Shown piece by piece: positions 1 through 62,093 of a stretch of 62,093 bases of DNA (positions are counted from its first letter, which is position 1; every line of letters begins with the position of its first letter). The translations under genes were made by a program, and so were the position numbers. Below the pieces are notes generated by a model. It saw only the letters and a list, made by a program, of their open reading frames with translations. It made no database searches and was not told where the DNA came from. Origin of the DNA: Thoreauomyces humboldtii (taxonomy: Eukaryota > Chytridiomycota > Chytridiomycetes > Spizellomycetales > Powellomycetaceae); contig JADGJA010000040.1 in NCBI GenBank assembly GCA_027596035.1, positions 1-62,093 of the forward strand. The letters are read 5' to 3'.

Positions 1-3000
1 ACGATCCTCAATTCCTGACCGCACATGCCAGCAACAACCTGGCATACTGTCGTCTTGCCGGCACCAGTGTCTCCAACAAGCAGGACGGGCTCATTGTGGG
101 ATACGCACTTCCAGACGAGGGTGAACAGTCGTTTGGTGGTAGGAGTCCAGACGAGCTGATCGATGAGTCCCCCAACCAGGGTGGAAGCTGCGGCGAGGAC
201 GGTTTCGAAACCCTTCTCGTACATGCCTTCCACATCCACCTTGACCTTCATCTCCTTCTCGATGACATCTCTCACGATGGCGCGATCCTCGTCTGTTCGC
301 ATGCGTTCCCCGAGGAGACACCAACCTTCCTCCGCGAGCTCCTCGTAGCCTACGCAACCGCGACCGGCCCAGCGGAAGAGGTCGCGAAGGGTGACGAAAC
401 CGTGCTTGCCTTCGAAGACGCGACCGCGTCCTCGGGTTGACTGAAGGGACTTGTACACCGAAACGATCTTCTTCGCGTACGACGGTGCGATTTGGCATCG
501 ACGTTCCAGAATTACGTGCAGCTCCGGGGTAGGGATATCCCCAAAGTGGATCTCGAGGAATCGGTTACGGAATGCTCGGGAAAGCTGTTTTCGCCCGCCG
601 TAGGTCGTCCCTGCAGGGTTTTGTGTAGCAAAGAGCATGAAGGACGGGTGAGGACGGATGGTGGTCTGCGTTTCTGGAATAAATAGCTCGCGGTTATCAT
701 CGAGTAGACGGTTGAGAGACTCAAGAACGTCCGAGGGTGCAAGGTTGAGCTCGTCCAGGATCAGCCAATGTCCTTTTCGAAGGGCTGTAACCAAGATTCC
801 CTGGGAACAAAAATCCACCGAATTCGATTAGAAACCTTACAAGCAAATGGCCCTTCTTATGCATTATCCCCTTACCTCTTGCCAGACCAGTCGTCCGCGA
901 TCTCCACCCTCCTCGGCCTCGCCCCAGCCACCGACGTACTCGGCAACATCCGTGCCCTCGTGGTTGTTGACTCGCACGCACGTATGGCCGGTCAGCTTTG
1001 CCAGATACTCAACCATGCTAGTCTTTCCCGCACTGGTTGGACCCTGAATCAGCACGGGGTACTTTCCAGACATGACGGCACGGGCAAGGTACGCAAGGTT
1101 CTGGTTGACGGTCGGAGTGAGGATGTAGCTTTCATCAGCGGTGTCCATCCTGGCGAGAGGACCAACGGGGAGGTAGTAACCTCCAACACCGACGTGACGT
1201 TGCTCCTCGCCTTGGTCCGGGTTCTTCACATTGCGGTTCCGGTGCACGTCGACCTTCTTGCCGACGGTCGACTTGAGTTCGAATTCCATCTTTTCCCGAC
1301 TCTTGTCGCCGAGTCCGGTGCCGAAGGTCATGCAGCAGCCTTCCCATACTCCTCTTCGGAGGATCCATGTGCCTTTGATGGTGGTACCGACGGCGAATGT
1401 TAAGGCCCGAGCAAGAGTTCGCATGCTGAAGTGGACGCGATGGTCGGCGCCGTCGTACATGAGACCTTGAGCTGCATATCCGCGAACCGTGGTATAGAAG
1501 GTAGCGATATCATTACACAAATCTTCCCCCGCAGCGGAGGGAGGAAGGACCGCGGCAAGGTACTGCTTGATGATGGCAACCAAATCGGCGAACGTGGCGT
1601 CCGGAGCGTCGACCCAGAACTCGGTGAATCGACCACGGAGTCCCCCTGATAGTTCCTTTTTTCCTGCATCGTTTGCCGGGTTCATGCACCCGAACAGACG
1701 GAACCCGGGGTGCCTCACGACGGGCTCGGTGTCTCCACGCTCCAGCAGGACAAGACTCGACGTCGCTGAGGCCAGCAGACCAGTGAGACAGTCTAGAGTC
1801 TCGGGTGTGGCGAGGTTAATCTCATCGAGCAGAACCCACTGTCCTTCTCGAATTGCTTTGACGAGTGCGCCCTCAATGAATGAGAACAGGAGCGCAGAAG
1901 AGACTTTCTGATATGTTGTATCGAACGTCGTTAAGGTCTTGGCAAACTTTTGCCACTGACCTTCGAGATGGGCGTCGTAGGCTCGCTTCGTCTTCTTCTT
2001 CTTTGCTACAGGTTCGTCCGACACGAGCTCTCCCTTCAACTTGGCGAAAACGCCTTGAGCCATTTTGACTCCCATTCGGCATCCCTTGACGAAGACTGGC
2101 CACCTTCCGCCCTTGAAACCCTTTCGCACACCTTCAAGGAACGCAATGTTGGCCTTCACAGAGAAGGTCTGTGCAAACAGCGCCTCGAACTCGTTCAGAA
2201 CCGAGACGGCCAGAACCCGAACATCGACAGGTTTGAACCCTCCCAGAAGGTCGCTCGAGTCGGATTGCTGGGACATGTTGATGACCACGAGGGGAGTGTT
2301 GGTGAGATGAGCGAGGTACTGAACGACCGTGGTCTTTCCTGTTCCAGTCTCTCCGACGAGCAAGATGGGCTCGTTCTGACTGATTCCGACGGAAATACTT
2401 TCCAAGAGTCTCAGCGAAGACGGCGTTGGGGCGTAAGGACGCTGAGCAGTGACCTGCAGCGCATCGCGAGATCGCTTGGACAGACTGACGCGACCGACTG
2501 TGACCGCACTGGGGCTGGCTTGAAGGTTGGGGACATGAACATTGCAGTAGAACTGTACGCGGTGGGCAGCCACGCCGAGTTGCGCGCCAATCTTTTCGAC
2601 GATTGCATCACGCGAGGCTTTCGTGGGCATGCTCTCCGTGAAGCAATCGGCAGCTTCGCGAAGCAAATCCTCTCGCACTGACAAGGGCAGATCAACCTCT
2701 CCGTCGACGTCCATTTGGTCACCGGATTGATCCGATCGGTCCTTGACGCGAGGTTCGACGCGGTCACACCACTTGATGAGATCGCGCAGGGATGCTGTAC
2801 GACCGCCGCTGATAGTCTTATCCTTGTAAAGTCCCTCGATCAAGGTAAATGCGGCTAGAATTTGGGATTGTACACCACACTCTTTCAAACGAGGATAAAG
2901 GTGGTCGATCACTTCCACCACTTCGCCTTCGTCCAGTGCTTTGACGGGGATTTTGTGCCAAAGACCATCGCCGGCAGCCTGACCTTGTACCGACCGGTTC

Positions 3001-4632
3001 GTGCCCACGGATCGGGTGCCGAAGACTCGGAACCCTTCCTTTGCGCGAACCTTTTCTCCACGGCTGGCAACAAAAAGCCATCCCGTCTCAAGAAGAGGAA
3101 TCAGAACGCTGACCACCTCGAGTGGGGCCAGGTCGAAGTCCTCAAAGAGGATCCAGCGTCCCTCCATGACCGCAGTCGTCAGGACTCCAGGTTGCCATCG
3201 GAAGGAGCCGGGCGTCGAGGTGCAGATGTAAGTGCCCAGGAGGACCTTGGCGTCGGTCTGATCTCCTAGGTGGATCTTTAGCAGCGTTCCGTCCTTTCCA
3301 AGGGACTGGGCCGCTTGCTCCACTAACGCGGTTTTTCCTACGCCAGGGGCTCCTTCGAGCAGAATGGGCACGTCGAGCGAGAGTGCAAGCGCAATGCTGT
3401 GGAGGTTGCGGCGTGTGGTAAGCGTAGGGACCAAGTTGTCCTGCTGTATTCCGATTGATACTCCAGTGGCTGGAAGAAGCACGCCGGCGAGGTCCACTGC
3501 GAATGCGCAAAGATGGGCCGATGTGATCAGCACCAGGTTGGTGGACGTCAAAACCTCGCTAGCTGATATGAAGAGCTCAGCTTCTTGTTCGGCATCAGTC
3601 TCATCCTCGAGCAAACGCAAGACGGAAAGATGACCCTCCACCGAAGCTTCTCCAAGGTGTGTCCGAAGGAATATACTTCGCTCGCCATCCGACATGCCCA
3701 AGACAATGGAGAGTATCGAAGCGGTATACATGCGGATGCTTTGGTCTGTGTGTGTGAGGATTGTGTAAAGGGGAGTCCACGACAAGAGCGGCGTGACGGT
3801 CGAAGGATCCAGTCTGATAAAGCGATAAAGGCTGCGAACCATGGATGTGGTGCGCGCGATGGAGGTTGATGCTGTTGCGATATGCTACGGTATGGAGAGC
3901 GCACGTTCAGAAATCAAGAAAGTGTTGGTGTTGAGCTACAACAAAGCCCCGTACCAGTAAAAGGGAAGCGTCCTCAGCCATTGTCAACGCTCTGGTGGCG
4001 AATGAGCTGAGTTGTGGAGCCGATGGAAGAATCAAGGAGAATGCCAGCAGCATCTGCTCCAGCCGTCTTGACGCAGTGTCCACGTCCGTTTTCGCCATGG
4101 CGCGACCGTCAAGGTCATGCTTCGGACTGGCGGTGGCCGAGCTCGCCACCTCAGAGACAGCGTCGCCCGAGCACGTGCAAGCCCGGGAGAAGATCCGTTC
4201 GGCTCGATCCACGTCAGTAAGGGCCAGCAGCCACCGACCAGTCAAATCGATCAGAAGGGGCCTGCATAGTCGCGCAACGCAGAGGGTTAGGCATGGTCGT
4301 AAGAGGAGGGATGCAAGCAGGTCAAGCAGGTGCTGGCTGGTATGGTCGGCTACTGCTGAAGGAATGGTAGAGATAGACTGTAGGAGGGCCCGTTCGCGGC
4401 GTGTGATGCAGTGATGCGCTGTGGTTGAAAGGTCTGATGTCTCCGTCGGTGAAGAGGTGAGGTGAGCCAGGTGCGCAAGAGCGTTTCCGATGTCGGTCTC
4501 AAAGGTCAGACGATGATCGATGACGCCGGATGATGGGGTTGGGAAAGAGTCTGCTAGTTCTGAGAGCTCCGATGCTATCGGTTGACCCTGGTGAAGAGGG
4601 CCCCCTGTAGAGACGACTCCGTACTCTGCCAT
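1..4632 (-). CDS. MDN1: Midasin (dynein-like AAA ATPase of 60S ribosome biogenesis), 5' part only
   Basis: Midasin (yeast Rea1/Mdn1) is the giant AAA+ motor that strips assembly factors from pre-60S particles in nucleolus and nucleoplasm. Three exons are seen: 4632-3955, 3884-876 and 800-1 (open at the window edge), with phase-0 introns of 70 and 75 nt. They encode about 1,495 residues: the N-terminal domain and AAA1 to AAA4. Four Walker A motifs are visible in order: EGAPGVGKT, VGETGTGKT, QGPTSAGKT and VGDTGAGKT. Walker B-like stretches include LLDEINLA and ILDELNLA. The later AAA modules, the linker and the MIDAS domain lie outside the window. The start (MAEYG) is chosen at the first Met of the family-like region; the frame stays open upstream to about 4893 but reads like 5'UTR. 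Family identity is secure; the exact start is less so. Confidence 0.95.
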
Positions 4633-5050
4633 GCTGTTGGGAGAATCGTATGGACGGAGTCGATTGGGGCTGAGCAGACAGGAGGATAAGACCGATCTGA
4701 CCGATGGTGATTCCCACTGTAGGAGACCCCTTGTAGAGTGCGGAGGACGGCCTGGAACTTGGGTCCTTGAACAGCCAGCTGCCCTTGACGCAGTGGGAAA
4801 TGTGGTGGGGGAACAGGTCGGGAAACAGGGAGAAAAGAACACAGGTGAGGAAAAAAGAAAGAAAGATGAGGGTTTCGCGCAGCTGTGACTCACACACGGT
4901 TGCGCTCAAAGGTTCGCACATCAAGTGACACAGCCACCGACAGACTCCGTCCACCTTTCGAATGGGCAGTTCTATAGAGGCCTAAACTGGGCGTGCGAAC
5001 GAAGGCAAGCAGCAAGGTACGTCATGTAGGAACGATTTGCGGCAGAGGAG
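4633..5050. other. Intergenic: MDN1 upstream region and 5-phosphatase 3' end
   Basis: No gene seen. The stretch holds the MDN1 5' flank (both neighbours are on the minus strand). A minus-strand frame is open through 4633-4893 in phase with MDN1, but its composition looks non-coding. Confidence 0.5.
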
Positions 5051-7074
5051 TCATATTGGATTAGAGCCCGCCCCAGATCCTACTAAATGCTGCATGGGCT
5101 CCTCGGTTCCCTTCGTCAAAGACTCCTGATCACCATCGAACCCTGCCGGCACATCGTGCACCCTGGCATCCCTCCTTCTTCTTCCGAACCGACACCCCGC
5201 AAGACACCCCACATTCCCTCCGTACGATCGCTTCTTTGCAGAATCGGCTCGATGTCGATCCACAGCGTACGGAGGGGCCGGGACGTCGAGAAGCGAGTAG
5301 ATGCCGTACACAGGCTTGTGGTCGCTGATGTAGACGTCCGGACAGTCCGTATAGACATCCACGCGGACACGTGGGTTGAGACGAGCTCCCAGGGGTGGTG
5401 GAAGGTGATGATGGTAGGAGCCAGAAGCGGATCGTGGGATGAAGGATGATGCAGACAAGCTGCGGTGATGAGCGCGGTCGTTCGGACACCGACTTCGGAA
5501 GAGAATGCGGTCGGTGTAACTTGGCATCCGTTGCTTTTTCGAGGAATCGTAGCCCGGAGGCTCTACGATGGTCGATGCGATGGCGGACATGAGAGTCGGT
5601 GTGAGGGGAGTTGTGGGTGTGGATGAAGACGGGACGTCGAACTTGAACGTGGGGCGGAAGGAGATGGGACCTTCGGAAAAGTCGTTGAAAATGGTCTTTG
5701 CTAGGTAAGCTTTGCGGAGCTCGTCGTTATTCAGAAACACCTGTAGAACCCGGCTGGGTCAGTATCAAAGTGGAAGTTTGGCGTTTCAAGTCCTTTACCC
5801 CAATATCTGGGTCTGGTTTAGCGAGCAGGGCTTTTGCCCAAGTCGTCATGCGTGTCCCAAGATCGGTACGGTAGTTCAGATCTCCCATCCAGAAAACGTA
5901 GTCGAAGCGTTCAACCACGCCTGGAAGCTCTACTTTCAAAGTCAGCAAATCACATTATCTGCTTGGTCAAACATGTCACACACTTTGATCTGCAATAGTA
6001 TATCCCGGCAGCGATATGCTGCTGTTGATTTTGCTCCAATCAGCATTACGTCGCTCGCTTGCACCCTCATGTGCTAAAAACTAGTTCATTGAGCCTCCTG
6101 CGGGAAACGGTCATAAACTATATCTCAAGATTACCTTTCAGGTGAGCATTGAGAAAGCAAAAACTTTGGCCCATCATGCGAAACGAAACTCCAACCGCAC
6201 CCTTCGCACCGTTAAGGTACACCGCTATATCTGCCGTCTGAGGATCTGAAAGTCATGAGTCAGCTACCACTTGACAAGCGGACCTCCCAGTACAGATATA
6301 CCTGAGAGAAGATCGGAACATCGTCTATCGACAAGCAGGGCGATATGCAAGCCCACCAAGGTCCTTGTCGCCATGATGACAAAATCCGGCAGCTCCTTCT
6401 TCAGAACCTCTACCCATTTAGACTTTTCGCGTGGATTTCGAAGGGCCGCCGTTTCTAGCCTCTCCTCGCACTCTTGCGTTGCGATGACAGCAATGTCACA
6501 GCCACGAGCGGGATGGAGAAACGCTGCTGGTCCCTCGCGGGGAACTCGGGCATTCATGTTCCATGTGCCCGCGAAAATCGTTAGCGGGCTAGCTTGATGC
6601 AAATGGGACGTTGACTTTGCAAATGTCTGTCGGATGGTGCGAGTCACGGTGTTGAAGCTGCCTCGTAGGTTCTGAGCAGATAGACCGCTGCGGAGTGTTC
6701 GTGGTCGCGTGGCTGGATGTGAGGGGGTCGAAGATGATGGCAGATGTAAAGAGTTGAAAGTTTCCGGCAGCGGCAGCCGGGTAGGTGGAACTAGGTCGGG
6801 TGTAGCTGCAGTCGTGGTAATAATTGGCGGTAGCGGCTTCTTGATCGATACATTAGGAGCGCTACCGCCTGTTGTTTTTTAAGTCTTCTTTCATGCAGCG
6901 GGGATCGGATGGCTTTCATAGTATTCACCTACTGATTGGTTCGATCGGGAGGGTGGCCCGTTCTCCAGTGTCCCATCCTGAAGGCAACGTCGTGCGCATT
7001 GCTTTCGCTCGACCGGGAGGTGAAGATGCTAACAATGCGATTTCATCCCCGTCATCCATTAGTAGTTTGGGCAT
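5051..7074 (-). CDS. Inositol polyphosphate 5-phosphatase (IPP5c domain)
   Basis: Removes the 5-phosphate from phosphoinositides or soluble inositol polyphosphates. Six exons fit in phase: 7074-6933, 6868-6294, 6237-6135, 6073-5984, 5920-5799 and 5740-5051, giving about 573 residues. Catalytic-core motifs appear in order: FAGTWNMN, ATQECEE, NGAKGAVGVSF, AHLKAHEGASERRNADW, FWMGDLNYR, PSYTDRILF and SDHKPVYG. These cover the metal-binding Asn/Glu, the GDxNxR motif and the catalytic Asp-His pair. A roughly 165-residue Ser/Pro-rich N-terminus precedes the domain, and there is no Sac1 domain, so it is not a synaptojanin-type protein. The second intron (6238-6293) could use other nearby sites. The gene is divergent from SYF1, with 257 bp between starts. 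Which 5-phosphatase subfamily it belongs to cannot be decided by eye. Confidence 0.93.
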
Positions 7075-7331
7075 GGGTCCTCCTCCTTCGTTGACCCTTC
7101 TTGGCTTCAAAGTTGCGGAAAGGGGTCATCGCGGTTGAGCTGACGGAAGACCCCCCAGGAAGACCCCCGCTGGAACTTGGAAGCCTGGAAGTGGGTAGCT
7201 GTCGACCCTTCGGGCCAAAAGCCAAACATTTGACCACCGTTTCCCAACCTCGCCTTCCTGGTGATCTAAGAGAATCTCGTAGGAGGTGCAGCGCATCTGC
7301 CCACTTGTCCCCCCGCAAAGTCTTGATCGTC
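7075..7331. promoter_or_regulatory. Shared divergent promoter of the 5-phosphatase and SYF1
   Basis: The 257 bp between the two start codons must hold both promoters. No TATA box or repeated operator stood out. This is inferred from gene arrangement only. Confidence 0.4.
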
Positions 7332-10300
7332 ATGCCGGCTGCTGCTCTCCGTAAAGCTCCCGCGGACAAGGGCTCGCTTGCGGGAAAAGCACCGAAGGAA
7401 GATGCCGCAATTCTCGAGCAGTTTCTACTCATCCAGCCCGACGACATTCGTATGTGCCAATACTCCAGTGCTTGCATTCTGAAGGTCTTCTCACCATGTA
7501 ATGCCTTCGATTTGCAGCTCACGAAGAGGAGTGCCTGCGAAATCCGTTTACGTTGAAGACGTGGCTCCGCTATATCGAACACAAGAAGACTGCCTCGCTG
7601 GAGCAGCGCATCTTTATCTACGAACGAGCGGTAAAGGAGCTTCCCGGAAGCTACAAACTGTGGAAGGCCTACTTGGACTTGCGGACCGGAGAGCTCCTCA
7701 AGGGAGTACCCGATATCGAGACGCACTTCCGAACACGTAAACGGGACCTACGAGACGACGAATGGTCCCGCGTCAACAACTGCTTTGAACGAAGCCTTGT
7801 GCTCTGCAACAAGTTCCCGGTCATCTGGCTAGCATTCTGCCAGTTCCTCATGCACCAGGAAAACGTAACGCATTGCCGAAGGACCTTCGATCGTGCCCTC
7901 CGAGCGCTTCCAGTCACGCAGCACGAAAAGATCTGGGAGTCATACCTGAAGTTCGCCAAGCAGGCAAAAGGCGAAACGGTCGTCAGGATATGGCGAAGAT
8001 ACTTGAAACTGCAGCCGCAGGAAGCCGAGGAGTACGTGGGTGTCTTGACTGCTCTGAATCCACCGAGGCACGGGGAGGCCGCCCGGGTTTTGGCTTCAAT
8101 CGTTGGGAACCCCAAGTTCACCTCCCGACACGGAAAGAGCCAATATCAGCTTTGGACGGAGCTTTGCGATCTAGTCACGGAGCCCTCTGTGCAGCAGGAT
8201 AGCCAAAAGAACCTGCGCGTGGAACCGATCGACGCCGAACGCATCATCCGAAGCGGAATTGCGCGGTTTTCGGACCAGGTTGGACGGTTATGGAACACCC
8301 TGGCAAAATTTTGGATGTTTCAGCAGGAGTGGGAGAAAGCTCGCGACGTGTACGAAGAGGCCATCAAATCAGTGAAGACTGTCCGAGACTTTTCCATTGT
8401 CTTCGATGCATACGCGGCTATGGAGGAAACCGTACTGACTCGAAGTATGGAGGAGCTGGCCAACAACACCAGCGACGAAGTTGATGGCGTCGATGATGCC
8501 GACATCGATCTGCGATTGGCACGCTTTGAGAAACTAATGGAACGTCGACCATTCCTTGTCAACGATGTGGTGCTACGACAAAACCCGCACAACGTGAACG
8601 AGTGGGAGAAGCGGGTCGAGCTTTGGAAGGAACGTGGGAACGCGAAGAAGGTAGTGGAGACATATACTCAAGCGATCGAAACTATTCATGTCAAACGTGC
8701 CGTTGGAAAGCTCCATATGCTTCTTGTGCACTTTGCCGAGTACTACGAGGGCATCCAGGACCTCGAAACTGCCCGAACGGTCTTTGAACAAGCCACTACC
8801 ATATCGTATAAACGCGCCGACGATTTGGCCGAGGTGTGGTGCCAGTGGGCCGAGATGGAGTTGCGAAACGAGAACTTCGAGGACGCTTTGGAGGTCATGG
8901 GCCGCGCGACCACACCGCCCAAGGGCGGAGCAGCTTTCATCGCCTCTATCCGGTACACCGATGAAAAGCGAGAACCTCAACAACGACTTTTCAAGTCGAT
9001 AAAATTGTGGTCCTTCTTCGTCGATCTGGAGGAATCGATAGGCACGACAGACAGTACCCGTGCTGTTTACGACCGTATCATCGAGCTCAAGATCGCCACC
9101 CCACAGATCATCATAAACTTTGCTGCGTTCCTGGAAGACAACAAGTGGTACGAAGAGGTAAGATCCGTCAGGAATCCTCTTGCCACAATTTAAGTGAGAG
9201 GCACTCACGATGTGCCATTTCTTCGCTCTTGCCAGAGTTACCGTGTTTTTGAACGGGGGATCGAGCACTTCGGATACCCCATCGCGTTCGACATTTGGAA
9301 CGTATACCTCACAAAGTTCATCGAGCGCTACGCAGGCACAAAGTTGGAGCGTGCACGAGATCTGTTCGAGCACGCCGTCGACAAGGTCCCACCAAAGTTC
9401 GCTAAGGCGTTGTACCTCATGTACGCCAAGCTGGAAGAGGATCATGGACTCGCACGACATGCCATGCGAATCTATGACCGAGCAACCCGTGCCGTCGGAG
9501 ACGAGGACCGCTTCGAAATGTTCACCATCTACATCGCTAAGGCTACCTCCTACTTTGGACTCACATCCACTCGCGAGATCTACGAACGTGCCATCGAAGC
9601 TCTTCCCGACAAACAGGCTCGTGATATTTCGGTCCGCTTCTCGGACATGGAGACTCGTCTCGGCGAGATTGACCGAGCACGCGCCATCCTCGGCTACTGT
9701 TCGCAATTCTGCGACCCCCGCATGGACGCCGAGTTCTGGAGAATTTGGCACGAGTTTGAGGTGAAGCACGGAAACGAGGACACCTTCAAGGAGATGCTAC
9801 GGTAGGCTTGAGTACAGATTACCGGTAATTTACCAGAGGATGATATCTCGCTGACGTTTTCGATTGCCTCCTTCAGTATCAAACGTTCCGTTCAAGCCAA
9901 GTACAACACCGAAGTCAACTTCATCTCCGCGCAGCTCCTGGCAGCCCGCGCACAAGGGCAACCCCTCGATGAAGCCTTGGCTCCCAACGCCGCACCCACC
10001 ACCATGGCCGAACTGGAGGCTCTCGCCCTCCGGGACGACGCCGAACGCATCGAAGAAGACCGCGTCGCCGCGGAAGCGGGCGGAACGCGAATCGTCGGCT
10101 TCGTACGAGCCACCGTCACCGAACCCAAGGTCACCTCCAAACCGTCCGATGCGGCGAACACAGATGAGATCGAGATCTCGGATGACGACGAGGACGAGGA
10201 CGAACGTCAAGACAACGACGGGAATGGCATGGAAGTGGACGAGCCAACTCCCGCGGCCGAACCCGAGGTCGCCAAGGGAGGCCTGGAAAAGCGTGCTGTG

Positions 10301-10390
10301 CCTGAAGGTGTCTTTGGGGGGTTGGGAGCGGACGCAAAGCAGGCCGAGGAAAAGTTGGGAGCGAAGGAACGTTTCAAGCGGAAGCGATAA
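7332..10390 (+). CDS. SYF1: Pre-mRNA splicing factor SYF1 (XAB2), HAT-repeat protein
   Basis: A component of the Prp19/NineTeen complex that acts in spliceosome activation (XAB2 in animals, also linked to transcription-coupled repair). Four exons (7332-7449, 7518-9157, 9236-9801, 9877-10390) give 945 residues, the usual family length. Seen in the protein: the N-terminal motif IPHEEECLRNPF, then HAT (half-TPR) repeats almost throughout, the signature FLVNDVVLRQNPHNVNEW, and the C-terminal block IKRSVQAKYNTEVNFISAQ. An acidic region follows, then the tail KRAVPEGVFGGLG, as in XAB2. The C-terminus is Lys/Arg-rich. The gene's last coding bases and 3'UTR have a diverged second copy near 13.36-13.56 kb. 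Confidence 0.96.
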
Positions 10391-10540
10391 GGGATAAAAT
10401 CTTGTTTTCAGTTGGGATAACAGGGAAAAACTGACCTATATTGAATTTTTTTCAAATCATTCCTTAGCGTGAAGCATCAAGTCGTAGAGTAGATTTCATG
10501 CTGCTATCACCAAGGGGCCATTTGATCCGTCGATTAGTTT
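10316..10540 (+). repeat. SYF1 3'-end duplication, copy A (parental)
   Basis: Contains the last SYF1 codons and proximal 3'UTR. Shared with copy B: gcggacgcaaagcag, a stop-region match (gataagggataaaa against gatgagggatgaaa), then cgtagagtag and a gctgct block. Same orientation as copy B, about 3.05 kb apart. Confidence 0.7.
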
Positions 10541-10919
10541 GCCAATTGGTTTTCTTCATAAAGGTTTCAGCTTAGCAACTGGCACCGAAAACCCTCGATT
10601 CGCAATGAATATAGGCTTTTTTCGCGGTGAAACCTTCCATAAGATCAAAGCTATACTTCTTCCATCTGTTTTCCCCTTCGGCCAGGAAGATTACGGCCTC
10701 GGCAACGACCTTGGCAGCGCGGGGGATTCATCGCCAGACCAATGACCACTTTGGCACGGCCGAAAGCAGGGACGAAGGCAGACCGCTTCGGGATCCCTGA
10801 TGTTCACCTCTCTCTTCACGTCCCTGCACACCATGTTTATGTCATATGTTCTTAAATGCTATACGCGCCATCCGGCAGCCCTGAATATACCCGCATTGAA
10901 CGCTGGGCCAACAATGCGA
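10391..10919. other. Intergenic between convergent SYF1 and the nuclease-kinase gene
   Basis: SYF1 3'UTR and the 3' flank of the minus-strand gene. The block at about 10316-10540 is the better-preserved member of the duplicated SYF1 3' end. No other gene was seen. Confidence 0.5.
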
Positions 10920-12351
10920 TCAGGTAAAAAAGCCTTCGACGGCAAGGAGCTCCCCTGCCAGCTCTTCCGCGGAGGCACCGGTCTTCGAGAGACCGAAGTC
11001 AATGACCCGCACGCTGTTGGATGCGGGGTCGTACAGGAAGTTCTCGACGCGGACGTCGCCGTGGAGAACGCCTAGCGCATGGACCTTGGCCAGCGCAGCC
11101 AGGGCCAGGGAAATGATGGTTCCGCGGTCTCCTACCGAGTCACACACGTTCTTGAGCGGCTCCCCGGCGTGATCCATGCGAAGAACGTGGAGCATGTTCC
11201 ACACGCAGCAGCAACCGTGGAAAGTGGGGACTGCGGACCCATGCAGAGGCTCCAGAGTCCTGTAAATGGAGACTTCGTTCTTCATTTGCGAGGCCAGGTC
11301 GTGATGCTGGCTGGCATCCACGCATTTGAACAGACTCGGAGGACCGCCGCGGAAGGAGCCGCGAGCAATGATTGCATTGCTCCGATCAATCGTCTTTTCG
11401 AACTGGATATCGTTCGGGCCGATATCTTCCATCTCGTACCTGTTGAATGACTGTTAGCAGTTGTGGTAGAAGAGGAGAATGCAGCAATTGAACTTGCCGA
11501 CTGTCTGCACTGACTGTCGAGCTGCGAGGTGCTTGGGACCGGCGTTGCAATGCTGGTGATGTCCCGGCCGAGGAGCCTTTGCTGGCAGGCCTGGGCGAGG
11601 CCGTCGGTGACGCGTAAAACCAGCGCTCGTCTACCAACCGTAGCAGGGTAAGATAACCGACCAATAGCTTGGAGTCGTCGTTGAACGCAAACGGTCCGGC
11701 CACGCGCAATCGCCCAGAACGTTCTCCAGCCCGTTCAAAAAACCATGTTCTGTCGAAAGTGGTGAGGACACCATAACGGTGATCGTTGAACGTCATGTAT
11801 CCATAAAGTTGCGAGAGAGCCTTCGCCACCCGCTTTGGTGGTTTCCCCACTGGTGTTTCTTTCACTTCGGCCGTGTAAGCGGCGATAATGTCAGTCACGT
11901 CAAAGGCCCATGGTGTCTTGAACTCAACGCATAACCTGGGTTTCAGCGAGTTGGGCGAACGCCAAACTCGGTCGGGGTCGCCGACGAGGTCAAGCGCCCC
12001 AGCAGGGGCATACATCTCACCCGTCTTTACCTGCGCATACGATGCGAGCTCGGACAAGTGTCCGAAAAGCATCGAGTCAGCATGGCTTTGCACGGTCATC
12101 TCGTTCGAGGTCGGAGGAACCGTGCGAGGAGGGTTCGGCGGTCGGAAGTTGCCACATTCCACGGCGTCAAAGTCAATGGTGCGAAGTCGCATCAGGTCGG
12201 CAAACGACGTCCAGGGAAGAAGCTCATTCAGGTCCGTGCGCGGCCAGGCAGGATTTGTAGTGGTCGTGCCTGAGAGAGCATCGTGGACGATTCTGAGCGC
12301 GGGCAGCGTGAGGTCGTTGAGGTACTGTGACAAAGAGTATCGCGGGGGCAT
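10920..12351 (-). CDS. PD-(D/E)XK nuclease-like plus protein-kinase-like protein (Crinkler-effector type)
   Basis: The first part (12351 to about 11490) carries a restriction-endonuclease-fold signature: an Asp-containing LDLVGDPD strand, then LCVEFKTPW (the E-x-K pair), then SQLYGYM resembling the QxxxY motif. The second part (about 11450-10920) is a compact kinase-like domain with an invariant-Lys candidate LFKCVD, LHGDVRVENFL (catalytic loop) and VIDFG (DFG). It ends soon after DFG, so the C-lobe is very short. Fungal and oomycete Crinkler-type proteins are known to pair such nuclease and kinase domains; that is the basis for the call. The join is unsettled: a 43-nt intron with donor GTTCAA near 11506 keeps frame, but other joins exist. 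The frame is open upstream to 12984, so the start MPPRYS is a choice. Function in this organism is unknown. Confidence 0.65.
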
Positions 12352-13296
12352 GGCTGGGAGAAACGATTGGAGAGACCGAGAGGAGACGGGAGGAGCCGAG
12401 AGGATAGAGCCGAGAGGATGACGGAGAGAGAGCCGACGAGAGAGGGTTCGGCGTCCGTCTGCGGTTCTTCTGTGTTGGGGAGCGCTGGGGGAGTGGCGAA
12501 AAAGGAAAGGGAGAGACGGCGAGCGCTGCGTACCGGGTAGCGGGTAATACAAGACAGCAGCAAAGAATACTGTCGATCTGGTCACGTGGGGAGCCGCGAG
12601 ACTGTAAGGAGAAGTTACAGTGTGCCTCTTCCGTGGAAGAGGAAAGAGGGTTACATAGGGTAGGGTTCGATGGGAGCCTGCTCTCGTGCCAGGCCTGCTT
12701 TCCAACACGCCTCCCCACTCTTCTCTCGACCACACACACTCTTCTCTGAAGCATACTCCTAATTGATGACACACTGTGCGAGGGCGGTTGCAGTGATAGC
12801 GACGACTGCTGGTGTCCCGTTGATTCCGACTCAGACCAGTCGCATTGGCCTTGGCCGTTGATGATTCGCTGGAGGCACCCGAGGTGGACTTTCCCTTGAG
12901 AAAGCGAGAGTCCACCTTAGTAAGCTTGACCCAGCCATTTTTGATGCTTCCCACGATGAGTTCCGAGCTAAAGGAGGGCTGCATGTCTCGGTCGGCCGCG
13001 AGCGCGCCTGCCTCGTCGCCTCGCTCACGCCTAGCCGTTCAAGTCAGACGATCATACCACTCTAAGTCGTTGTGACATCTTGTTCGCTCCGTCTCTCCCG
13101 CATCACATTCCCTCTGTACGCCATAAGTTTGAACACGATCGGAAGAAGATAAATGATAACGGTTTTGACCTCTGGATGTCCTCTGGTGGTTAATTCGGCA
13201 GATTCTCGCTGCGATGGAAAGTTTTCCGATGACGCTTCGAAGCTAGGATAAATAGTAGATGCTCCCGGCTTTTACATTCCGCACTTGTATTCCAGC
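12352..13296. other. Intergenic, pyrimidine-skewed upstream region of the nuclease-kinase gene
   Basis: Two minus-strand frames stay open for about 180-210 codons here (to 12772 and 12984). The minus strand is C/T-rich, which makes stop codons rare in several frames at once, so I read it as promoter/5'UTR. A coding N-terminal extension beginning MQPSFSSELIVG at 12984 is not excluded. A TATA-like gataaatag lies near 13247. Confidence 0.4.
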
Positions 13297-13437
13297 ATGA
13301 AGTTGGAACTCAATGCGGAGGAGCCCCAACTCAACGCATTGGCCTCATACACTACCGTTTTTCAGGAACTCGAAGCGGACGCAAAGCAGACCAAGGAGAA
13401 GTTGGGAGAAGTTCAAGGACGCTTGGTGCAGAAGTGA
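13297..13437 (+). pseudogene. 46-codon ORF ending in a decayed SYF1 C-terminus
   Basis: An ATG-started frame of 46 codons. Its second half ELEADAKQTKEKLGE keeps the frame and residues of the SYF1 tail GLGADAKQAEEKLGA. The first half is unrelated to SYF1. Best read as a fragment left by duplication of the SYF1 3' end; whether it is expressed is unknown. Confidence 0.55.
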
Positions 13438-13560
13438 TGAGGGATGAAAGCCTCCTTTCTATTGAACCTCCTCAATCTAGTTCGTAGAGTAGTTTTCAAG
13501 CTGCTAGCAGCAAGTGGTATCGATATCTGAACCGCGGTCGATTTGGCCTTTGCTTTGAAG
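13364..13560 (+). repeat. SYF1 3'-end duplication, copy B (diverged)
   Basis: Matches copy A over the last codons and into the 3'UTR, with one indel of roughly 60 nt (extra in copy A) and scattered substitutions. Both copies are in direct orientation and bracket the nuclease-kinase gene. Confidence 0.65.
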
Positions 13561-14231
13561 AAAACAAAGCAGAACCTCGAGTGGAACAGACGGAAATGGT
13601 CGTAACCAGCAATGACATTGACGCCGTGAAGTTTACTCTGTGAGGGTGATGTGCGCTCAATCACGGGCGCAGGTAACGTTGTACTCGAAAAGGGGGCAGG
13701 ATTGAACTACTGCGTTCACTTCTTTGTCTGGACGGTGTTACAAAGAAGGAGTGGAGAAGTTTCCAGCTGACATCAGGGTTTCTGTTAGGTGGGTAGGTTT
13801 GCAGACTCGAAGAATGTCCGTCTGGCCCTATCGAAGCGGTGCTCGCTCCTCGCGCGGTTTATTATCTGATGATCTTCCAGGGGTGTCGCCCAGAACCTTG
13901 TTGCTAGGCTCTGTCAAAGCTGCTGGCGGACCCAGTGCCCTGCAGAACAGACTCATGGTGCATAACCACGTCTGCAGGACAATTGTGGAACCGAGGACTG
14001 AGGTATAGGAGACGAGGCACAGCGCTATAATTTGCGGCGCGACTGAGCGAGATCTCCGTACAAGGAGACTCTTCTGGTGTGTGCTTTGATGTTCGGCGGG
14101 AAAACGGTACGAGCGATTTTGCAGGGACGGAATCCTCTCCGTACCGTGGCGAGACTGTCCGCAAAGGGTCCGCTCCCAATCTCCCTCTCTTTCAGTTGCG
14201 TTCCCCGTCCGCAAAAAAAGCATCCACGACT
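13561..14231. other. Intergenic, nothing recognised
   Basis: A 156-codon minus-strand frame crosses 13828-14298 but shows no family features and partly overlaps the chromodomain gene, so it is not called. Confidence 0.4.
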
Positions 14232-15412
14232 TCAAGGTGCATAAGGTTGCCTGCCTGACGGCTCCCAGGTGGCATCCTCGATCGGGTATCCCTTCCACGA
14301 AACAAGGAATTCGTACGGCAAAATGGTGTCCCGAGTAATTAGGCCGCTACTCTTCTCGGTTCTTCTGGGTCCACGGTTAGGGTGTGAATATCGGATGTCC
14401 AAGAAGTGTTCGACTTCGAACTCGGGCAGATCTCCTTCTTCGGCTACCTCCTGAGCATATCCTGACGCATTTTCTCGTGTGTTGCGAGCTCGTTTCCGGA
14501 CGCCTCGTGATGGGTTGCGCTCCTTGCGCTGCGAGTAGCCTGGGACTTCGAGAGCCTTCCTTCGAGTAGCCGCAGAGCGAGCACGCATCTGATAAGAACG
14601 GCATGAGAAAGTAGGGATCGTTTCATGCGTTTCTCATTCTTAATTCCCCACAGGAGCAAAGACGTGAAGGACAAGTTCCGTCCACCCTTTTTCTTCACTC
14701 ACTTTAATCCGTTCGGCCATTGGAACCAAGAATTTGTCCCCAGCTACCCATAGACTGGGATCGTCACCGTTTTCTGATGGTTCTGGTATTGCCCGATGGG
14801 ATCTCCCCGCATCGTCTTCATCATTGTGATTATGATCGTCGTTGTTGGCTTCGAAGATGAGATTCACGACCTCCTCGGCCTTGACGCGTGTCCGCTTTCG
14901 CCTCTTTCCAGCAGAGTCCTGTGCGATTGTCGACGAGCTGGAAGAGCGCTTGCGCCTTGTCCGCGACTCTATGGTGGTAATATTTGACGTGCGTAGCTGT
15001 TCGTTTCGCACGATGAGGACAGAGGGGAGTGGGGGTGGTGGTAATGGTGGCGGTGGTGGTGAAGATGGTGATGAAGTATGAGCCTCTACTCTGGAATCAA
15101 GGAGGAGCGCGGGTGTCTTGAGCCTTGCTTCCGACCCTCCTCCTGCTTCAACTTCGTCCACCTGGTCGACCTCTTCCGTATCGGACGCATCCAGTATCTA
15201 ACATATAGCTTGGTAAAGGCTCATCACTGAGAGTTCCTCGAGGGATAGTCACGCGCCAGGTAAGGTAAATCAGTCCTCTCTATGTACTGTACATGTCGAA
15301 CGGTATATCGACCACAAAAGCGTTGCGTGGGAGCTAACCTCGACTCTGTGCTCTGGACGAGAGGCTGATTGACAGGGTGACTCACCCTCACCCTCTTCAC
15401 CCTCTTCATCAT
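14232..15412 (-). CDS. Chromodomain protein with an insertion in the domain
   Basis: Exons 15412-15386 (uncertain), 15197-14652 and 14588-14232 give about 309 residues. The N-terminal half is low-complexity (poly-Pro, acidic and Lys/Arg-rich NLS-like stretches such as KRRKRTRVK). The C-terminal exon holds a chromodomain: EFEVEHFLDIR, then an insertion of about 25 residues, then EFLVSWKGYPIEDATWEPSG. These supply the first strand and the aromatic residues of a methyl-lysine cage. The protein stops right after WEPSG, so the usual C-terminal helix is short or missing. Its role is presumably chromatin binding; the partner is unknown. The first exon (nine codons) was chosen because donor GTGAGT joins in phase; the intron (188 nt) is longer than its neighbours, so this start is weak. 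Confidence 0.7.
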
Positions 15413-15453
15413 CCGTCCCCAAAATCGATATTCAAGCAAACCGACTTGCAAAC

Positions 15454-16668
15454 ATGGTCTTGAAGGCCAGCAAGCTTTCCCTACAGAACTCCGTGCTGAC
15501 AATCCACCAGCTCACTGCTTCTCCATCAAGGCAAGACGGCATTCCAGAAGGTAAGTCAAGGGATTAGCTGTCAGGTTAAAAGCTCCTCGACTCTTTCCGC
15601 TACCACCTTGCTGACCCGCTTCATGACGCCAAACCCCTACAAAAAAGGCCTGGAAACGGAGCTCCGCGTGCTGGGATGTCAGCTCATACAGTCGGCCGGA
15701 ATATTGCTGCGATTGTGGGTGAGGAAGGGAAGATGAGAAGGACGAAGGCATGCACGTTGCATGCTGATCGAATGTCTCGTACCTCAGGCCACAGGTGGCC
15801 ATGGGCACCGCCCAGGTTTTATTCCAACGGTACTATTACATGGCTTCCTTGAAGCTCGCTTCGGTCAGGGTGAGTGCGCACCACAAGAGGGCTTATGGCC
15901 AAGGAGCTTCGTTCCTCAACCTCATTGCCTTTGCAGGACATATCCATGGGTGCAGTGTTTCTCGCCTCAAAGGTCGAGGAGGTCCCTCGGAAGATCAAGG
16001 ACATCATCAATGTATTCTCGTGGCTCATTGACCAATACCGGGACATCACTCCGCAAGTCGAGCAGTATGCTGGACTGGTAAGCGAGCAGCCCTTACACCA
16101 CCTCTTCACCATTGCTCTGTCTGAACCCAGTCCATGATCCGCCCCTGCCGTGTTCCAGCAATTCAATGATTTCAAGGACGGTCTATCCGACGGGGAGATG
16201 CGGATCCTCTGCAAGCTCGGCTTCAACGTGCAGGTCCAGCAGCCTCATGGGTTCATGATAAACTATATGCAGAGTCTGGACATTGCGGAGAATGAGGAGC
16301 TTGCTCAATCGGCCTGGAACTACCTCAACGATGGGTGAGTTTTATGTGCTCCATGGACTCCTCTTGAGCGGACATCCCTCCTAAGTCACACGCCGTCTAG
16401 ACTCCGCACCATCATCTACGTCTGCTATCAGCCCTCCACCATCGCCTGCGCAGCGATATTCCTTGCGGCTCGCACCCACGGTGTGAAGCTTCCGACCAAC
16501 CCCCCCTGGTGGGAGGTGTTCGATTCTACCTTGGAGGACCTGGAACGGATAGCTGGGCACCTGCTCGCCCTGTATCGGAGGCCAACACGCAAGGGCCTTC
16601 CATTGACGCTTGTCGAGCTGGAAGCGTTCATGGATCTTCCGCCACATCTTCGGGACAATCCGAATTGA
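15454..16668 (+). CDS. Cyclin L-type transcription/splicing cyclin
   Basis: Six exons (15454-15550, 15648-15714, 15788-15869, 15937-16077, 16159-16334, 16401-16668) encode 276 residues. The N-terminus reads LTASPSRQDGIPEG. The cyclin box follows with GCQLIQSAGILLRLPQVAMG, FQRYYYMASLK, ASKVEEVPRKIKDIINVF and CKLGFNVQVQQPHGF, and the second fold with AIFLAARTHGVKLP. These are hallmarks of cyclin L, which partners CDK10/CDK11-type kinases in transcription and splicing. The Arg/Ser tail of animal cyclin L is absent. Donor GTGGGT at 15715 was chosen because it restores RLPQVAMG. The start lies only about 41 bp from the putative chromodomain-gene start on the other strand. Confidence 0.92.
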
Positions 16669-17346
16669 GCGGAAATGCAGTGTACGGCAGGGCTCAGAGG
16701 GGACAGATTCGAGAAGCTAAAAGGCGCAAGGGTCGCAGCTTCCAAATTAGGGTTCCTTTCTCTTGCACCAGGAAGGCGTCGTCACTACACAGAATGTATG
16801 GCGAGCAATGACGGTCTGATTACCTGAGTCAAAACCAGCAAACGGACGAGATCACGCAGAATGGATTTGAGGAGCGTTCATCTCGCCCGTGGGATTGGAA
16901 GGACGCGCGTACTGAGTGAGAATATGAGGCGCAAGTGTGAAAGCAGAACCAAATATACTCGGAGCCTGTGCTTATATGATTTGGCGTATATAAGTCGGTG
17001 CTTGGAAATAAGGTCTGGAAAGCCGCAAACAAAGTCGAGCAGCCTGTATGCCTTTGCCGAGCGCACAGTTATCGGTTAAAGCAAGACCTACCGCTCGCGT
17101 TCGCTCCACGTATTCGCGAAAATTGTTCTCCAAAAATTGTATGAGGACATTGGAATGGAGGGAGGCGATCCGGTGATGCGATAGGAAGTGAGAACGGGTG
17201 CAACCGGCTAATTAGCGTATAGTTGAAAAAGGTCCCGCACGGGTTCCGGACCGATTCGTCCGGAAGGGAAACCAGTCTCGCAACTTGGGGTCACTTCATT
17301 AAGTTTGAGTTCCCCATTGACCTGGTGTGGGCTGATGCTCCCGGTT
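16669..17346. other. Intergenic between convergent cyclin L and the INTS6-like gene
   Basis: 3' flanks of two convergent genes. A TATA-like gcgtatataag lies near 16984, without a convincing gene downstream. Nothing else seen. Confidence 0.4.
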
Positions 17347-19725
17347 CTAAACCATCGACTTCTGCAATCTGTTGACAAGATCGTGTCGCCTGCAGTCCTT
17401 TGCCATGCGCACAGCAAACGGTAGCAGCGAGACCCGCGTCTGCGTGTCCAACGCCGCGAGGAAGGACGGAAGCCCATCAGGATCGAACCGCTCGCGTTCG
17501 CACCACACCATTCCGCGAACTCGTTTCCGAAGTTCGTGCATGGATGTTTGTGGTGACCGTGGTCGATTATCTTGTGGAAGTGGTGGTGGAGCGAGAGGGT
17601 GTGAAGATCCTGCCACCCCGTTCTGTTTGGGAGGTTCAAAGGCCCCCTCCTCCCGTAGCGATGCCATCTCTACAGTCGGACGGTATGCTGACTTGAGTGC
17701 CTCGCGATGCTGGACTAGCGAAACGAGACGGGTTGATCGTGGGAACATCGTGAGGTCTTTCCACGACATACGAGGAGGTGGGAAGAGGAGGGGGACTTGA
17801 TTTCGGGAAAGGGTCGGTATTCGAGTCTTGTTGAAAGGAGCGGTGCTGCCGGTACTGCTTGTGGGAGTGGGTGGATAGCGCTTTCGTTTCCGGCGGTTCG
17901 AAGAACTTGACGTTGTAATAGAGGGAGCCTGGTTGTCCATTCGAACAGCCTCGTCCTCCTCGTCAATCGAATCGTTGTTTGTCGGTCGGTCTTTGCTGCC
18001 GACACGGTATGGATTGCCGAAGACATTCCTGTCACGCTGCCGCGCTTCGTCCTCGTCTTCGAGCGGGTCTCGTAAGCGCTGTTGTTTGTTCATTCGCGGA
18101 CCGTAATTGCCCATCTGCGAGATTGGGACTGTGTGTTTCGCATCTTCTTCGGGGTCTCGGGGGGTGATCCGCCGGGATAACAAAACGGGAGAAGATTGTG
18201 CAGCTGCGCTACCAAGAGCAGCCTTTAGGTCCGCAACCGCAGTAAGCAACCGATCTCGCGGAATGTCGAAAGGGTTGCTGTAAAGCGTCCGCTTAACCAG
18301 CGGCTCGGCGCCGGCCTGGATACGAAGGTCGAGCACTTGCTTCTTGATGTCCTGCAGTCTCACACGGGACTGCTGCACTGTCTCTGAGTTCCAAAATTCC
18401 GTATGCGGATGGGGCTCCGTGGAAATGTCGGAGGGCCACAGCTTCATCACGTCAAGGCCGGTAACGTTGCTTACACTGACAAACGCTTTTCGTAGTGGCT
18501 CTCGGTAGTATATTGGAGCGGCACGTACGTAGTCGGTGATTTCTCGCCCAGCAGCTGCTGCGAGGTGTCGTTTGCGAAGGTCTATGATCGCTGAGAACAA
18601 GCGCGGGAAGTTGTATGGCATGAGATACATGCTAACGGTCTTGCTACTTTCTGAGTACTTGAGGGTGCCGAACGGCTCCCCATGCCCCGGAGCAGAGCTA
18701 CTGTTCTGCATGTAAAGCGTCCAGCTGATCTTCTCCTTCTGCTTCATAAGCTCCTGGACAATATGCGACCTCTGATCGACGCTGAAACGATCAACCGGAA
18801 ATCCCTCGGGAATGGGATAGATGTCATCGCGCTTCGTATACAAGATAACAGGATGAGCATCCCGCGCAGGGATATTCGAGGTACTGCCCGGATCCAAGGA
18901 CAGGGTATTAACCCAATATCCTTCGGGAATGGGGAAATGTCTGGTCGAAGATTTGTTCGAGTAAATCATGAGGGCAACGCCAGGAACAGGCTGGGGTCCC
19001 GCAGTGAGAGGGCTCTCGACCATCTTGGCAACGACACCATCGGCACTGCAGATGGGCGCATACGGAAAGACCTGCGCATGCTTTGTATGCATGCAATTGT
19101 CGATGCACTGCATCAGGTAACGTACATTTGGGATCTGCCACCACTCCCCATGCATCGCGTCACTCATCATGGTGACCTTGCTCTGGGGAGGGGCAAAATG
19201 AGTCATCCAAAGTGTGAACAGACGCTGATCCCACCGGAACGGTTCCCGATAAAACTCTTGCCCCGGGGTTTGTAAGCGGGGGATATTCAGCTGGTCGGAC
19301 AAAGCCCAGCTGTCTTCGGTCTTCTCAGTGAAATGACTGCCATCGGTGAACCAGAATATTGTTGTGGTCTCCGATTCTGCAGGATATCGCCCTCTACCGA
19401 TAGTATCGAAGTTGCTCTTCCGGCGGTGGGCGTCAAGGTAATCGAAGGTCTTCGCAAATGTGGTCCCAGCAGAGGATACGTCCGTTGCGTTGAGCAACTT
19501 AACTTGGTGGAGCAGCACCTGATCGCTGTCTGTCTCGGGCAGGGTTGTGTAACACTCGTCTTGGTACGTAACGAGCATGTACTTGTTGTTTGCTCGGTTC
19601 GACGACATGTGTTCCCACTTGAAGAACTGCTCAACACCCGACTTGGCGGCATCTAAAAAGCTTAGGTTCTCCGAGAACAGTCTGTTCATCGAGGCACTCG
19701 TGTCCACGATGAAAACAAAGATCAT
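17347..19725 (-). CDS. Integrator complex subunit 6-like protein (VWA domain)
   Basis: A single exon encoding 792 residues. Translation is placed at ACC-ATG-ATC (MIFVFIVDTSASMN); the frame extends five codons further only via a non-ATG codon. The N-terminal von Willebrand A domain has the MIDAS motif DTSASMN, then KYMLVTYQDE, the T of SAGTTF, and FWFTDGSHF. It continues with EPFRWDQRLFTLW, closely like animal INTS6 (DICE1). The middle is disordered and acidic. The C-terminal 60 residues (RKRVRGMVWCERERFD..., ending AKDCRRHDLVNRLQKSM) resemble the INTS6/SAGE1 C-terminal domain. In animals INTS6 recruits PP2A to Integrator, which terminates promoter-proximal Pol II. Whether this fungus has the rest of the complex cannot be seen here. 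Confidence 0.85.
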   Translation of the reverse strand: MIFVFIVDTSASMNRLFSENLSFLDAAKSGVEQFFKWEHMSSNRANNKYMLVTYQDECYTTLPETDSDQVLLHQVKLLNATDVSSAGTTFAKTFDYLDAHRRKSNFDTIGRGRYPAESETTTIFWFTDGSHFTEKTEDSWALSDQLNIPRLQTPGQEFYREPFRWDQRLFTLWMTHFAPPQSKVTMMSDAMHGEWWQIPNVRYLMQCIDNCMHTKHAQVFPYAPICSADGVVAKMVESPLTAGPQPVPGVALMIYSNKSSTRHFPIPEGYWVNTLSLDPGSTSNIPARDAHPVILYTKRDDIYPIPEGFPVDRFSVDQRSHIVQELMKQKEKISWTLYMQNSSSAPGHGEPFGTLKYSESSKTVSMYLMPYNFPRLFSAIIDLRKRHLAAAAGREITDYVRAAPIYYREPLRKAFVSVSNVTGLDVMKLWPSDISTEPHPHTEFWNSETVQQSRVRLQDIKKQVLDLRIQAGAEPLVKRTLYSNPFDIPRDRLLTAVADLKAALGSAAAQSSPVLLSRRITPRDPEEDAKHTVPISQMGNYGPRMNKQQRLRDPLEDEDEARQRDRNVFGNPYRVGSKDRPTNNDSIDEEDEAVRMDNQAPSITTSSSSNRRKRKRYPPTPTSSTGSTAPFNKTRIPTLSRNQVPLLFPPPRMSWKDLTMFPRSTRLVSLVQHREALKSAYRPTVEMASLREEGAFEPPKQNGVAGSSHPLAPPPLPQDNRPRSPQTSMHELRKRVRGMVWCERERFDPDGLPSFLAALDTQTRVSLLPFAVRMAKDCRRHDLVNRLQKSMV

Positions 19726-20116
19726 GGTAAAACGGGACAAGATGTACGGAAGTATGGGTAGGCTGGCGGGTAGATGAGGAATCTATGGATTGTACCGGAA
19801 AGACATGTCGACTGGGATGGGAGGATGAGACGATGGTGCGGCTACTAGAGGAGCGGCGGACTCGGGAGCTTCTTCTGGACGAAGTGTGGGTCGTTGACTT
19901 GTTGCCAATTTCCAAATGGGGTGCGGGAGCAAAACCGAACGAATTGGCCTTTTTATAGGGTGCCCAGGTGCGGCGCAGGGGTGCAGACAGCTTGTCTCCT
20001 TCACCCCTTTTGCCACCCCTGGACCCCTGGTCCAATCGCACCGTACACGTGGGAACGGTCCTTTGACATATTGATATGGCAATGAAATAATCTACAATTG
20101 CACTTTATTCAAAGAA
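19726..20116. other. Intergenic: INTS6-like promoter and PhoD 3' flank
   Basis: Both neighbours are on the minus strand. No gene, repeat or clear motif was seen. Confidence 0.4.
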
Positions 20117-22253
20117 CTAGATACGTTCCAGCTCAAACGTCTTTTCGTAAACTGGCGTATCTTGGAAGTCGTTAACAAACAGAGCGTATGTGGCGGTGGG
20201 AATAGGCCTCTGCGTATCAATTGTAAACATTCCCCACTACATCGAGCGGGAATCAGTAAGCGTCCGATCAACCGAGTTCCACCCCCTTCCAACCAACCTT
20301 GATGTTCCCAGGACGCCAAGAGAAAATGACCTGGTCTTCCGCGGTCTCAACATAGGTATCGATTGGACTATAAAAGGCTTGAAGTGGACTGGTGCTGAAC
20401 TCGATGACATTGCCGGGCAACCGAGTGATTGCTACTTCATGTCGATCTCCGCTAATCGCTAAAACGTTCCGAATGTCGTTGGTAGATATGAAGTCTAGAA
20501 TTTCTTGCCGTTCCTTCAGGTAACCCGCCCATGTGTCCCGTTGTTGCCATTGCCCTGTAATCCGAGAAATCTTTGAGCCCACCATCTGAAGGCCGAAACA
20601 AACAATGAATCTTACAGTTTTGAGTGAACGGAACAGAGGTTACGAGGAACTTGACGGTGTGCGAGGATTTAACTGAATGGATCGTTTACCGTAAACCAAG
20701 GTGCTTCCAAACACCAATTAAATGCGGCTCTTACCTTCTAACAACCACTTCTTCAATCTCGCTTTCTGTGTAGCACCTAGCATCGTTCGCTCTTTCCAAT
20801 TCCTGTCGACACGGGTGTCCATCACAAAAAAGGCGGTATCGCCGAACTCGTACTCGAAGACTGCGCTCGAATTGGTATCGATGTGGGGATTTGTGCCGCC
20901 AGCGTACTCGTTGAATGCCTTGAAAGCGGCCGGATACGGAGCTTCGTGACTTGACTCCCAGTCATTGCTCTGCGGCATTTGACTTCGTCAGTGCTGACTT
21001 CCAGTATGGGAAAGTGCAGTACGACCATACTCACGATTTCGTGATCATCGTAGATAGTGAGGAAAGGTAACCTGCGGAAGGTGTGTCGAAAGTCTTCATG
21101 GGAGTACAGGTATCTGTAGTGCCATCGGTATGTGCTGACATCTGAGCCGTACATCCACGGAGCGTCTACGAAAGGCGATTTACGTTAGTTCGGAGAAGAT
21201 CCCGACCCGCTTCGTATGCCTACCTGCATAGATCAGGTCACCAAGGAACATGACAAATGACAGATCCTGCTTGCCCATCTCGCGGAAACCTCTGACACCT
21301 TTCGTGCCATAAGGAAAGCCAGGCTTCACGCATGACGTGAACGCAAACGAGTATTTCGAAGGTGTAAGCGACGGTGGTGCAGTGGTAAAGCGGAGATAAT
21401 CCCACTCTGACGAGTCCAAGAGTGTGTTCCCAGTCTCGTCAGTCCAGCGATATGCATAGGTCGTGCCGTCACGCAACCCCGAACAGGTACCGACAGCCGT
21501 GAAATCATGGGCTTCGCGAACTTCGATCGGACCCTCGCAAATCGTCCATTTGGCGACCCCTTTCTTGGCTGGACGTTGCTCAAGCCGGACGTTGATGTCG
21601 CGGGGAATGCGGACGAAGATCTTTGCATAGTCCGGGCCTATACCACCCACTCGCGTCATTTCCAGGTCATGATGTTTAGCAAACAGGAAGGGCCGAAAGA
21701 CAAAGTCCAAACAAAGGCCAAAGAGGACCGTGTTGGCCAGAATTGTCATCAGAAGAGCGACCGCCCGTAGCTTCCGTTGCGCGAGGAACTGCCAGAAAGT
21801 GGGCTCATCCTGAGGAACCAGCGGGAAAGAAGCGGTGACTGGGGTTCGATCAGAGTTCCGTCGATTGCGCAAGGAGGACCCCGCATCTCGTGGCGAAGAT
21901 GACTCTGTCAGAAGAGCCGTCGTCTCCTCTTCCGAGGGAGGTGCATTGACCAACGAGGAGCGCCTTTTTGCTCGAGCCTTGGCGTCCTTGGTATTCGAGT
22001 ACCAGATCCACACAAGGGCAGGAAGTATAACTACTTGAAAGAGATAGGTAAGGAACAGAAGCCTCAGGATCTGTGGTGAGGGAATCCTGGACGGAAGGGA
22101 GGATACGTACAAGTTTAGCAGACAGGCGTGGGTTCACCGACCAGTCAGTCCCCTGGACACTCACACTTTTAGCATTATTGGAGCCAGGAAAGCGCCGAGG
22201 ACAGCAAAGATGGAGAAGAGCCATGACAGCGTTGTAAGCAGAACGACCGCCAT
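20117..22253 (-). CDS. Membrane-anchored PhoD-like phosphatase
   Basis: Seven exons (22253-22167, 22070-21224, 21165-21035, 20969-20735, 20672-20616, 20554-20283, 20236-20117) give about 582 residues. The N-terminus has hydrophobic segments (MAVVLLTTLSWLFSIFAVLG; LRLLFLTYLFQVVILPALVW; later LLMTILANTVLFGLCLDFVF), so it is membrane-bound. The catalytic metallo-esterase part shows FTSCVKPG, MFLGDLIYADAPW, TIYDDHEI, FVMDTRVDRNW, VKFLVTSVPFTQNW, WAGYLKERQEIL and AISGDRHEVA. These are typical of fungal PhoD/alkaline phosphatase D proteins, acting on phosphodiesters or phosphate esters outside the cytosol. The last intron uses a weak donor (GTGGAA) and is least sure. Divergent from the FHA-aprataxin gene. 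Confidence 0.9.
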
Positions 22254-22469
22254 GCCGAAGGAGATTGTTGCCTTGACGAGACAGCAGGGGGTTGAGGATG
22301 TCCAGGCCTGAGATGGAACGACGAGATACAGACAGGCTGATATTGCCTCTGCACCTCACGATGAGTCATCTCCGTGTCATCCTCATTCTGTGTCCGACCG
22401 ACTGGACATGCTTAGCTTGTTGTCAGTCGCTTGCGGCGACTTTCTTGATTTCGGCCTTGCCAAAGAGAA
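22254..22469. promoter_or_regulatory. Shared divergent promoter of PhoD and the FHA-aprataxin gene
   Basis: 216 bp separate the two start codons. Inferred from arrangement; no specific motif recognised. Confidence 0.35.
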
Positions 22470-25400
22470 ATGCAAAGAGTAACGCTGGTCGACGAATCCA
22501 AAAACAGGCATACACTTGATACAAAGCATGGAACGTTTGTACTCGGCCGAAAAGTTTGGGGTATCACCGAAAAGCGAGTGAGCAGGTCGCAAGGTAGGCC
22601 ACTTCACAATCACAATCGACCGCAAACCAACATCTAACCCAAGTCCTCGCAAGTTCAGATTTCTGTAGACAATGGATCGGCAAGCATCAAAGTAGAGCAG
22701 ACTGGACCAAACGACTCTTGCGTGCGGGTGAATGGGACCGTGCGAGCGTTGAGCGTGGGAAAATCGGCAACGCTGCACAACGGTGACGCACTCTTCCTAC
22801 TGGAGGGATTGCTCTGCTTTGAGGTCGAGATCAGCAACGGTGCTTCAGCCAGCGGTGCCAGTACTCCATACAAGCGTAGTTCAGGCCCCAGTCAGTTGCC
22901 CGCTGCGAAAAAATCTCGCACGTCCGCACAGAAATCGAAGAGACCGGACCTCAAACGAGGACGCAGCTCTGGAGACGACGATGACGAATACGAATCGGAC
23001 TTCGTAGTCTCAGATGATCACGATTCAGGAGAGGACGATGACGACATCGACGATGATGCGGACAGTGGAAGTGATGCGGCCCCAGCCAAACTCCCACAGT
23101 GCCGCTACGGGCCGAGCTGCTATAGAAAGAACCCTAATCATTTCAAGCAGTTTTCCCACCCTTGGCTAAACAAAGCGAGCAGTATTACGGGCAGTAGCAG
23201 AACATCAGGCAATGGAGCGAATACCCCTGCCGCTACCCCGAGGCAGCGCCCACCAAATACACAACCCATATCTCGCAATGTTCCTGATACCCGTAACCCC
23301 CCATCAACTTCATCCTCTCATGTTTCCAAACGTCCCGCTGTCATCGCGAGCCAAAACCATGGCAGCGAAACAGAGTCACCGCCTCCTTCACCTGTTGCAG
23401 TATTGAGCCAGCGCGCTCGCCATCCGGATGATAGCCCTCAATCGCCTGCCTCGGTATCGGCTACGGGACGCAAGCCGCAAAGTGTGGTCGAATCGCCTCT
23501 CATATCGGGCGGAGGGAGCGAGACGGATTCGCCTCCGGGATCTCCAATGGCGAAAGCCACCTCGCCAGGGAGGAGCGCTGCTTCTGAAATAACAAGAAAC
23601 GCATCATTTCCCGCCTTAAACTCCCTAGCTTCAACGTCGGACAGCTTTGCATTACCGCGCAGTCCTGTTCCAGTACGGGAGGAAGGACAGAGCAAGGAAC
23701 TGACATCTGTACATTCAAAGACGACGCAACACAAACCGCAACCGAGTGTAGCCTCGATTTTTGGAGCCAGTACAGCCGCTAAAAAATCTGTTCCGGTGCG
23801 ACCAGAGTCATCACTTTCCCCTATCCGCCCGTCTGCTTCTTTTGTGCTGGTCTTTCCGTCACTAGGCACAGCTGAAGGTCAGATTGAGGTCACAGCAGCT
23901 GCGGCAAGTTTAGGCAAGGTAAGGTTCAAAGAAAGGGTCGTACCGAAGCTCGCACGGCTTACTAAATACCTTTGTAGGCTGTTCGTGACTTTTGCTCGAC
24001 GGCCCAAAACGGAGTGTTTGAGCTCATTTGCGTTGACCAAAGTACCATGATGCTGGAAGCATGCCAGAAGGTGCGTCACTTCAGCGATCGAAGTCGCAAG
24101 AGCCTGCCTCTAAAGTCGCTGTTCAGGTGCTTTGCGATGAGCCTCGCTTCAAAACGAGAATCGGGGATCTCGCCAATCTAGAGCTTCTCAAGGAGCTTGC
24201 AGCAACCCATGTCGTCGTAGAGACATCCTGGAGGTGGAAAACTTGTAGGTGACACTGTACGTGCAACTAATTTTTAGTGGCTCTTCTCAACTCTGGATTG
24301 TTTTTAGCCGCGACTGCTGTTTGTGATAGGTTTCACTCACGCATTGGCAACTCTCTCCTGAATCAAGTCCGCGATTCGCAGCCAGCTCCCGGTCAGGTTG
24401 GCCATGTCTACCCTATCGACGTACCCCTCGATTCGGTCCTCGCCGAAGAAGCAGTCAAGAAGGTGCGAGCAGCTTGGTCGTATCGTCCTGGCGTATAGCA
24501 CGTCTGAAGGTCTTTCTTCATAAACCTAAGGTCTTGTACGTTGTGGCACCTAATTGCAATGTTGCGAGGGCTCGTCCTATATCCCAACCGGAGGCTGCAG
24601 AATCGCTGACCTTGCTTTATGGCAAAGTTATGGCCATGGCTGCCGAAACAGGTACGTAAGCTATGCCATCGGGTTCTGGCGCCATGCTATTTTACTCGGC
24701 GTGCCAGCACAAAGCTTCGGACTGATGATTAAGCGGGGGTTTTCCAAAGCAGCTACCACCCCTGCGAACAAACGCCATAGCCTCCCGTCAGGCAACCATG
24801 CAAATGCTAGCCCCGGTGGCGGTAGAGGCGGGCCTTGGTCAGACGCTCTCAAGCAATATTGTCGGAATCCCGATGCGTACCCGCAGGACGTAGTCTACCA
24901 AGATGGCGGGACCGTAGCGATCAGAGACAAGTTTCCAAAGGTAACGAGACCTGATGCCCGGCATTCTTTACCGGCGCTCATGCATTAAGTCAGGCCAAAC
25001 GCCATTTTCTGGTCATGCCTCGCCTAAGCCATGAACTTCGTGATCTTAAACCGGTCGATGTGGCGGTCCTAGAAAACTTGAGGAAGGTGGCCGGCGATTT
25101 GATCTCCCGAGCCCAACGGGAAGATGCCGCGTTGACCTTTCGAACTGGTTTTCACGCCGTCCCCAGCATGACGTACGCCTGGTCGCTGGAAGCTGATTTC
25201 GGGCTCTCTCGACTAACTGGCCTCTTTTCCGCAGGCAACTTCACATGCATGTAATTTCCCAGGACTTCGACTCGTCAGCTCTTAAAAACAAGAAACACTG
25301 GAACTCTTTCAACACAACATTCTTCAAGGATTACGAAGAGATCGTTGATCTGTTACGCCGTACTGGGGAAGTGAAGGTATGGCGTCCAAAAGTCTTTCCT

Positions 25401-25560
25401 TGGTTAAACTTGAAAACCGACCTTACCGCATCGATGTGCGCAGTTTGACGTAAAGGCTGAGGAAGAGAAGCTAAAGGGTCCATTGGTTTGCCACCGATGC
25501 GGAGAGGAGCAGCGAAACATACCGTCCCTCAAACAACATATCAAGGATTGTAGCAGCTGA
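22470..25560 (+). CDS. FHA-PBZ-macro-like-aprataxin (HIT, zinc finger) fusion: DNA-break repair protein
   Basis: Ten exons join in phase: 22470-22593, 22654-23918, 23978-24070, 24127-24244, 24308-24462, 24531-24651, 24708-24940, 24994-25172, 25235-25376 and 25444-25560 (848 residues). FHA, about residues 1-100: LGRKVWGITEKRVSRSQVQI and VRVNG, the APTX/PNKP/APLF type with SRxQ. A linker with acidic runs leads to a PBZ finger (188-211), CRYGPSCYRKNPNHF then FSHP, which binds poly(ADP-ribose). A long Ser/Pro-rich linker follows. Residues about 465-625 look like a degenerate macro domain (FKTRIGDLANL, THVVVETSW, QVGHVYPIDVP, VLYVVAPN). The HIT domain (about 665-805) has HFLVMPR, GFHAVPSM, QLHMHVISQDFDS and NKKHWNSFNT. 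The C2HC finger is CHRCG...HIKDC. Aprataxin removes 5'-AMP from abortive ligation ends. HIT, FHA and PBZ are secure; macro is probable. Confidence 0.9.
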
Positions 25561-25672
25561 GCGGGCGATACCCACCCAGCGAGGGAATTGCATTTTTCTG
25601 TATCCATCACTTCTATTTGCCGTTTTCGAAACACGATTGCACCGCCTTCAATTTGCCTTCATCTTTCTGTAT

Positions 25673-26590
25673 TCAAATATCCAAGCTCTTTCGTAAAGCA
25701 ATCTTGGCGTTGATTTCAGGGGCCACAGGAAAAACCAGATTCGTCAGCTCCTTGTCGTTTTGCGACAACTCGATGAGCATCAGTTCAAACTCCTCGATGA
25801 GCGGTGTATCCCCGGGATCCGCCCACAGATCCCTTGGTCGTTTCCAATCCCAGTCTTTCCCGCCCTGCATGCCATGGATCCGCTGAAGCTTCCGATGCGC
25901 GCTCACCCTTCCCCGACACGACTGCTCGGACCTTCCCATCAATTTCGAGATCTTCGGCAGCGAGAAGCAGCCCCTCCACATCTGATACAGTTTCTGGTCC
26001 TCTTCCTGCCGCCACGTTCGTCCGGGCTTCACAGGTGGGATGGGATCGACAGCTGCCGGTGGTGTGTCGTGAGCACGCAACGCTGCGACCACGGCGTCAT
26101 ACATCTCGACGCACGCTTCCGGCGTGGTGTCTACTCCGGCATGATCGAAGAACTGTCGGGAGACGTCCCACCAGGGGAGACTCTTGAGCTCCCGGAGACT
26201 GTAGACCAGGACGTGAGCGAGGACCTGCCCGAGCTCGGAGTCCATGTCGATCGGGGCCGGCGCCGTGTATAGAGGATTGATGTTGACCCGGGGGAGTTCG
26301 TTTGGATCCTCGTCCGGTTCTGGTTCTTCGTCTAGTGATGGACGGCGTCGAGCGGGTGGACGTGGTGGGTTTTGCGTCATGTCAGATTCCGTGGATGCGA
26401 TCGTTGCGAGCCCTTGTCGAATCTCGCCGTTGCGACAGCGACGGATGCATGTCGGCATGAGTGGAAGCTGACCTGACCTTGTGGTGAGCACAGTCCGCCC
26501 AAACATGACGCCGGGGATGGCTCGACCAGTGTTGCGAGGAATGAGATTGGTAGCTGCGAATCCTCGCAAGGTTAAGAGATGGGCTAGCAT
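25673..26590 (-). CDS. Myb/SANT-like domain protein
   Basis: A single exon of 305 residues. A Myb/SANT-like helix-turn-helix is seen around residues 193-240: RTWRQEEDQKLYQMW, then LPKISKLMGRSEQSCRGRV, with the spaced tryptophans of the fold. The N-terminal 60 residues are Arg/Ser/Thr-rich with few acids, like a mitochondrial presequence; an acidic DEEPEPDEDPNE stretch follows. It could be a nuclear DNA-binding protein or an organellar one. No closer family was recognised. It is divergent from the CEP83-like gene, and convergent with the FHA-aprataxin gene with only 112 bp between stops. Confidence 0.65.
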   Translation of the reverse strand: MLAHLLTLRGFAATNLIPRNTGRAIPGVMFGRTVLTTRSGQLPLMPTCIRRCRNGEIRQGLATIASTESDMTQNPPRPPARRRPSLDEEPEPDEDPNELPRVNINPLYTAPAPIDMDSELGQVLAHVLVYSLRELKSLPWWDVSRQFFDHAGVDTTPEACVEMYDAVVAALRAHDTPPAAVDPIPPVKPGRTWRQEEDQKLYQMWRGCFSLPKISKLMGRSEQSCRGRVSAHRKLQRIHGMQGGKDWDWKRPRDLWADPGDTPLIEEFELMLIELSQNDKELTNLVFPVAPEINAKIALRKSLDI

Positions 26591-27256
26591 CTTTGCCTGA
26601 GAGGTGATAACTTTCGATGCTGCGCTTCTTGAAACCCTGGGGGCCTCTAAGCGTGGGCTTGCACTTTAAAGCCGTTAACGATCCCCGTGGTTTCTGGGTC
26701 TGGCACCGGGTCGTGGAACGGAAGGCTTTCGCGCTTCGATTACGCAGATTCGGGCCAGCGCCGAAAACCGAGCGATCCCACTTTGGACAAAGCCTGAGTT
26801 CAGTGGCTCCTTAGTATTGTTCCGTTAGCATTGTTCCACGCACAGTGTTCGGGGGATTGCCACGGAGATTGTAAGCGTCGCGCGGTTTTGGACAGCTCTG
26901 CGACCGAACGCACCTGTGCCGCTAACCTGCGCGCGGTGCTCCATCCGTTGCGATGCGCCCGGATCTCTATCTTCTTTGCTGTGGAGAACACTAAGCAAGA
27001 GCAAGGGTACGGATCCTCAGCTGTGCTCCGTACGCTGACGGAGTCGCATGTAAAAGTCAGTCGAAACCATGAACGCCGTGGAGTTCGTAGTTCTGCCTTC
27101 GTAGTAGCTGGCGTGACTGTGCCGAGCGTTCCAAGACGCGTCTTCGCCAACGCGTTTTTCAGAGGCGTTGGGTTTTACACGCTCGAAAAGTCCAAGTGTG
27201 ACTTCACGCTCTCGAGGAACAGGTCTTCGGATCAAGCCCTAGCTTCAGAGAGCAGC
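26591..27256. other. Intergenic promoter region between Myb-like and CEP83-like genes
   Basis: 666 bp between divergent starts. A plus-strand frame (26831-27493) runs through it, but it has no family features and overlaps exon 1 of the coiled-coil gene in another frame, so it is not called. Confidence 0.4.
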
Positions 27257-30084
27257 ATGAGCGATGGAGGGGGTTTAGGAATCGGCGACCTCGATCCGAC
27301 ATCTTCGGTGATCGAAAAGCTAAAGGTCGCTCTCAACCTTGTCGAAACGCTGCGCAGCGAGAACCATGCCTACAAGGACAACTTTGATTGCGTAGGTAGC
27401 ATGAAGTCCGTGAGCCCTTCCGTTTGGCATGGTCTGACGGTTCTTTTGATGCTGTATATAGCTCAAGAACAGCCACGATCGCTTACAGGATAAGCACGCG
27501 GACCTGACCGGTGAATATGAGATTAGTGCAAAGGAGAAGGTATGGCGAGAACGCGCCAGCAGAAGGCGCGGTGGGGAAGGACGGATGGAGGGTTGGAGGG
27601 AGGAGCAAACCAAAATCTCCAGCATGTACCCACACCTTGCGTTCTTTAGGCCGCTTTGGAGGCGCAGAACTCTGAATTGCAAAGCTACTTCAAGACTCAG
27701 CTCGACGAACGTACCCAGGAACTGGAAGCAGCGCGCGCCAGGATTCCGCATCCAAAGTAAGTCTGGAATGAGGGTTGGGTTCTATAGAAGCTTGAGGCAC
27801 ATGTTGACTTACGGACATGGAATAGGGACCTCGAGCTTTTGCGTTTAAAGACTGTGCAAGCTGTCCAGGATCAGAATGAAAAGAGATGGAAGGGGCAGAA
27901 CAAGGTGCGCTCGTTTTAATTGATCCGTGAGAGTTCAGGACCGTCACCAACGCAGATACATCTAGGACGTAGAAAAATACCGCAACTTGTACTACTCCCT
28001 CCGTCAGGACCATGAGCTGGCCAAAGCCGATATCGATCGGGAGGTACTGACCTAAACGGCTCGAGTCAGAGTCATGAGAAGGGAAGTGTTGCGCGTCCGC
28101 AACTCCTGAAACCATATCGATTTCGTGCCCTGTAGCGAGCCCAGCTGAACTCGAAACTGAAAGAAATGGAGGCAAGCTATGGCGAAGAGATGGCAGCTTT
28201 GGAGACCCGCATGCTCGAGCTGCGGACAGCGCTGGGTGCGTAGACTAGCTGTCATGACAGCACTTGAACTCGAGCTTTCATGGGAAGCATATCTAACAAT
28301 CTTGGGCGTAGAAACGACATCTGACACGCGACGTAGTCGCGAGTTACAAAGGGACAACGCGGACCTCCAGCTTAAAGTGTCGAGCATGGTGCAGGAACTT
28401 GAAGAGCTGCGGTAAGGATTTGGCACAGTCCCCCACCTTCAAGCGTGTCGTTTTCTCAACAATTCATTATCGGGAGCTAGAGCCGAGAAAGAGAAGCTCC
28501 GTCTCGACCTGGAACAAGCCTCCCGACTTCACAAACGTACTCTGACCAGCGAAACGGCCCTGTCAAAATCCTTGCAAGCCGAGAAAGATGCTCTCGCAGT
28601 TCGTATCACTGCGCAAGAATCTGAGATGGCTCAAACGTTGCGGACGCTGGATCAACTCACCGAGGCCAATGCAGACCTCACAAAGGAGCTCGATAAGACC
28701 CGAAGTCGCATGGAGGAGGTTTCACATAGATTTAAGTGAGCCACTACCGCGTTAGTCCGGAAGGGTTCATTCGATAGCACTGACAAATCGCGTTCAGAGT
28801 TGAGATGAGCGACACCAAGCTCGCCTCCTTGAAACAGCATGCTGCGCTCGAGAACGTTATCGGTGACCTGACCGAGAAGTTCAACGTTTTAGAAAGGTAG
28901 CGCCCGAGCGCTGATCATAACATTACAATTCTGATTTCTTACTTTCTGCCACTCAGTCAATCGAAGAAGGCTACAGAGACAATTCATGGCCTTCGAGAAC
29001 GCATCACAGGGGCGGAGAAGGATACAATCGAAAAATGCCGGCAAGCCCGCGAGGAAGAATGGGCTGCCCGAGCTCAACTAGAGGCCGCCAAATCAGACGT
29101 ATGAGTGGTTTCAGAGCTCTCCGCTGCGCAGTCGCGCGTATTGTTCCCCATTTGACTTTATGCTTTCATCCAACAGCTCGAAACCCGCCTGTCAAACTTA
29201 ACTCATGATCATCAAGCAACAGCGGCGGCTCATATGGGTGCTCAGAAGGAGCTCCAAACAACACTCACTTCGTCCCAGCGGGCCCTTCGTGAGCTGCAAG
29301 CACAACATGAGCGAGCATCCCACGCTGCCATCGAAGGTCAGGCACAGGTGGAACGTCTCACCTCTCAGATCGCTGAGTTGGAGGGAAAAGTGAAGGACAA
29401 GGAAGCAGGAGAACGGGCTGCGGATGCCCAGAGAGGTGTGGAGGGTGGACTACGGCTTCAAATTGCGACGCTGGAGAAGACTTTGAACGAGTTGCGAGAG
29501 AGGATCGAGCAGGCGAGGGTGCAAATGGAGTCTGACCGTGATGCGTACGCATTTGAATTGGACCGTTTCAAGGTATGAAGGTTTTTGTGCTCATAGGTTA
29601 TCCGTCAGCGGCCTAATTAGGTTATATTGGGTGGCATTATTAGAAATCATGGACTCGCGAAAAGCAGGTTCTGACGCAACGTTTGGACACGGCTCTAGCT
29701 GACCAGATACGCCACAGCGACAAAGTTGTGGAACTTGAAGATCTTCTGTCAAAGGTGCGGAATGGGAGAAGTTTTCCATGTTGTCCAAGGGATATTAAGA
29801 GTTCTTTCTCCGTTACAGTCGCAGGAGCTTTACAAACAGAAAACACAGGGGATGAAGGCCAGGGCCAAGGAGTACAAAGATGAAATCGCTCGGCTACGGC
29901 GCTGTCTGGACATTCAAACGCGGCGAGCGGATGCCGTTGCAAGAGAGGTATTGTGATGCCTGTATTGTATACATTAGGATAGAAGAGTTTGCTGACAGTT
30001 CATTCTGTTGTACAGATCAATCAACGCCAAACAGATTTCCTCGGTCTCTTGAGAAATGAAGGAATCGTTGAGGCTTCGGCCTGA
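27257..30084 (+). CDS. Long coiled-coil protein, probable CEP83 (CCDC41) homologue
   Basis: About 14 short exons with phase-consistent introns assemble into roughly 626 residues, nearly all predicted coiled coil. Family-like features: SVIEKLKVALNLVETLRSEN at the N-terminus, HADLTGEYEISAKEK, ARIPHPKDLELLRLKTVQA and DVEKYRNLYYSLRQDHE. These fit the N-terminal half of CEP83, a centriole distal-appendage protein needed to dock basal bodies. Exon 1 is 27257-27391 and the last exon ends ...LLRNEGIVEASA. Coiled coils are easily confused, so other centrosomal proteins remain possible; the PHPKDLELLRLK-type block is the main reason for the name. If right, it implies a flagellated life stage. Confidence 0.6.
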
Positions 30085-30266
30085 TAGTAACCCATTACGG
30101 ATGAGCAGTTACAACTCTAATTGTTACGCCCTTCAGGCTCAGACTACCAGATTGCAATGTTACGCCGTTTCTGGTCGCTGATCACTTCCGCCACCCGCGC
30201 TGTCTAAACGAGGCGCGAACACCCTCATTCAGATGTGTAAAGTCGAAGGTGATGTATCGTTTCAGA

Positions 30267-31688
30267 TCAACACAAGCTAGCCTTGCGCGCGATCTTAAGG
30301 ACATCCGAAACCATGCCAAACGCGGTGACAGCAGCTCCAGCTCCGGCACCTTGTATAATGAGAGGACTGGGGAAAATCTTTGTGGTGAACGCAACAACAT
30401 TATCGCTGCCAGTGAGCGAAGCAAACGGGTGCGAGGCAGGGTACCTGAAAATCAGACACCGATGAGCTAGTCCGTCTGGTAGTAGGGTACCTGGCATGGT
30501 CGCTACGTACTTTCCAAGTTTGACAGAGCTCTCTCCCTTGGGGTCAATAACCCCGACATAGCGAAGTACACAGCCCTCATCCAGTGCCTCATTATTGAGC
30601 TTCGCAAAGTGTGCATCAGTCTTCGATAGCTCCTCCATGAATGCCGCAGCGGAAGCTGCACCGCGAAGCGATTCTGGAACGATATTCTCCTTATGAAGCG
30701 TGCTGATGTCGAGCTTGAGTCCTGCTGCGCGACCTAGAATGACAACCTTTCGGGCAACGTCCATCCCGTTTAGGTCATCGCGAGGGTCTGGCTCCTAAAA
30801 CCTCCAAGGAGACTATCAGAACTGGCTGCAAACCGTCAACAGATGCTCCTCTTATTGACAGTGTACCGTAAAGCCATTCTCCTTGGCTACCGTAACAATA
30901 GATGAAAAGGAAGGTGCCGATTCGGACTTGGACAGTGTCGAGAAGTTGTTGAAGACGTATGACAACGTTCCGGACAAGACGCCCTCAATGCGGACGATCT
31001 CATCCTTTGTTTCGACAAGATCTTTGAGTGTGCTCAGGATGGGAAGCCCTGCTCTGGGAAACATTATCGATGTCAGTAAAAGCTAAGCTGAGCCATATCC
31101 CAATTTTATGCTCAATCGAACTTCGAAGTGGATTGCCTTACACGGGGCGGCCTCAGTAAGGTTGCCGTTTCCCCCCTGGGACTCATACCCTCCTTTCCTT
31201 CCTTTCGAAACGCAGCTGCAACCTGAATCCTGCAGGCGAGGCCAAATACCGGCGTACCCGTTGCCCACTCACCCAACAGTGCTTTCGTGATACACGTCAA
31301 CCCGGCCTTCCTTTGCAGCTTGTTTGAGATCGTCCCACAGTTCTTGTGTTCCACTGAAAGCTTTCTTGTTCGGAGTGACCACGTTGAGGCCGCTTCTGAG
31401 CCACGATGGATAGTTTGAGGCAACGGCTTCCGAGCTGGTGCAGTCTACGATGACGCACGGCCGGAGGGATGCGGCGTGGCTGGCGAGAGCTGCGAGATCG
31501 GGCTTGAGTGAAGCCGAGGCAAGGAGCTTGGGCCAATCATTTGGGGACAGAGCTGTCTGCGAAAGTAGCATGGATCTCGAGTTGGAAATGGCGACGATGG
31601 AAAAGAGATGCGGGGAAAGTGAGAGCTGACGGATGAACTCTGAGCCCACGGCTCCAGGTCCGACGACGGCTATGTTGAGTGGTGGCAT
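30267..31688 (-). CDS. HOM6: Homoserine dehydrogenase
   Basis: NAD(P)-dependent reduction of aspartate semialdehyde to homoserine, on the route to methionine and threonine; cytosolic. Exons 31688-31273, 31053-30867, 30794-30511 and 30444-30267 give 354 residues, the fungal size. The nucleotide-binding motif is VVGPGAVGSEF. Further: NVVTPNKKAFSG, HESTVGAGLPILSTL, GVLSGTLSYVFN, the signature EPDPRDDLNGMDVARK, and LGKYPASHPFASLTGSDN. There is no aspartokinase fusion. The third intron (66 nt, 30445-30510) is in frame and stop-free, so its retention would insert 22 residues. The gene is divergent from RTT109 (191 bp between starts). Confidence 0.96.
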
Positions 31689-31879
31689 GATGTTCTGAAG
31701 TCGTATGTACTGTGCGATGGGCAACCTTCGTGGGAAACCCCGTTCTTGATCAGTCAATCTCCCTTGTCATCGTTAGGGCTTTTCGCATATGTGGAAGAGC
31801 CCTAACCGTGCTGAATCAACCGAACAACTTCCCGCGACGTTCTTACACGAAGAAACGGAAGGCCAGAAGACCAACAGAC
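31689..31879. promoter_or_regulatory. Shared divergent promoter of HOM6 and RTT109
   Basis: 191 bp between the two start codons; inferred from arrangement. The RTT109 frame is open through it, which is ignored. Confidence 0.35.
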
Positions 31880-33172
31880 ATGGCCGAGCCTTTGTCCGTC
31901 GCCATTACAGCAGCACTGGATGCGCTCGGGAAGACGTCCTCCAATGGTGTTCCTTTGTTGGCTGGCATAGACCCATCTGGGGCAACGGGATTCCACCTAC
32001 TCGTCATTTCAACCCTCGTCACCCCGCACACCTCGCCACATCCTGGAGCACTCAGCACCCGCACGGACCGGCTGATTCTGCTTTCCCAGCCTCGATCCAT
32101 AGATGAATCGTATTGTTCCACTTCATCCGACGTTCTGGTCTTTGCAATGTCCGTCTCGGAATACGTCGTCCAGCGTCCTTCCGGCATCCACGAGCTACTC
32201 ATCCACATAGGCAAGATCGACACAACAGGACACGCCGCGCGCACCTCCACCACCACCTTTATCGCTCGATCAGTCGTGACAGGCTACTTATCTCACATCT
32301 ATCATACTGCCACCGCCGACATGAAGAAGACTGTTCACGTCTTCGCACGCGCGCAACCCGTGTATCTCTTTCCCTCATTTGTCGACAACTCCTCTAAACG
32401 CGTCCTATCAGATACGGCCCTACTGACATGGTGGGCAAAGACGCTAAGCGTTCTACCATCCTCATCGCGATGCTACTACGTCCCTAACGAGACCGCTCGG
32501 TCCGTTCCCTCCGCGTTGCGCACTGCGACAAAGGAAGGCTGGACCTGGGGACTGGGACATCCACAGAAGACCCGCGCGGAGGATGTCCTCCCTCGCTTTC
32601 CGGACGATCCCATCGGGAAGACGATGAGGGAGCATTGCGGGCCAAACAGTACCGTTGAGGAGATCATGGAGGTCGTGGGATTGACGGGAGAGTGCAGTGG
32701 AAGGGCATCCGGCCTCTTCTCCGTCGTGTTGGAGCCGAGCGCTGCGGTCACGGATGATGGTAGTGATGCCGATGCGATGCCGGCTGCAGACTCCTCGCGA
32801 GCCGCCTACGATGCGGTGGAAAGAGCCCTCATGGGAGGCGACTATGGATCCCTGGAGAAGGCACGAGCTGCGACCGACAAGGTGCTGGCTGCTCTGCAGG
32901 AAGCAAAGGAATCCGGAGGTCGGGTGTATCGAGTACCGGTACCGCTGAAGGTCCCGCCAGGACCTGTCGAAGCTATCGCTCGACCTTCGGGACTGGTGCC
33001 TATGGACGGCAATGTACCGGAAGTCATCAAGGACGGAGCGTCGCCGATACCGAGTTTGGGTCGGGGCTTGATCAAACGAAAAGCAGTAGCCGTCGCGGCA
33101 CCACCTTCGAACGCAATTCAAAACCTCGTCAAGCGGAAAAAGACGTCAGAATCCAAGGCGACCGTGCCATAG
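31880..33172 (+). CDS. RTT109: Histone acetyltransferase RTT109 (KAT11)
   Basis: A fungal acetyltransferase that modifies histone H3 Lys56 (and Lys9/27) with Asf1 or Vps75, supporting replication-coupled chromatin assembly. Single exon, 430 residues from ATG-GCC-GAG. The frame is open further upstream (to 31712) but lacks support. Family features: an N-terminal catalytic-domain block around GIHELLIHIGKIDTTGH, the long-helix region SVVTGYLSHIY, the core motif VHVFARAQPVYLFPSF, and TALLTWWAKTL. The C-terminal basic stretch LIKRKAVAVAAP and VKRKKT resembles the NLS-like tail of Rtt109. No introns were seen. Confidence 0.9.
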   Translation: MAEPLSVAITAALDALGKTSSNGVPLLAGIDPSGATGFHLLVISTLVTPHTSPHPGALSTRTDRLILLSQPRSIDESYCSTSSDVLVFAMSVSEYVVQRPSGIHELLIHIGKIDTTGHAARTSTTTFIARSVVTGYLSHIYHTATADMKKTVHVFARAQPVYLFPSFVDNSSKRVLSDTALLTWWAKTLSVLPSSSRCYYVPNETARSVPSALRTATKEGWTWGLGHPQKTRAEDVLPRFPDDPIGKTMREHCGPNSTVEEIMEVVGLTGECSGRASGLFSVVLEPSAAVTDDGSDADAMPAADSSRAAYDAVERALMGGDYGSLEKARAATDKVLAALQEAKESGGRVYRVPVPLKVPPGPVEAIARPSGLVPMDGNVPEVIKDGASPIPSLGRGLIKRKAVAVAAPPSNAIQNLVKRKKTSESKATVP

Positions 33173-33453
33173 CAAAAATCGATCCCGCGTACAGATTCAT
33201 TCCCCATACTTTTCTTCTTACTCGTGCGTTAGTGGCTTATGCTAGAAGCTGTGGGCTAGCCTCGTATTAGATTACACGGCCTTTGTCGCGCCATTTTTGT
33301 CTGCCGAAAGCAGCGTTTCCCCTGGAAAAATCCGTTTTCTTTCCTCAGCGTCCCATGTCGACATTCCGCACCTGAGCATCTTCCTGCGTTGCCCTCAGCA
33401 CAAAACCCTTCTCCGTTGCACCCGCTATCTCCGCCATCGCTCGATCCCATACA
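33173..33453. other. Short intergenic, nothing recognised
   Basis: RTT109 3' flank and upstream region of the small mitochondrial gene. Confidence 0.4.
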
Positions 33454-33908
33454 ATGCGTTTCCTCCGTACAGCATCCCACCTCTCAGCCAGAGCTCTCCG
33501 TCGCGCAAAGCCCGCAGCCGCACTACGAGCACGCACAACTCCATCCCTGTCCTCCGCTTCGTCTTCCTCCTCCTTCCTCTCTTCGGACCCATCCTCTCGC
33601 CTCTTCTCCAGCATCCAGCAGCAGGCCGCCGCTATGCACGGGTCCATTGGCCCAACCCCTACCGTTGCTGAGGCTTTGAGGACAAAGGAGACGGAGAACA
33701 CTCAGGCGAATCCTGGTTCCGCTGGTCTCCTCGCTGCTGTCGAGGAGGCAGACGACGAAGAATCTCATTGGTGAGTGGAGGGACAGAACAAAAACAAGGA
33801 GGCGTGTTTTTGCTAAAGAATGTATTTTTGGTTGATCATAGTAATTCACGCGGCGGCCTTTACCGCGTTCAGAAGGTCGTCGTTGAGGATGCATGGACGG
33901 ATACATAA
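33454..33908 (+). CDS. Small protein with mitochondrial presequence, family unknown
   Basis: Exons 33454-33770 and 33842-33908 (intron GTGAGT...ATAG, 71 nt) give 127 residues. The first 60 residues are Arg/Ser/Ala-rich without acids (MRFLRTASHLSARALRRAKP), a strong matrix-targeting presequence. The mature part is short and partly acidic (LLAAVEEADDEESH), ending NSRGGLYRVQKVVVEDAW. Splicing replaces a premature stop in the unspliced frame with a natural C-terminus, which supports the intron. I do not recognise the family. Confidence 0.6.
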
Positions 33909-34474
33909 CCAAATAGAGAAAGATGGAAAACCACAAACGAGAACCAGCGTTTTTTGACCAGCTCAGGCGAGGCAGATCAAACTGAGAACTTGAAATACAA
34001 GTCCATTAGACTTCGGCGGATGGATGGAGGGTTGAGGGGGAGGCCTGCTCGTCCGGCGATTGATGTGCGAACAGCGTTGCCCTGCATCTTCGCATCAGGT
34101 GCGGTGCGACTCGGCTGGTCAGAAGAGGAGATGCATGCGATTGACTGTAGCGTGTGGTTATCCTCGCGTATGCATGTGAATATGCACGATGGAAATTGGC
34201 GAGGGCAACGCTTTGTTCTTTTCTGTAGCACTTGTGATTTACCCATAAAACGCCTGGAAGTACCCTAGCATACTTGCCCAGTGTTTATTCAGCCTCCGGG
34301 CCTTCATCAAGGCGCACGAAAGCGATGGGATGGTCCTGAGTGCTGAGGGATGTCCATGATGTCCGAATAATGGAAGTGCCTGCTGCGCTGCGCTTGTCGT
34401 GTCTTGCGCGTCGCGACATCTCGCACCACAATTTCGATCTTGACCCCCAACGTCGAGGCAGGAACGCTTTAACC
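33909..34474. other. Intergenic, nothing recognised
   Basis: 566 bp before the membrane spermidine-synthase-like gene. Its frame is open back to 34340, but the added residues look unlike a protein N-terminus. Confidence 0.4.
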
Positions 34475-36375
34475 ATGTCGTCCACGTCGTCCTCATCATT
34501 CATAGGATTAGAGCTTGCTACTCTCGCTCTGGCCGCCGTCTCCCTTCCCATTCTCCATGCGGCCGGACCTCGTTTCGTCGCACCGGTTTACGGGCAATTC
34601 CTTTCGCGACAACGACATCTTCCTGCCTCCATGACCTTCATTCTCATCAACATCATAGCCGCCGCTTACCGATCACACTCTCCCAAGCCAATCAACAGCT
34701 CGCGTCTCCTGCTCTTGGTGGCGGTTGTCCTCGCTGCGAGCCCCGCTGTGATGCGCGCTTCGTTTGGATTCAGCGCGACGTGGGGTCCGATGTTTGGACC
34801 GCATATCACCATGATACCACTGTATCTGGTCACGTCGCTGATATCTTCGCTCACGGTCTATGCCCTCCCCTTACCGGGATTGCTGTCGGCTGGAGTCGCG
34901 GGTACCGTGTTCTCGGCGTCCTTGGCTCGAGCAGACTCGGTGGAGTCGATCGTGAGCGCTTGGACGGGAATCACCGCGACATGTGGATTGCTGCGTGTAG
35001 TAGCAGCAGCTTGGACGTTGCTTTCCGTGCTCGCAGCCTTTGGACCGCTGAAGACAGCGATCGCGGCCGAGCAGAAGCCATCAAATCCCAAACGCAAAGC
35101 AAAGCCGGCGTCCAAGAGTACTGTTGAGAAAGGCGGGATTGCTTGGAAAGCCGCACCATTGCTGGCCAGTCTTGTATTTCCACCTTTGATTGCTCGCATG
35201 TTCCCAGGCGGCCTGCAATGTGATCACGCTTCATCGACGAACTCCAAATACGATCTTCTGGCGTTTGCAGAGTCAAACACAGGTTACGTCTACGTCATCG
35301 AGGATCCAGAACTTTACGGCGGGACGCGGCTCATGCGATGTGACCACTCGCTCATCGGAGGGGCATATCCGAGCCTGGACTACGATTCCACTTTTGGGAC
35401 CTTTTACTTCATGGACTTTGTGCAGTACATCGAACGGCAGAAACGGAAGGCGACTCGGATCGCGCTGCAGATGTAGGCCATTTCTTTCCATTCGGAAAGA
35501 AACCGAGTTTGAATCTCACCTCACGTCTTGGTCTCAATCAGAGGACTCGGATCCGGGGCATCCACGCGTAGCCTGATCCAGCATGCACCGAACCTGGAGA
35601 TCGACCTCGTCGAGATCGATCCGAAGGTGGTCGAGTTCGCTCACGAGTTCTTTGACCTCCCGCATCCGAAGTCGACCCACGTCACCGACGGTCGCGCCTT
35701 CATCGACACGGCTCCTTCCAGTTCATACGACTTTGTCATTCACGACGTGTTTACGGGAGGATTGGTTCCGCGGACCTTATTCTCTGTGGAAGCGCTCGAA
35801 GGAGTCAAGAGGATACTCAAGAGCGATGGAGTCCTTGCTTTGGTGAGCCTGTCTATGTTGACACCTGAAAGGCGTTGATTGCCGCTGCAACCTGCTGATC
35901 GCATCTGTGCGCTCGCAGAATTTTGTCGGAACGATGGAATCCGTGGCTACTCACACCGTCATCAGGACCCTGCGCCACGTATTTCCCTACCTCGAATGCT
36001 ATTCCGAGTCCACTCCGGACGCCGCAGATCAGCCAGCGTTATATAACATGGTAACGTTCCCTTATCTGTAGTTATTGGACACCTTTTCTGATGCCCCTTG
36101 CCATACAGGTATTCTTCGCATCTCCTAAACGCATAAAGTTCAACCTACCACCCATGGACTCCTTGGAGACAAAGAGCGCAATGTATAGACGTTTCTTAGA
36201 CGAGTTCCCGTCCTACTATGCATCGGATTGGATCAGGGAGGATCGGTTGGACAACGGGACGGCGATCGTTACCGATGCGAACAATCCGTTGGAGGGATTG
36301 CAGGTCGGCAGTGCGATCGAACATTGGACGGTCATGAGGACCATCTTTCCACACGAGTTCTGGTCTGGATTCTGA
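34475..36375 (+). CDS. Multi-pass membrane protein with spermidine-synthase-like domain
   Basis: Exons 34475-35472, 35542-35842, 35919-36050 and 36109-36375 encode about 565 residues. The first 260 residues have several hydrophobic segments (LATLALAAVSLPILHAAG; SRLLLLVAVVLAASPAVM; a cluster around 145-225). The C-terminal half is a Rossmann-type class I methyltransferase fold of the polyamine-synthase family: LLAFAESNTGYVYVIE, RCDHSLIGG, LQIGLGSGASTRSL (SAM-binding glycine loop), IDLVEIDPKVVEFA and YDFVIHDVFTGGLVPRTLF. The substrate is unknown. The acidic pair used by true spermidine synthases cannot be confirmed by eye, so it is named for fold rather than reaction. Confidence 0.85.
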
Positions 36376-36632
36376 TGGAGGGCTTCTAGATTGCATTCGA
36401 GTGGCGGACCTTGCATCGAGCTCTTGTGATGTTCGCGTTGAGAAATCTCCTCACTGATTAAAGATACGAGCCATGACCACAACATTTGTCGCCTCCTCTA
36501 ACCGGATCAGCCAGACGGAGAGGCTCCTGCCTGACATCTGCTTTCTGCGTGGCTGCTGCCTTCAAGTTTGTGAAATTTTGTGTATTCACCAATCCCCCAA
36601 TCGCCGTGCCCGACTCACGATCTCCCGGTGTC

Positions 36633-37990
36633 TTATGCCTTGGATCGCTTCCACGCCACGTACTCATCCAGCAATACAGGCCCTGCAGAAGATTCAAGTA
36701 AGTTATCACAAAAGCGTTCGGCAACATCACGCATGAGTACGTGCTCGTCCCCTTACATGCGCTGCTCTCGTCGTAACCCGTGAGATCCCCTTTTACCGTG
36801 TTGGAGAACTCTAGGAAGCTGCGCCACTGATCCCGGTTGATGACCTTGACGGGGTTCTTCTCGTTCAGGAATTCGAGGAACGGTGTAATGTGCTCGAACT
36901 TCTCTTCCGGACATAGAAGAGTCCACATGCCCTTGGCTGTTGGGAGTACGAAGCAATCACACGTGGGATGAGGGTTTCGCAAAAGGTACGCGATCGAAAG
37001 CGATTCGAATGTGACCAATCCCGTTCCCCATCAGTGCGGGGAGCTTACCATGCTGCAAAGAGAGAGACGTAAGTAAAAGTTTTCCAATGTAAGCGGAATG
37101 GAAGGTCGCTTGGTTTGCCAGGAGCCAACTCACGTCAATGTTTAAACTCTTCTGATCCTCCTCCTTCGCGAACGAGAAGGCGAACATGTACAGGTCTTTG
37201 TACTCCGCCGGCAAGTCGAGCACTGCTCGGAAGGAGGGAAGGAGAGCTTGCAAAGACTCTGTGGAGTCGACCCTAAGATTTCCATCTGTCAATGGAGACG
37301 GTTTCCACGACAGATGAAGGCAAGACGATGCCTACTCTAGTGTCCTCATCCCGTCCAGCCACTCATTCTTCGTGAAGAAGCCCATCCGAGAGGCTCGAAG
37401 TCTCCAAGCCACGACCAGGATTTCCATCTAAACGCGTCGTTTGGCAGCAGCAACGGTTAGCCTTCGTCAAACGTCGATTGGGATGGGATTGGGATAATGG
37501 ATGTTTGCGTACACTAGTCACGTCGATGCCCAGGTCCGCGCAAAGACGTTCGATGCCATCTGGCCCTATGACCCCCTTGTCGTCGACATCTAGAGGGCAA
37601 TCGTTGTCAAGTCTCAGAAGAATGGGAGAGCACAGTGGGAATCTCTCGTTGCGTTGCACCTTCGTATGTCTGAAACCAGGTCCCGCACTTTCGAACATTG
37701 TAAGAAGACTACAAGGAAAAGTATCAGCAAGGAAGCATCTCATTGATGAGGAGGCAAGAAGAGGCAACCCATGGGCGGACCTCAGATTTCGCAGATTTAG
37801 CGGAAGTTGCTCTGGGAAAGGAATGAGGAGAAGGTTTTGAGCAGTCTTGAAGATTGCCCTAGTTCTTCTTGCAGCATTAATCGACTCACCTCGTTCTAAG
37901 CTTTGCACTCATGACTCCCTCTGTCTTTGTCTTCTTTGCGCGTGCTGCTGCTGTGGTGGAAGCGGTGGACGTTTTTCGTTTCGGCGGCAT
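36633..37990 (-). CDS. DCN1: DCN1-like cullin neddylation factor (potentiating neddylation domain)
   Basis: Acts as an E3 helper that promotes Nedd8 transfer from Ubc12 to cullins. Eight exons: 37990-37890, 37708-37689, 37589-37522, 37427-37336, 37272-37134, 37052-37049, 36936-36757 and 36682-36633 (217 residues). An NLS-like start MPPKRKTSTAS precedes GVIGPDGIERLCADLGID, ILVVAWRLRASRMGFF, VDSTESLQALLPSF, FAFSFAKEEDQKSLNID, MWTLLCPEEKFEHI, INRDQWRSFLEFSNTV and the closing DESSAWPVLLDEYVAW. These match DCN1 throughout. Exon 6 is only 4 nt (CATG) and is needed to keep frame and spacing. No UBA domain was seen. The frame is open upstream to 38407, so a longer N-terminus is possible. The 99-nt second intron is the least sure. 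Confidence 0.88.
37049..37052 (-). other. 4-nt microexon (CATG) of the DCN1-like gene
   Basis: On the minus strand it sits between a polypyrimidine tract ending tttgcag and a donor gtaagc. Phase-0 entry and phase-1 exit fit the flanking exons exactly. The protein then aligns without gaps to DCN1 (LNIDHAKGMWTLL). Confidence 0.7.
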
Positions 37991-38487
37991 AAGATGTTCT
38001 GAGGCCAACTGGGCGTCCGAGACCGATGCGGCTGCTGGTGAGAGGATGCCACCGGCGCACGTCTGATCCTTTTCTGGAGACTCTGGACAGGCTTCTAGAG
38101 ACGCCTCCTTTGTAGTTGCGGGCGAGGTGATGAAGAAGAGACTGACGAAACTTTTGAAGATCGAAAAGAGCTTGCCAAAGAAGCCGATCAGCATTCGAGA
38201 CGAAGACTTGGGAAAAGTGTCGCTTGTCCTAGCTGGAGCAGAAGCGCAGAACTTGTGAAGTGCCCTGGTGTTTTGGCGGAAGGGTGTGGGAGGCTGTAAT
38301 GTCGTGCTGCTGAAGCTGGCCGACGTGCAAGCGGAGGGGTTGCTTACTCTGCAAAGGAGGAAAAGGGGAAGAAAGGAAACCAGAGACTGTCCGATGTCAT
38401 CGGACATTGGCCCGCAAGCGACAGCGGGAACGACGAATCAAAATCTTGAGAATGAATTTGATGTATGTACGCAAGAACAAGGCTAAT
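37991..38487. other. Intergenic upstream of the DCN1-like gene
   Basis: The DCN1-like frame is open through most of it on the minus strand, with internal Met codons (for example before LIGFFGKLFSIFKSF). It could be an N-terminal extension or 5'UTR; not decided. Confidence 0.4.
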
Positions 38488-39667
38488 CTACAGCAGCTTG
38501 GTAATGAGTTTGCCAGTGTTTCCTCCAGAGAAAAGCGTCAACCACGTGGTGGGAACATCTTCGATCTTGGTTGGCACTACGTGCTCAGCGTCGGCAATGT
38601 GAAGCTTCTTCTCCTCGAGACCCTTGCGCAGGATCTGCTGGACTTCGCCAACCTTGTGGAGGTAATCCATTACAATGAAGCCTGAGCAAAACTAGTCAGC
38701 CAACCACTCCGAAGAGGTGAAAAGAGAAATGTCCGAGCCTTACCCTTGATCTCGAGACGCATGCTGATGACGTTGAACCAGTTCTTGATGCCAGACTTGG
38801 CGTCCCCGGCGTTGTAGTCGGAGATCGCGCCGCATGCCGCGATTCTTCCGTTCCGCGCCATACGGCTCAGGATAAGGTCGAGAATCTCGCCTCCGACGTT
38901 GTCAAAGTACCTGAGATATTCGTCAGGCCTGTCAGTCAAGCATCATGGTGTTCCCCGAGAGAGAGAGGCAACGCGACTTACGCGTTACAAAAGTCAGGCG
39001 TTGCCTTGATGAGGTCTTCGGCAAAAGTTGAAGCCTTGTAGTCCAAGCACTCGTCCGCTCCGAGCTCCTTGACCCACTTGCATTTCTTCTCCCCTCCAGC
39101 GATGCCGATGACGCGCTTGCATCCAATGATGTTCTTTGCAATCTGAACGGCCATGGATCCCGCTGCGCCAGCCGCGCCAGACACGATGACGACGTCATCC
39201 GGTCCCGCTCGCATGATCTCCTTCACGCCGTAATAGGCCGTGAGCCCAGTGAGGCCAAGGGCCCCGAGATAGTGGGTCACGGGAAGACCTCCAGGAAGAG
39301 GCTTCAGGACGTTGAGACCCTTGGCATCCTGGACCGAATACTGAGTCCATCCACCGAAAGCCTGCACTTGATCTCCTTCCTTCAAATCTGCCGATTTCGA
39401 TTGCACGACTTCCGCGATCATGCCGGCTCGGACGACTTCTCCGACGTGGATTGGGGGAACGTAGAGCCGGGACTCGTCCTCGTAATGGTCCATCCATCCC
39501 CTCTGTGCTGGATCGTTGGAGAAGTACAGCGACTTGAGGAGAACCTGTCCGTCCTTGAGCTCAGGGATCTGAGCGTCTTCGAGCTTGAAGTTGTCCTTGA
39601 TGGTGGGAAGACCTTTCGGGTTGGACGTGAGCTTCCATTGCTTTGTAGTGGTGGGTGTGGTGGACAT
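38488..39667 (-). CDS. NADPH-dependent alkenal/enone reductase (PTGR1-like MDR family)
   Basis: A zinc-independent medium-chain reductase that reduces the C=C bond of reactive enals and enones (prostaglandin/leukotriene reductase family); cytosolic detoxification. Exons 39667-38982, 38910-38744 and 38681-38488 give 348 residues, the usual size. Seen: SNDPAQRGWM (family motif), GGWTQYSV, HYLGALGLTGLTAYYG, the nucleotide loop VSGAAGAAGSMAVQIAK, KELGADECLDYK, YFDNVGGEILDLIL and GRIAACGAISDYN. No catalytic-zinc cysteines are present, as expected. Confidence 0.94.
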
Positions 39668-40013
39668 GATCGCTGTGAGATGGTATGTAATGAAGATTGA
39701 GATGCTGAAGAGGGATCTTGATGCCGCCCGTGGTTTTAGCCTGGAAAAGGAGTTCTGTCAATAATTTGTCAACGGCGGGATGAAGTCATGAAGGAGGCGG
39801 GCAAAAACGCACCCGCCAAAAGTCCGCCGCTTTCATTCAGGGTAATTCAGGTAACCCTGATCATAGCAGATCCTTGCGGGCAAAAAGCACATGCCGCACC
39901 GGCGCCATTCAGAACGAGAACGACGCAACATGGCAAGTAGACTTCACAGCATGGCAAGTAGACTTCATTTATCTAACCGTGGCGGTATATAGACTCCGTC
40001 GCTGGCCAACATT
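39668..40013. other. Intergenic with a 21-nt tandem duplication
   Basis: Upstream of the reductase gene. Contains the short tandem repeat described separately; no gene was seen. Confidence 0.4.
39929..39967. repeat. Short tandem duplication (18-nt identical units, 21-nt period)
   Basis: The unit catggcaagtagacttca occurs at 39929-39946 and 39950-39967. Likely a replication-slippage product; no function evident. Confidence 0.8.
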
Positions 40014-40640
40014 GTGTTCGCAATAGAAGACCGTTCGACACAGGACGCAGTTTCCACCTCCATCACAGGCAGTCGCAAACGGCCGCAGGCTTCCGTGAAG
40101 CTGCCCACGCCGCCCAGTTCACCAGTCGTGTCGAGACATCCAACCGGAACCACTGCGTGGGAGAAGCCGTCTTCAACGGCTCGCGTAGCAGGCACGCCTT
40201 CGACAACCTTCGTGCCGCACCAACCTCGTCCGGGCAGACGCATGCTGGCTGGTCCGGGAGGCGTCCCTCATGGCGCTGGTATAGCTTTTGGTTCCGGTTC
40301 GCAAGCTACCGATGAAACGGTCAGGTCGCCGTCGCCCAACCTCGCAGCCTCTCGCACGCAGACCTCGCCTCCTGGAACTCCTCACCCAACTGACCCTGGG
40401 TCCTCTCCCCGGAAGTACAAACCTGCTCGCAAGCCGCTTTCTCCGCCAGGAGGCTTCTCATCCCTCAGCACCGCTCAGTTCACTGGCGCACCGCCGGTTT
40501 CTGTCGCTGTCACGTGCACGCCTGTGAGTGATTTGACGACCATCCAGTCTCGGCAGAATCCATTGACACCCAAGAGACTTGACCCTGCTGCGGTCGAGAG
40601 AATAGCGGGTATGACAACGGGGAAGCATCGCGTCTATTAA
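40014..40640 (+). CDS. Pro/Ser/Thr-rich disordered protein, start unresolved
   Basis: An open frame of about 208 codons rich in SP/TP sites (KLPTPPSSPV, SPSPN, SPPGTPHP, KPLSPPGG, NPLTPKRLDP), a pattern of CDK-regulated disordered proteins. It ends GMTTGKHRVY. No ATG starts the frame; the first Met is at 40242. A splice acceptor (tatatag) just upstream at about 39992 suggests an unseen 5' exon. I do not recognise the family, and the antisense frame is a shadow. Confidence 0.45.
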   Translation: MFAIEDRSTQDAVSTSITGSRKRPQASVKLPTPPSSPVVSRHPTGTTAWEKPSSTARVAGTPSTTFVPHQPRPGRRMLAGPGGVPHGAGIAFGSGSQATDETVRSPSPNLAASRTQTSPPGTPHPTDPGSSPRKYKPARKPLSPPGGFSSLSTAQFTGAPPVSVAVTCTPVSDLTTIQSRQNPLTPKRLDPAAVERIAGMTTGKHRVY

Positions 40641-40738
40641 AACCTCCCATTCGTCGTATGTACTGTATATAGTTAGTTTGTTTGCATGATATGAACTTTC
40701 GAGGACATCTCGTGATTTTGAAACAGTCGGCATTCCAC

Positions 40739-41427
40739 TCAACCGTAATCAACGTAACCGCGACCCGGATGTGGATGTGCGACGGACCGCGACACGATCG
40801 ACTCGCTCTCCCGATCCAATGCGAGGAGAAGGGTTTGCGACGATTCGACAATTTTTCCGTAGGCCTGTTCCGTGTCCTGCCATCCATGGAAAGCGACAAA
40901 AGGCATTAACATACGAAGCTCAGTCCAGTACGCTGGTCCTTGTTCAAACATCCGTACGTCGATCAGCCGATCATATTCCGCTTTTGTTGCGTGTTTCTAA
41001 AGATATAACAACCATCAATCAAGCAATTTACTTTGTCGTAAGAATTCCATGCCATCCCCGCCTACCTTGGTGAGGGACTGTGTCGTCGAATCCAACTTAG
41101 ATTTGATGTCATCTAGCTGCTGCGCAAGATCATCTCGTCGCGCTTCATCTTTGACGATATCGTGCGCTGAAACATCAAACAGATAACTCAGTCTCGCAGT
41201 CTTCCGACCACTATCATCGGATTGACGTTCCTCCCCTTGCCTCAACCTCAACCGCGGTTCTGAGCATACCGATTGCCTCTCGACATTCACGAAGATTCTG
41301 CAGCCCTAAGTAAGGAATTGGTTGGGTTTTTGGCAATCACAATCGGGATGCTAGCGAAGGCGTCCGTACTTATGACAAGTTCATTGTTGAATGCTTGTAG
41401 GCTTGATGGGGATATGCGCGATGCCAT
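40739..41427 (-). CDS. SSNA1: SSNA1/DIP13 homologue (basal body and axoneme coiled-coil protein)
   Basis: A small microtubule-binding coiled-coil protein of centrioles, basal bodies and axonemes (NA14 in humans, DIP13 in Chlamydomonas). Five exons (41427-41370, 41305-41270, 41166-41066, 40996-40958, 40876-40739) give 123 residues, close to the human length. The match runs along the protein: LQAFNNELVIRLQNLRECRE, DLAQQLDDIKSKLDSTTQSL, ATKAEYDRLIDDTEQAYGKI and VESSQTLLLALDRES. The last motif is near-identical in the family. The exons are tiny and the introns add stops or odd residues if kept, supporting the model. Evidence for a flagellated organism. Confidence 0.9.
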
Positions 41428-42056
41428 CGTCGGCCCCCTCTGTGGGTCTCCTCTCGCCAGATTGCAAGATGGGTGAAGGGTTTGGGAAATAGGTTTGGAA
41501 ATTTCCCAAATTTTGTCCACTGCCGTTGCCCCGCGACACGTCTCGGTAGCGACTGAAACCTCCACCACCAAGACAGCGCCGCAAACCTCGGGCCATATGA
41601 CGGCCTACTTCTCGAAGAATATCAGAATAGAGATTTTTAGCGTATAAAAAAATCATCTATGTATGTACGCTCAAACGCGAAGGCGTCAAGAATTCCAAGT
41701 TCGCGACAATCCGTAATCTGAAAGAGTTTCGTCGTCAAAAAACTGACTGTAACGGATAAACACCTTCATTTGGATACCGCTCCAGAATCCATGACCAAAG
41801 CACGTACGATAATTTAAACGTGACCTGCTTCATGGGAATAGTTTGTTGCCCGTTATAGGTCTTCCCTGAAAGATCTGTCGAACAGAATGTTCGTCTTCCG
41901 ACGTATTGATCACTCCCGCACCCGACCCATGCCATGGAAAAGTGACGTCGTGTCGTGGTATGGAGTCACCGACCTTCTATAATCTAGGCTTCGTTAGCTT
42001 TAACCTTCACGGCTTACTTGGCTTTGAACCTTTCCCGCCTTGCGAGCACAAGCACG
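41428..42056. other. Divergent intergenic region between SSNA1 and the GPCR
   Basis: 629 bp holding both promoters. A TATA-like cgtataaaaaa lies near 41641 on the plus strand. No gene recognised. Confidence 0.4.
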
Positions 42057-43805
42057 ATGACTTCTACTACCGAAACGGCGAGTCCAACCGCAACACCGAA
42101 CGATGACGATGCGAGCGATGATGCCATGTATATATTTTTCAACCAGCTTAGCATATATGGGGTCGGTGAATAGAGCTCTATTTCGATTTTTTGCCGGTAA
42201 ATCTATTAACGCTCGTCGATAGGGCCTTTCATCTGTGGTCCTCTGCGTGATTGTCCTAGTGCTGTTTGCAATCTTGTTCCGTTATGAGCGAGTACTGGTG
42301 AGCGATGCAGGTCTCGAGTGTTCCTACACGCAACAGTTTCTAACAAAGCAACGTCAACAGTACAACAGAGTCTCATTCCGTCTCGTATTGGCTGGGATAT
42401 GCTGCGACCTTGGGGTACGTGGAAAGTGTTATCGTGGGTGATATTGTGGACTCACATCCTTTCTGCAGTATGCGATTGCCTACCTTCACTCGACACTCCC
42501 TACCTCATCTGCCGACGATATGCTCTGCCGGGCCAGCATGTATCTGCAGGTCCGTGGTCGGGCCGGCTGCATCAGCGTCCACGGCGTCGAGCTAACGGCC
42601 CTTCTGGGCTTTTTGTGGGGGTTTCCAGCAAGTCTTTTTGATAGGCTCCTTGCTCTGCACGGCCTCTATAGGCGTAAATATTCTTGCCGTCTTTGTGATC
42701 AAGGTCAGACCGGAACGCCAGGTTGATAGAGCGTACTATATCATCAGCGCTGGAACGGCTGTGTCGGTGCCCGCAACCGCTCTTTTCCGCGGACGGTTTG
42801 GATTCGATGGGGCGCAATGCTGGTACATTGCTGACGATGACGATCCTTTGCTTTCTGTTTTCAAATGGGAATGGTAAGTGTCTCACTCTGCAGTGTGTAA
42901 ACACGGAAGCACCGAGAGCTCAAAGATGCGCATAAGGGCCACGTACTATTCTTGGGTGCTTCTCGTTTGCACATTCTGCCTCACTAGTACCGTTATCTTC
43001 CAGTATGCTGTCACAAGAGACTTGCCGTCTGCCGGAAGGGACCCAGCCATCTCCTCGGCCAGCCAGAAAGCCTTCAAGCGTTCCGACACGCTCATCCGGC
43101 GAGCTGTCGGACGAATTCGTTTCTACATCTTGGTGCCGATCCTTGCTCATACTTGGTGGCTTTGGTACGATGTTCAAACGTACGCAACCGGATCTGCGCC
43201 AGACTGGTTGTGGGGCACGGGGAACTACATGTCAGGGGCGATGGTGAGCAGATTTTCCCACGTTGAGATTGTTGGATGGCAAGGTAACTGACCCCGGACT
43301 TTTGTGATGCTCACAGAGGGCGCTGAATTCGCTCGTTTTCATGTTCCTGGATCCATCCTTTCAGACCGCCCGCAGCCGCTTTCGAGCCCACTTCGTCTAT
43401 CATTATTACCTCCAATTCTTCCGTGTATCCACCGACACGACCCACGTCCAGGTCAGCCAATCCCATTCGGACTCCGACGCCGACGCCGAGGACGGCGATC
43501 TCGAGGGGTCGGTGCCTTTGAACCCGACATCACCGGCAGGTGTCGAAGCCATTGAGACCGGTTCGGCGTCGCAAAGAACCGCGGCCATACCCAGCAATTC
43601 GACACCGCCGCAGCTGGTGGCGAAGAGCACGCTTCCAAGGACCCTACCGTTCTTTATCGCTCGAATGCTTCTGCGGGGGTCTGACGTTGACAAGCTTGTC
43701 AAGAACGCGCAAATGAATCGACAAACGGGGCCGAGGGGCAGGGAAGGAGCGACCTCCTCGGCATTTCAACGAAAGCAAGATGCGGCAGAGCTCGATAGGC
43801 TATGA
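42057..43805 (+). CDS. Seven-transmembrane receptor, Git3/cAMP-receptor-like GPCR
   Basis: Seven exons (42057-42161, 42223-42297, 42361-42414, 42469-42549, 42629-42873, 42937-43243, 43317-43805) give 451 residues. The N-terminus is short and acidic. Hydrophobic helices follow in order: SVVLCVIVLVLFAILF; FRLVLAGICCDLGYAIAYL; VFLIGSLLCTASIGVNILAV; YYIISAGTAVSVPATAL; TYYSWVLLVCTFCLTSTVIF; FYILVPILAHTWWLWYDVQ; and ALNSLVFMFLDPSFQ. The tail is about 145 residues, Ser/Thr-rich and cytoplasmic. A conserved-looking Cys before helix 3 (MLCRAS) and the Asp-Pro of helix 7 fit fungal Git3/Gpr1 or Dictyostelium cAMP-receptor-like GPCRs. The ligand is unknown. The donor GTCCGT after exon 4 is weak but restores helix 3. 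Confidence 0.82.
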
Positions 43806-46800
43806 TGAAGGTACTCCTATCGACCATGGGAGCTACCTAATCTTTTTCGTTCCTTTTGTTAATATATTGGAAGTGTGCCATAAGGCAACTCGTAGTGATA
43901 GCCAGGAGAGCAGGGGTCAGACAGACCGTGTGGTCCGGACGGCTGGACGGCGCCGTGGCCTTCAGACCCCCAGCTTTCGCCAACGACCACCAAACCACCA
44001 ACCACATCAGCGTCCGGCACGTGGGAGGACCATAACGCCGCCTGGCCTCCTTCATCCCACTTACGATCCATACAGTACGCTCACAGATACGCACCGGGAG
44101 GAGCATCCGCTTTTTCTGAAAATGTTGGCAGGGAACGGTGTCTCTCCTGCTGTCCTTCCGTCCCTCTCAAACGAGGATGTCGACCGTGTTCTGAGAACCA
44201 TCGCCGATCCGGCGTCAGAAAGCCCCTTCAAACCTACTCCGCGCGTGGACGCTCGTCGGGTGAAAGGCGCAGCTCTGATCGAGGAGGTTGAAAGAAACAT
44301 ACGCAACGGTATCCCCATCGTCATTGAGAACTGCCTCGAAGCCTGGGCACCGACACCAGAGGATGCGGCTTCCGATGCTGCCCTCTTCAGCCCCAGGTGG
44401 CTGCTGGAAAACTTGAAAGATGCTCCCGTGCAGCTGCGCAACGTTTGCAACAACGACGATTTCGACGCAACGATGGGAACATACCTTGACTATCTCGCTG
44501 AAAAGTCACCTGAAGAGAGACGCAAGGAGCGCAATGTTCTCTACGGAAAGGATGTATCGTGCCCTGCTTCTTGGGCGGAGCGCACAATGCTCAGGATGCC
44601 AGAGCACTTTGTTTACAAAGGTTCCAACGACTTGGTCAGTCTGCTCCCACCAGACCTGCAGTCCGAGAACCTCATGGCCTACATCGGCAATGAGGGAACC
44701 ATGACGCCTGGACATACGGATCTGTGTGGCTCGGTCGGTCAGAACATCATGGTCCACGCCGAAGCCAACGCTCGTGCCATCTGGTTCATGGCCGACTCGG
44801 CGTCCCTCCACAAAGTCAACCAGTTCTGGAAAGACCATAAACAATCAATCTACCAGGACAACTTCTTTGCTCCCGTCGAACTCCTCGAAACCGCACCTTT
44901 TGACGTGTACGTCGTGGAGCAAAGGCTCGGCGATTTTGTGATCGTTCCGCCGGAAAGTGCGCATCAGGTCTACAACAAGGGGGGTGTGAACATTAAGGTA
45001 CACGAGTTAGAAAGTCAAAACAGCAGATCGAAACTCGGATCTCTCATCTTTTCTCGTTTCGGCCGGATTATCGTAGGTGTCATGGAATCGCGTAACGGTG
45101 GACTCGCTCTCGCGGTGTGTTCGCGACGTGTTGTCAGAATACCGAATTCATATGCGTCCGGAGACGTACAGGATAAAGGCCCTTGTGCATCACACACTTC
45201 TCAAATTCACCCAGATTCTTGCTCAAGAAGAACTACCGAGCGGGCTCGATATCGATAAATTCCGAGCGGACTTTCGGTCTGTCATCGAGTCGTTTGCCAT
45301 CATTGCGCAGGCAGAGTGGATTGAGGGCGAGCCAACGGTCGTTCCGACGCTTTGGGACGACGTCAATGAACCTCACATGCGTGTTTGTGATTTTTGTCGT
45401 GCTGATATCTGGAATCGAGGGTTCAGCTGCAAAAAGTGTGCGACGGGCCATGGAACCAAGCCTCGAACACCTAGACCTATTGCTCCAGGCTCGGCTGGAG
45501 ATGGTCGCCTGGATCATGGGGCTGCAACCGTTGCCACACCGACGAGTTCGAACCCGATATCCAGCGTTGACTCCCGGCAGTCGTCGCCTCATCAGGTGGA
45601 TACGATTCAGCCTTTGGAGAAACAGCGAGACTCTTCCACCCTTGTTCCTCAAGACGCTGAAAGTTGTTGCACACCGCAGCAAACCAGTGTATCGTCAGCA
45701 ACCTACGTGAAGGAAGGCGGACAGCATCCGGAAAGCGCTAGTAGCGCCGCAACTCCCGGAGAGAAGTCTCAATCGGACATCATCATGGAGAGACTGAGAG
45801 CCTCCCTCAATGGCAGTACCCCAGCGCCAAGTTGTCATGCCGATGCCAATGGAGTGCAATCCAACGGTAGTGGGAGCATGCATCTCAACATCCCGCACAA
45901 CGGCGATCACATCAACGGAAATATCTCTCATGCCAGCATAACGAAAGAAAAGGATGATAATGTAGTTGCGGCCGAATCGCCCTTGGAACCGATGCAGATT
46001 GATGTAGACACTTCCCAAGCACAAACTTTCGCGGTACTGCCGGAAGGGATCATTCATCACCACCAGCCACTTCCCGCAAACGATGCCGGCCATCTCGACG
46101 ATGAATTCGACATCTGCCTCGACTGTTACGCGCAAGGTCGAAGCTGCCCGCACGAGAAAGATATGGAGTTTCACGAGTACATCTCAATGAGGTCGCTCAG
46201 CACGCAGCTAGTCACTGCTATTAAGGCTCTGAACAGCGTCTCCCCGCCCCCAGAACACATCTCTCAGGAATGGATCGACAGGTATAAGCTACTATCTCGT
46301 TTCACAGCCTCGAGCAAAAGTCTAACCTACTGGAGTAGCCTTTTGAACGGCACATCTCCGCGGGTCCCTGTTGCCACTATCGCCCACGAAATTTGGATGG
46401 CTCGTACGGAGGTAAGATTCGTTTTTCAAAGTCCTCTTCCTTTTGCGGGATGCTGGAATGGTAGACTCATCATGTAGTTCATGTACAGCGGCCCCTCAAA
46501 AGTACTTTGGTCAATTCCGGGAAGGCCTGCCACAATTGTCGTGGATCGGGTATTGACTCCTGGTATGTGAGGAGATTACTACCAATTATTTTTGTGTACA
46601 ACATGCTGACCGATATGTGTTCATTAGGATGCTGGTTTCGGACGGATGCGGGGCTCCTTACTGTGCTCGATGTCTATGGCACCGCAACGGAGAGCGATTC
46701 GTGGAAGTAAAGCAGGTGAGTAAAGGTTAGTTTTTGAGTAGCTTTTCGCGATAGGTAACTGAAGTATTTGCGATCTTTCGTAACGTAGAACCGGGATTGG

Positions 46801-47845
46801 CAATGTCCTCGGTGTCGGGGTAAGACGCAATGCAGAGTGTCTATCCAATCACCTCGCTGACTGTTTTTTCCTCAGGAACATGTAACTGTATCAACTGCCT
46901 GAAGAGTTGGGATGCCAGGAAGCCCGTCCCGTTTCCGAGGGTCTCTGGGGAGCTGGTCTTCCTGAGTGAACAGGCGCACTACTTGGACTACCGTCACAGC
47001 AACGTCCTCCCTTCTGACAAGGCATACCCTACCGGTCCTGCCTACAAGCATACCTTTCGCGTCGAGCCGCCGCCGGTGAGTTTCCTCATTGACATTTGAT
47101 CCAAAAAGCGTTACATGCTAATTATGCGAATGGTAGGTCGAATTTACTCGGGAGATCGTAGGCGCAACGCGCACCAAGAGACGTGCACCTCCAGAGATCT
47201 CGTTGGCCCCTCCACCAAAGAGATCCAAGCGCTCGCCGGCCGCTACCCCTGTCTTCGAAGCGACAACAGAGAAGAGCACAAGGCAGAAAGTCATCAAAAC
47301 CGAGAATCTCGACAACGATGGCTTCGCGACGCCGAAACCGGTATCGTCGTCCAAGGTTCGTGATGCATGGCCTGCTCCTTCTTCATCCGAGAGATCTCAG
47401 GAAGAGCTCACCATACTTTGTACACCCTCAGTCACACAAGAAGGGAGCAGCTCGACCAAAGTCAGGCGGAAGCACGTCCGCTCTCCCGACCCCCACCGCA
47501 AACCGTGTCAAGAGCAAGAATTCTGTCATCGCTACCCCCGGTTCCGCTCCGCGCGCGTCGGCGAGATCTCCGAGCGCTACAGGCCTGGACGTTTCCTCCA
47601 CAACACGCTTTTCGAAGGACTTGACAACATTGAACGTACCACGGATCAACCTTGGAACCGGGACGGACAGCCGGAGTGCGGAAAAGTCGTGTCGAAGGTT
47701 GCTGCTCAAGGAAACTCTCGATCCTGCTTTCTGCAAAGACTTCTTCGTGGAATGCATGGCCCAGACCCAGGAGAACGGTGCTCTCTCCGGAGGCATGTAC
47801 CTCCGTTCCATCTACCAAGCCATGACCGGGTCGTTACCAAAGTAG
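43780..47845 (+). CDS. JmjC-domain histone demethylase with 4CXXC_R1 zinc finger
   Basis: Fe(II)/2-oxoglutarate-dependent lysine demethylase. The JmjC domain shows MTPGHTDLCGSVGQN (iron ligands H and D) and VIVPPESAHQVYNKGG (distal iron His). After a helical stretch and a Cys-rich piece (VCDFCRADIWNRGFSCKKC ... DICLDCYAQGRSCPHEKD) comes a zinc finger spread over several exons. It reads GKACHNCRGSG, MLVSDGCGAPYCARCLWHRN, WQCPRCRGTCNCINCLK, the CDCA7-like 4CXXC_R1 type. The C-terminus is basic and disordered, ending MTGSLPK. Introns at 44998, 46411, 46562, about 46715, 46820, 47074 and 47356 are phase-consistent. The frame is open from 43780 but overlaps the receptor's stop, and the first later Met is 44122, so the true start is unresolved. 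Confidence 0.88.
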
Positions 47846-48378
47846 GGGTTTGCCTTTCGAACGTACGGAGGGTTTCCCTGGCCCCTTCTTTCGCGCAGTC
47901 GTACGTAGCTCTCGTAATTTCATATTCGAATCAAAATTTGTCCATCTTTTTGTCGAACGCAACAGTACTTTTGGAGCGCGGAGGTTGCAATCGGCGCTGT
48001 CTGACAAGCCCACGTTCGTCGAAATGACAACACCAGCCGACATCGCCGAGGCATCTTTGGAGCAGCACAACAGAGGGATACTGCACAGATGTCCTTCGCC
48101 TTTTGGTCAACTGATCTGTCCGATGAAAAGACACCGAACGCTGGGAGACATTGTCGTGGTCTTGCTCTTTGTTTCCCACGAGCGCCGCTGGCAAAACCAC
48201 ATAGCTCTCCAATAGGGGAACTGTCCACTCTATCATCGGGCTTGATACTGAAAGAGGAAGGCCGGCGTAAGGGGAAAGGAGAGATGCATAACTGGTATTT
48301 CACCCTTTTGCCTAGTCCTGTCTCCACTCTGATGTCCACGTATGTCCCAAGTCTACCCCCCGTCTCCCCGAGCGCGTC
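47846..48378. other. Intergenic between convergent genes
   Basis: 3' flanks of the JmjC gene and the membrane protein. Two minus-strand frames of 100-140 codons cross it without family features; not called. Confidence 0.4.
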
Positions 48379-49300
48379 TCACACATGATGTGTGTCGTGA
48401 ACGACGACAGCAGCCGCATGCGTATCGTGGCCTCCATGCGCCCCGTGACCCTTGTCATCCTTTTTCTTGAGAAGCAGCACGACCTGCAGCTTCTGGACAA
48501 TCCTGAACTCGATCCAGTACGTTGCTGCCGCGATCAAGATGAGGACCGTTGCGGCTGCGCTTAGGTATATTGGAGGACCGAGCTTGGCTGTTTTGTCGCC
48601 TTCGGTCTTCTTGATGAGGTCCAGCGTGCATTCAGAGAAGACATAAGTCAAGTAGCAACCAAAACTGGAGGATGGAGGAACACGTGAGCAATCGACATAC
48701 GATATCTGGCCGCCTGGTCGACTATTCTCACATGGTAGCGATGGCCGCGATGCCGCTGTAGATAGCAGGTTGTTGGAACGAACGATGGAGGAACGTCTGC
48801 ACCAATGCCAGAGCCGTAGCCAACCAACCGAGGATCTGGATGAAAAGTTGCCATAGAACGCTCGAGCGATCTGGGCGATGGGTTACACCGTCATTGAGTG
48901 CCGAGACAAAAAGCCGCCCTGGAATCTAGCTGACAGCAGTTCCTCACCCGCGCTCGGGCTCTGAGAGTAGTCAAAGCAGGGTCGTTCGAACGCCCAGCAG
49001 TATCGCGTCGGGTAGGGTGTCGACGGTCTCTCTACCGGGCGGTAGCCCCATAGTGCTGTCTCGTACTTTTTTGACTTCACCCATGCAAGGTCCCTGCAGA
49101 ATTGAAGGCTTTCGGTCAGTCTCCAGATGACCATCATCGGCGCGGTTTCCCACACGACGACTCACTTGAGGAAGGGAAGGGGGAGTCCACCCAATATAGA
49201 GAGCGTGAGCAGAATCTACGATGGTCCCACTGATCAGAACCATCGGAGTGAGATGATTGCTGATCGCACTCACCAATGCAATTGTGAGGCAAACATATCC
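48379..49300 (-). CDS. Multi-pass membrane protein with His-rich tail, 5' end unresolved
   Basis: A spliced minus-strand gene with at least four hydrophobic segments: LGYVCLTIAL; LFIQILGWLATALALVQTFL; AIYSGIAAIATIFGCYLTYV (made by joining 48732 to 48664); and YLSAAATVLILIAAATYWIE. Between the first and second lies a loop with DLAWVKSKKYETALWGYRP and two Cys. The C-terminus is Lys then His-rich (KKKDDKGHGAHGGHDTH). Joins at 48665-48731 and SPSA|DRSSV are phase-consistent; the join giving YIGDLAW is plausible. No start codon was placed; exon 1 may lie beyond 49300. I do not recognise the family. Confidence 0.55.
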
Positions 49301-49596
49301 AAGGCTCTGTCGTTATGCCAGCATGTTGAGGCAGGACGTGTGGCAGGAATGAGCAGTGTCACTGGGAGAGATGGCCACTAGGTTTTCCCGCTTGCTGATA
49401 GTCTTCACTGACTTCAACTGGATCGAACAATCATCCCTGGGACGATCTGCGACGACGATACATGTGCACCTCTGTCGAAATTTGAGACAACGCGCAGCAC
49501 GGACACCTGTTTCGCGATCCAAGGGTGGACGTTGCTCATCCTTCATTGTCCACTCTCGCGCGCCGAAAGGCACGGACATCAAACTACGCCACCGCC

Positions 49597-51960
49597 TCAC
49601 ACCGGCCTGAGAAGATCCGCCGCACCCGGTGACGCCTCCCAAGCGTCCATCAAGGCACCGACCGAGTCGGAGGCTGCCTGCACGAGCATCTCGTGTTCCT
49701 TTGCTTTCGTCTCGAACTCTCCCTTCTTCGTCCCTTCCGGCGCAAGGGCCGCTAAACTATGAGCACAGGCTCCCGCCCAAACGTCGCAGTGAGCCTTCCT
49801 CGCCATCGTGTAGGCCGTCATGGCCATCTTCTCGGCTCGTGGAGCGTCGAGACCGTAGAACAGGTCTCCTAGGAGGCCGACTGAGATGTACCGGAGTTCT
49901 GGGCAACCGAGGGACGTGTTCTGCTTGATGCATTCGAGAAGGCTGCATCTGAAAAGGAAAAAAAAGTCAGAATTGCTCGCACTGGGGCTGGGAAGTGAGG
50001 ATCGAGCCACTTACTTTGTCTCGCGGATGTTTCCGGCAACAATGAATCCTACTCCAGCAGCTAGCTCCAAAAGCGCGCCAAAGCCCGCCGACCCAACGTT
50101 GGCATGCGATGCGGACACCTGCAACTCAGTCTGCAGCTCACGCATCGAGTTGGTTGCCTGCCGTAAAAGCGATGAGAAAGGCGCTCCGAAAACAAAGCGC
50201 ACGGCAACCACTCACATCAGCAACATCTGGCGGTTCCGAGACAAAGACCATCAAGACCATATGTGCCTTAGCCAAAAACGCGATTTCGCGATTCCCTGCG
50301 TGAGTGGCTTTCTGGAGCCAAGCTCTGGCAGACCCCACCCGCTTGGCGGCAAGGTTCAGTAGCGCCCACTTGAAATATACGAGCGCACGATATTTTTCCC
50401 AGAGAATCGGATCCGACCGCGTCCATTCCATCAACTTCATCATCACCTGGCGGAGGACGGGTTAGAAAAGACTGTGATTATGGGTCTGTTCAAAAGAACA
50501 TACCTTGAAAGCATCAGACAGCTCCCCGCGTCTGATTGTAACCTCCGCCAAATGTCGCAGAAGCAGGATCTTCAGTTCCAGCAGCCAAACGTTCATGGAA
50601 GGCGGTGGCCCAGCGGTTGGCAAATGTGCAGCTACAATCGAAGTGAGTTGGTAACAGTACCGGCGTTGAACTCTCTGACCACGAAAACATACCCTTTTCC
50701 CTGGAAACCTCCTCTGGTAAAAGAACGAACTGTTTGAGCTTCTACAACGATCTCTTCCCGCCTCGGCCAAGCCTACTTTCGACAGCCTTGAGTCCCTCGA
50801 TGAGATGTAACCGAGCCTTCACTGTATCGCTGAACCTGTGGACCAATCCCGACACCAAGAATATCAACGCGAGAAGGTACGCTCTGGGCAGAACGGCCAC
50901 TTGTAGGGACAGCGGTGTGGCGACCGTGGGATCGTTTCCGAGGAGCAAGACACGAGCGGAGCCGGCGTCCAGTTCGGCTTCTGTGCTCGCGGAGGGGTTC
51001 TCCACGAGGCTGTGAAGATCTGGAAGGTGAGTTCGAGCGGCTTCGGTGGCGCCGATGTGCAGAGAGTAGATGATGGCGGTCACGTCGTAATAGATCCGGA
51101 GATGTTCATGCTGAACCAGTGGTGGTGATGGAGGATGTACAGTCGCGGTTGGTTCGAGATCTGTCGTAACGGGTGGCAGAACTACAGTGACTTCGAACAT
51201 TCCCTTCAGTAGATTCATGGGCTCGGCAGCAAGAGATGTGGCTTGGGCTTTCAATAGTGCGTGCACGAGTGCAATCAACAAGAAGGCCTATATAATGTAC
51301 TTTGTCAATCTTATTTCCAGGATGATGAAAGAATCTGATACGTTCGCACCTGGACATCAAGGTCTCCATAGGTACCTGCAGCTGACGCCGCTGCCAGGAG
51401 GATCGAGTGGCAGCCGCTGATGTCGCCGTCCTGTGCGTGCAGATGAGCTCTCCGAAGAGCGAAATGGTAGTACCATCTACGCAGACCCGCTCTAGAGAAA
51501 GCGACGAGTCGCATGAGATGATGACAGCCTGCAGGACTCTTCCCGCATGACCGTAGATGATGTCTCACCTCGCGGCCTCGTCGGCGGCGGCTTTCAAAGC
51601 GTTGCGGACCGTCTTGGTCCCACTTCCGCTCCACAGCTCTACGTCGCACTGCAGATCCCTCACGAGCATATCCAGGTCGAGCATCGTGGGTCCTCGAGCC
51701 AGCAAGGCTGCCTTGACCAGGTGTCGGCCGGCTGCCTCTGCGTTGTCAGGCGTGGCGTGGATAATCAGGAGTTCCGCTATCCGACATCGGGTCAACGCTT
51801 CTGTTCGTGGAGTGACGATGTTTCCGACCAGGACAGCTTCCAGGGCTCGAAAGGTGGCCACGAGGTAACTGTGTGGTCGGTCCGAGGTGGTGGCCAGACG
51901 AAGGTGGTGCTCTGCCAGCGCCCAAAGGAGCTGATGGGGTTGATCGATGCAAGCTGCCAT
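49597..51960 (-). CDS. MAU2: Cohesin loader subunit MAU2/SCC4
   Basis: The partner of SCC2/NIPBL that loads cohesin on chromatin. It is a TPR superhelix. Several exons join in phase. The first starts MAACIDQPHQLLWALAEHHL and has TFRALEAVLVGNIVTPRTEA and LTRCRIAELLIIHATPDNAE. Later exons give WYYHFALRRAHLHAQDGD, EHLRIYYDVTAIIYSLHIGA, MNVWLLELKILLLRHLAEV and EIAFLAKAHMVLMVF, ending with ELRYISVGLLGDLFYG and DVWAGACAHSLAAL. The order and spacing follow animal MAU2. Start at 51960, the first Met of the conserved block. The short exon EVSREK near 50700 and the exon around 50200-50020 are less certain. Divergent from frataxin. Confidence 0.82.
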
Positions 51961-52277
51961 ACCGATGCTGCTAATATCAGGCGGCGAACGAAAGATACCC
52001 GACCAGCAACTCGGATAAGGGGGGTTCGTCCAGCACGTCTGTTGACCGAAATGTTCCTGCTTCAACAAACGTCGGCGGACGAGAGACGGAAATCCCAGAG
52101 GAAAGTCCAGTCCCATCGGACGGCACGGTTTGCGTTTTCTCTCTCTCGTCATTCGCCAACGCAGACTCCTATTTACCTGCCCTTTTTGCCACGCCTTCCT
52201 TCCTTCCTCCGTTCTGACGGTGGTGACATTCGCCCTCCCATAAAAGCACTTCCCAAGGCTCCCTCAGGAACATCAAC
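51961..52277. promoter_or_regulatory. Shared divergent promoter of MAU2 and frataxin
   Basis: 317 bp between start codons. Inferred from arrangement; a long plus-strand frame through here is a shadow of MAU2. Confidence 0.35.
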
Positions 52278-53005
52278 ATGGCGCATCTCTGCCGGAATCT
52301 CGTCGGCTCTCAGGTCTTCACCGCTCGTCTCGTGCCTTCCATTGCCCGCCTCCTTTCCCTCCAACCTCGGCTGCTCCCGAGTGCCCCGCGACCTTCGTAC
52401 GCTCGATCGGCCTGCGCATCCACCAACGCTCGCATATCCAACCAACCGCCATCTTCAACATCACCAAAATCCTCCTCCCCGAACCCTTCGCCGGGAAACC
52501 CCATGCCTCCACCGCCAACTGACAAGCCTGTCGTCTCGGAACGGGACTACCATCGCCATGCCGATGCCACCATGGACGACTTGGTAGATTCGCTGGAGGC
52601 TCTTGGAGAGGAGATCGAAGTGGAGGGCTTTGACGTTGTCTACGCTGTAAGTCAAGACATCTATCAAGCAGACAAGGATGCATCCTTAACTCTCGCGTTG
52701 TCGCCAACCGCAGAGTGGAGTGCTCAACTTTTACCTTGGAAACAAGGGCACCTACGTCGTCAACAAGCAACCACCAAATCGGCAAATATGGCTTTCGTCT
52801 CCTGTTAGGTGCGTGAACTTCTGATGTTCTCGATCCGACAGGGACGCTGATCTGTTCTTGTCTTCCATTTAGCGGACCGAAACGCTTTGACTACTCCCTG
52901 GAAGCGGAGGCTTGGCTGTGCGTAAGGACGGGAGAAGAGCTTGTTGGGCTCCTCAATACGGAACTATCGTCTATGCTCGATCGTAGGGTCGATCTAGCGA
53001 CGTAG
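52278..53005 (+). CDS. YFH1: Frataxin, mitochondrial iron-sulfur cluster assembly factor
   Basis: Stimulates cysteine desulfurase during Fe-S cluster assembly in the mitochondrial matrix. Exons 52278-52646, 52714-52808 and 52873-53005 give 198 residues. A long Arg/Ser/Pro-rich presequence (about 85 residues) precedes the domain. The acidic first helix is [20 protein letters not shown]; the sheet shows [36 protein letters not shown] (with the conserved Asn-Lys-Gln and Trp) and SGPKRFDY. The closing helix is [16 protein letters not shown]. All hallmarks of frataxin are present. Confidence 0.97.
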
Positions 53006-53327
53006 GTTAAATAGTGAGCAGACTTCATTGAGGGAATCGGCTAATTGAAGGGTCACACTTTGGTTTCGTTGCCACGTGCGGTATTTGTTCTTCGTTACTT
53101 CAGCACGATCATGAACAGATCGCTTGCTGCTCATTCTACCACCCTCCAGTAGTCCCCTTCCCCTAGACCTTCCTCCATATCAGGACCTTCCTCCGCATTG
53201 CCGTCAGCGCTGTCAGACTTTAATGTCCGATTAAGTCGGACTTCTCCGATTTTCAAAACTCGTCATACCAGGTAACGGGTCCGTAGACTTCCTATGGTAG
53301 CCTTCGAACGACGTTCTCGGCGAGCAT
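53006..53327. other. Intergenic, nothing recognised
   Basis: 322 bp between frataxin and glyoxalase II, both on the plus strand. Confidence 0.4.
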
Positions 53328-54500
53328 ATGATGAACAGGACTCCACTTCGTCGCATTACCCTTTTATCAAAGCAGCTCACTACTTCATCACTTCGTTCTT
53401 TCTCAGCCATGCGCATCACTCCCATTCCATGTCTAAAGGACAATTACGCCTACCTCCTGCAGGACTCGAACGGAACGGTATCGAGCGGGTTCCGAGGTTC
53501 CATTGCATAACCGGTGCGTGTAGTTCTGAACGTTTATCTGTAGGCTGTTGTGGTTGATCCCGTGGAGCCACATAAAGTCCTGCCCGTCGTGGATAAAGCC
53601 AAAGTCTCTTTGAAAGGCATTCTGACCACAGTAAGCCCTCGGAGTTCTGTTGTGGTCCTCGATTCAATCATAGCTTTACTGATTGGTTTACACTCCTCAG
53701 CATCATCATGCGGTAAATATCTGGCACTCGACATATCCACAGCTACCTAGTGTTCAACCTTGCGCCTGTAGGATCATGCCGGAGGAAACACAGCACTTGC
53801 AACTCCTCGCGCAGGACTTCAGGTCTGGGGATCCGGCGATGGTCGCATCCCGGCTCTCACGTCCGCTGTTCGGGACAAGGAAACGTTTCGCATCGGAACC
53901 ATGACTGTGACGCCGCTCTTTGTCCCTGGTCACACGACTGGATCCGTTGCGTTTTACGTCGTCGATGATGTCGCCCCTTCGGAAGGGGCTGTGTTCACTG
54001 GCGACACGCTGTTCATCGGAGGGTGCGTGGAAGGCGATGTGCGGTGGAGGGACTGGCTCAGAAGTACTGAATAGTATTCCTCACTAGGTGCGGTCGCTTC
54101 TTTGAGGGAACTCCTCCCATGATGTACGCATCGCTGTCTACTCTTGCTGCGCTTCCGGATAACACGAAAGTGTACTGCGGGCACGAGTACACTCAGGTAT
54201 GCATCTAACGAGGCTTTCGTATATTGAGTTCGATAGTTGATTTGCGTTCGTTCTTTCTTCATGTAGGCCAACCTGAAGTTCGCCGCTCACGTTGAACCAT
54301 CTAACAAAGCCGTATCGGACAAGATTGCATGGTGCGAAGTGAATCCTTGCAGCGTACCGTCCACCATCGGAGAAGAGAAGACGTACAACCCGTTCTTGAG
54401 GACAGACAGTCCCGAGATCAGAAAGTCGGTCGGTGCTGCCGAAGGAGAGGCCAGCGACGTTGTGCTCGGAAAGTTGAGAGCTATGAAGGACAAGTTCTGA
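53328..54500 (+). CDS. GLO2: Glyoxalase II (hydroxyacylglutathione hydrolase)
   Basis: Hydrolyses S-lactoylglutathione to lactate and glutathione, the second step of methylglyoxal removal. Exons 53328-53477, 53544-53630, 53701-53712, 53772-54022, 54088-54196 and 54267-54500 give 280 residues. Metal ligands: TTHHHADHAGGN (split over three exons, the middle one 12 nt), [26 protein letters not shown] and VYCGHEYTQ. The C-terminal glutathione-site region ends [14 protein letters not shown]. An N-terminal Arg/Ser/Thr-rich leader ([16 protein letters not shown]...) looks mitochondrial. A second in-frame ATG ([16 protein letters not shown]) matches the start of cytosolic forms, so two isoforms are likely. 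Confidence 0.96.
53701..53712 (+). other. 12-nt microexon of GLO2 encoding His-His-His-Ala
   Basis: catcatcatgcg lies between cctcag and gtaaat. It supplies the metal-binding HxHx of the THHHADHAGG motif, which can be built only if this exon is included. Phase 0 on both sides. Confidence 0.85.
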
Positions 54501-54644
54501 TCTGCTGCTCGAAATGTAGTAGAGAACTCGAACATTTCTTCTTATGCAGACTATTTTGGTTATGCGCCACCCCAATCATCATTTATCAGAAGTGGTTGCA
54601 TTATTCTCTGGCGGGGACTACCCGCCCGTTCCAGTCTTCCCCTC

Positions 54645-56648
54645 CTACGACGGTATCAGAAAACTGGTGGGAACCATGCCGACCTGTGCTCCTCTCGTCT
54701 CGTTCCGAACGCGTGACCAGCCGTCGCTGTACTGGTGAAGCACGACCACCCGATCGCCATTGTGGAGAGCGATCTCGTCGGGAGCAGAAGGTTGGAAGGA
54801 CCCGTTGTTGGACCGGATCCCCGACGCCACGTGCGTGGCTTGTGCTTTGGTCGTAGCGGATGGCATCCTGGCATCTTGGTCGGTTGCGAAGAACTTTTCG
54901 CCGGATCGTTGGGGTTGAGACGGTCCGGCAAGGCTGGATGCTCCGGCTGAGGGAGTGGATCCGGTCGAGTCTTGGAAAAACTTTCGTCCTGCTTGTCGCG
55001 ATGGTTGAGATGAACTACCACCGCTGGTCGTGCTGGCGCCACTTTCGAAGAACCTGGAACCACGGGGTTGTTGATCCTGCTGGGAAGGCGTTTGCGCTTG
55101 GGTTTGCGATGGTCCTCCCACCACCTCAATCTCCTCCCTCGAGTCCTCATAAGGCGGTGGCGGTCTATCAAGTGTCTCATCGACAGCAGCACCCTGCCCA
55201 TGCATCAACTCCTGCCTGTTCGCAAACGAAGTCGTCCTCCTCGGTGGCTGCTGCTTCGGCACCGGAGTGACGACAGGCAATCTCGTCGTCGCCTCCTCTC
55301 TCACATCGTCCTCATCGTCGTGATACAGGAGCTGAGCACGACTGTTCCCACCCTGCACAGTAGCAGCCGACACGTCAGCCTGCGGCGGGGGTCTCGCCTT
55401 CTCCAAGGCGGTCACATCCCCGTGCCGTCTCGCCACCCTCCGCATTCGACACACGAGGAGCGTCAGAAGGAGGAGGAACGCCAGTCCTCCCGCCGTTCCG
55501 CCCACCACCGCTCCGACCGGAACCCCGGACTTGGCGGCCTTGACGATCGGGGCGACGGACGGTACGGGTCGTGGGGTTTGTACGGCCTGTGGGTCCGGAC
55601 TCGCGTACGTGACGTACGCTGGATCTGACGGGAAGATTGTGCTCTGACCGACGATAATGGGAAGGGGAGCGATGGCGGTGGCCGGTTGAGGGGTTGGAAG
55701 CGGTGCCGAAACGATTGTGAGGGAGTCGATGATGGTTGAGCCGGCGGTGATGGTCGCGAACTCGTGTGTGCTTGTGGGTAGGACGGTTGTTGTGAGAATG
55801 ACGGGGATTGACGTTGACGCGATACTGAGTGGGCTTGATATGATCTCTGTGCTGGCGGCCAACGTTGAGCCGAGCAAGCGCGACGTTACAGGTATCGTTA
55901 GACTGACCAATGGGACCACCGCTGTCGTAGAGACTATGCTGCTGGGCAGCGCAGTGGCTGTGGTAGCGATGGGTACCGGTGGACCAACCGGTGTGGCAAC
56001 TATAGAAGTAAAGGATCTGAGAGTCGACGTCGCCAGCTCTGCGGTGGACATGGGCAGATCGGATCCAGTAGCAGATATAGGCTGCACCGTCAAACGGATA
56101 GTTGATGTCGCCGCTATCGGAAATACGGGCAAGGTGCCCGAACTGACTGACGCCGGCACAACAAGCTTCGTGGATTGAAACACGCTAGTGAATACCCTCG
56201 TCAGCCCGGCGGAAGTCGGTACCGTTTCGGGAGTTACCGCTTGAGCGGTTGAAACACCGGGCGTTGCCGCTATGCTCGGGGGAAGCGTAGGATCGCCGGC
56301 GAAGGTCGACATTCTTTCCGTCAGAGAACTGTGGAGAGAAGGATCTGTCGCAATGGGACCCCCAGGGATGCCAATTTTGACAGAGGTTGTGGGAGTGTGG
56401 CTCGGGGGAGTCGTTGGATCTGCGGGGCGTGGAGGGAGTGAGGACTGGACTACCAGAGGTAGGAAGGAGGTCGAGATCATAGTGATGATCTGCAATGTGG
56501 AGCCAGGTTCGGGCGGTTCTGTCGCAGTGACGAACTCGGTCACGGCAAACGTCGCGGTCGCCAATTCGTCCGTGAAAAGAGCGGTCTCGAGAAGGAATTC
56601 CCGCGCTACAAGCTGTCCGATGTCCACCGTTGTTCCTCGTCCACTCAT
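54645..56648 (-). CDS. Single-pass membrane protein with Ser/Thr-rich ectodomain and C-terminal SH3
   Basis: A single exon of 667 residues. The first 370 residues are Ser/Thr/Pro-rich and low in charge, with the look of an O-glycosylated surface stalk; no clear cleavable signal peptide was seen. One membrane span follows (SGVPVGAVVGGTAGGLAFLLLLTLLV), then an Arg-rich stop-transfer (CRMRRVARRHGD). The cytoplasmic part is disordered with PPPP motifs (DRPPPPYED). The end is an SH3 domain: DEIALHNGDRVVVLHQYSDG, then WSRVRN and GMVPTSFLI (ALYDY strand replaced, WxxVRN and GxVPxSF present). Likely a sensor or scaffold, reminiscent of fungal membrane-SH3 proteins such as Sho1, which however has four spans. 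Ligand unknown. Confidence 0.8.
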   Translation of the reverse strand: MSGRGTTVDIGQLVAREFLLETALFTDELATATFAVTEFVTATEPPEPGSTLQIITMISTSFLPLVVQSSLPPRPADPTTPPSHTPTTSVKIGIPGGPIATDPSLHSSLTERMSTFAGDPTLPPSIAATPGVSTAQAVTPETVPTSAGLTRVFTSVFQSTKLVVPASVSSGTLPVFPIAATSTIRLTVQPISATGSDLPMSTAELATSTLRSFTSIVATPVGPPVPIATTATALPSSIVSTTAVVPLVSLTIPVTSRLLGSTLAASTEIISSPLSIASTSIPVILTTTVLPTSTHEFATITAGSTIIDSLTIVSAPLPTPQPATAIAPLPIIVGQSTIFPSDPAYVTYASPDPQAVQTPRPVPSVAPIVKAAKSGVPVGAVVGGTAGGLAFLLLLTLLVCRMRRVARRHGDVTALEKARPPPQADVSAATVQGGNSRAQLLYHDDEDDVREEATTRLPVVTPVPKQQPPRRTTSFANRQELMHGQGAAVDETLDRPPPPYEDSREEIEVVGGPSQTQAQTPSQQDQQPRGSRFFESGASTTSGGSSSQPSRQAGRKFFQDSTGSTPSAGASSLAGPSQPQRSGEKFFATDQDARMPSATTKAQATHVASGIRSNNGSFQPSAPDEIALHNGDRVVVLHQYSDGWSRVRNETRGAQVGMVPTSFLIPS

Positions 56649-57758
56649 TAGCCAGTGCGGTGCTTGAGATCCTAGATCAGTCTGATGTTCACCCTACATT
56701 TCGACACGGCATGAGAACTAGAGGCGGCGCGCTCTTAGTATCCACATACCAAGCGTTTGCTAGTTCTTGAAGAGACGTAGATGTACTCGACGGAGGTCCG
56801 AACGGATCAACGTGAACATCCGGAATCCTGCGCGGGTAAGAATGCGATCGCGCGCGGGGATGACTAGACGGAGGACGTCCACACGACCTGGACATGGCAT
56901 TCCCTTGGACGCAAGACACCCGGCCGGGGACCGTGCGTTCGCGTACCACCGGTTGCTGCAGCGTAACCATGTCGCGTTTCGCAGGCCCAACAGGTGCCTA
57001 CCGCATTACCAGAAAGGAAGCTGCAAGGAGGGTAGAAGAGTCACGCTGTCTGAAAGGTGCCAAAGACTAAACGTACCAGCCAGCCACCCCCCCAGCACGG
57101 CACCGAAACTCCGCCCTTCGACACAGAGGTCGGGCCAAAAAAATACACTTGGCCTACGCCCCGTCGGCAACTGCTTCGTGCCATAGTTCCTCATGCAGAG
57201 GAAGATGCTACTTTTAGCAGCTAACTTTTCCCGCCGTCTGCCTTCCATTATTCTGGGCTATTGGAAAACCGGGTCCAATTGCGTGGCTTGAGCTTCTTTA
57301 GTGTTGCCCCAGCTTCTCACAAGTCAGGTAATTAGGGCGTCTGAGGCGATGCCGTCATGCAGCTTCGATTTTAAATGAAGAGAGCCCTGAGAACGCAGGG
57401 CCTGTTATCGTTCACATGGGTCTGCAAGGCGTTTGCATCCGAGTTCCGTTGATGACGTGCGCAACCCGAGGGGATATCAGCAAGGGCATATAATCAGCCC
57501 AGTCGTCGGCCCCGCCCGCTCCGCCTCTCGTTTTCTAGTCCACATACACATTTCGACGACAGACATCCTGCACGAAGGACGTTTGTCTTGTGCATTCTTT
57601 ACATCCCGCATTTGACTACATACGTGCCGGTTTTCATCTCGTCCAATCGCTCTACAAAGCTTCAACGCTCTACTTATTAGAGCATCTTATTCATTCGGTT
57701 CTTCTCTTACAAAATTCTCTGAATCCCGCTGTCAATCAATAAGCGGCAAGTCTAAACA
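56649..57758. other. Divergent intergenic region between the two SH3 membrane-protein genes
   Basis: 1.1 kb, the longest gene-free stretch here. Several short frames on both strands; none has family features. It holds both promoters. No repeat or RNA gene was recognised. Confidence 0.4.
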
Positions 57759-60213
57759 ATGATCGGAAACAAGATTGCTATCGTTCTGTCCGCTTCCACC
57801 TTGGTGGTCGGCCAGAATCTGCCTACGGCGAACTACGCACGTAGCGATGCTGCGGGAGTCGTCACAAACGACCAGTGGCTCATCCTTGGTGGCAAGCCCG
57901 TCCTCGGAGCTGGTGGTACGTATTTCCTAGAATCATTGTAATCGTCAATTCAAAAGCTCGTTTCACTTAAACTTCCTGCATCTTCTTTTTGATAGCTCAA
58001 AGCACCACGGCTGCTACGCAGGCAGTTTCCACAACTATTTTGTCGCTTAACCTTACCACCCAGAACATTTCGGCTATTGCCTTGAACAATGGTTCTGCAA
58101 ACCTTTTGAACGTTGACCGTTTGAGTGTTTCCGACCAGACCTGCGAGTTCGACTCGAAGGCAAACAAGGTTTATTGCTTTGGTAAGTGGTCACATCCTCC
58201 AAATAAGTCGGATAGCCGCCATGCTAACAGGTTTTACAGGCGGTACCAGCTCTTCGGACAGCACTTGGTACGCTCCAGGAATCGGTGTTTTTAACCCGAC
58301 TACGGTTGCATGGGAAGACTCCGTCACTACTACCGTAGCTCCACGTTCCGGTCATTCATCTGTCGTTCTGGGCAGCACTTTTTATATATTTGGAGGTAAG
58401 CGGTCCTATAAACAGTTGATTGAAGAATTCCTTTCTCACGTGGTGCAATTTCTAGGCAATTCGAGCACTGGCGTGCTTGGCGACCTGCAGTCGATTCGTT
58501 TCGATGGACTCACCGCTACTCGGGTTTACACCAACAGCTTCCCTGTGGCCCGAACCGGACACTGCGCGGCAGCTTTGAACAGCACTGCATTCCTTCTTGT
58601 TGGAGGCAAAGGTGCTTCTGGCAACTTGCTCGGAGATGCTTGGCTCTTCTCCACTGTCACCTCCGACTGGACGGATGTTTCGGACAAGGTCGGCAGTCTT
58701 CCTCTCTCACGAACCGGTCAAGCTTGTGCCAAGGTCGGAAACGACATCGCAGTCTACGGTGGTACCGGAAGCAATGGCCAGACTTATGGCGGTGAGTTGA
58801 AATGCGATACTCCGACGAACCAAGAGAAATGATGTCTGAACACGAATTTCTTTGTTATGTAGACATGTGGTTGGTGAACAACCGCACTCTCGCAAGTACC
58901 AACTCGGCCAACGGAACCAGCCAGGCACGAGTTCGTCGCAACGCCAGGCGACAGGCCACTTCCGGTTCCGCAACTAGCAACCCTGGCTCCCGCAGCGGCG
59001 CTCAGATTGCCGGTCTCAACGGTTATGCAGCGATTGCAGGAGGTCAATCCGCTTCAGACTCGGCTGTCCACTTTTACGACACCGAAAACCCCACGTCGGC
59101 ATGGGTGCCCAGCACCACCAATCTGAGATCGCTTGTCCCTGGCGCGGTCACCACCACTTCAACTCCTGCTGCAATCCCTCAAGCTATCACCTCCGCAGCC
59201 CCGACTTCCACGGTTGCACCAGCGGCCACTACTTCCGCTCCAGCCCCCGCGGCACAGACTCTTGACCCGACCATTCCACTCCCGGTCATTGTTCCCATTC
59301 CTAACCCAGTCGTCGCTACATCGTCGTCTACCTCTTCGGCCACCCCTTCATCCTGGGTCCCCATCACATCTCCTTGCGGCGCATCCTGCAGTGACTCGAC
59401 CCTCCTCGCCGTTCTTCTCGCTGTCCCCATCGGTCTATGCGCCCTCGGTGGTCTCCTGGCAGCCTGCTGCGCGGCCCGCAGAGCTCACCGCAAGCAATCC
59501 ATCGCTCTCCCCAACGATCGCGACCACCACGAATCCCGTCGTCACCCTTACCACCGTCACCACGAACACCACCCGGTCCGAGACGCGGCCCTCGTGACCC
59601 GTCAACAGGAGATGGCGAACCACCAGCACCACCACCAGCAATCGGCAGCTCCTCTCATGGGCGTCGAGGAAGTCTCGTCCACCGCCCTCGTCCTCGCGAC
59701 CGCATCCACGGCGGCAGGCGCAGACTCGGCGTTGACGTCAGCGTCGTCTCCCAAGTCCATCCTCGTCGCGCGTCAGACTCCCACCACCCGTCACAAGACC
59801 GTCCCCGGCACCCCCAAGCGTTCCGACTCGCGTCGCAAGCACTCCCACGTCCCCGGTGCCGCGGCTTCCGCCGGCAACGCCGGCCCCAGCACCGACAGGA
59901 CCGGAAAGGTCGCCGAGACCCACCACGCGACGATGTACAAGTGTCTGTGGAAGAGCAACCCGGCTCAGCCGGATGAGATCGAGGTCCGTCCTGGAGACAT
60001 CGTCGAGGAGAAACGTCTTTTCGCGGATGGATGGGCGTTGGTCAGGAACATTACCCAAGGAGGCACGACTGGCATGGTTCCGATGTAAGTGACTGAGCGT
60101 CTGGTCTTGCGCGGTAAGAGGTATCGAATCGTACTGACGTTCGTCATTTCCGTTCTAGTAACATTCTGGAAACCATTCCGTCGGATCACGTCGCTGTGGA
60201 CATTGGTGTTTGA
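57759..60213 (+). CDS. Kelch-repeat membrane protein with C-terminal SH3
   Basis: Exons 57759-57915, 57996-58181, 58240-58395, 58456-58791, 58863-60084 and 60159-60213 give 703 residues. A hydrophobic N-terminus (IAIVLSASTLVVGQN) is a likely signal peptide. The ectodomain has kelch-like repeats: QWLILGGKPV, KVYCFGGTS, HSSVVLGSTFYIFGG, HCAAALNSTAFLLVGGKG, ACAKVGNDIAVYGGTG and YAAIAGGQS. A Ser/Thr/Pro stalk leads to one span (TLLAVLLAVPIGLCALGGLL, near residue 460) and a Cys/Arg boundary. A His-rich disordered cytoplasmic region ends in SH3: YKCLWKSNPAQPDEIEVRPG, then WALVRN and GGTTGMVPINIL. The last exon completes the SH3 fold. Probably a cell-surface receptor; ligand unknown. Confidence 0.85.
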
Positions 60214-60591
60214 GTTCTGAGTGAAGAATACTGACTGGGCATGGGGGGTTTTGAGAGAGGATTTTGCACACAATGAAGATAGTCCGGATTTTGTCAAACA
60301 TCGTAGTCCTGCCGGAATCTTCGCTTCTTACCCCTTCCAGTCCAAAGCTTATGCTGCGAAAAGCAAGAGTAGGTTTTAGATGCCCTAGTGCTCGTGGCCC
60401 GTAACGCTGTTTCCGCTCAGCCGACGTACCATAATCAGCTATCGCCTCTTCACTCGAAGCCGATTGCGAAGAGAGCTCAAGGATCTGGTGGCTGTCGAGA
60501 AAGGACGAATGAACCACAGGCGCCAGTCTTGTCTCATGTCTTCACCCTTTTGCCCAGCAGGTTTCGCTGGAGCCCAAACACCCTAGCGACA
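60214..60591. other. Intergenic, nothing recognised
   Basis: 378 bp upstream of the NFKBIL1-like gene. That gene's frame is open back to 60388, but the extra residues look non-coding. Confidence 0.4.
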
Positions 60592-61437
60592 ATGCCAAGG
60601 GCTCAAACGGCACCGTCCTCCTCGAAACTAAAGTTTAAAAAGTCAAGGAGGTCTGGTGGAGCTTCAGAGAACGACAGCGTCTCATCGCGTCGAAAGCGGA
60701 AAGCCGAAGCAGTCGCTGCAGAGTACATTGACTCCCTGCCGCGACCACCAGCTCCCTCCCAGTTCGCTCCGCTAGATGATTACGAGCCACCGCCATCCAC
60801 TGCTCACAAACCAGATCCTCTCTTTCAAAGTCTCTGGGATGACCTTGGCGAAGACGCCGATTCGAGTCAGGACTTCTGGTCTGCGCAGTGGGCGAGCACG
60901 AGGGAACCGAACAGGGAACAGACGAACGAGGACCGCTCGTACGATGAATGGGCGGACGAGATCCGGAGAGGAATGGCGAAGAAGCTGAACGGGGATCGAG
61001 ACGCCGAACGTCGGAGAGCCGAGAAACGAAAACGGGACAAGTCAAGGCAGGCAAAGATCCACCTGGAGACAGTTACGGCGAATGAACGAACGCTAAGACG
61101 TGACGCGGACCTCTCCCGGGCGCGGCAAGCATATCGGGCCGCTTGGAGCACGATACGTTCCACTGTGGTACCCTCTACCTTGACGCTCGCGGACCTACCA
61201 TGGCCTGGATTGCCGGGAGAAGCCACGTCGCGGGCGGCCATCTCGGCCTTTCTGTTCGAAGGTTGCTCGTTTGAGGATGCACAACGGAAGAAGATGGTCA
61301 AGGACGCACTTCTGCTATGGCATCCGGATAAGTTCAAGAGAAACGAGGGATTGTTCAAGGAGGACGCGAGAGACAAGGTCTCAGAGACCGTCAATGTCAT
61401 CGTTGGAGCCTTGAATGAGCTGTATAGCGAGTTATAA
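60592..61437 (+). CDS. NFKBIL1-like protein (J-domain-like C-terminus)
   Basis: A single exon of 281 residues. The N-terminus is basic (SSKLKFKKSRRSGG; SRRKRKAEA). The middle is acidic then strongly charged (RRRAEKRKRDKSRQ), likely helical. The C-terminus reads LADLPWPGLPGEATSRAAI, KKMVKDALLLWHPDKFKRN and VSETVNVIVGALNELY, matching the end of animal NF-kappa-B inhibitor-like 1 and its fungal relatives, where HPDRF/HPDKF resembles the J-domain HPD loop. NFKBIL1 is linked to mRNA processing in animals; the fungal role is unknown. The ankyrin repeats of the animal protein are not seen here. Confidence 0.75.
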   Translation: MPRAQTAPSSSKLKFKKSRRSGGASENDSVSSRRKRKAEAVAAEYIDSLPRPPAPSQFAPLDDYEPPPSTAHKPDPLFQSLWDDLGEDADSSQDFWSAQWASTREPNREQTNEDRSYDEWADEIRRGMAKKLNGDRDAERRRAEKRKRDKSRQAKIHLETVTANERTLRRDADLSRARQAYRAAWSTIRSTVVPSTLTLADLPWPGLPGEATSRAAISAFLFEGCSFEDAQRKKMVKDALLLWHPDKFKRNEGLFKEDARDKVSETVNVIVGALNELYSEL

Positions 61438-62093
61438 TAAATTCTTGCAAACGTGTCACCGGCCTTGGAGCTTAGCAACTTCTGAATACCTTACTCATCA
61501 GATGTACTGGTCGAACTTCATTATCCTGCCGGTTGATGCAATGCCGTTTTGAACGAAAGTGTGTGGCGCAGCTTTTCCTTTTGCTGCGCATTCATCAGGT
61601 ACCCTTCGACTTTGGATCATTGTGGAGGTCTAGAATGAACTCCTCGTATCAGGTTTCTGCAGGCTGATGTCCGCTTGCTCCGCCGCTCTTTCTCACCACC
61701 CTGAGCGAGCGCATCGTAGGAATCGTGCGCTAGGAGATCCGTGGATGAAGTGGAGGACGGAAGGCGCGGGGAATCGGAACGAAGCCCAGACGTATCCGCC
61801 ATGCGGGCTTCCTTTCCCACCGATACCAGAGCCCCAAAGGCGGAGAATCAAGGTAAAGAGCCCCAAGAGTGGTCTGCCGTGCTGGTCGCCGAGGGAAGGC
61901 TGGATGCGAATGGTGACAATGCAGATGCGCTCGTCGCCTTTTCCGACAGCGGACATCAACCTCTCGTGTCTGAGAGTCTCGATCATGCTTTGCGTGACGA
62001 AAGAAGATCTCAGCCTTTCGCCCCCCTCTTGCCAGTCCGTCCGTCATGCGGCATGCTCATCTGTTTCTCCTGCCGGTGCACTTTCATGGGCAA
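61438..62093. other. Window end: possible minus-strand gene fragment, unresolved
   Basis: Two minus-strand frames look partly protein-like: one around 61986-61800 (IETLRHERLMSAVGKGDERI, then LLGLFTLILRLWGSG) and one at 61820-61617 (SDSPRLPSSTSSTDLLAHD, ending IRGVHSRPPQ). They could be exons of one gene whose 5' part lies beyond the window, but no join was convincing. Confidence 0.3.

Follow-up and report, generated by a model that had tools for sequence, protein, structure and literature searches.

The window examined here is the whole stretch of 62,093 nucleotides from the chytrid Thoreauomyces humboldtii (contig JADGJA010000040.1, forward strand). It contains a gene for a predicted multidomain protein, whose features are the following (window coordinates; aa, amino acid positions):

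22470..25560, + strand: ten-exon gene of the chytrid APL/aprataxin type, 848 aa (from the splice model, the introns and the aligned relatives)
22470-22593, 22654-23918, 23978-24070, 24127-24244, 24308-24462, + strand: exons 1-5 of the splice model
24531-24651, 24708-24940, 24994-25172, 25235-25376, 25444-25560, + strand: exons 6-10 of the splice model
22470..22832, + strand: FHA domain, aa 1-101, encoded by exon 1 and the beginning of exon 2 (Pfam FHA_2)
23088..23168, + strand: PBZ zinc finger, aa 187-213, ligands Cys191, Cys197, His204 and His210
23169..23840, + strand: low-complexity linker, aa 214-437, weakly alike among relatives
23841..24635, + strand: predicted circularly permuted macrodomain, aa 438-620, exons 2-6
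24211..24324, + strand: altered catalytic/distal-ribose loop VVVETSWRWKTSATAVC, aa 523-539, from the alignment, spanning intron 24245-24307
24821..25310, + strand: aprataxin HIT domain, aa 664-788 (Pfam DcpS_C and match to the human APTX structure)
aa 763-774, + strand: HIT catalytic motif TQLHMHVISQDF, within the HIT domain
25311..25551, + strand: zinc finger of the aprataxin C2HE type, in the C2HC form (Cys826, Cys829, His842, Cys846), aa 789-846

When joined, the ten exons form one reading frame of 849 codons including the stop. Exon boundaries are predictions picked by eye from the DNA sequence; all nine introns are of the GT-AG type and 53-68 nt long. The lengths of seven are not divisible by three; those of introns 1 and 4 are, and retaining either would introduce an in-frame stop. 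Exon 2 (1265 nt) is free of stops and runs from the second half of the FHA domain through PBZ finger and linker into the start of the macrodomain (to aa 463), so that these parts are tied together without any splice assumption. Its stop-to-stop frame comprises 470 codons, whereas the region, dinucleotide-shuffled 300 times, gave no open frame longer than 281. Judged from its sequence, the stretch is built like a real gene, and an earlier sequence-only reading, which had assembled ten exons in one frame, is borne out by the splice model, the GT-AG introns and the exon 2 frame. A neighbouring open frame on the opposite strand (window 21180-22133, − strand) has a weak match to PhoD phosphatases, below the cut-off (E 7.5e-4).

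The FHA domain is interrupted by intron 22594-22653. Pfam FHA_2 was detected at aa 16-65 with an E-value of 2.7e-5 (24.5 bits, just above the cut-off of 23.1). In a comparison with solved structures, the FHA domain of PNKP was matched (1ujx/1yjm, E 2.5e-6; E 9.1e-6 for PNKP when the whole protein was compared), as was that of aprataxin (3kt9, E 0.004). Arg27, Ser38 and Arg39 are constant in all ungapped chytrid rows of the alignment (10, 11 and 12 of 14, respectively). For the PBZ finger, the Pfam profile zf-CCHH (PBZ) matched aa 189-212 (E 2.1e-12) and the APLF structure 2kuo was found with E 3.7e-12; the finger was also recovered independently by a genome-wide profile search, and its ligands are present in 13 of 14 chytrid rows, the remaining row being gapped. 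Pfam gives one PBZ stretch in the window protein, and the second finger that marks APLF was not found there. The linker that follows is only 11-19% identical to its counterparts (10 of 13 relatives had enough letters for this comparison), and the matching part of the relative P0001 has a pLDDT mostly below 50 in the predicted structure. The C-terminal part is of the aprataxin type: Pfam DcpS_C/HIT covers aa 681-784 (E 3.1e-24), and aa 664-844 match human APTX (6cvs) with E 3e-37. His766 and His768 are present in 158 of 161 aligned rows, with the other three gapped, while the triad begins with Gln in the window, as in 150 of the 161 rows, but with His in the human chain. The zinc finger directly after the HIT domain (zf-C2HE, aa 789-846, E 1.9e-14) is the only such match in the 20.67 Mb genome, as far as a six-frame search goes, in which an intron-split finger elsewhere could be missed. 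Accordingly annotated by homology, HIT domain and zinc finger form a predicted DNA adenylate hydrolase, which would remove 5′-AMP.

The profile searches thus found FHA_2, PBZ, HIT and zf-C2HE, but Pfam Macro gave no match in the window protein. When the whole protein was compared with solved structures, aa 421-599 matched the rice APL macrodomain 5LW0 (E 2.1e-7). Searched alone, the macro region again hit 5LW0 (E 3.9e-7), and the other three matches had E 0.25. Of five chytrid relatives tested, one passed the Pfam Macro cut-off (Rhizophlyctis P0045, 4.9e-7), three fell below it (P0047, 0.0025; P0009, 0.048; P0001, 0.17) and P0008 had no match. In P0001, the matched piece stands at the start of the domain but corresponds to the final 27 positions of the profile, an order that a circular permutation would produce. 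This permuted order is seen in P0001 (weakly) and in P0045. Further, the macro fold is predicted to be intact in P0001, the structure being that of this relative and not of the window protein. We assign the region to the permuted macrodomains on the basis of the 5lw0 match, the relatives and the predicted fold of P0001. The window macrodomain is 28-47% identical to the macrodomains of 13 relatives; as the linker reaches only 11-19% and the new loop is conserved, the domain does not look as if it were decaying. The domain calls made beforehand therefore proved right (FHA, PBZ, HIT and zinc finger by Pfam, the macrodomain by 5LW0 and relatives), including the middle region 465-625, earlier no more than a guess at a macrodomain, which is now placed at about 438-620.

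The binding pocket was compared in an alignment without the rice chain itself, but with plant relatives included. For rice, Gunn et al. (2016, PMC5087659) give D175 and F113 as ADP-ribose residues; rice numbering was transferred by a single offset (65 from the chain index), and both residues fall on clear columns. Fourteen chytrid rows were set against 140 others, which remained of 147 non-chytrid rows after seven with gaps had been removed. Neither set consists of independent rows: land plants make up most of the 140, and the 14 are the window and members of eight named genera. At the position of the adenine-binding acid (rice D175), the window has Asp, and the 14 chytrid rows have Asp (8), Glu (2), Asn (2) or Ser (2). 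In contrast to the non-chytrid rows, which have Phe at the F113 position in 130 of 140 cases (gap 4, Gly 4, Tyr 1, Asp 1), the window has Gly, like 13 of the 14 chytrid rows (Cys in one). A candidate assignment in which the pocket Phe was kept as the Phe of FPS was rejected, because the 5lw0 numbering puts F113 on the Gly of T-x-E-G.

In the loop, where plants have (I)ANAANWRLKPGGGGVN in the alignment, the place of the NAAN motif is taken by V-E-T-S in the window. NAAN is missing in 14/14 chytrid rows, and all 14 have a Glu there; the position of its second Asn is occupied by Ser (11), Asn (2) or Ile (1). The GGGG run reads S-A-T-A in the window, and Gly occurs there in none of the 14 chytrid rows. 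Trp, Arg and Lys of the loop are invariant in chytrids. They are shared with plants and are the usual residues in the 140 other rows as a whole (125, 128 and 118, respectively), which leaves the Glu and the lost Gly run as the only peculiarities of the chytrid loop. The window protein thus lacks the NAAN motif and Gly-rich catalytic loop by which MacroD-type hydrolases are recognised. In a crystal structure of a SARS-CoV-2 macrodomain, the distal ribose is held at its 2″ and 3″ hydroxyls by the second Asn of NAAN, contacted at the 1″ and 2″ hydroxyls by the triple Gly and constrained by a Phe, and adenine is bound by an Asp (PMC7729036). Because the counterparts of the altered residues sit there, the distal-ribose end of the chytrid macrodomain appears changed, with the adenine acid mostly kept.

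The sequence-only reading had considered ADP-ribose binding or hydrolysis by the macrodomain possible. This is weakened by the loss of NAAN, Gly run and pocket Phe in all 14 chytrid rows: most likely, the domain has neither hydrolase activity nor the role of a canonical reader of ADP-ribose, but serves as a structural or repurposed module adjoining the HIT domain. The loss of ADP-ribose binding in chytrids is a prediction from residues only. The domain is probably not an enzyme; Gunn et al. likewise report no hydrolase activity for Dictyostelium APL (given as data not shown; PMC5087659). We read Gly at F113 as a variant pocket inside the APL family, since the permuted fold and the layout agree with that family; if F113 were taken as defining, the chytrid macrodomain would stand beside it.

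The architecture can be compared to several known systems. Animal aprataxin (APTX; PDB 6CVS, 4NDF) shares the N-terminal FHA domain and the C-terminal HIT domain and zinc finger, but PBZ and macrodomain are absent from the precomputed Pfam annotation of the animal rows P0048-P0050, and human aprataxin is not known to have either of the two. Vertebrate APLF also begins with FHA followed by PBZ; however, it has two PBZ fingers and a histone-chaperone tail and is not known to have a HIT domain, whereas the window protein has one PBZ finger, then macrodomain and HIT. MacroD-type ADP-ribosylhydrolases share the macrodomain fold, but are not permuted and carry NAAN and a triple-Gly catalytic loop (PMC7729036), both absent in the window. 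In plant APL (“bHLH140”; rice Q10MW4, PDB 5LW0), as in the window, aprataxin HIT and C2HE zinc finger come after a permuted macrodomain. In contrast, an AAA_33 P-loop kinase takes the N-terminal place of FHA-PBZ in most plant rows among the matches listed, NAAN and GGGG are kept in the aligned plant rows, and ADP-ribose is bound in the crystal of the rice macrodomain. Dictyostelium APL (DDB_G0293866, PDB 5LW6) has an N-terminal FHA domain, a central PBZ and a permuted macrodomain in the same order, but its macrodomain is C-terminal, with no aprataxin HIT or zinc finger described after it (PMC5087659). The same source states that this macrodomain binds PAR in vitro and that its adenine acid is Glu439.

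Consequently, the window architecture belongs to the APL family and most of its layout is already known. The combination of domains as such is hardly new, as 7 of 44 matches are already annotated with FHA_2, PBZ, HIT and zf-C2HE, and related layouts were described in 2016, namely FHA-PBZ-permuted macro in Dictyostelium and kinase-permuted macro-aprataxin in plants (PMC5087659). The macrodomain is mostly invisible in the database annotation of such FHA-PBZ-HIT-zinc finger chains because Pfam misses it. Among the open-licence PMC papers listed, we found neither a paper on the chytrid APL/aprataxin architecture nor a description of the chytrid-wide pocket change, and the available part of PMC5725667 holds nothing bearing on APL. 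A 2014 survey did not find PBZ in Fungi (PMC4245714). Nevertheless, fungal PBZ is not new, since a 2025 paper has PBZ proteins in Eurotiomycetes (PMC12543289); chytrids are hereby added to the record.

The likeliest reading of the sequence is a single-chain, PAR-guided break-repair factor, and we hold it probable that the protein is a PBZ-recruited, FHA-docked aprataxin whose permuted macrodomain keeps its fold but has lost distal-ribose pocket residues. At a break, PARP would make poly(ADP-ribose), and the PBZ finger would bind it and bring the protein to the site. The FHA domain would dock to a CK2-phosphorylated ligase scaffold of the XRCC1/XRCC4 type, HIT and zinc finger would strip 5′-AMP from abortive ligation products so that ligation could be retried, and the macrodomain may have a structural or repurposed role beside HIT. 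The former steps are drawn from the established functions of these families, i.e., PAR recruitment (PBZ), docking to phosphorylated ligase scaffolds (FHA) and de-adenylation (HIT and zinc finger); activities and partners of the window protein itself are inferred. Functions divided between human aprataxin and APLF would lie on one chain here, as if the Dictyostelium and plant APL were united. The chytrids also provide a natural experiment, with the same permuted macrodomain, but the distal-ribose residues replaced by another conserved loop. This bears on whether an APL macrodomain works without canonical ADP-ribose binding and helps the aprataxin reaction.

Alternatively, the macrodomain may still bind ADP-ribose or PAR via a modified pocket, with PBZ and macrodomain working together, the former bound inside the PAR chain and the latter at its terminal unit. 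The adenine acid, which is Asp or Glu in 10/14 chytrid rows including the window, the intact fold predicted for P0001 and the fact that macrodomain and PBZ of Dictyostelium APL both bind PAR (PMC5087659) are consistent with this. However, we consider it unlikely, as Phe, NAAN and the Gly run are lost in chytrids and their SARS-CoV-2 counterparts touch the distal ribose or push against it (PMC7729036). Still less probable is that the macrodomain was retuned to 5′-adenylated DNA (adenosine-pyrophosphate-deoxyribose-DNA), which it would hand to the adjoining HIT domain. Such an end resembles ADP-ribose with a substituted distal sugar, the losses are on the distal-ribose side while the adenine acid is kept in 10/14 rows, the loop Glu is found in all 14 and the domain sits just before HIT; but this is a proposal from sequence, the loop Trp, Arg and Lys are common elsewhere, and human aprataxin de-adenylates without a macrodomain. 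A conversion of the chytrid domain from an ADP-ribose reader to a sensor of another adenosine-pyrophosphate end, above all 5′-adenylated DNA, is very unlikely. If true, one chain would combine a PBZ that reads PAR with a macrodomain that recognises a DNA lesion instead of a protein mark; a search of open-licence PMC literature for macrodomain, “adenylated DNA” and aprataxin found nothing.

The best ten matches to aa 430-848 come from Powellomyces, Spizellomyces, Geranomyces, Gaertneriomyces, Rhizophlyctis, Phlyctochytrium and Zopfochytrium, which we take to be chytrids. The seven matches with joint FHA_2, PBZ, HIT and zf-C2HE in the precomputed annotation are P0001, P0003, P0004 and P0007-P0010. 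Among the chytrid exceptions, the gene models P0002 and P0005 are without FHA_2, P0006 and P0028 without zf-C2HE, and Borealophlyctis P0047, located on a 7.3-kb contig, without HIT, while Fimicolochytrium P0046 (345 aa) is annotated as HIT and zinc finger alone; P0046, P0002 and P0005 may be truncated models or real variants. Outside chytrids, kinase-macro-HIT-zinc finger was found in land plants, PBZ and kinase with macro-HIT-zinc finger in Selaginella P0056, macro-HIT-zinc finger in Balamuthia P0058 and PBZ-macro-HIT-zinc finger in the environmental P0017. This spread, a lower bound (at most 8000 candidates scored; best 120 of 321 matches), suggests an old architecture with later losses. It stays a suggestion, since the HIT and zinc finger tree is poorly resolved: chytrids were not recovered as one clade (two changes; one change in 19% of bootstrap trees) in a tree of 47 of 58 rows, with ten excluded by hand (seven plant rows, P0043, P0044, P0047), one by length, and group labels partly guessed (e.g., “amoeb” for P0059).

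Profile searches of the organism's own genome found PARP, PARG and PNK3P matches. Pfam Macro matched two other genes, with the window gene not among the matches. XRCC1_N, XRCC4 and FHA_2 gave no match in this genome, but controls were equally silent, so this is not evidence of absence; for FHA_2, the silence may be due to the intron splitting the domain in the window gene. PBZ was matched four times (contigs C661, C335, C151 and C106). On C661 (810-3072), a second FHA-PBZ gene was observed: a Met at 810 opens a frame like the FHA start of the window gene, and in the following frame (961-3072), 195 columns covering FHA end, acidic linker and PBZ are 37% identical. This frame stays open to the end of the locus, with a C-terminus without Pfam match. 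Its FHA intron is at about the same place, and by sequence the gene looks like an APLF-like paralogue. That the splice model merged an APLF-like FHA-PBZ with an aprataxin made of macro-HIT-zinc finger, whether these are separate transcripts or separate genes, would fit this separate paralogue with its different C-terminus and P0046, but is highly improbable given that FHA second half, PBZ and macrodomain start share the stop-free exon 2 and that the seven jointly annotated matches are single proteins.

On C151, a PBZ finger (locus 1375-2622) precedes a DNA ligase catalytic match (C151 13774-15260) on the same strand by about 1.1 kb, possibly a PAR-binding DNA ligase. On C106 (13633-14841, minus strand), a PARP catalytic match is closely followed downstream by a PBZ match on the same strand, possibly a PARP with a C-terminal PBZ. 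PARG and PARP matches also occur together on C617 (12039-12917 and 23199-23750), about 10 kb apart.
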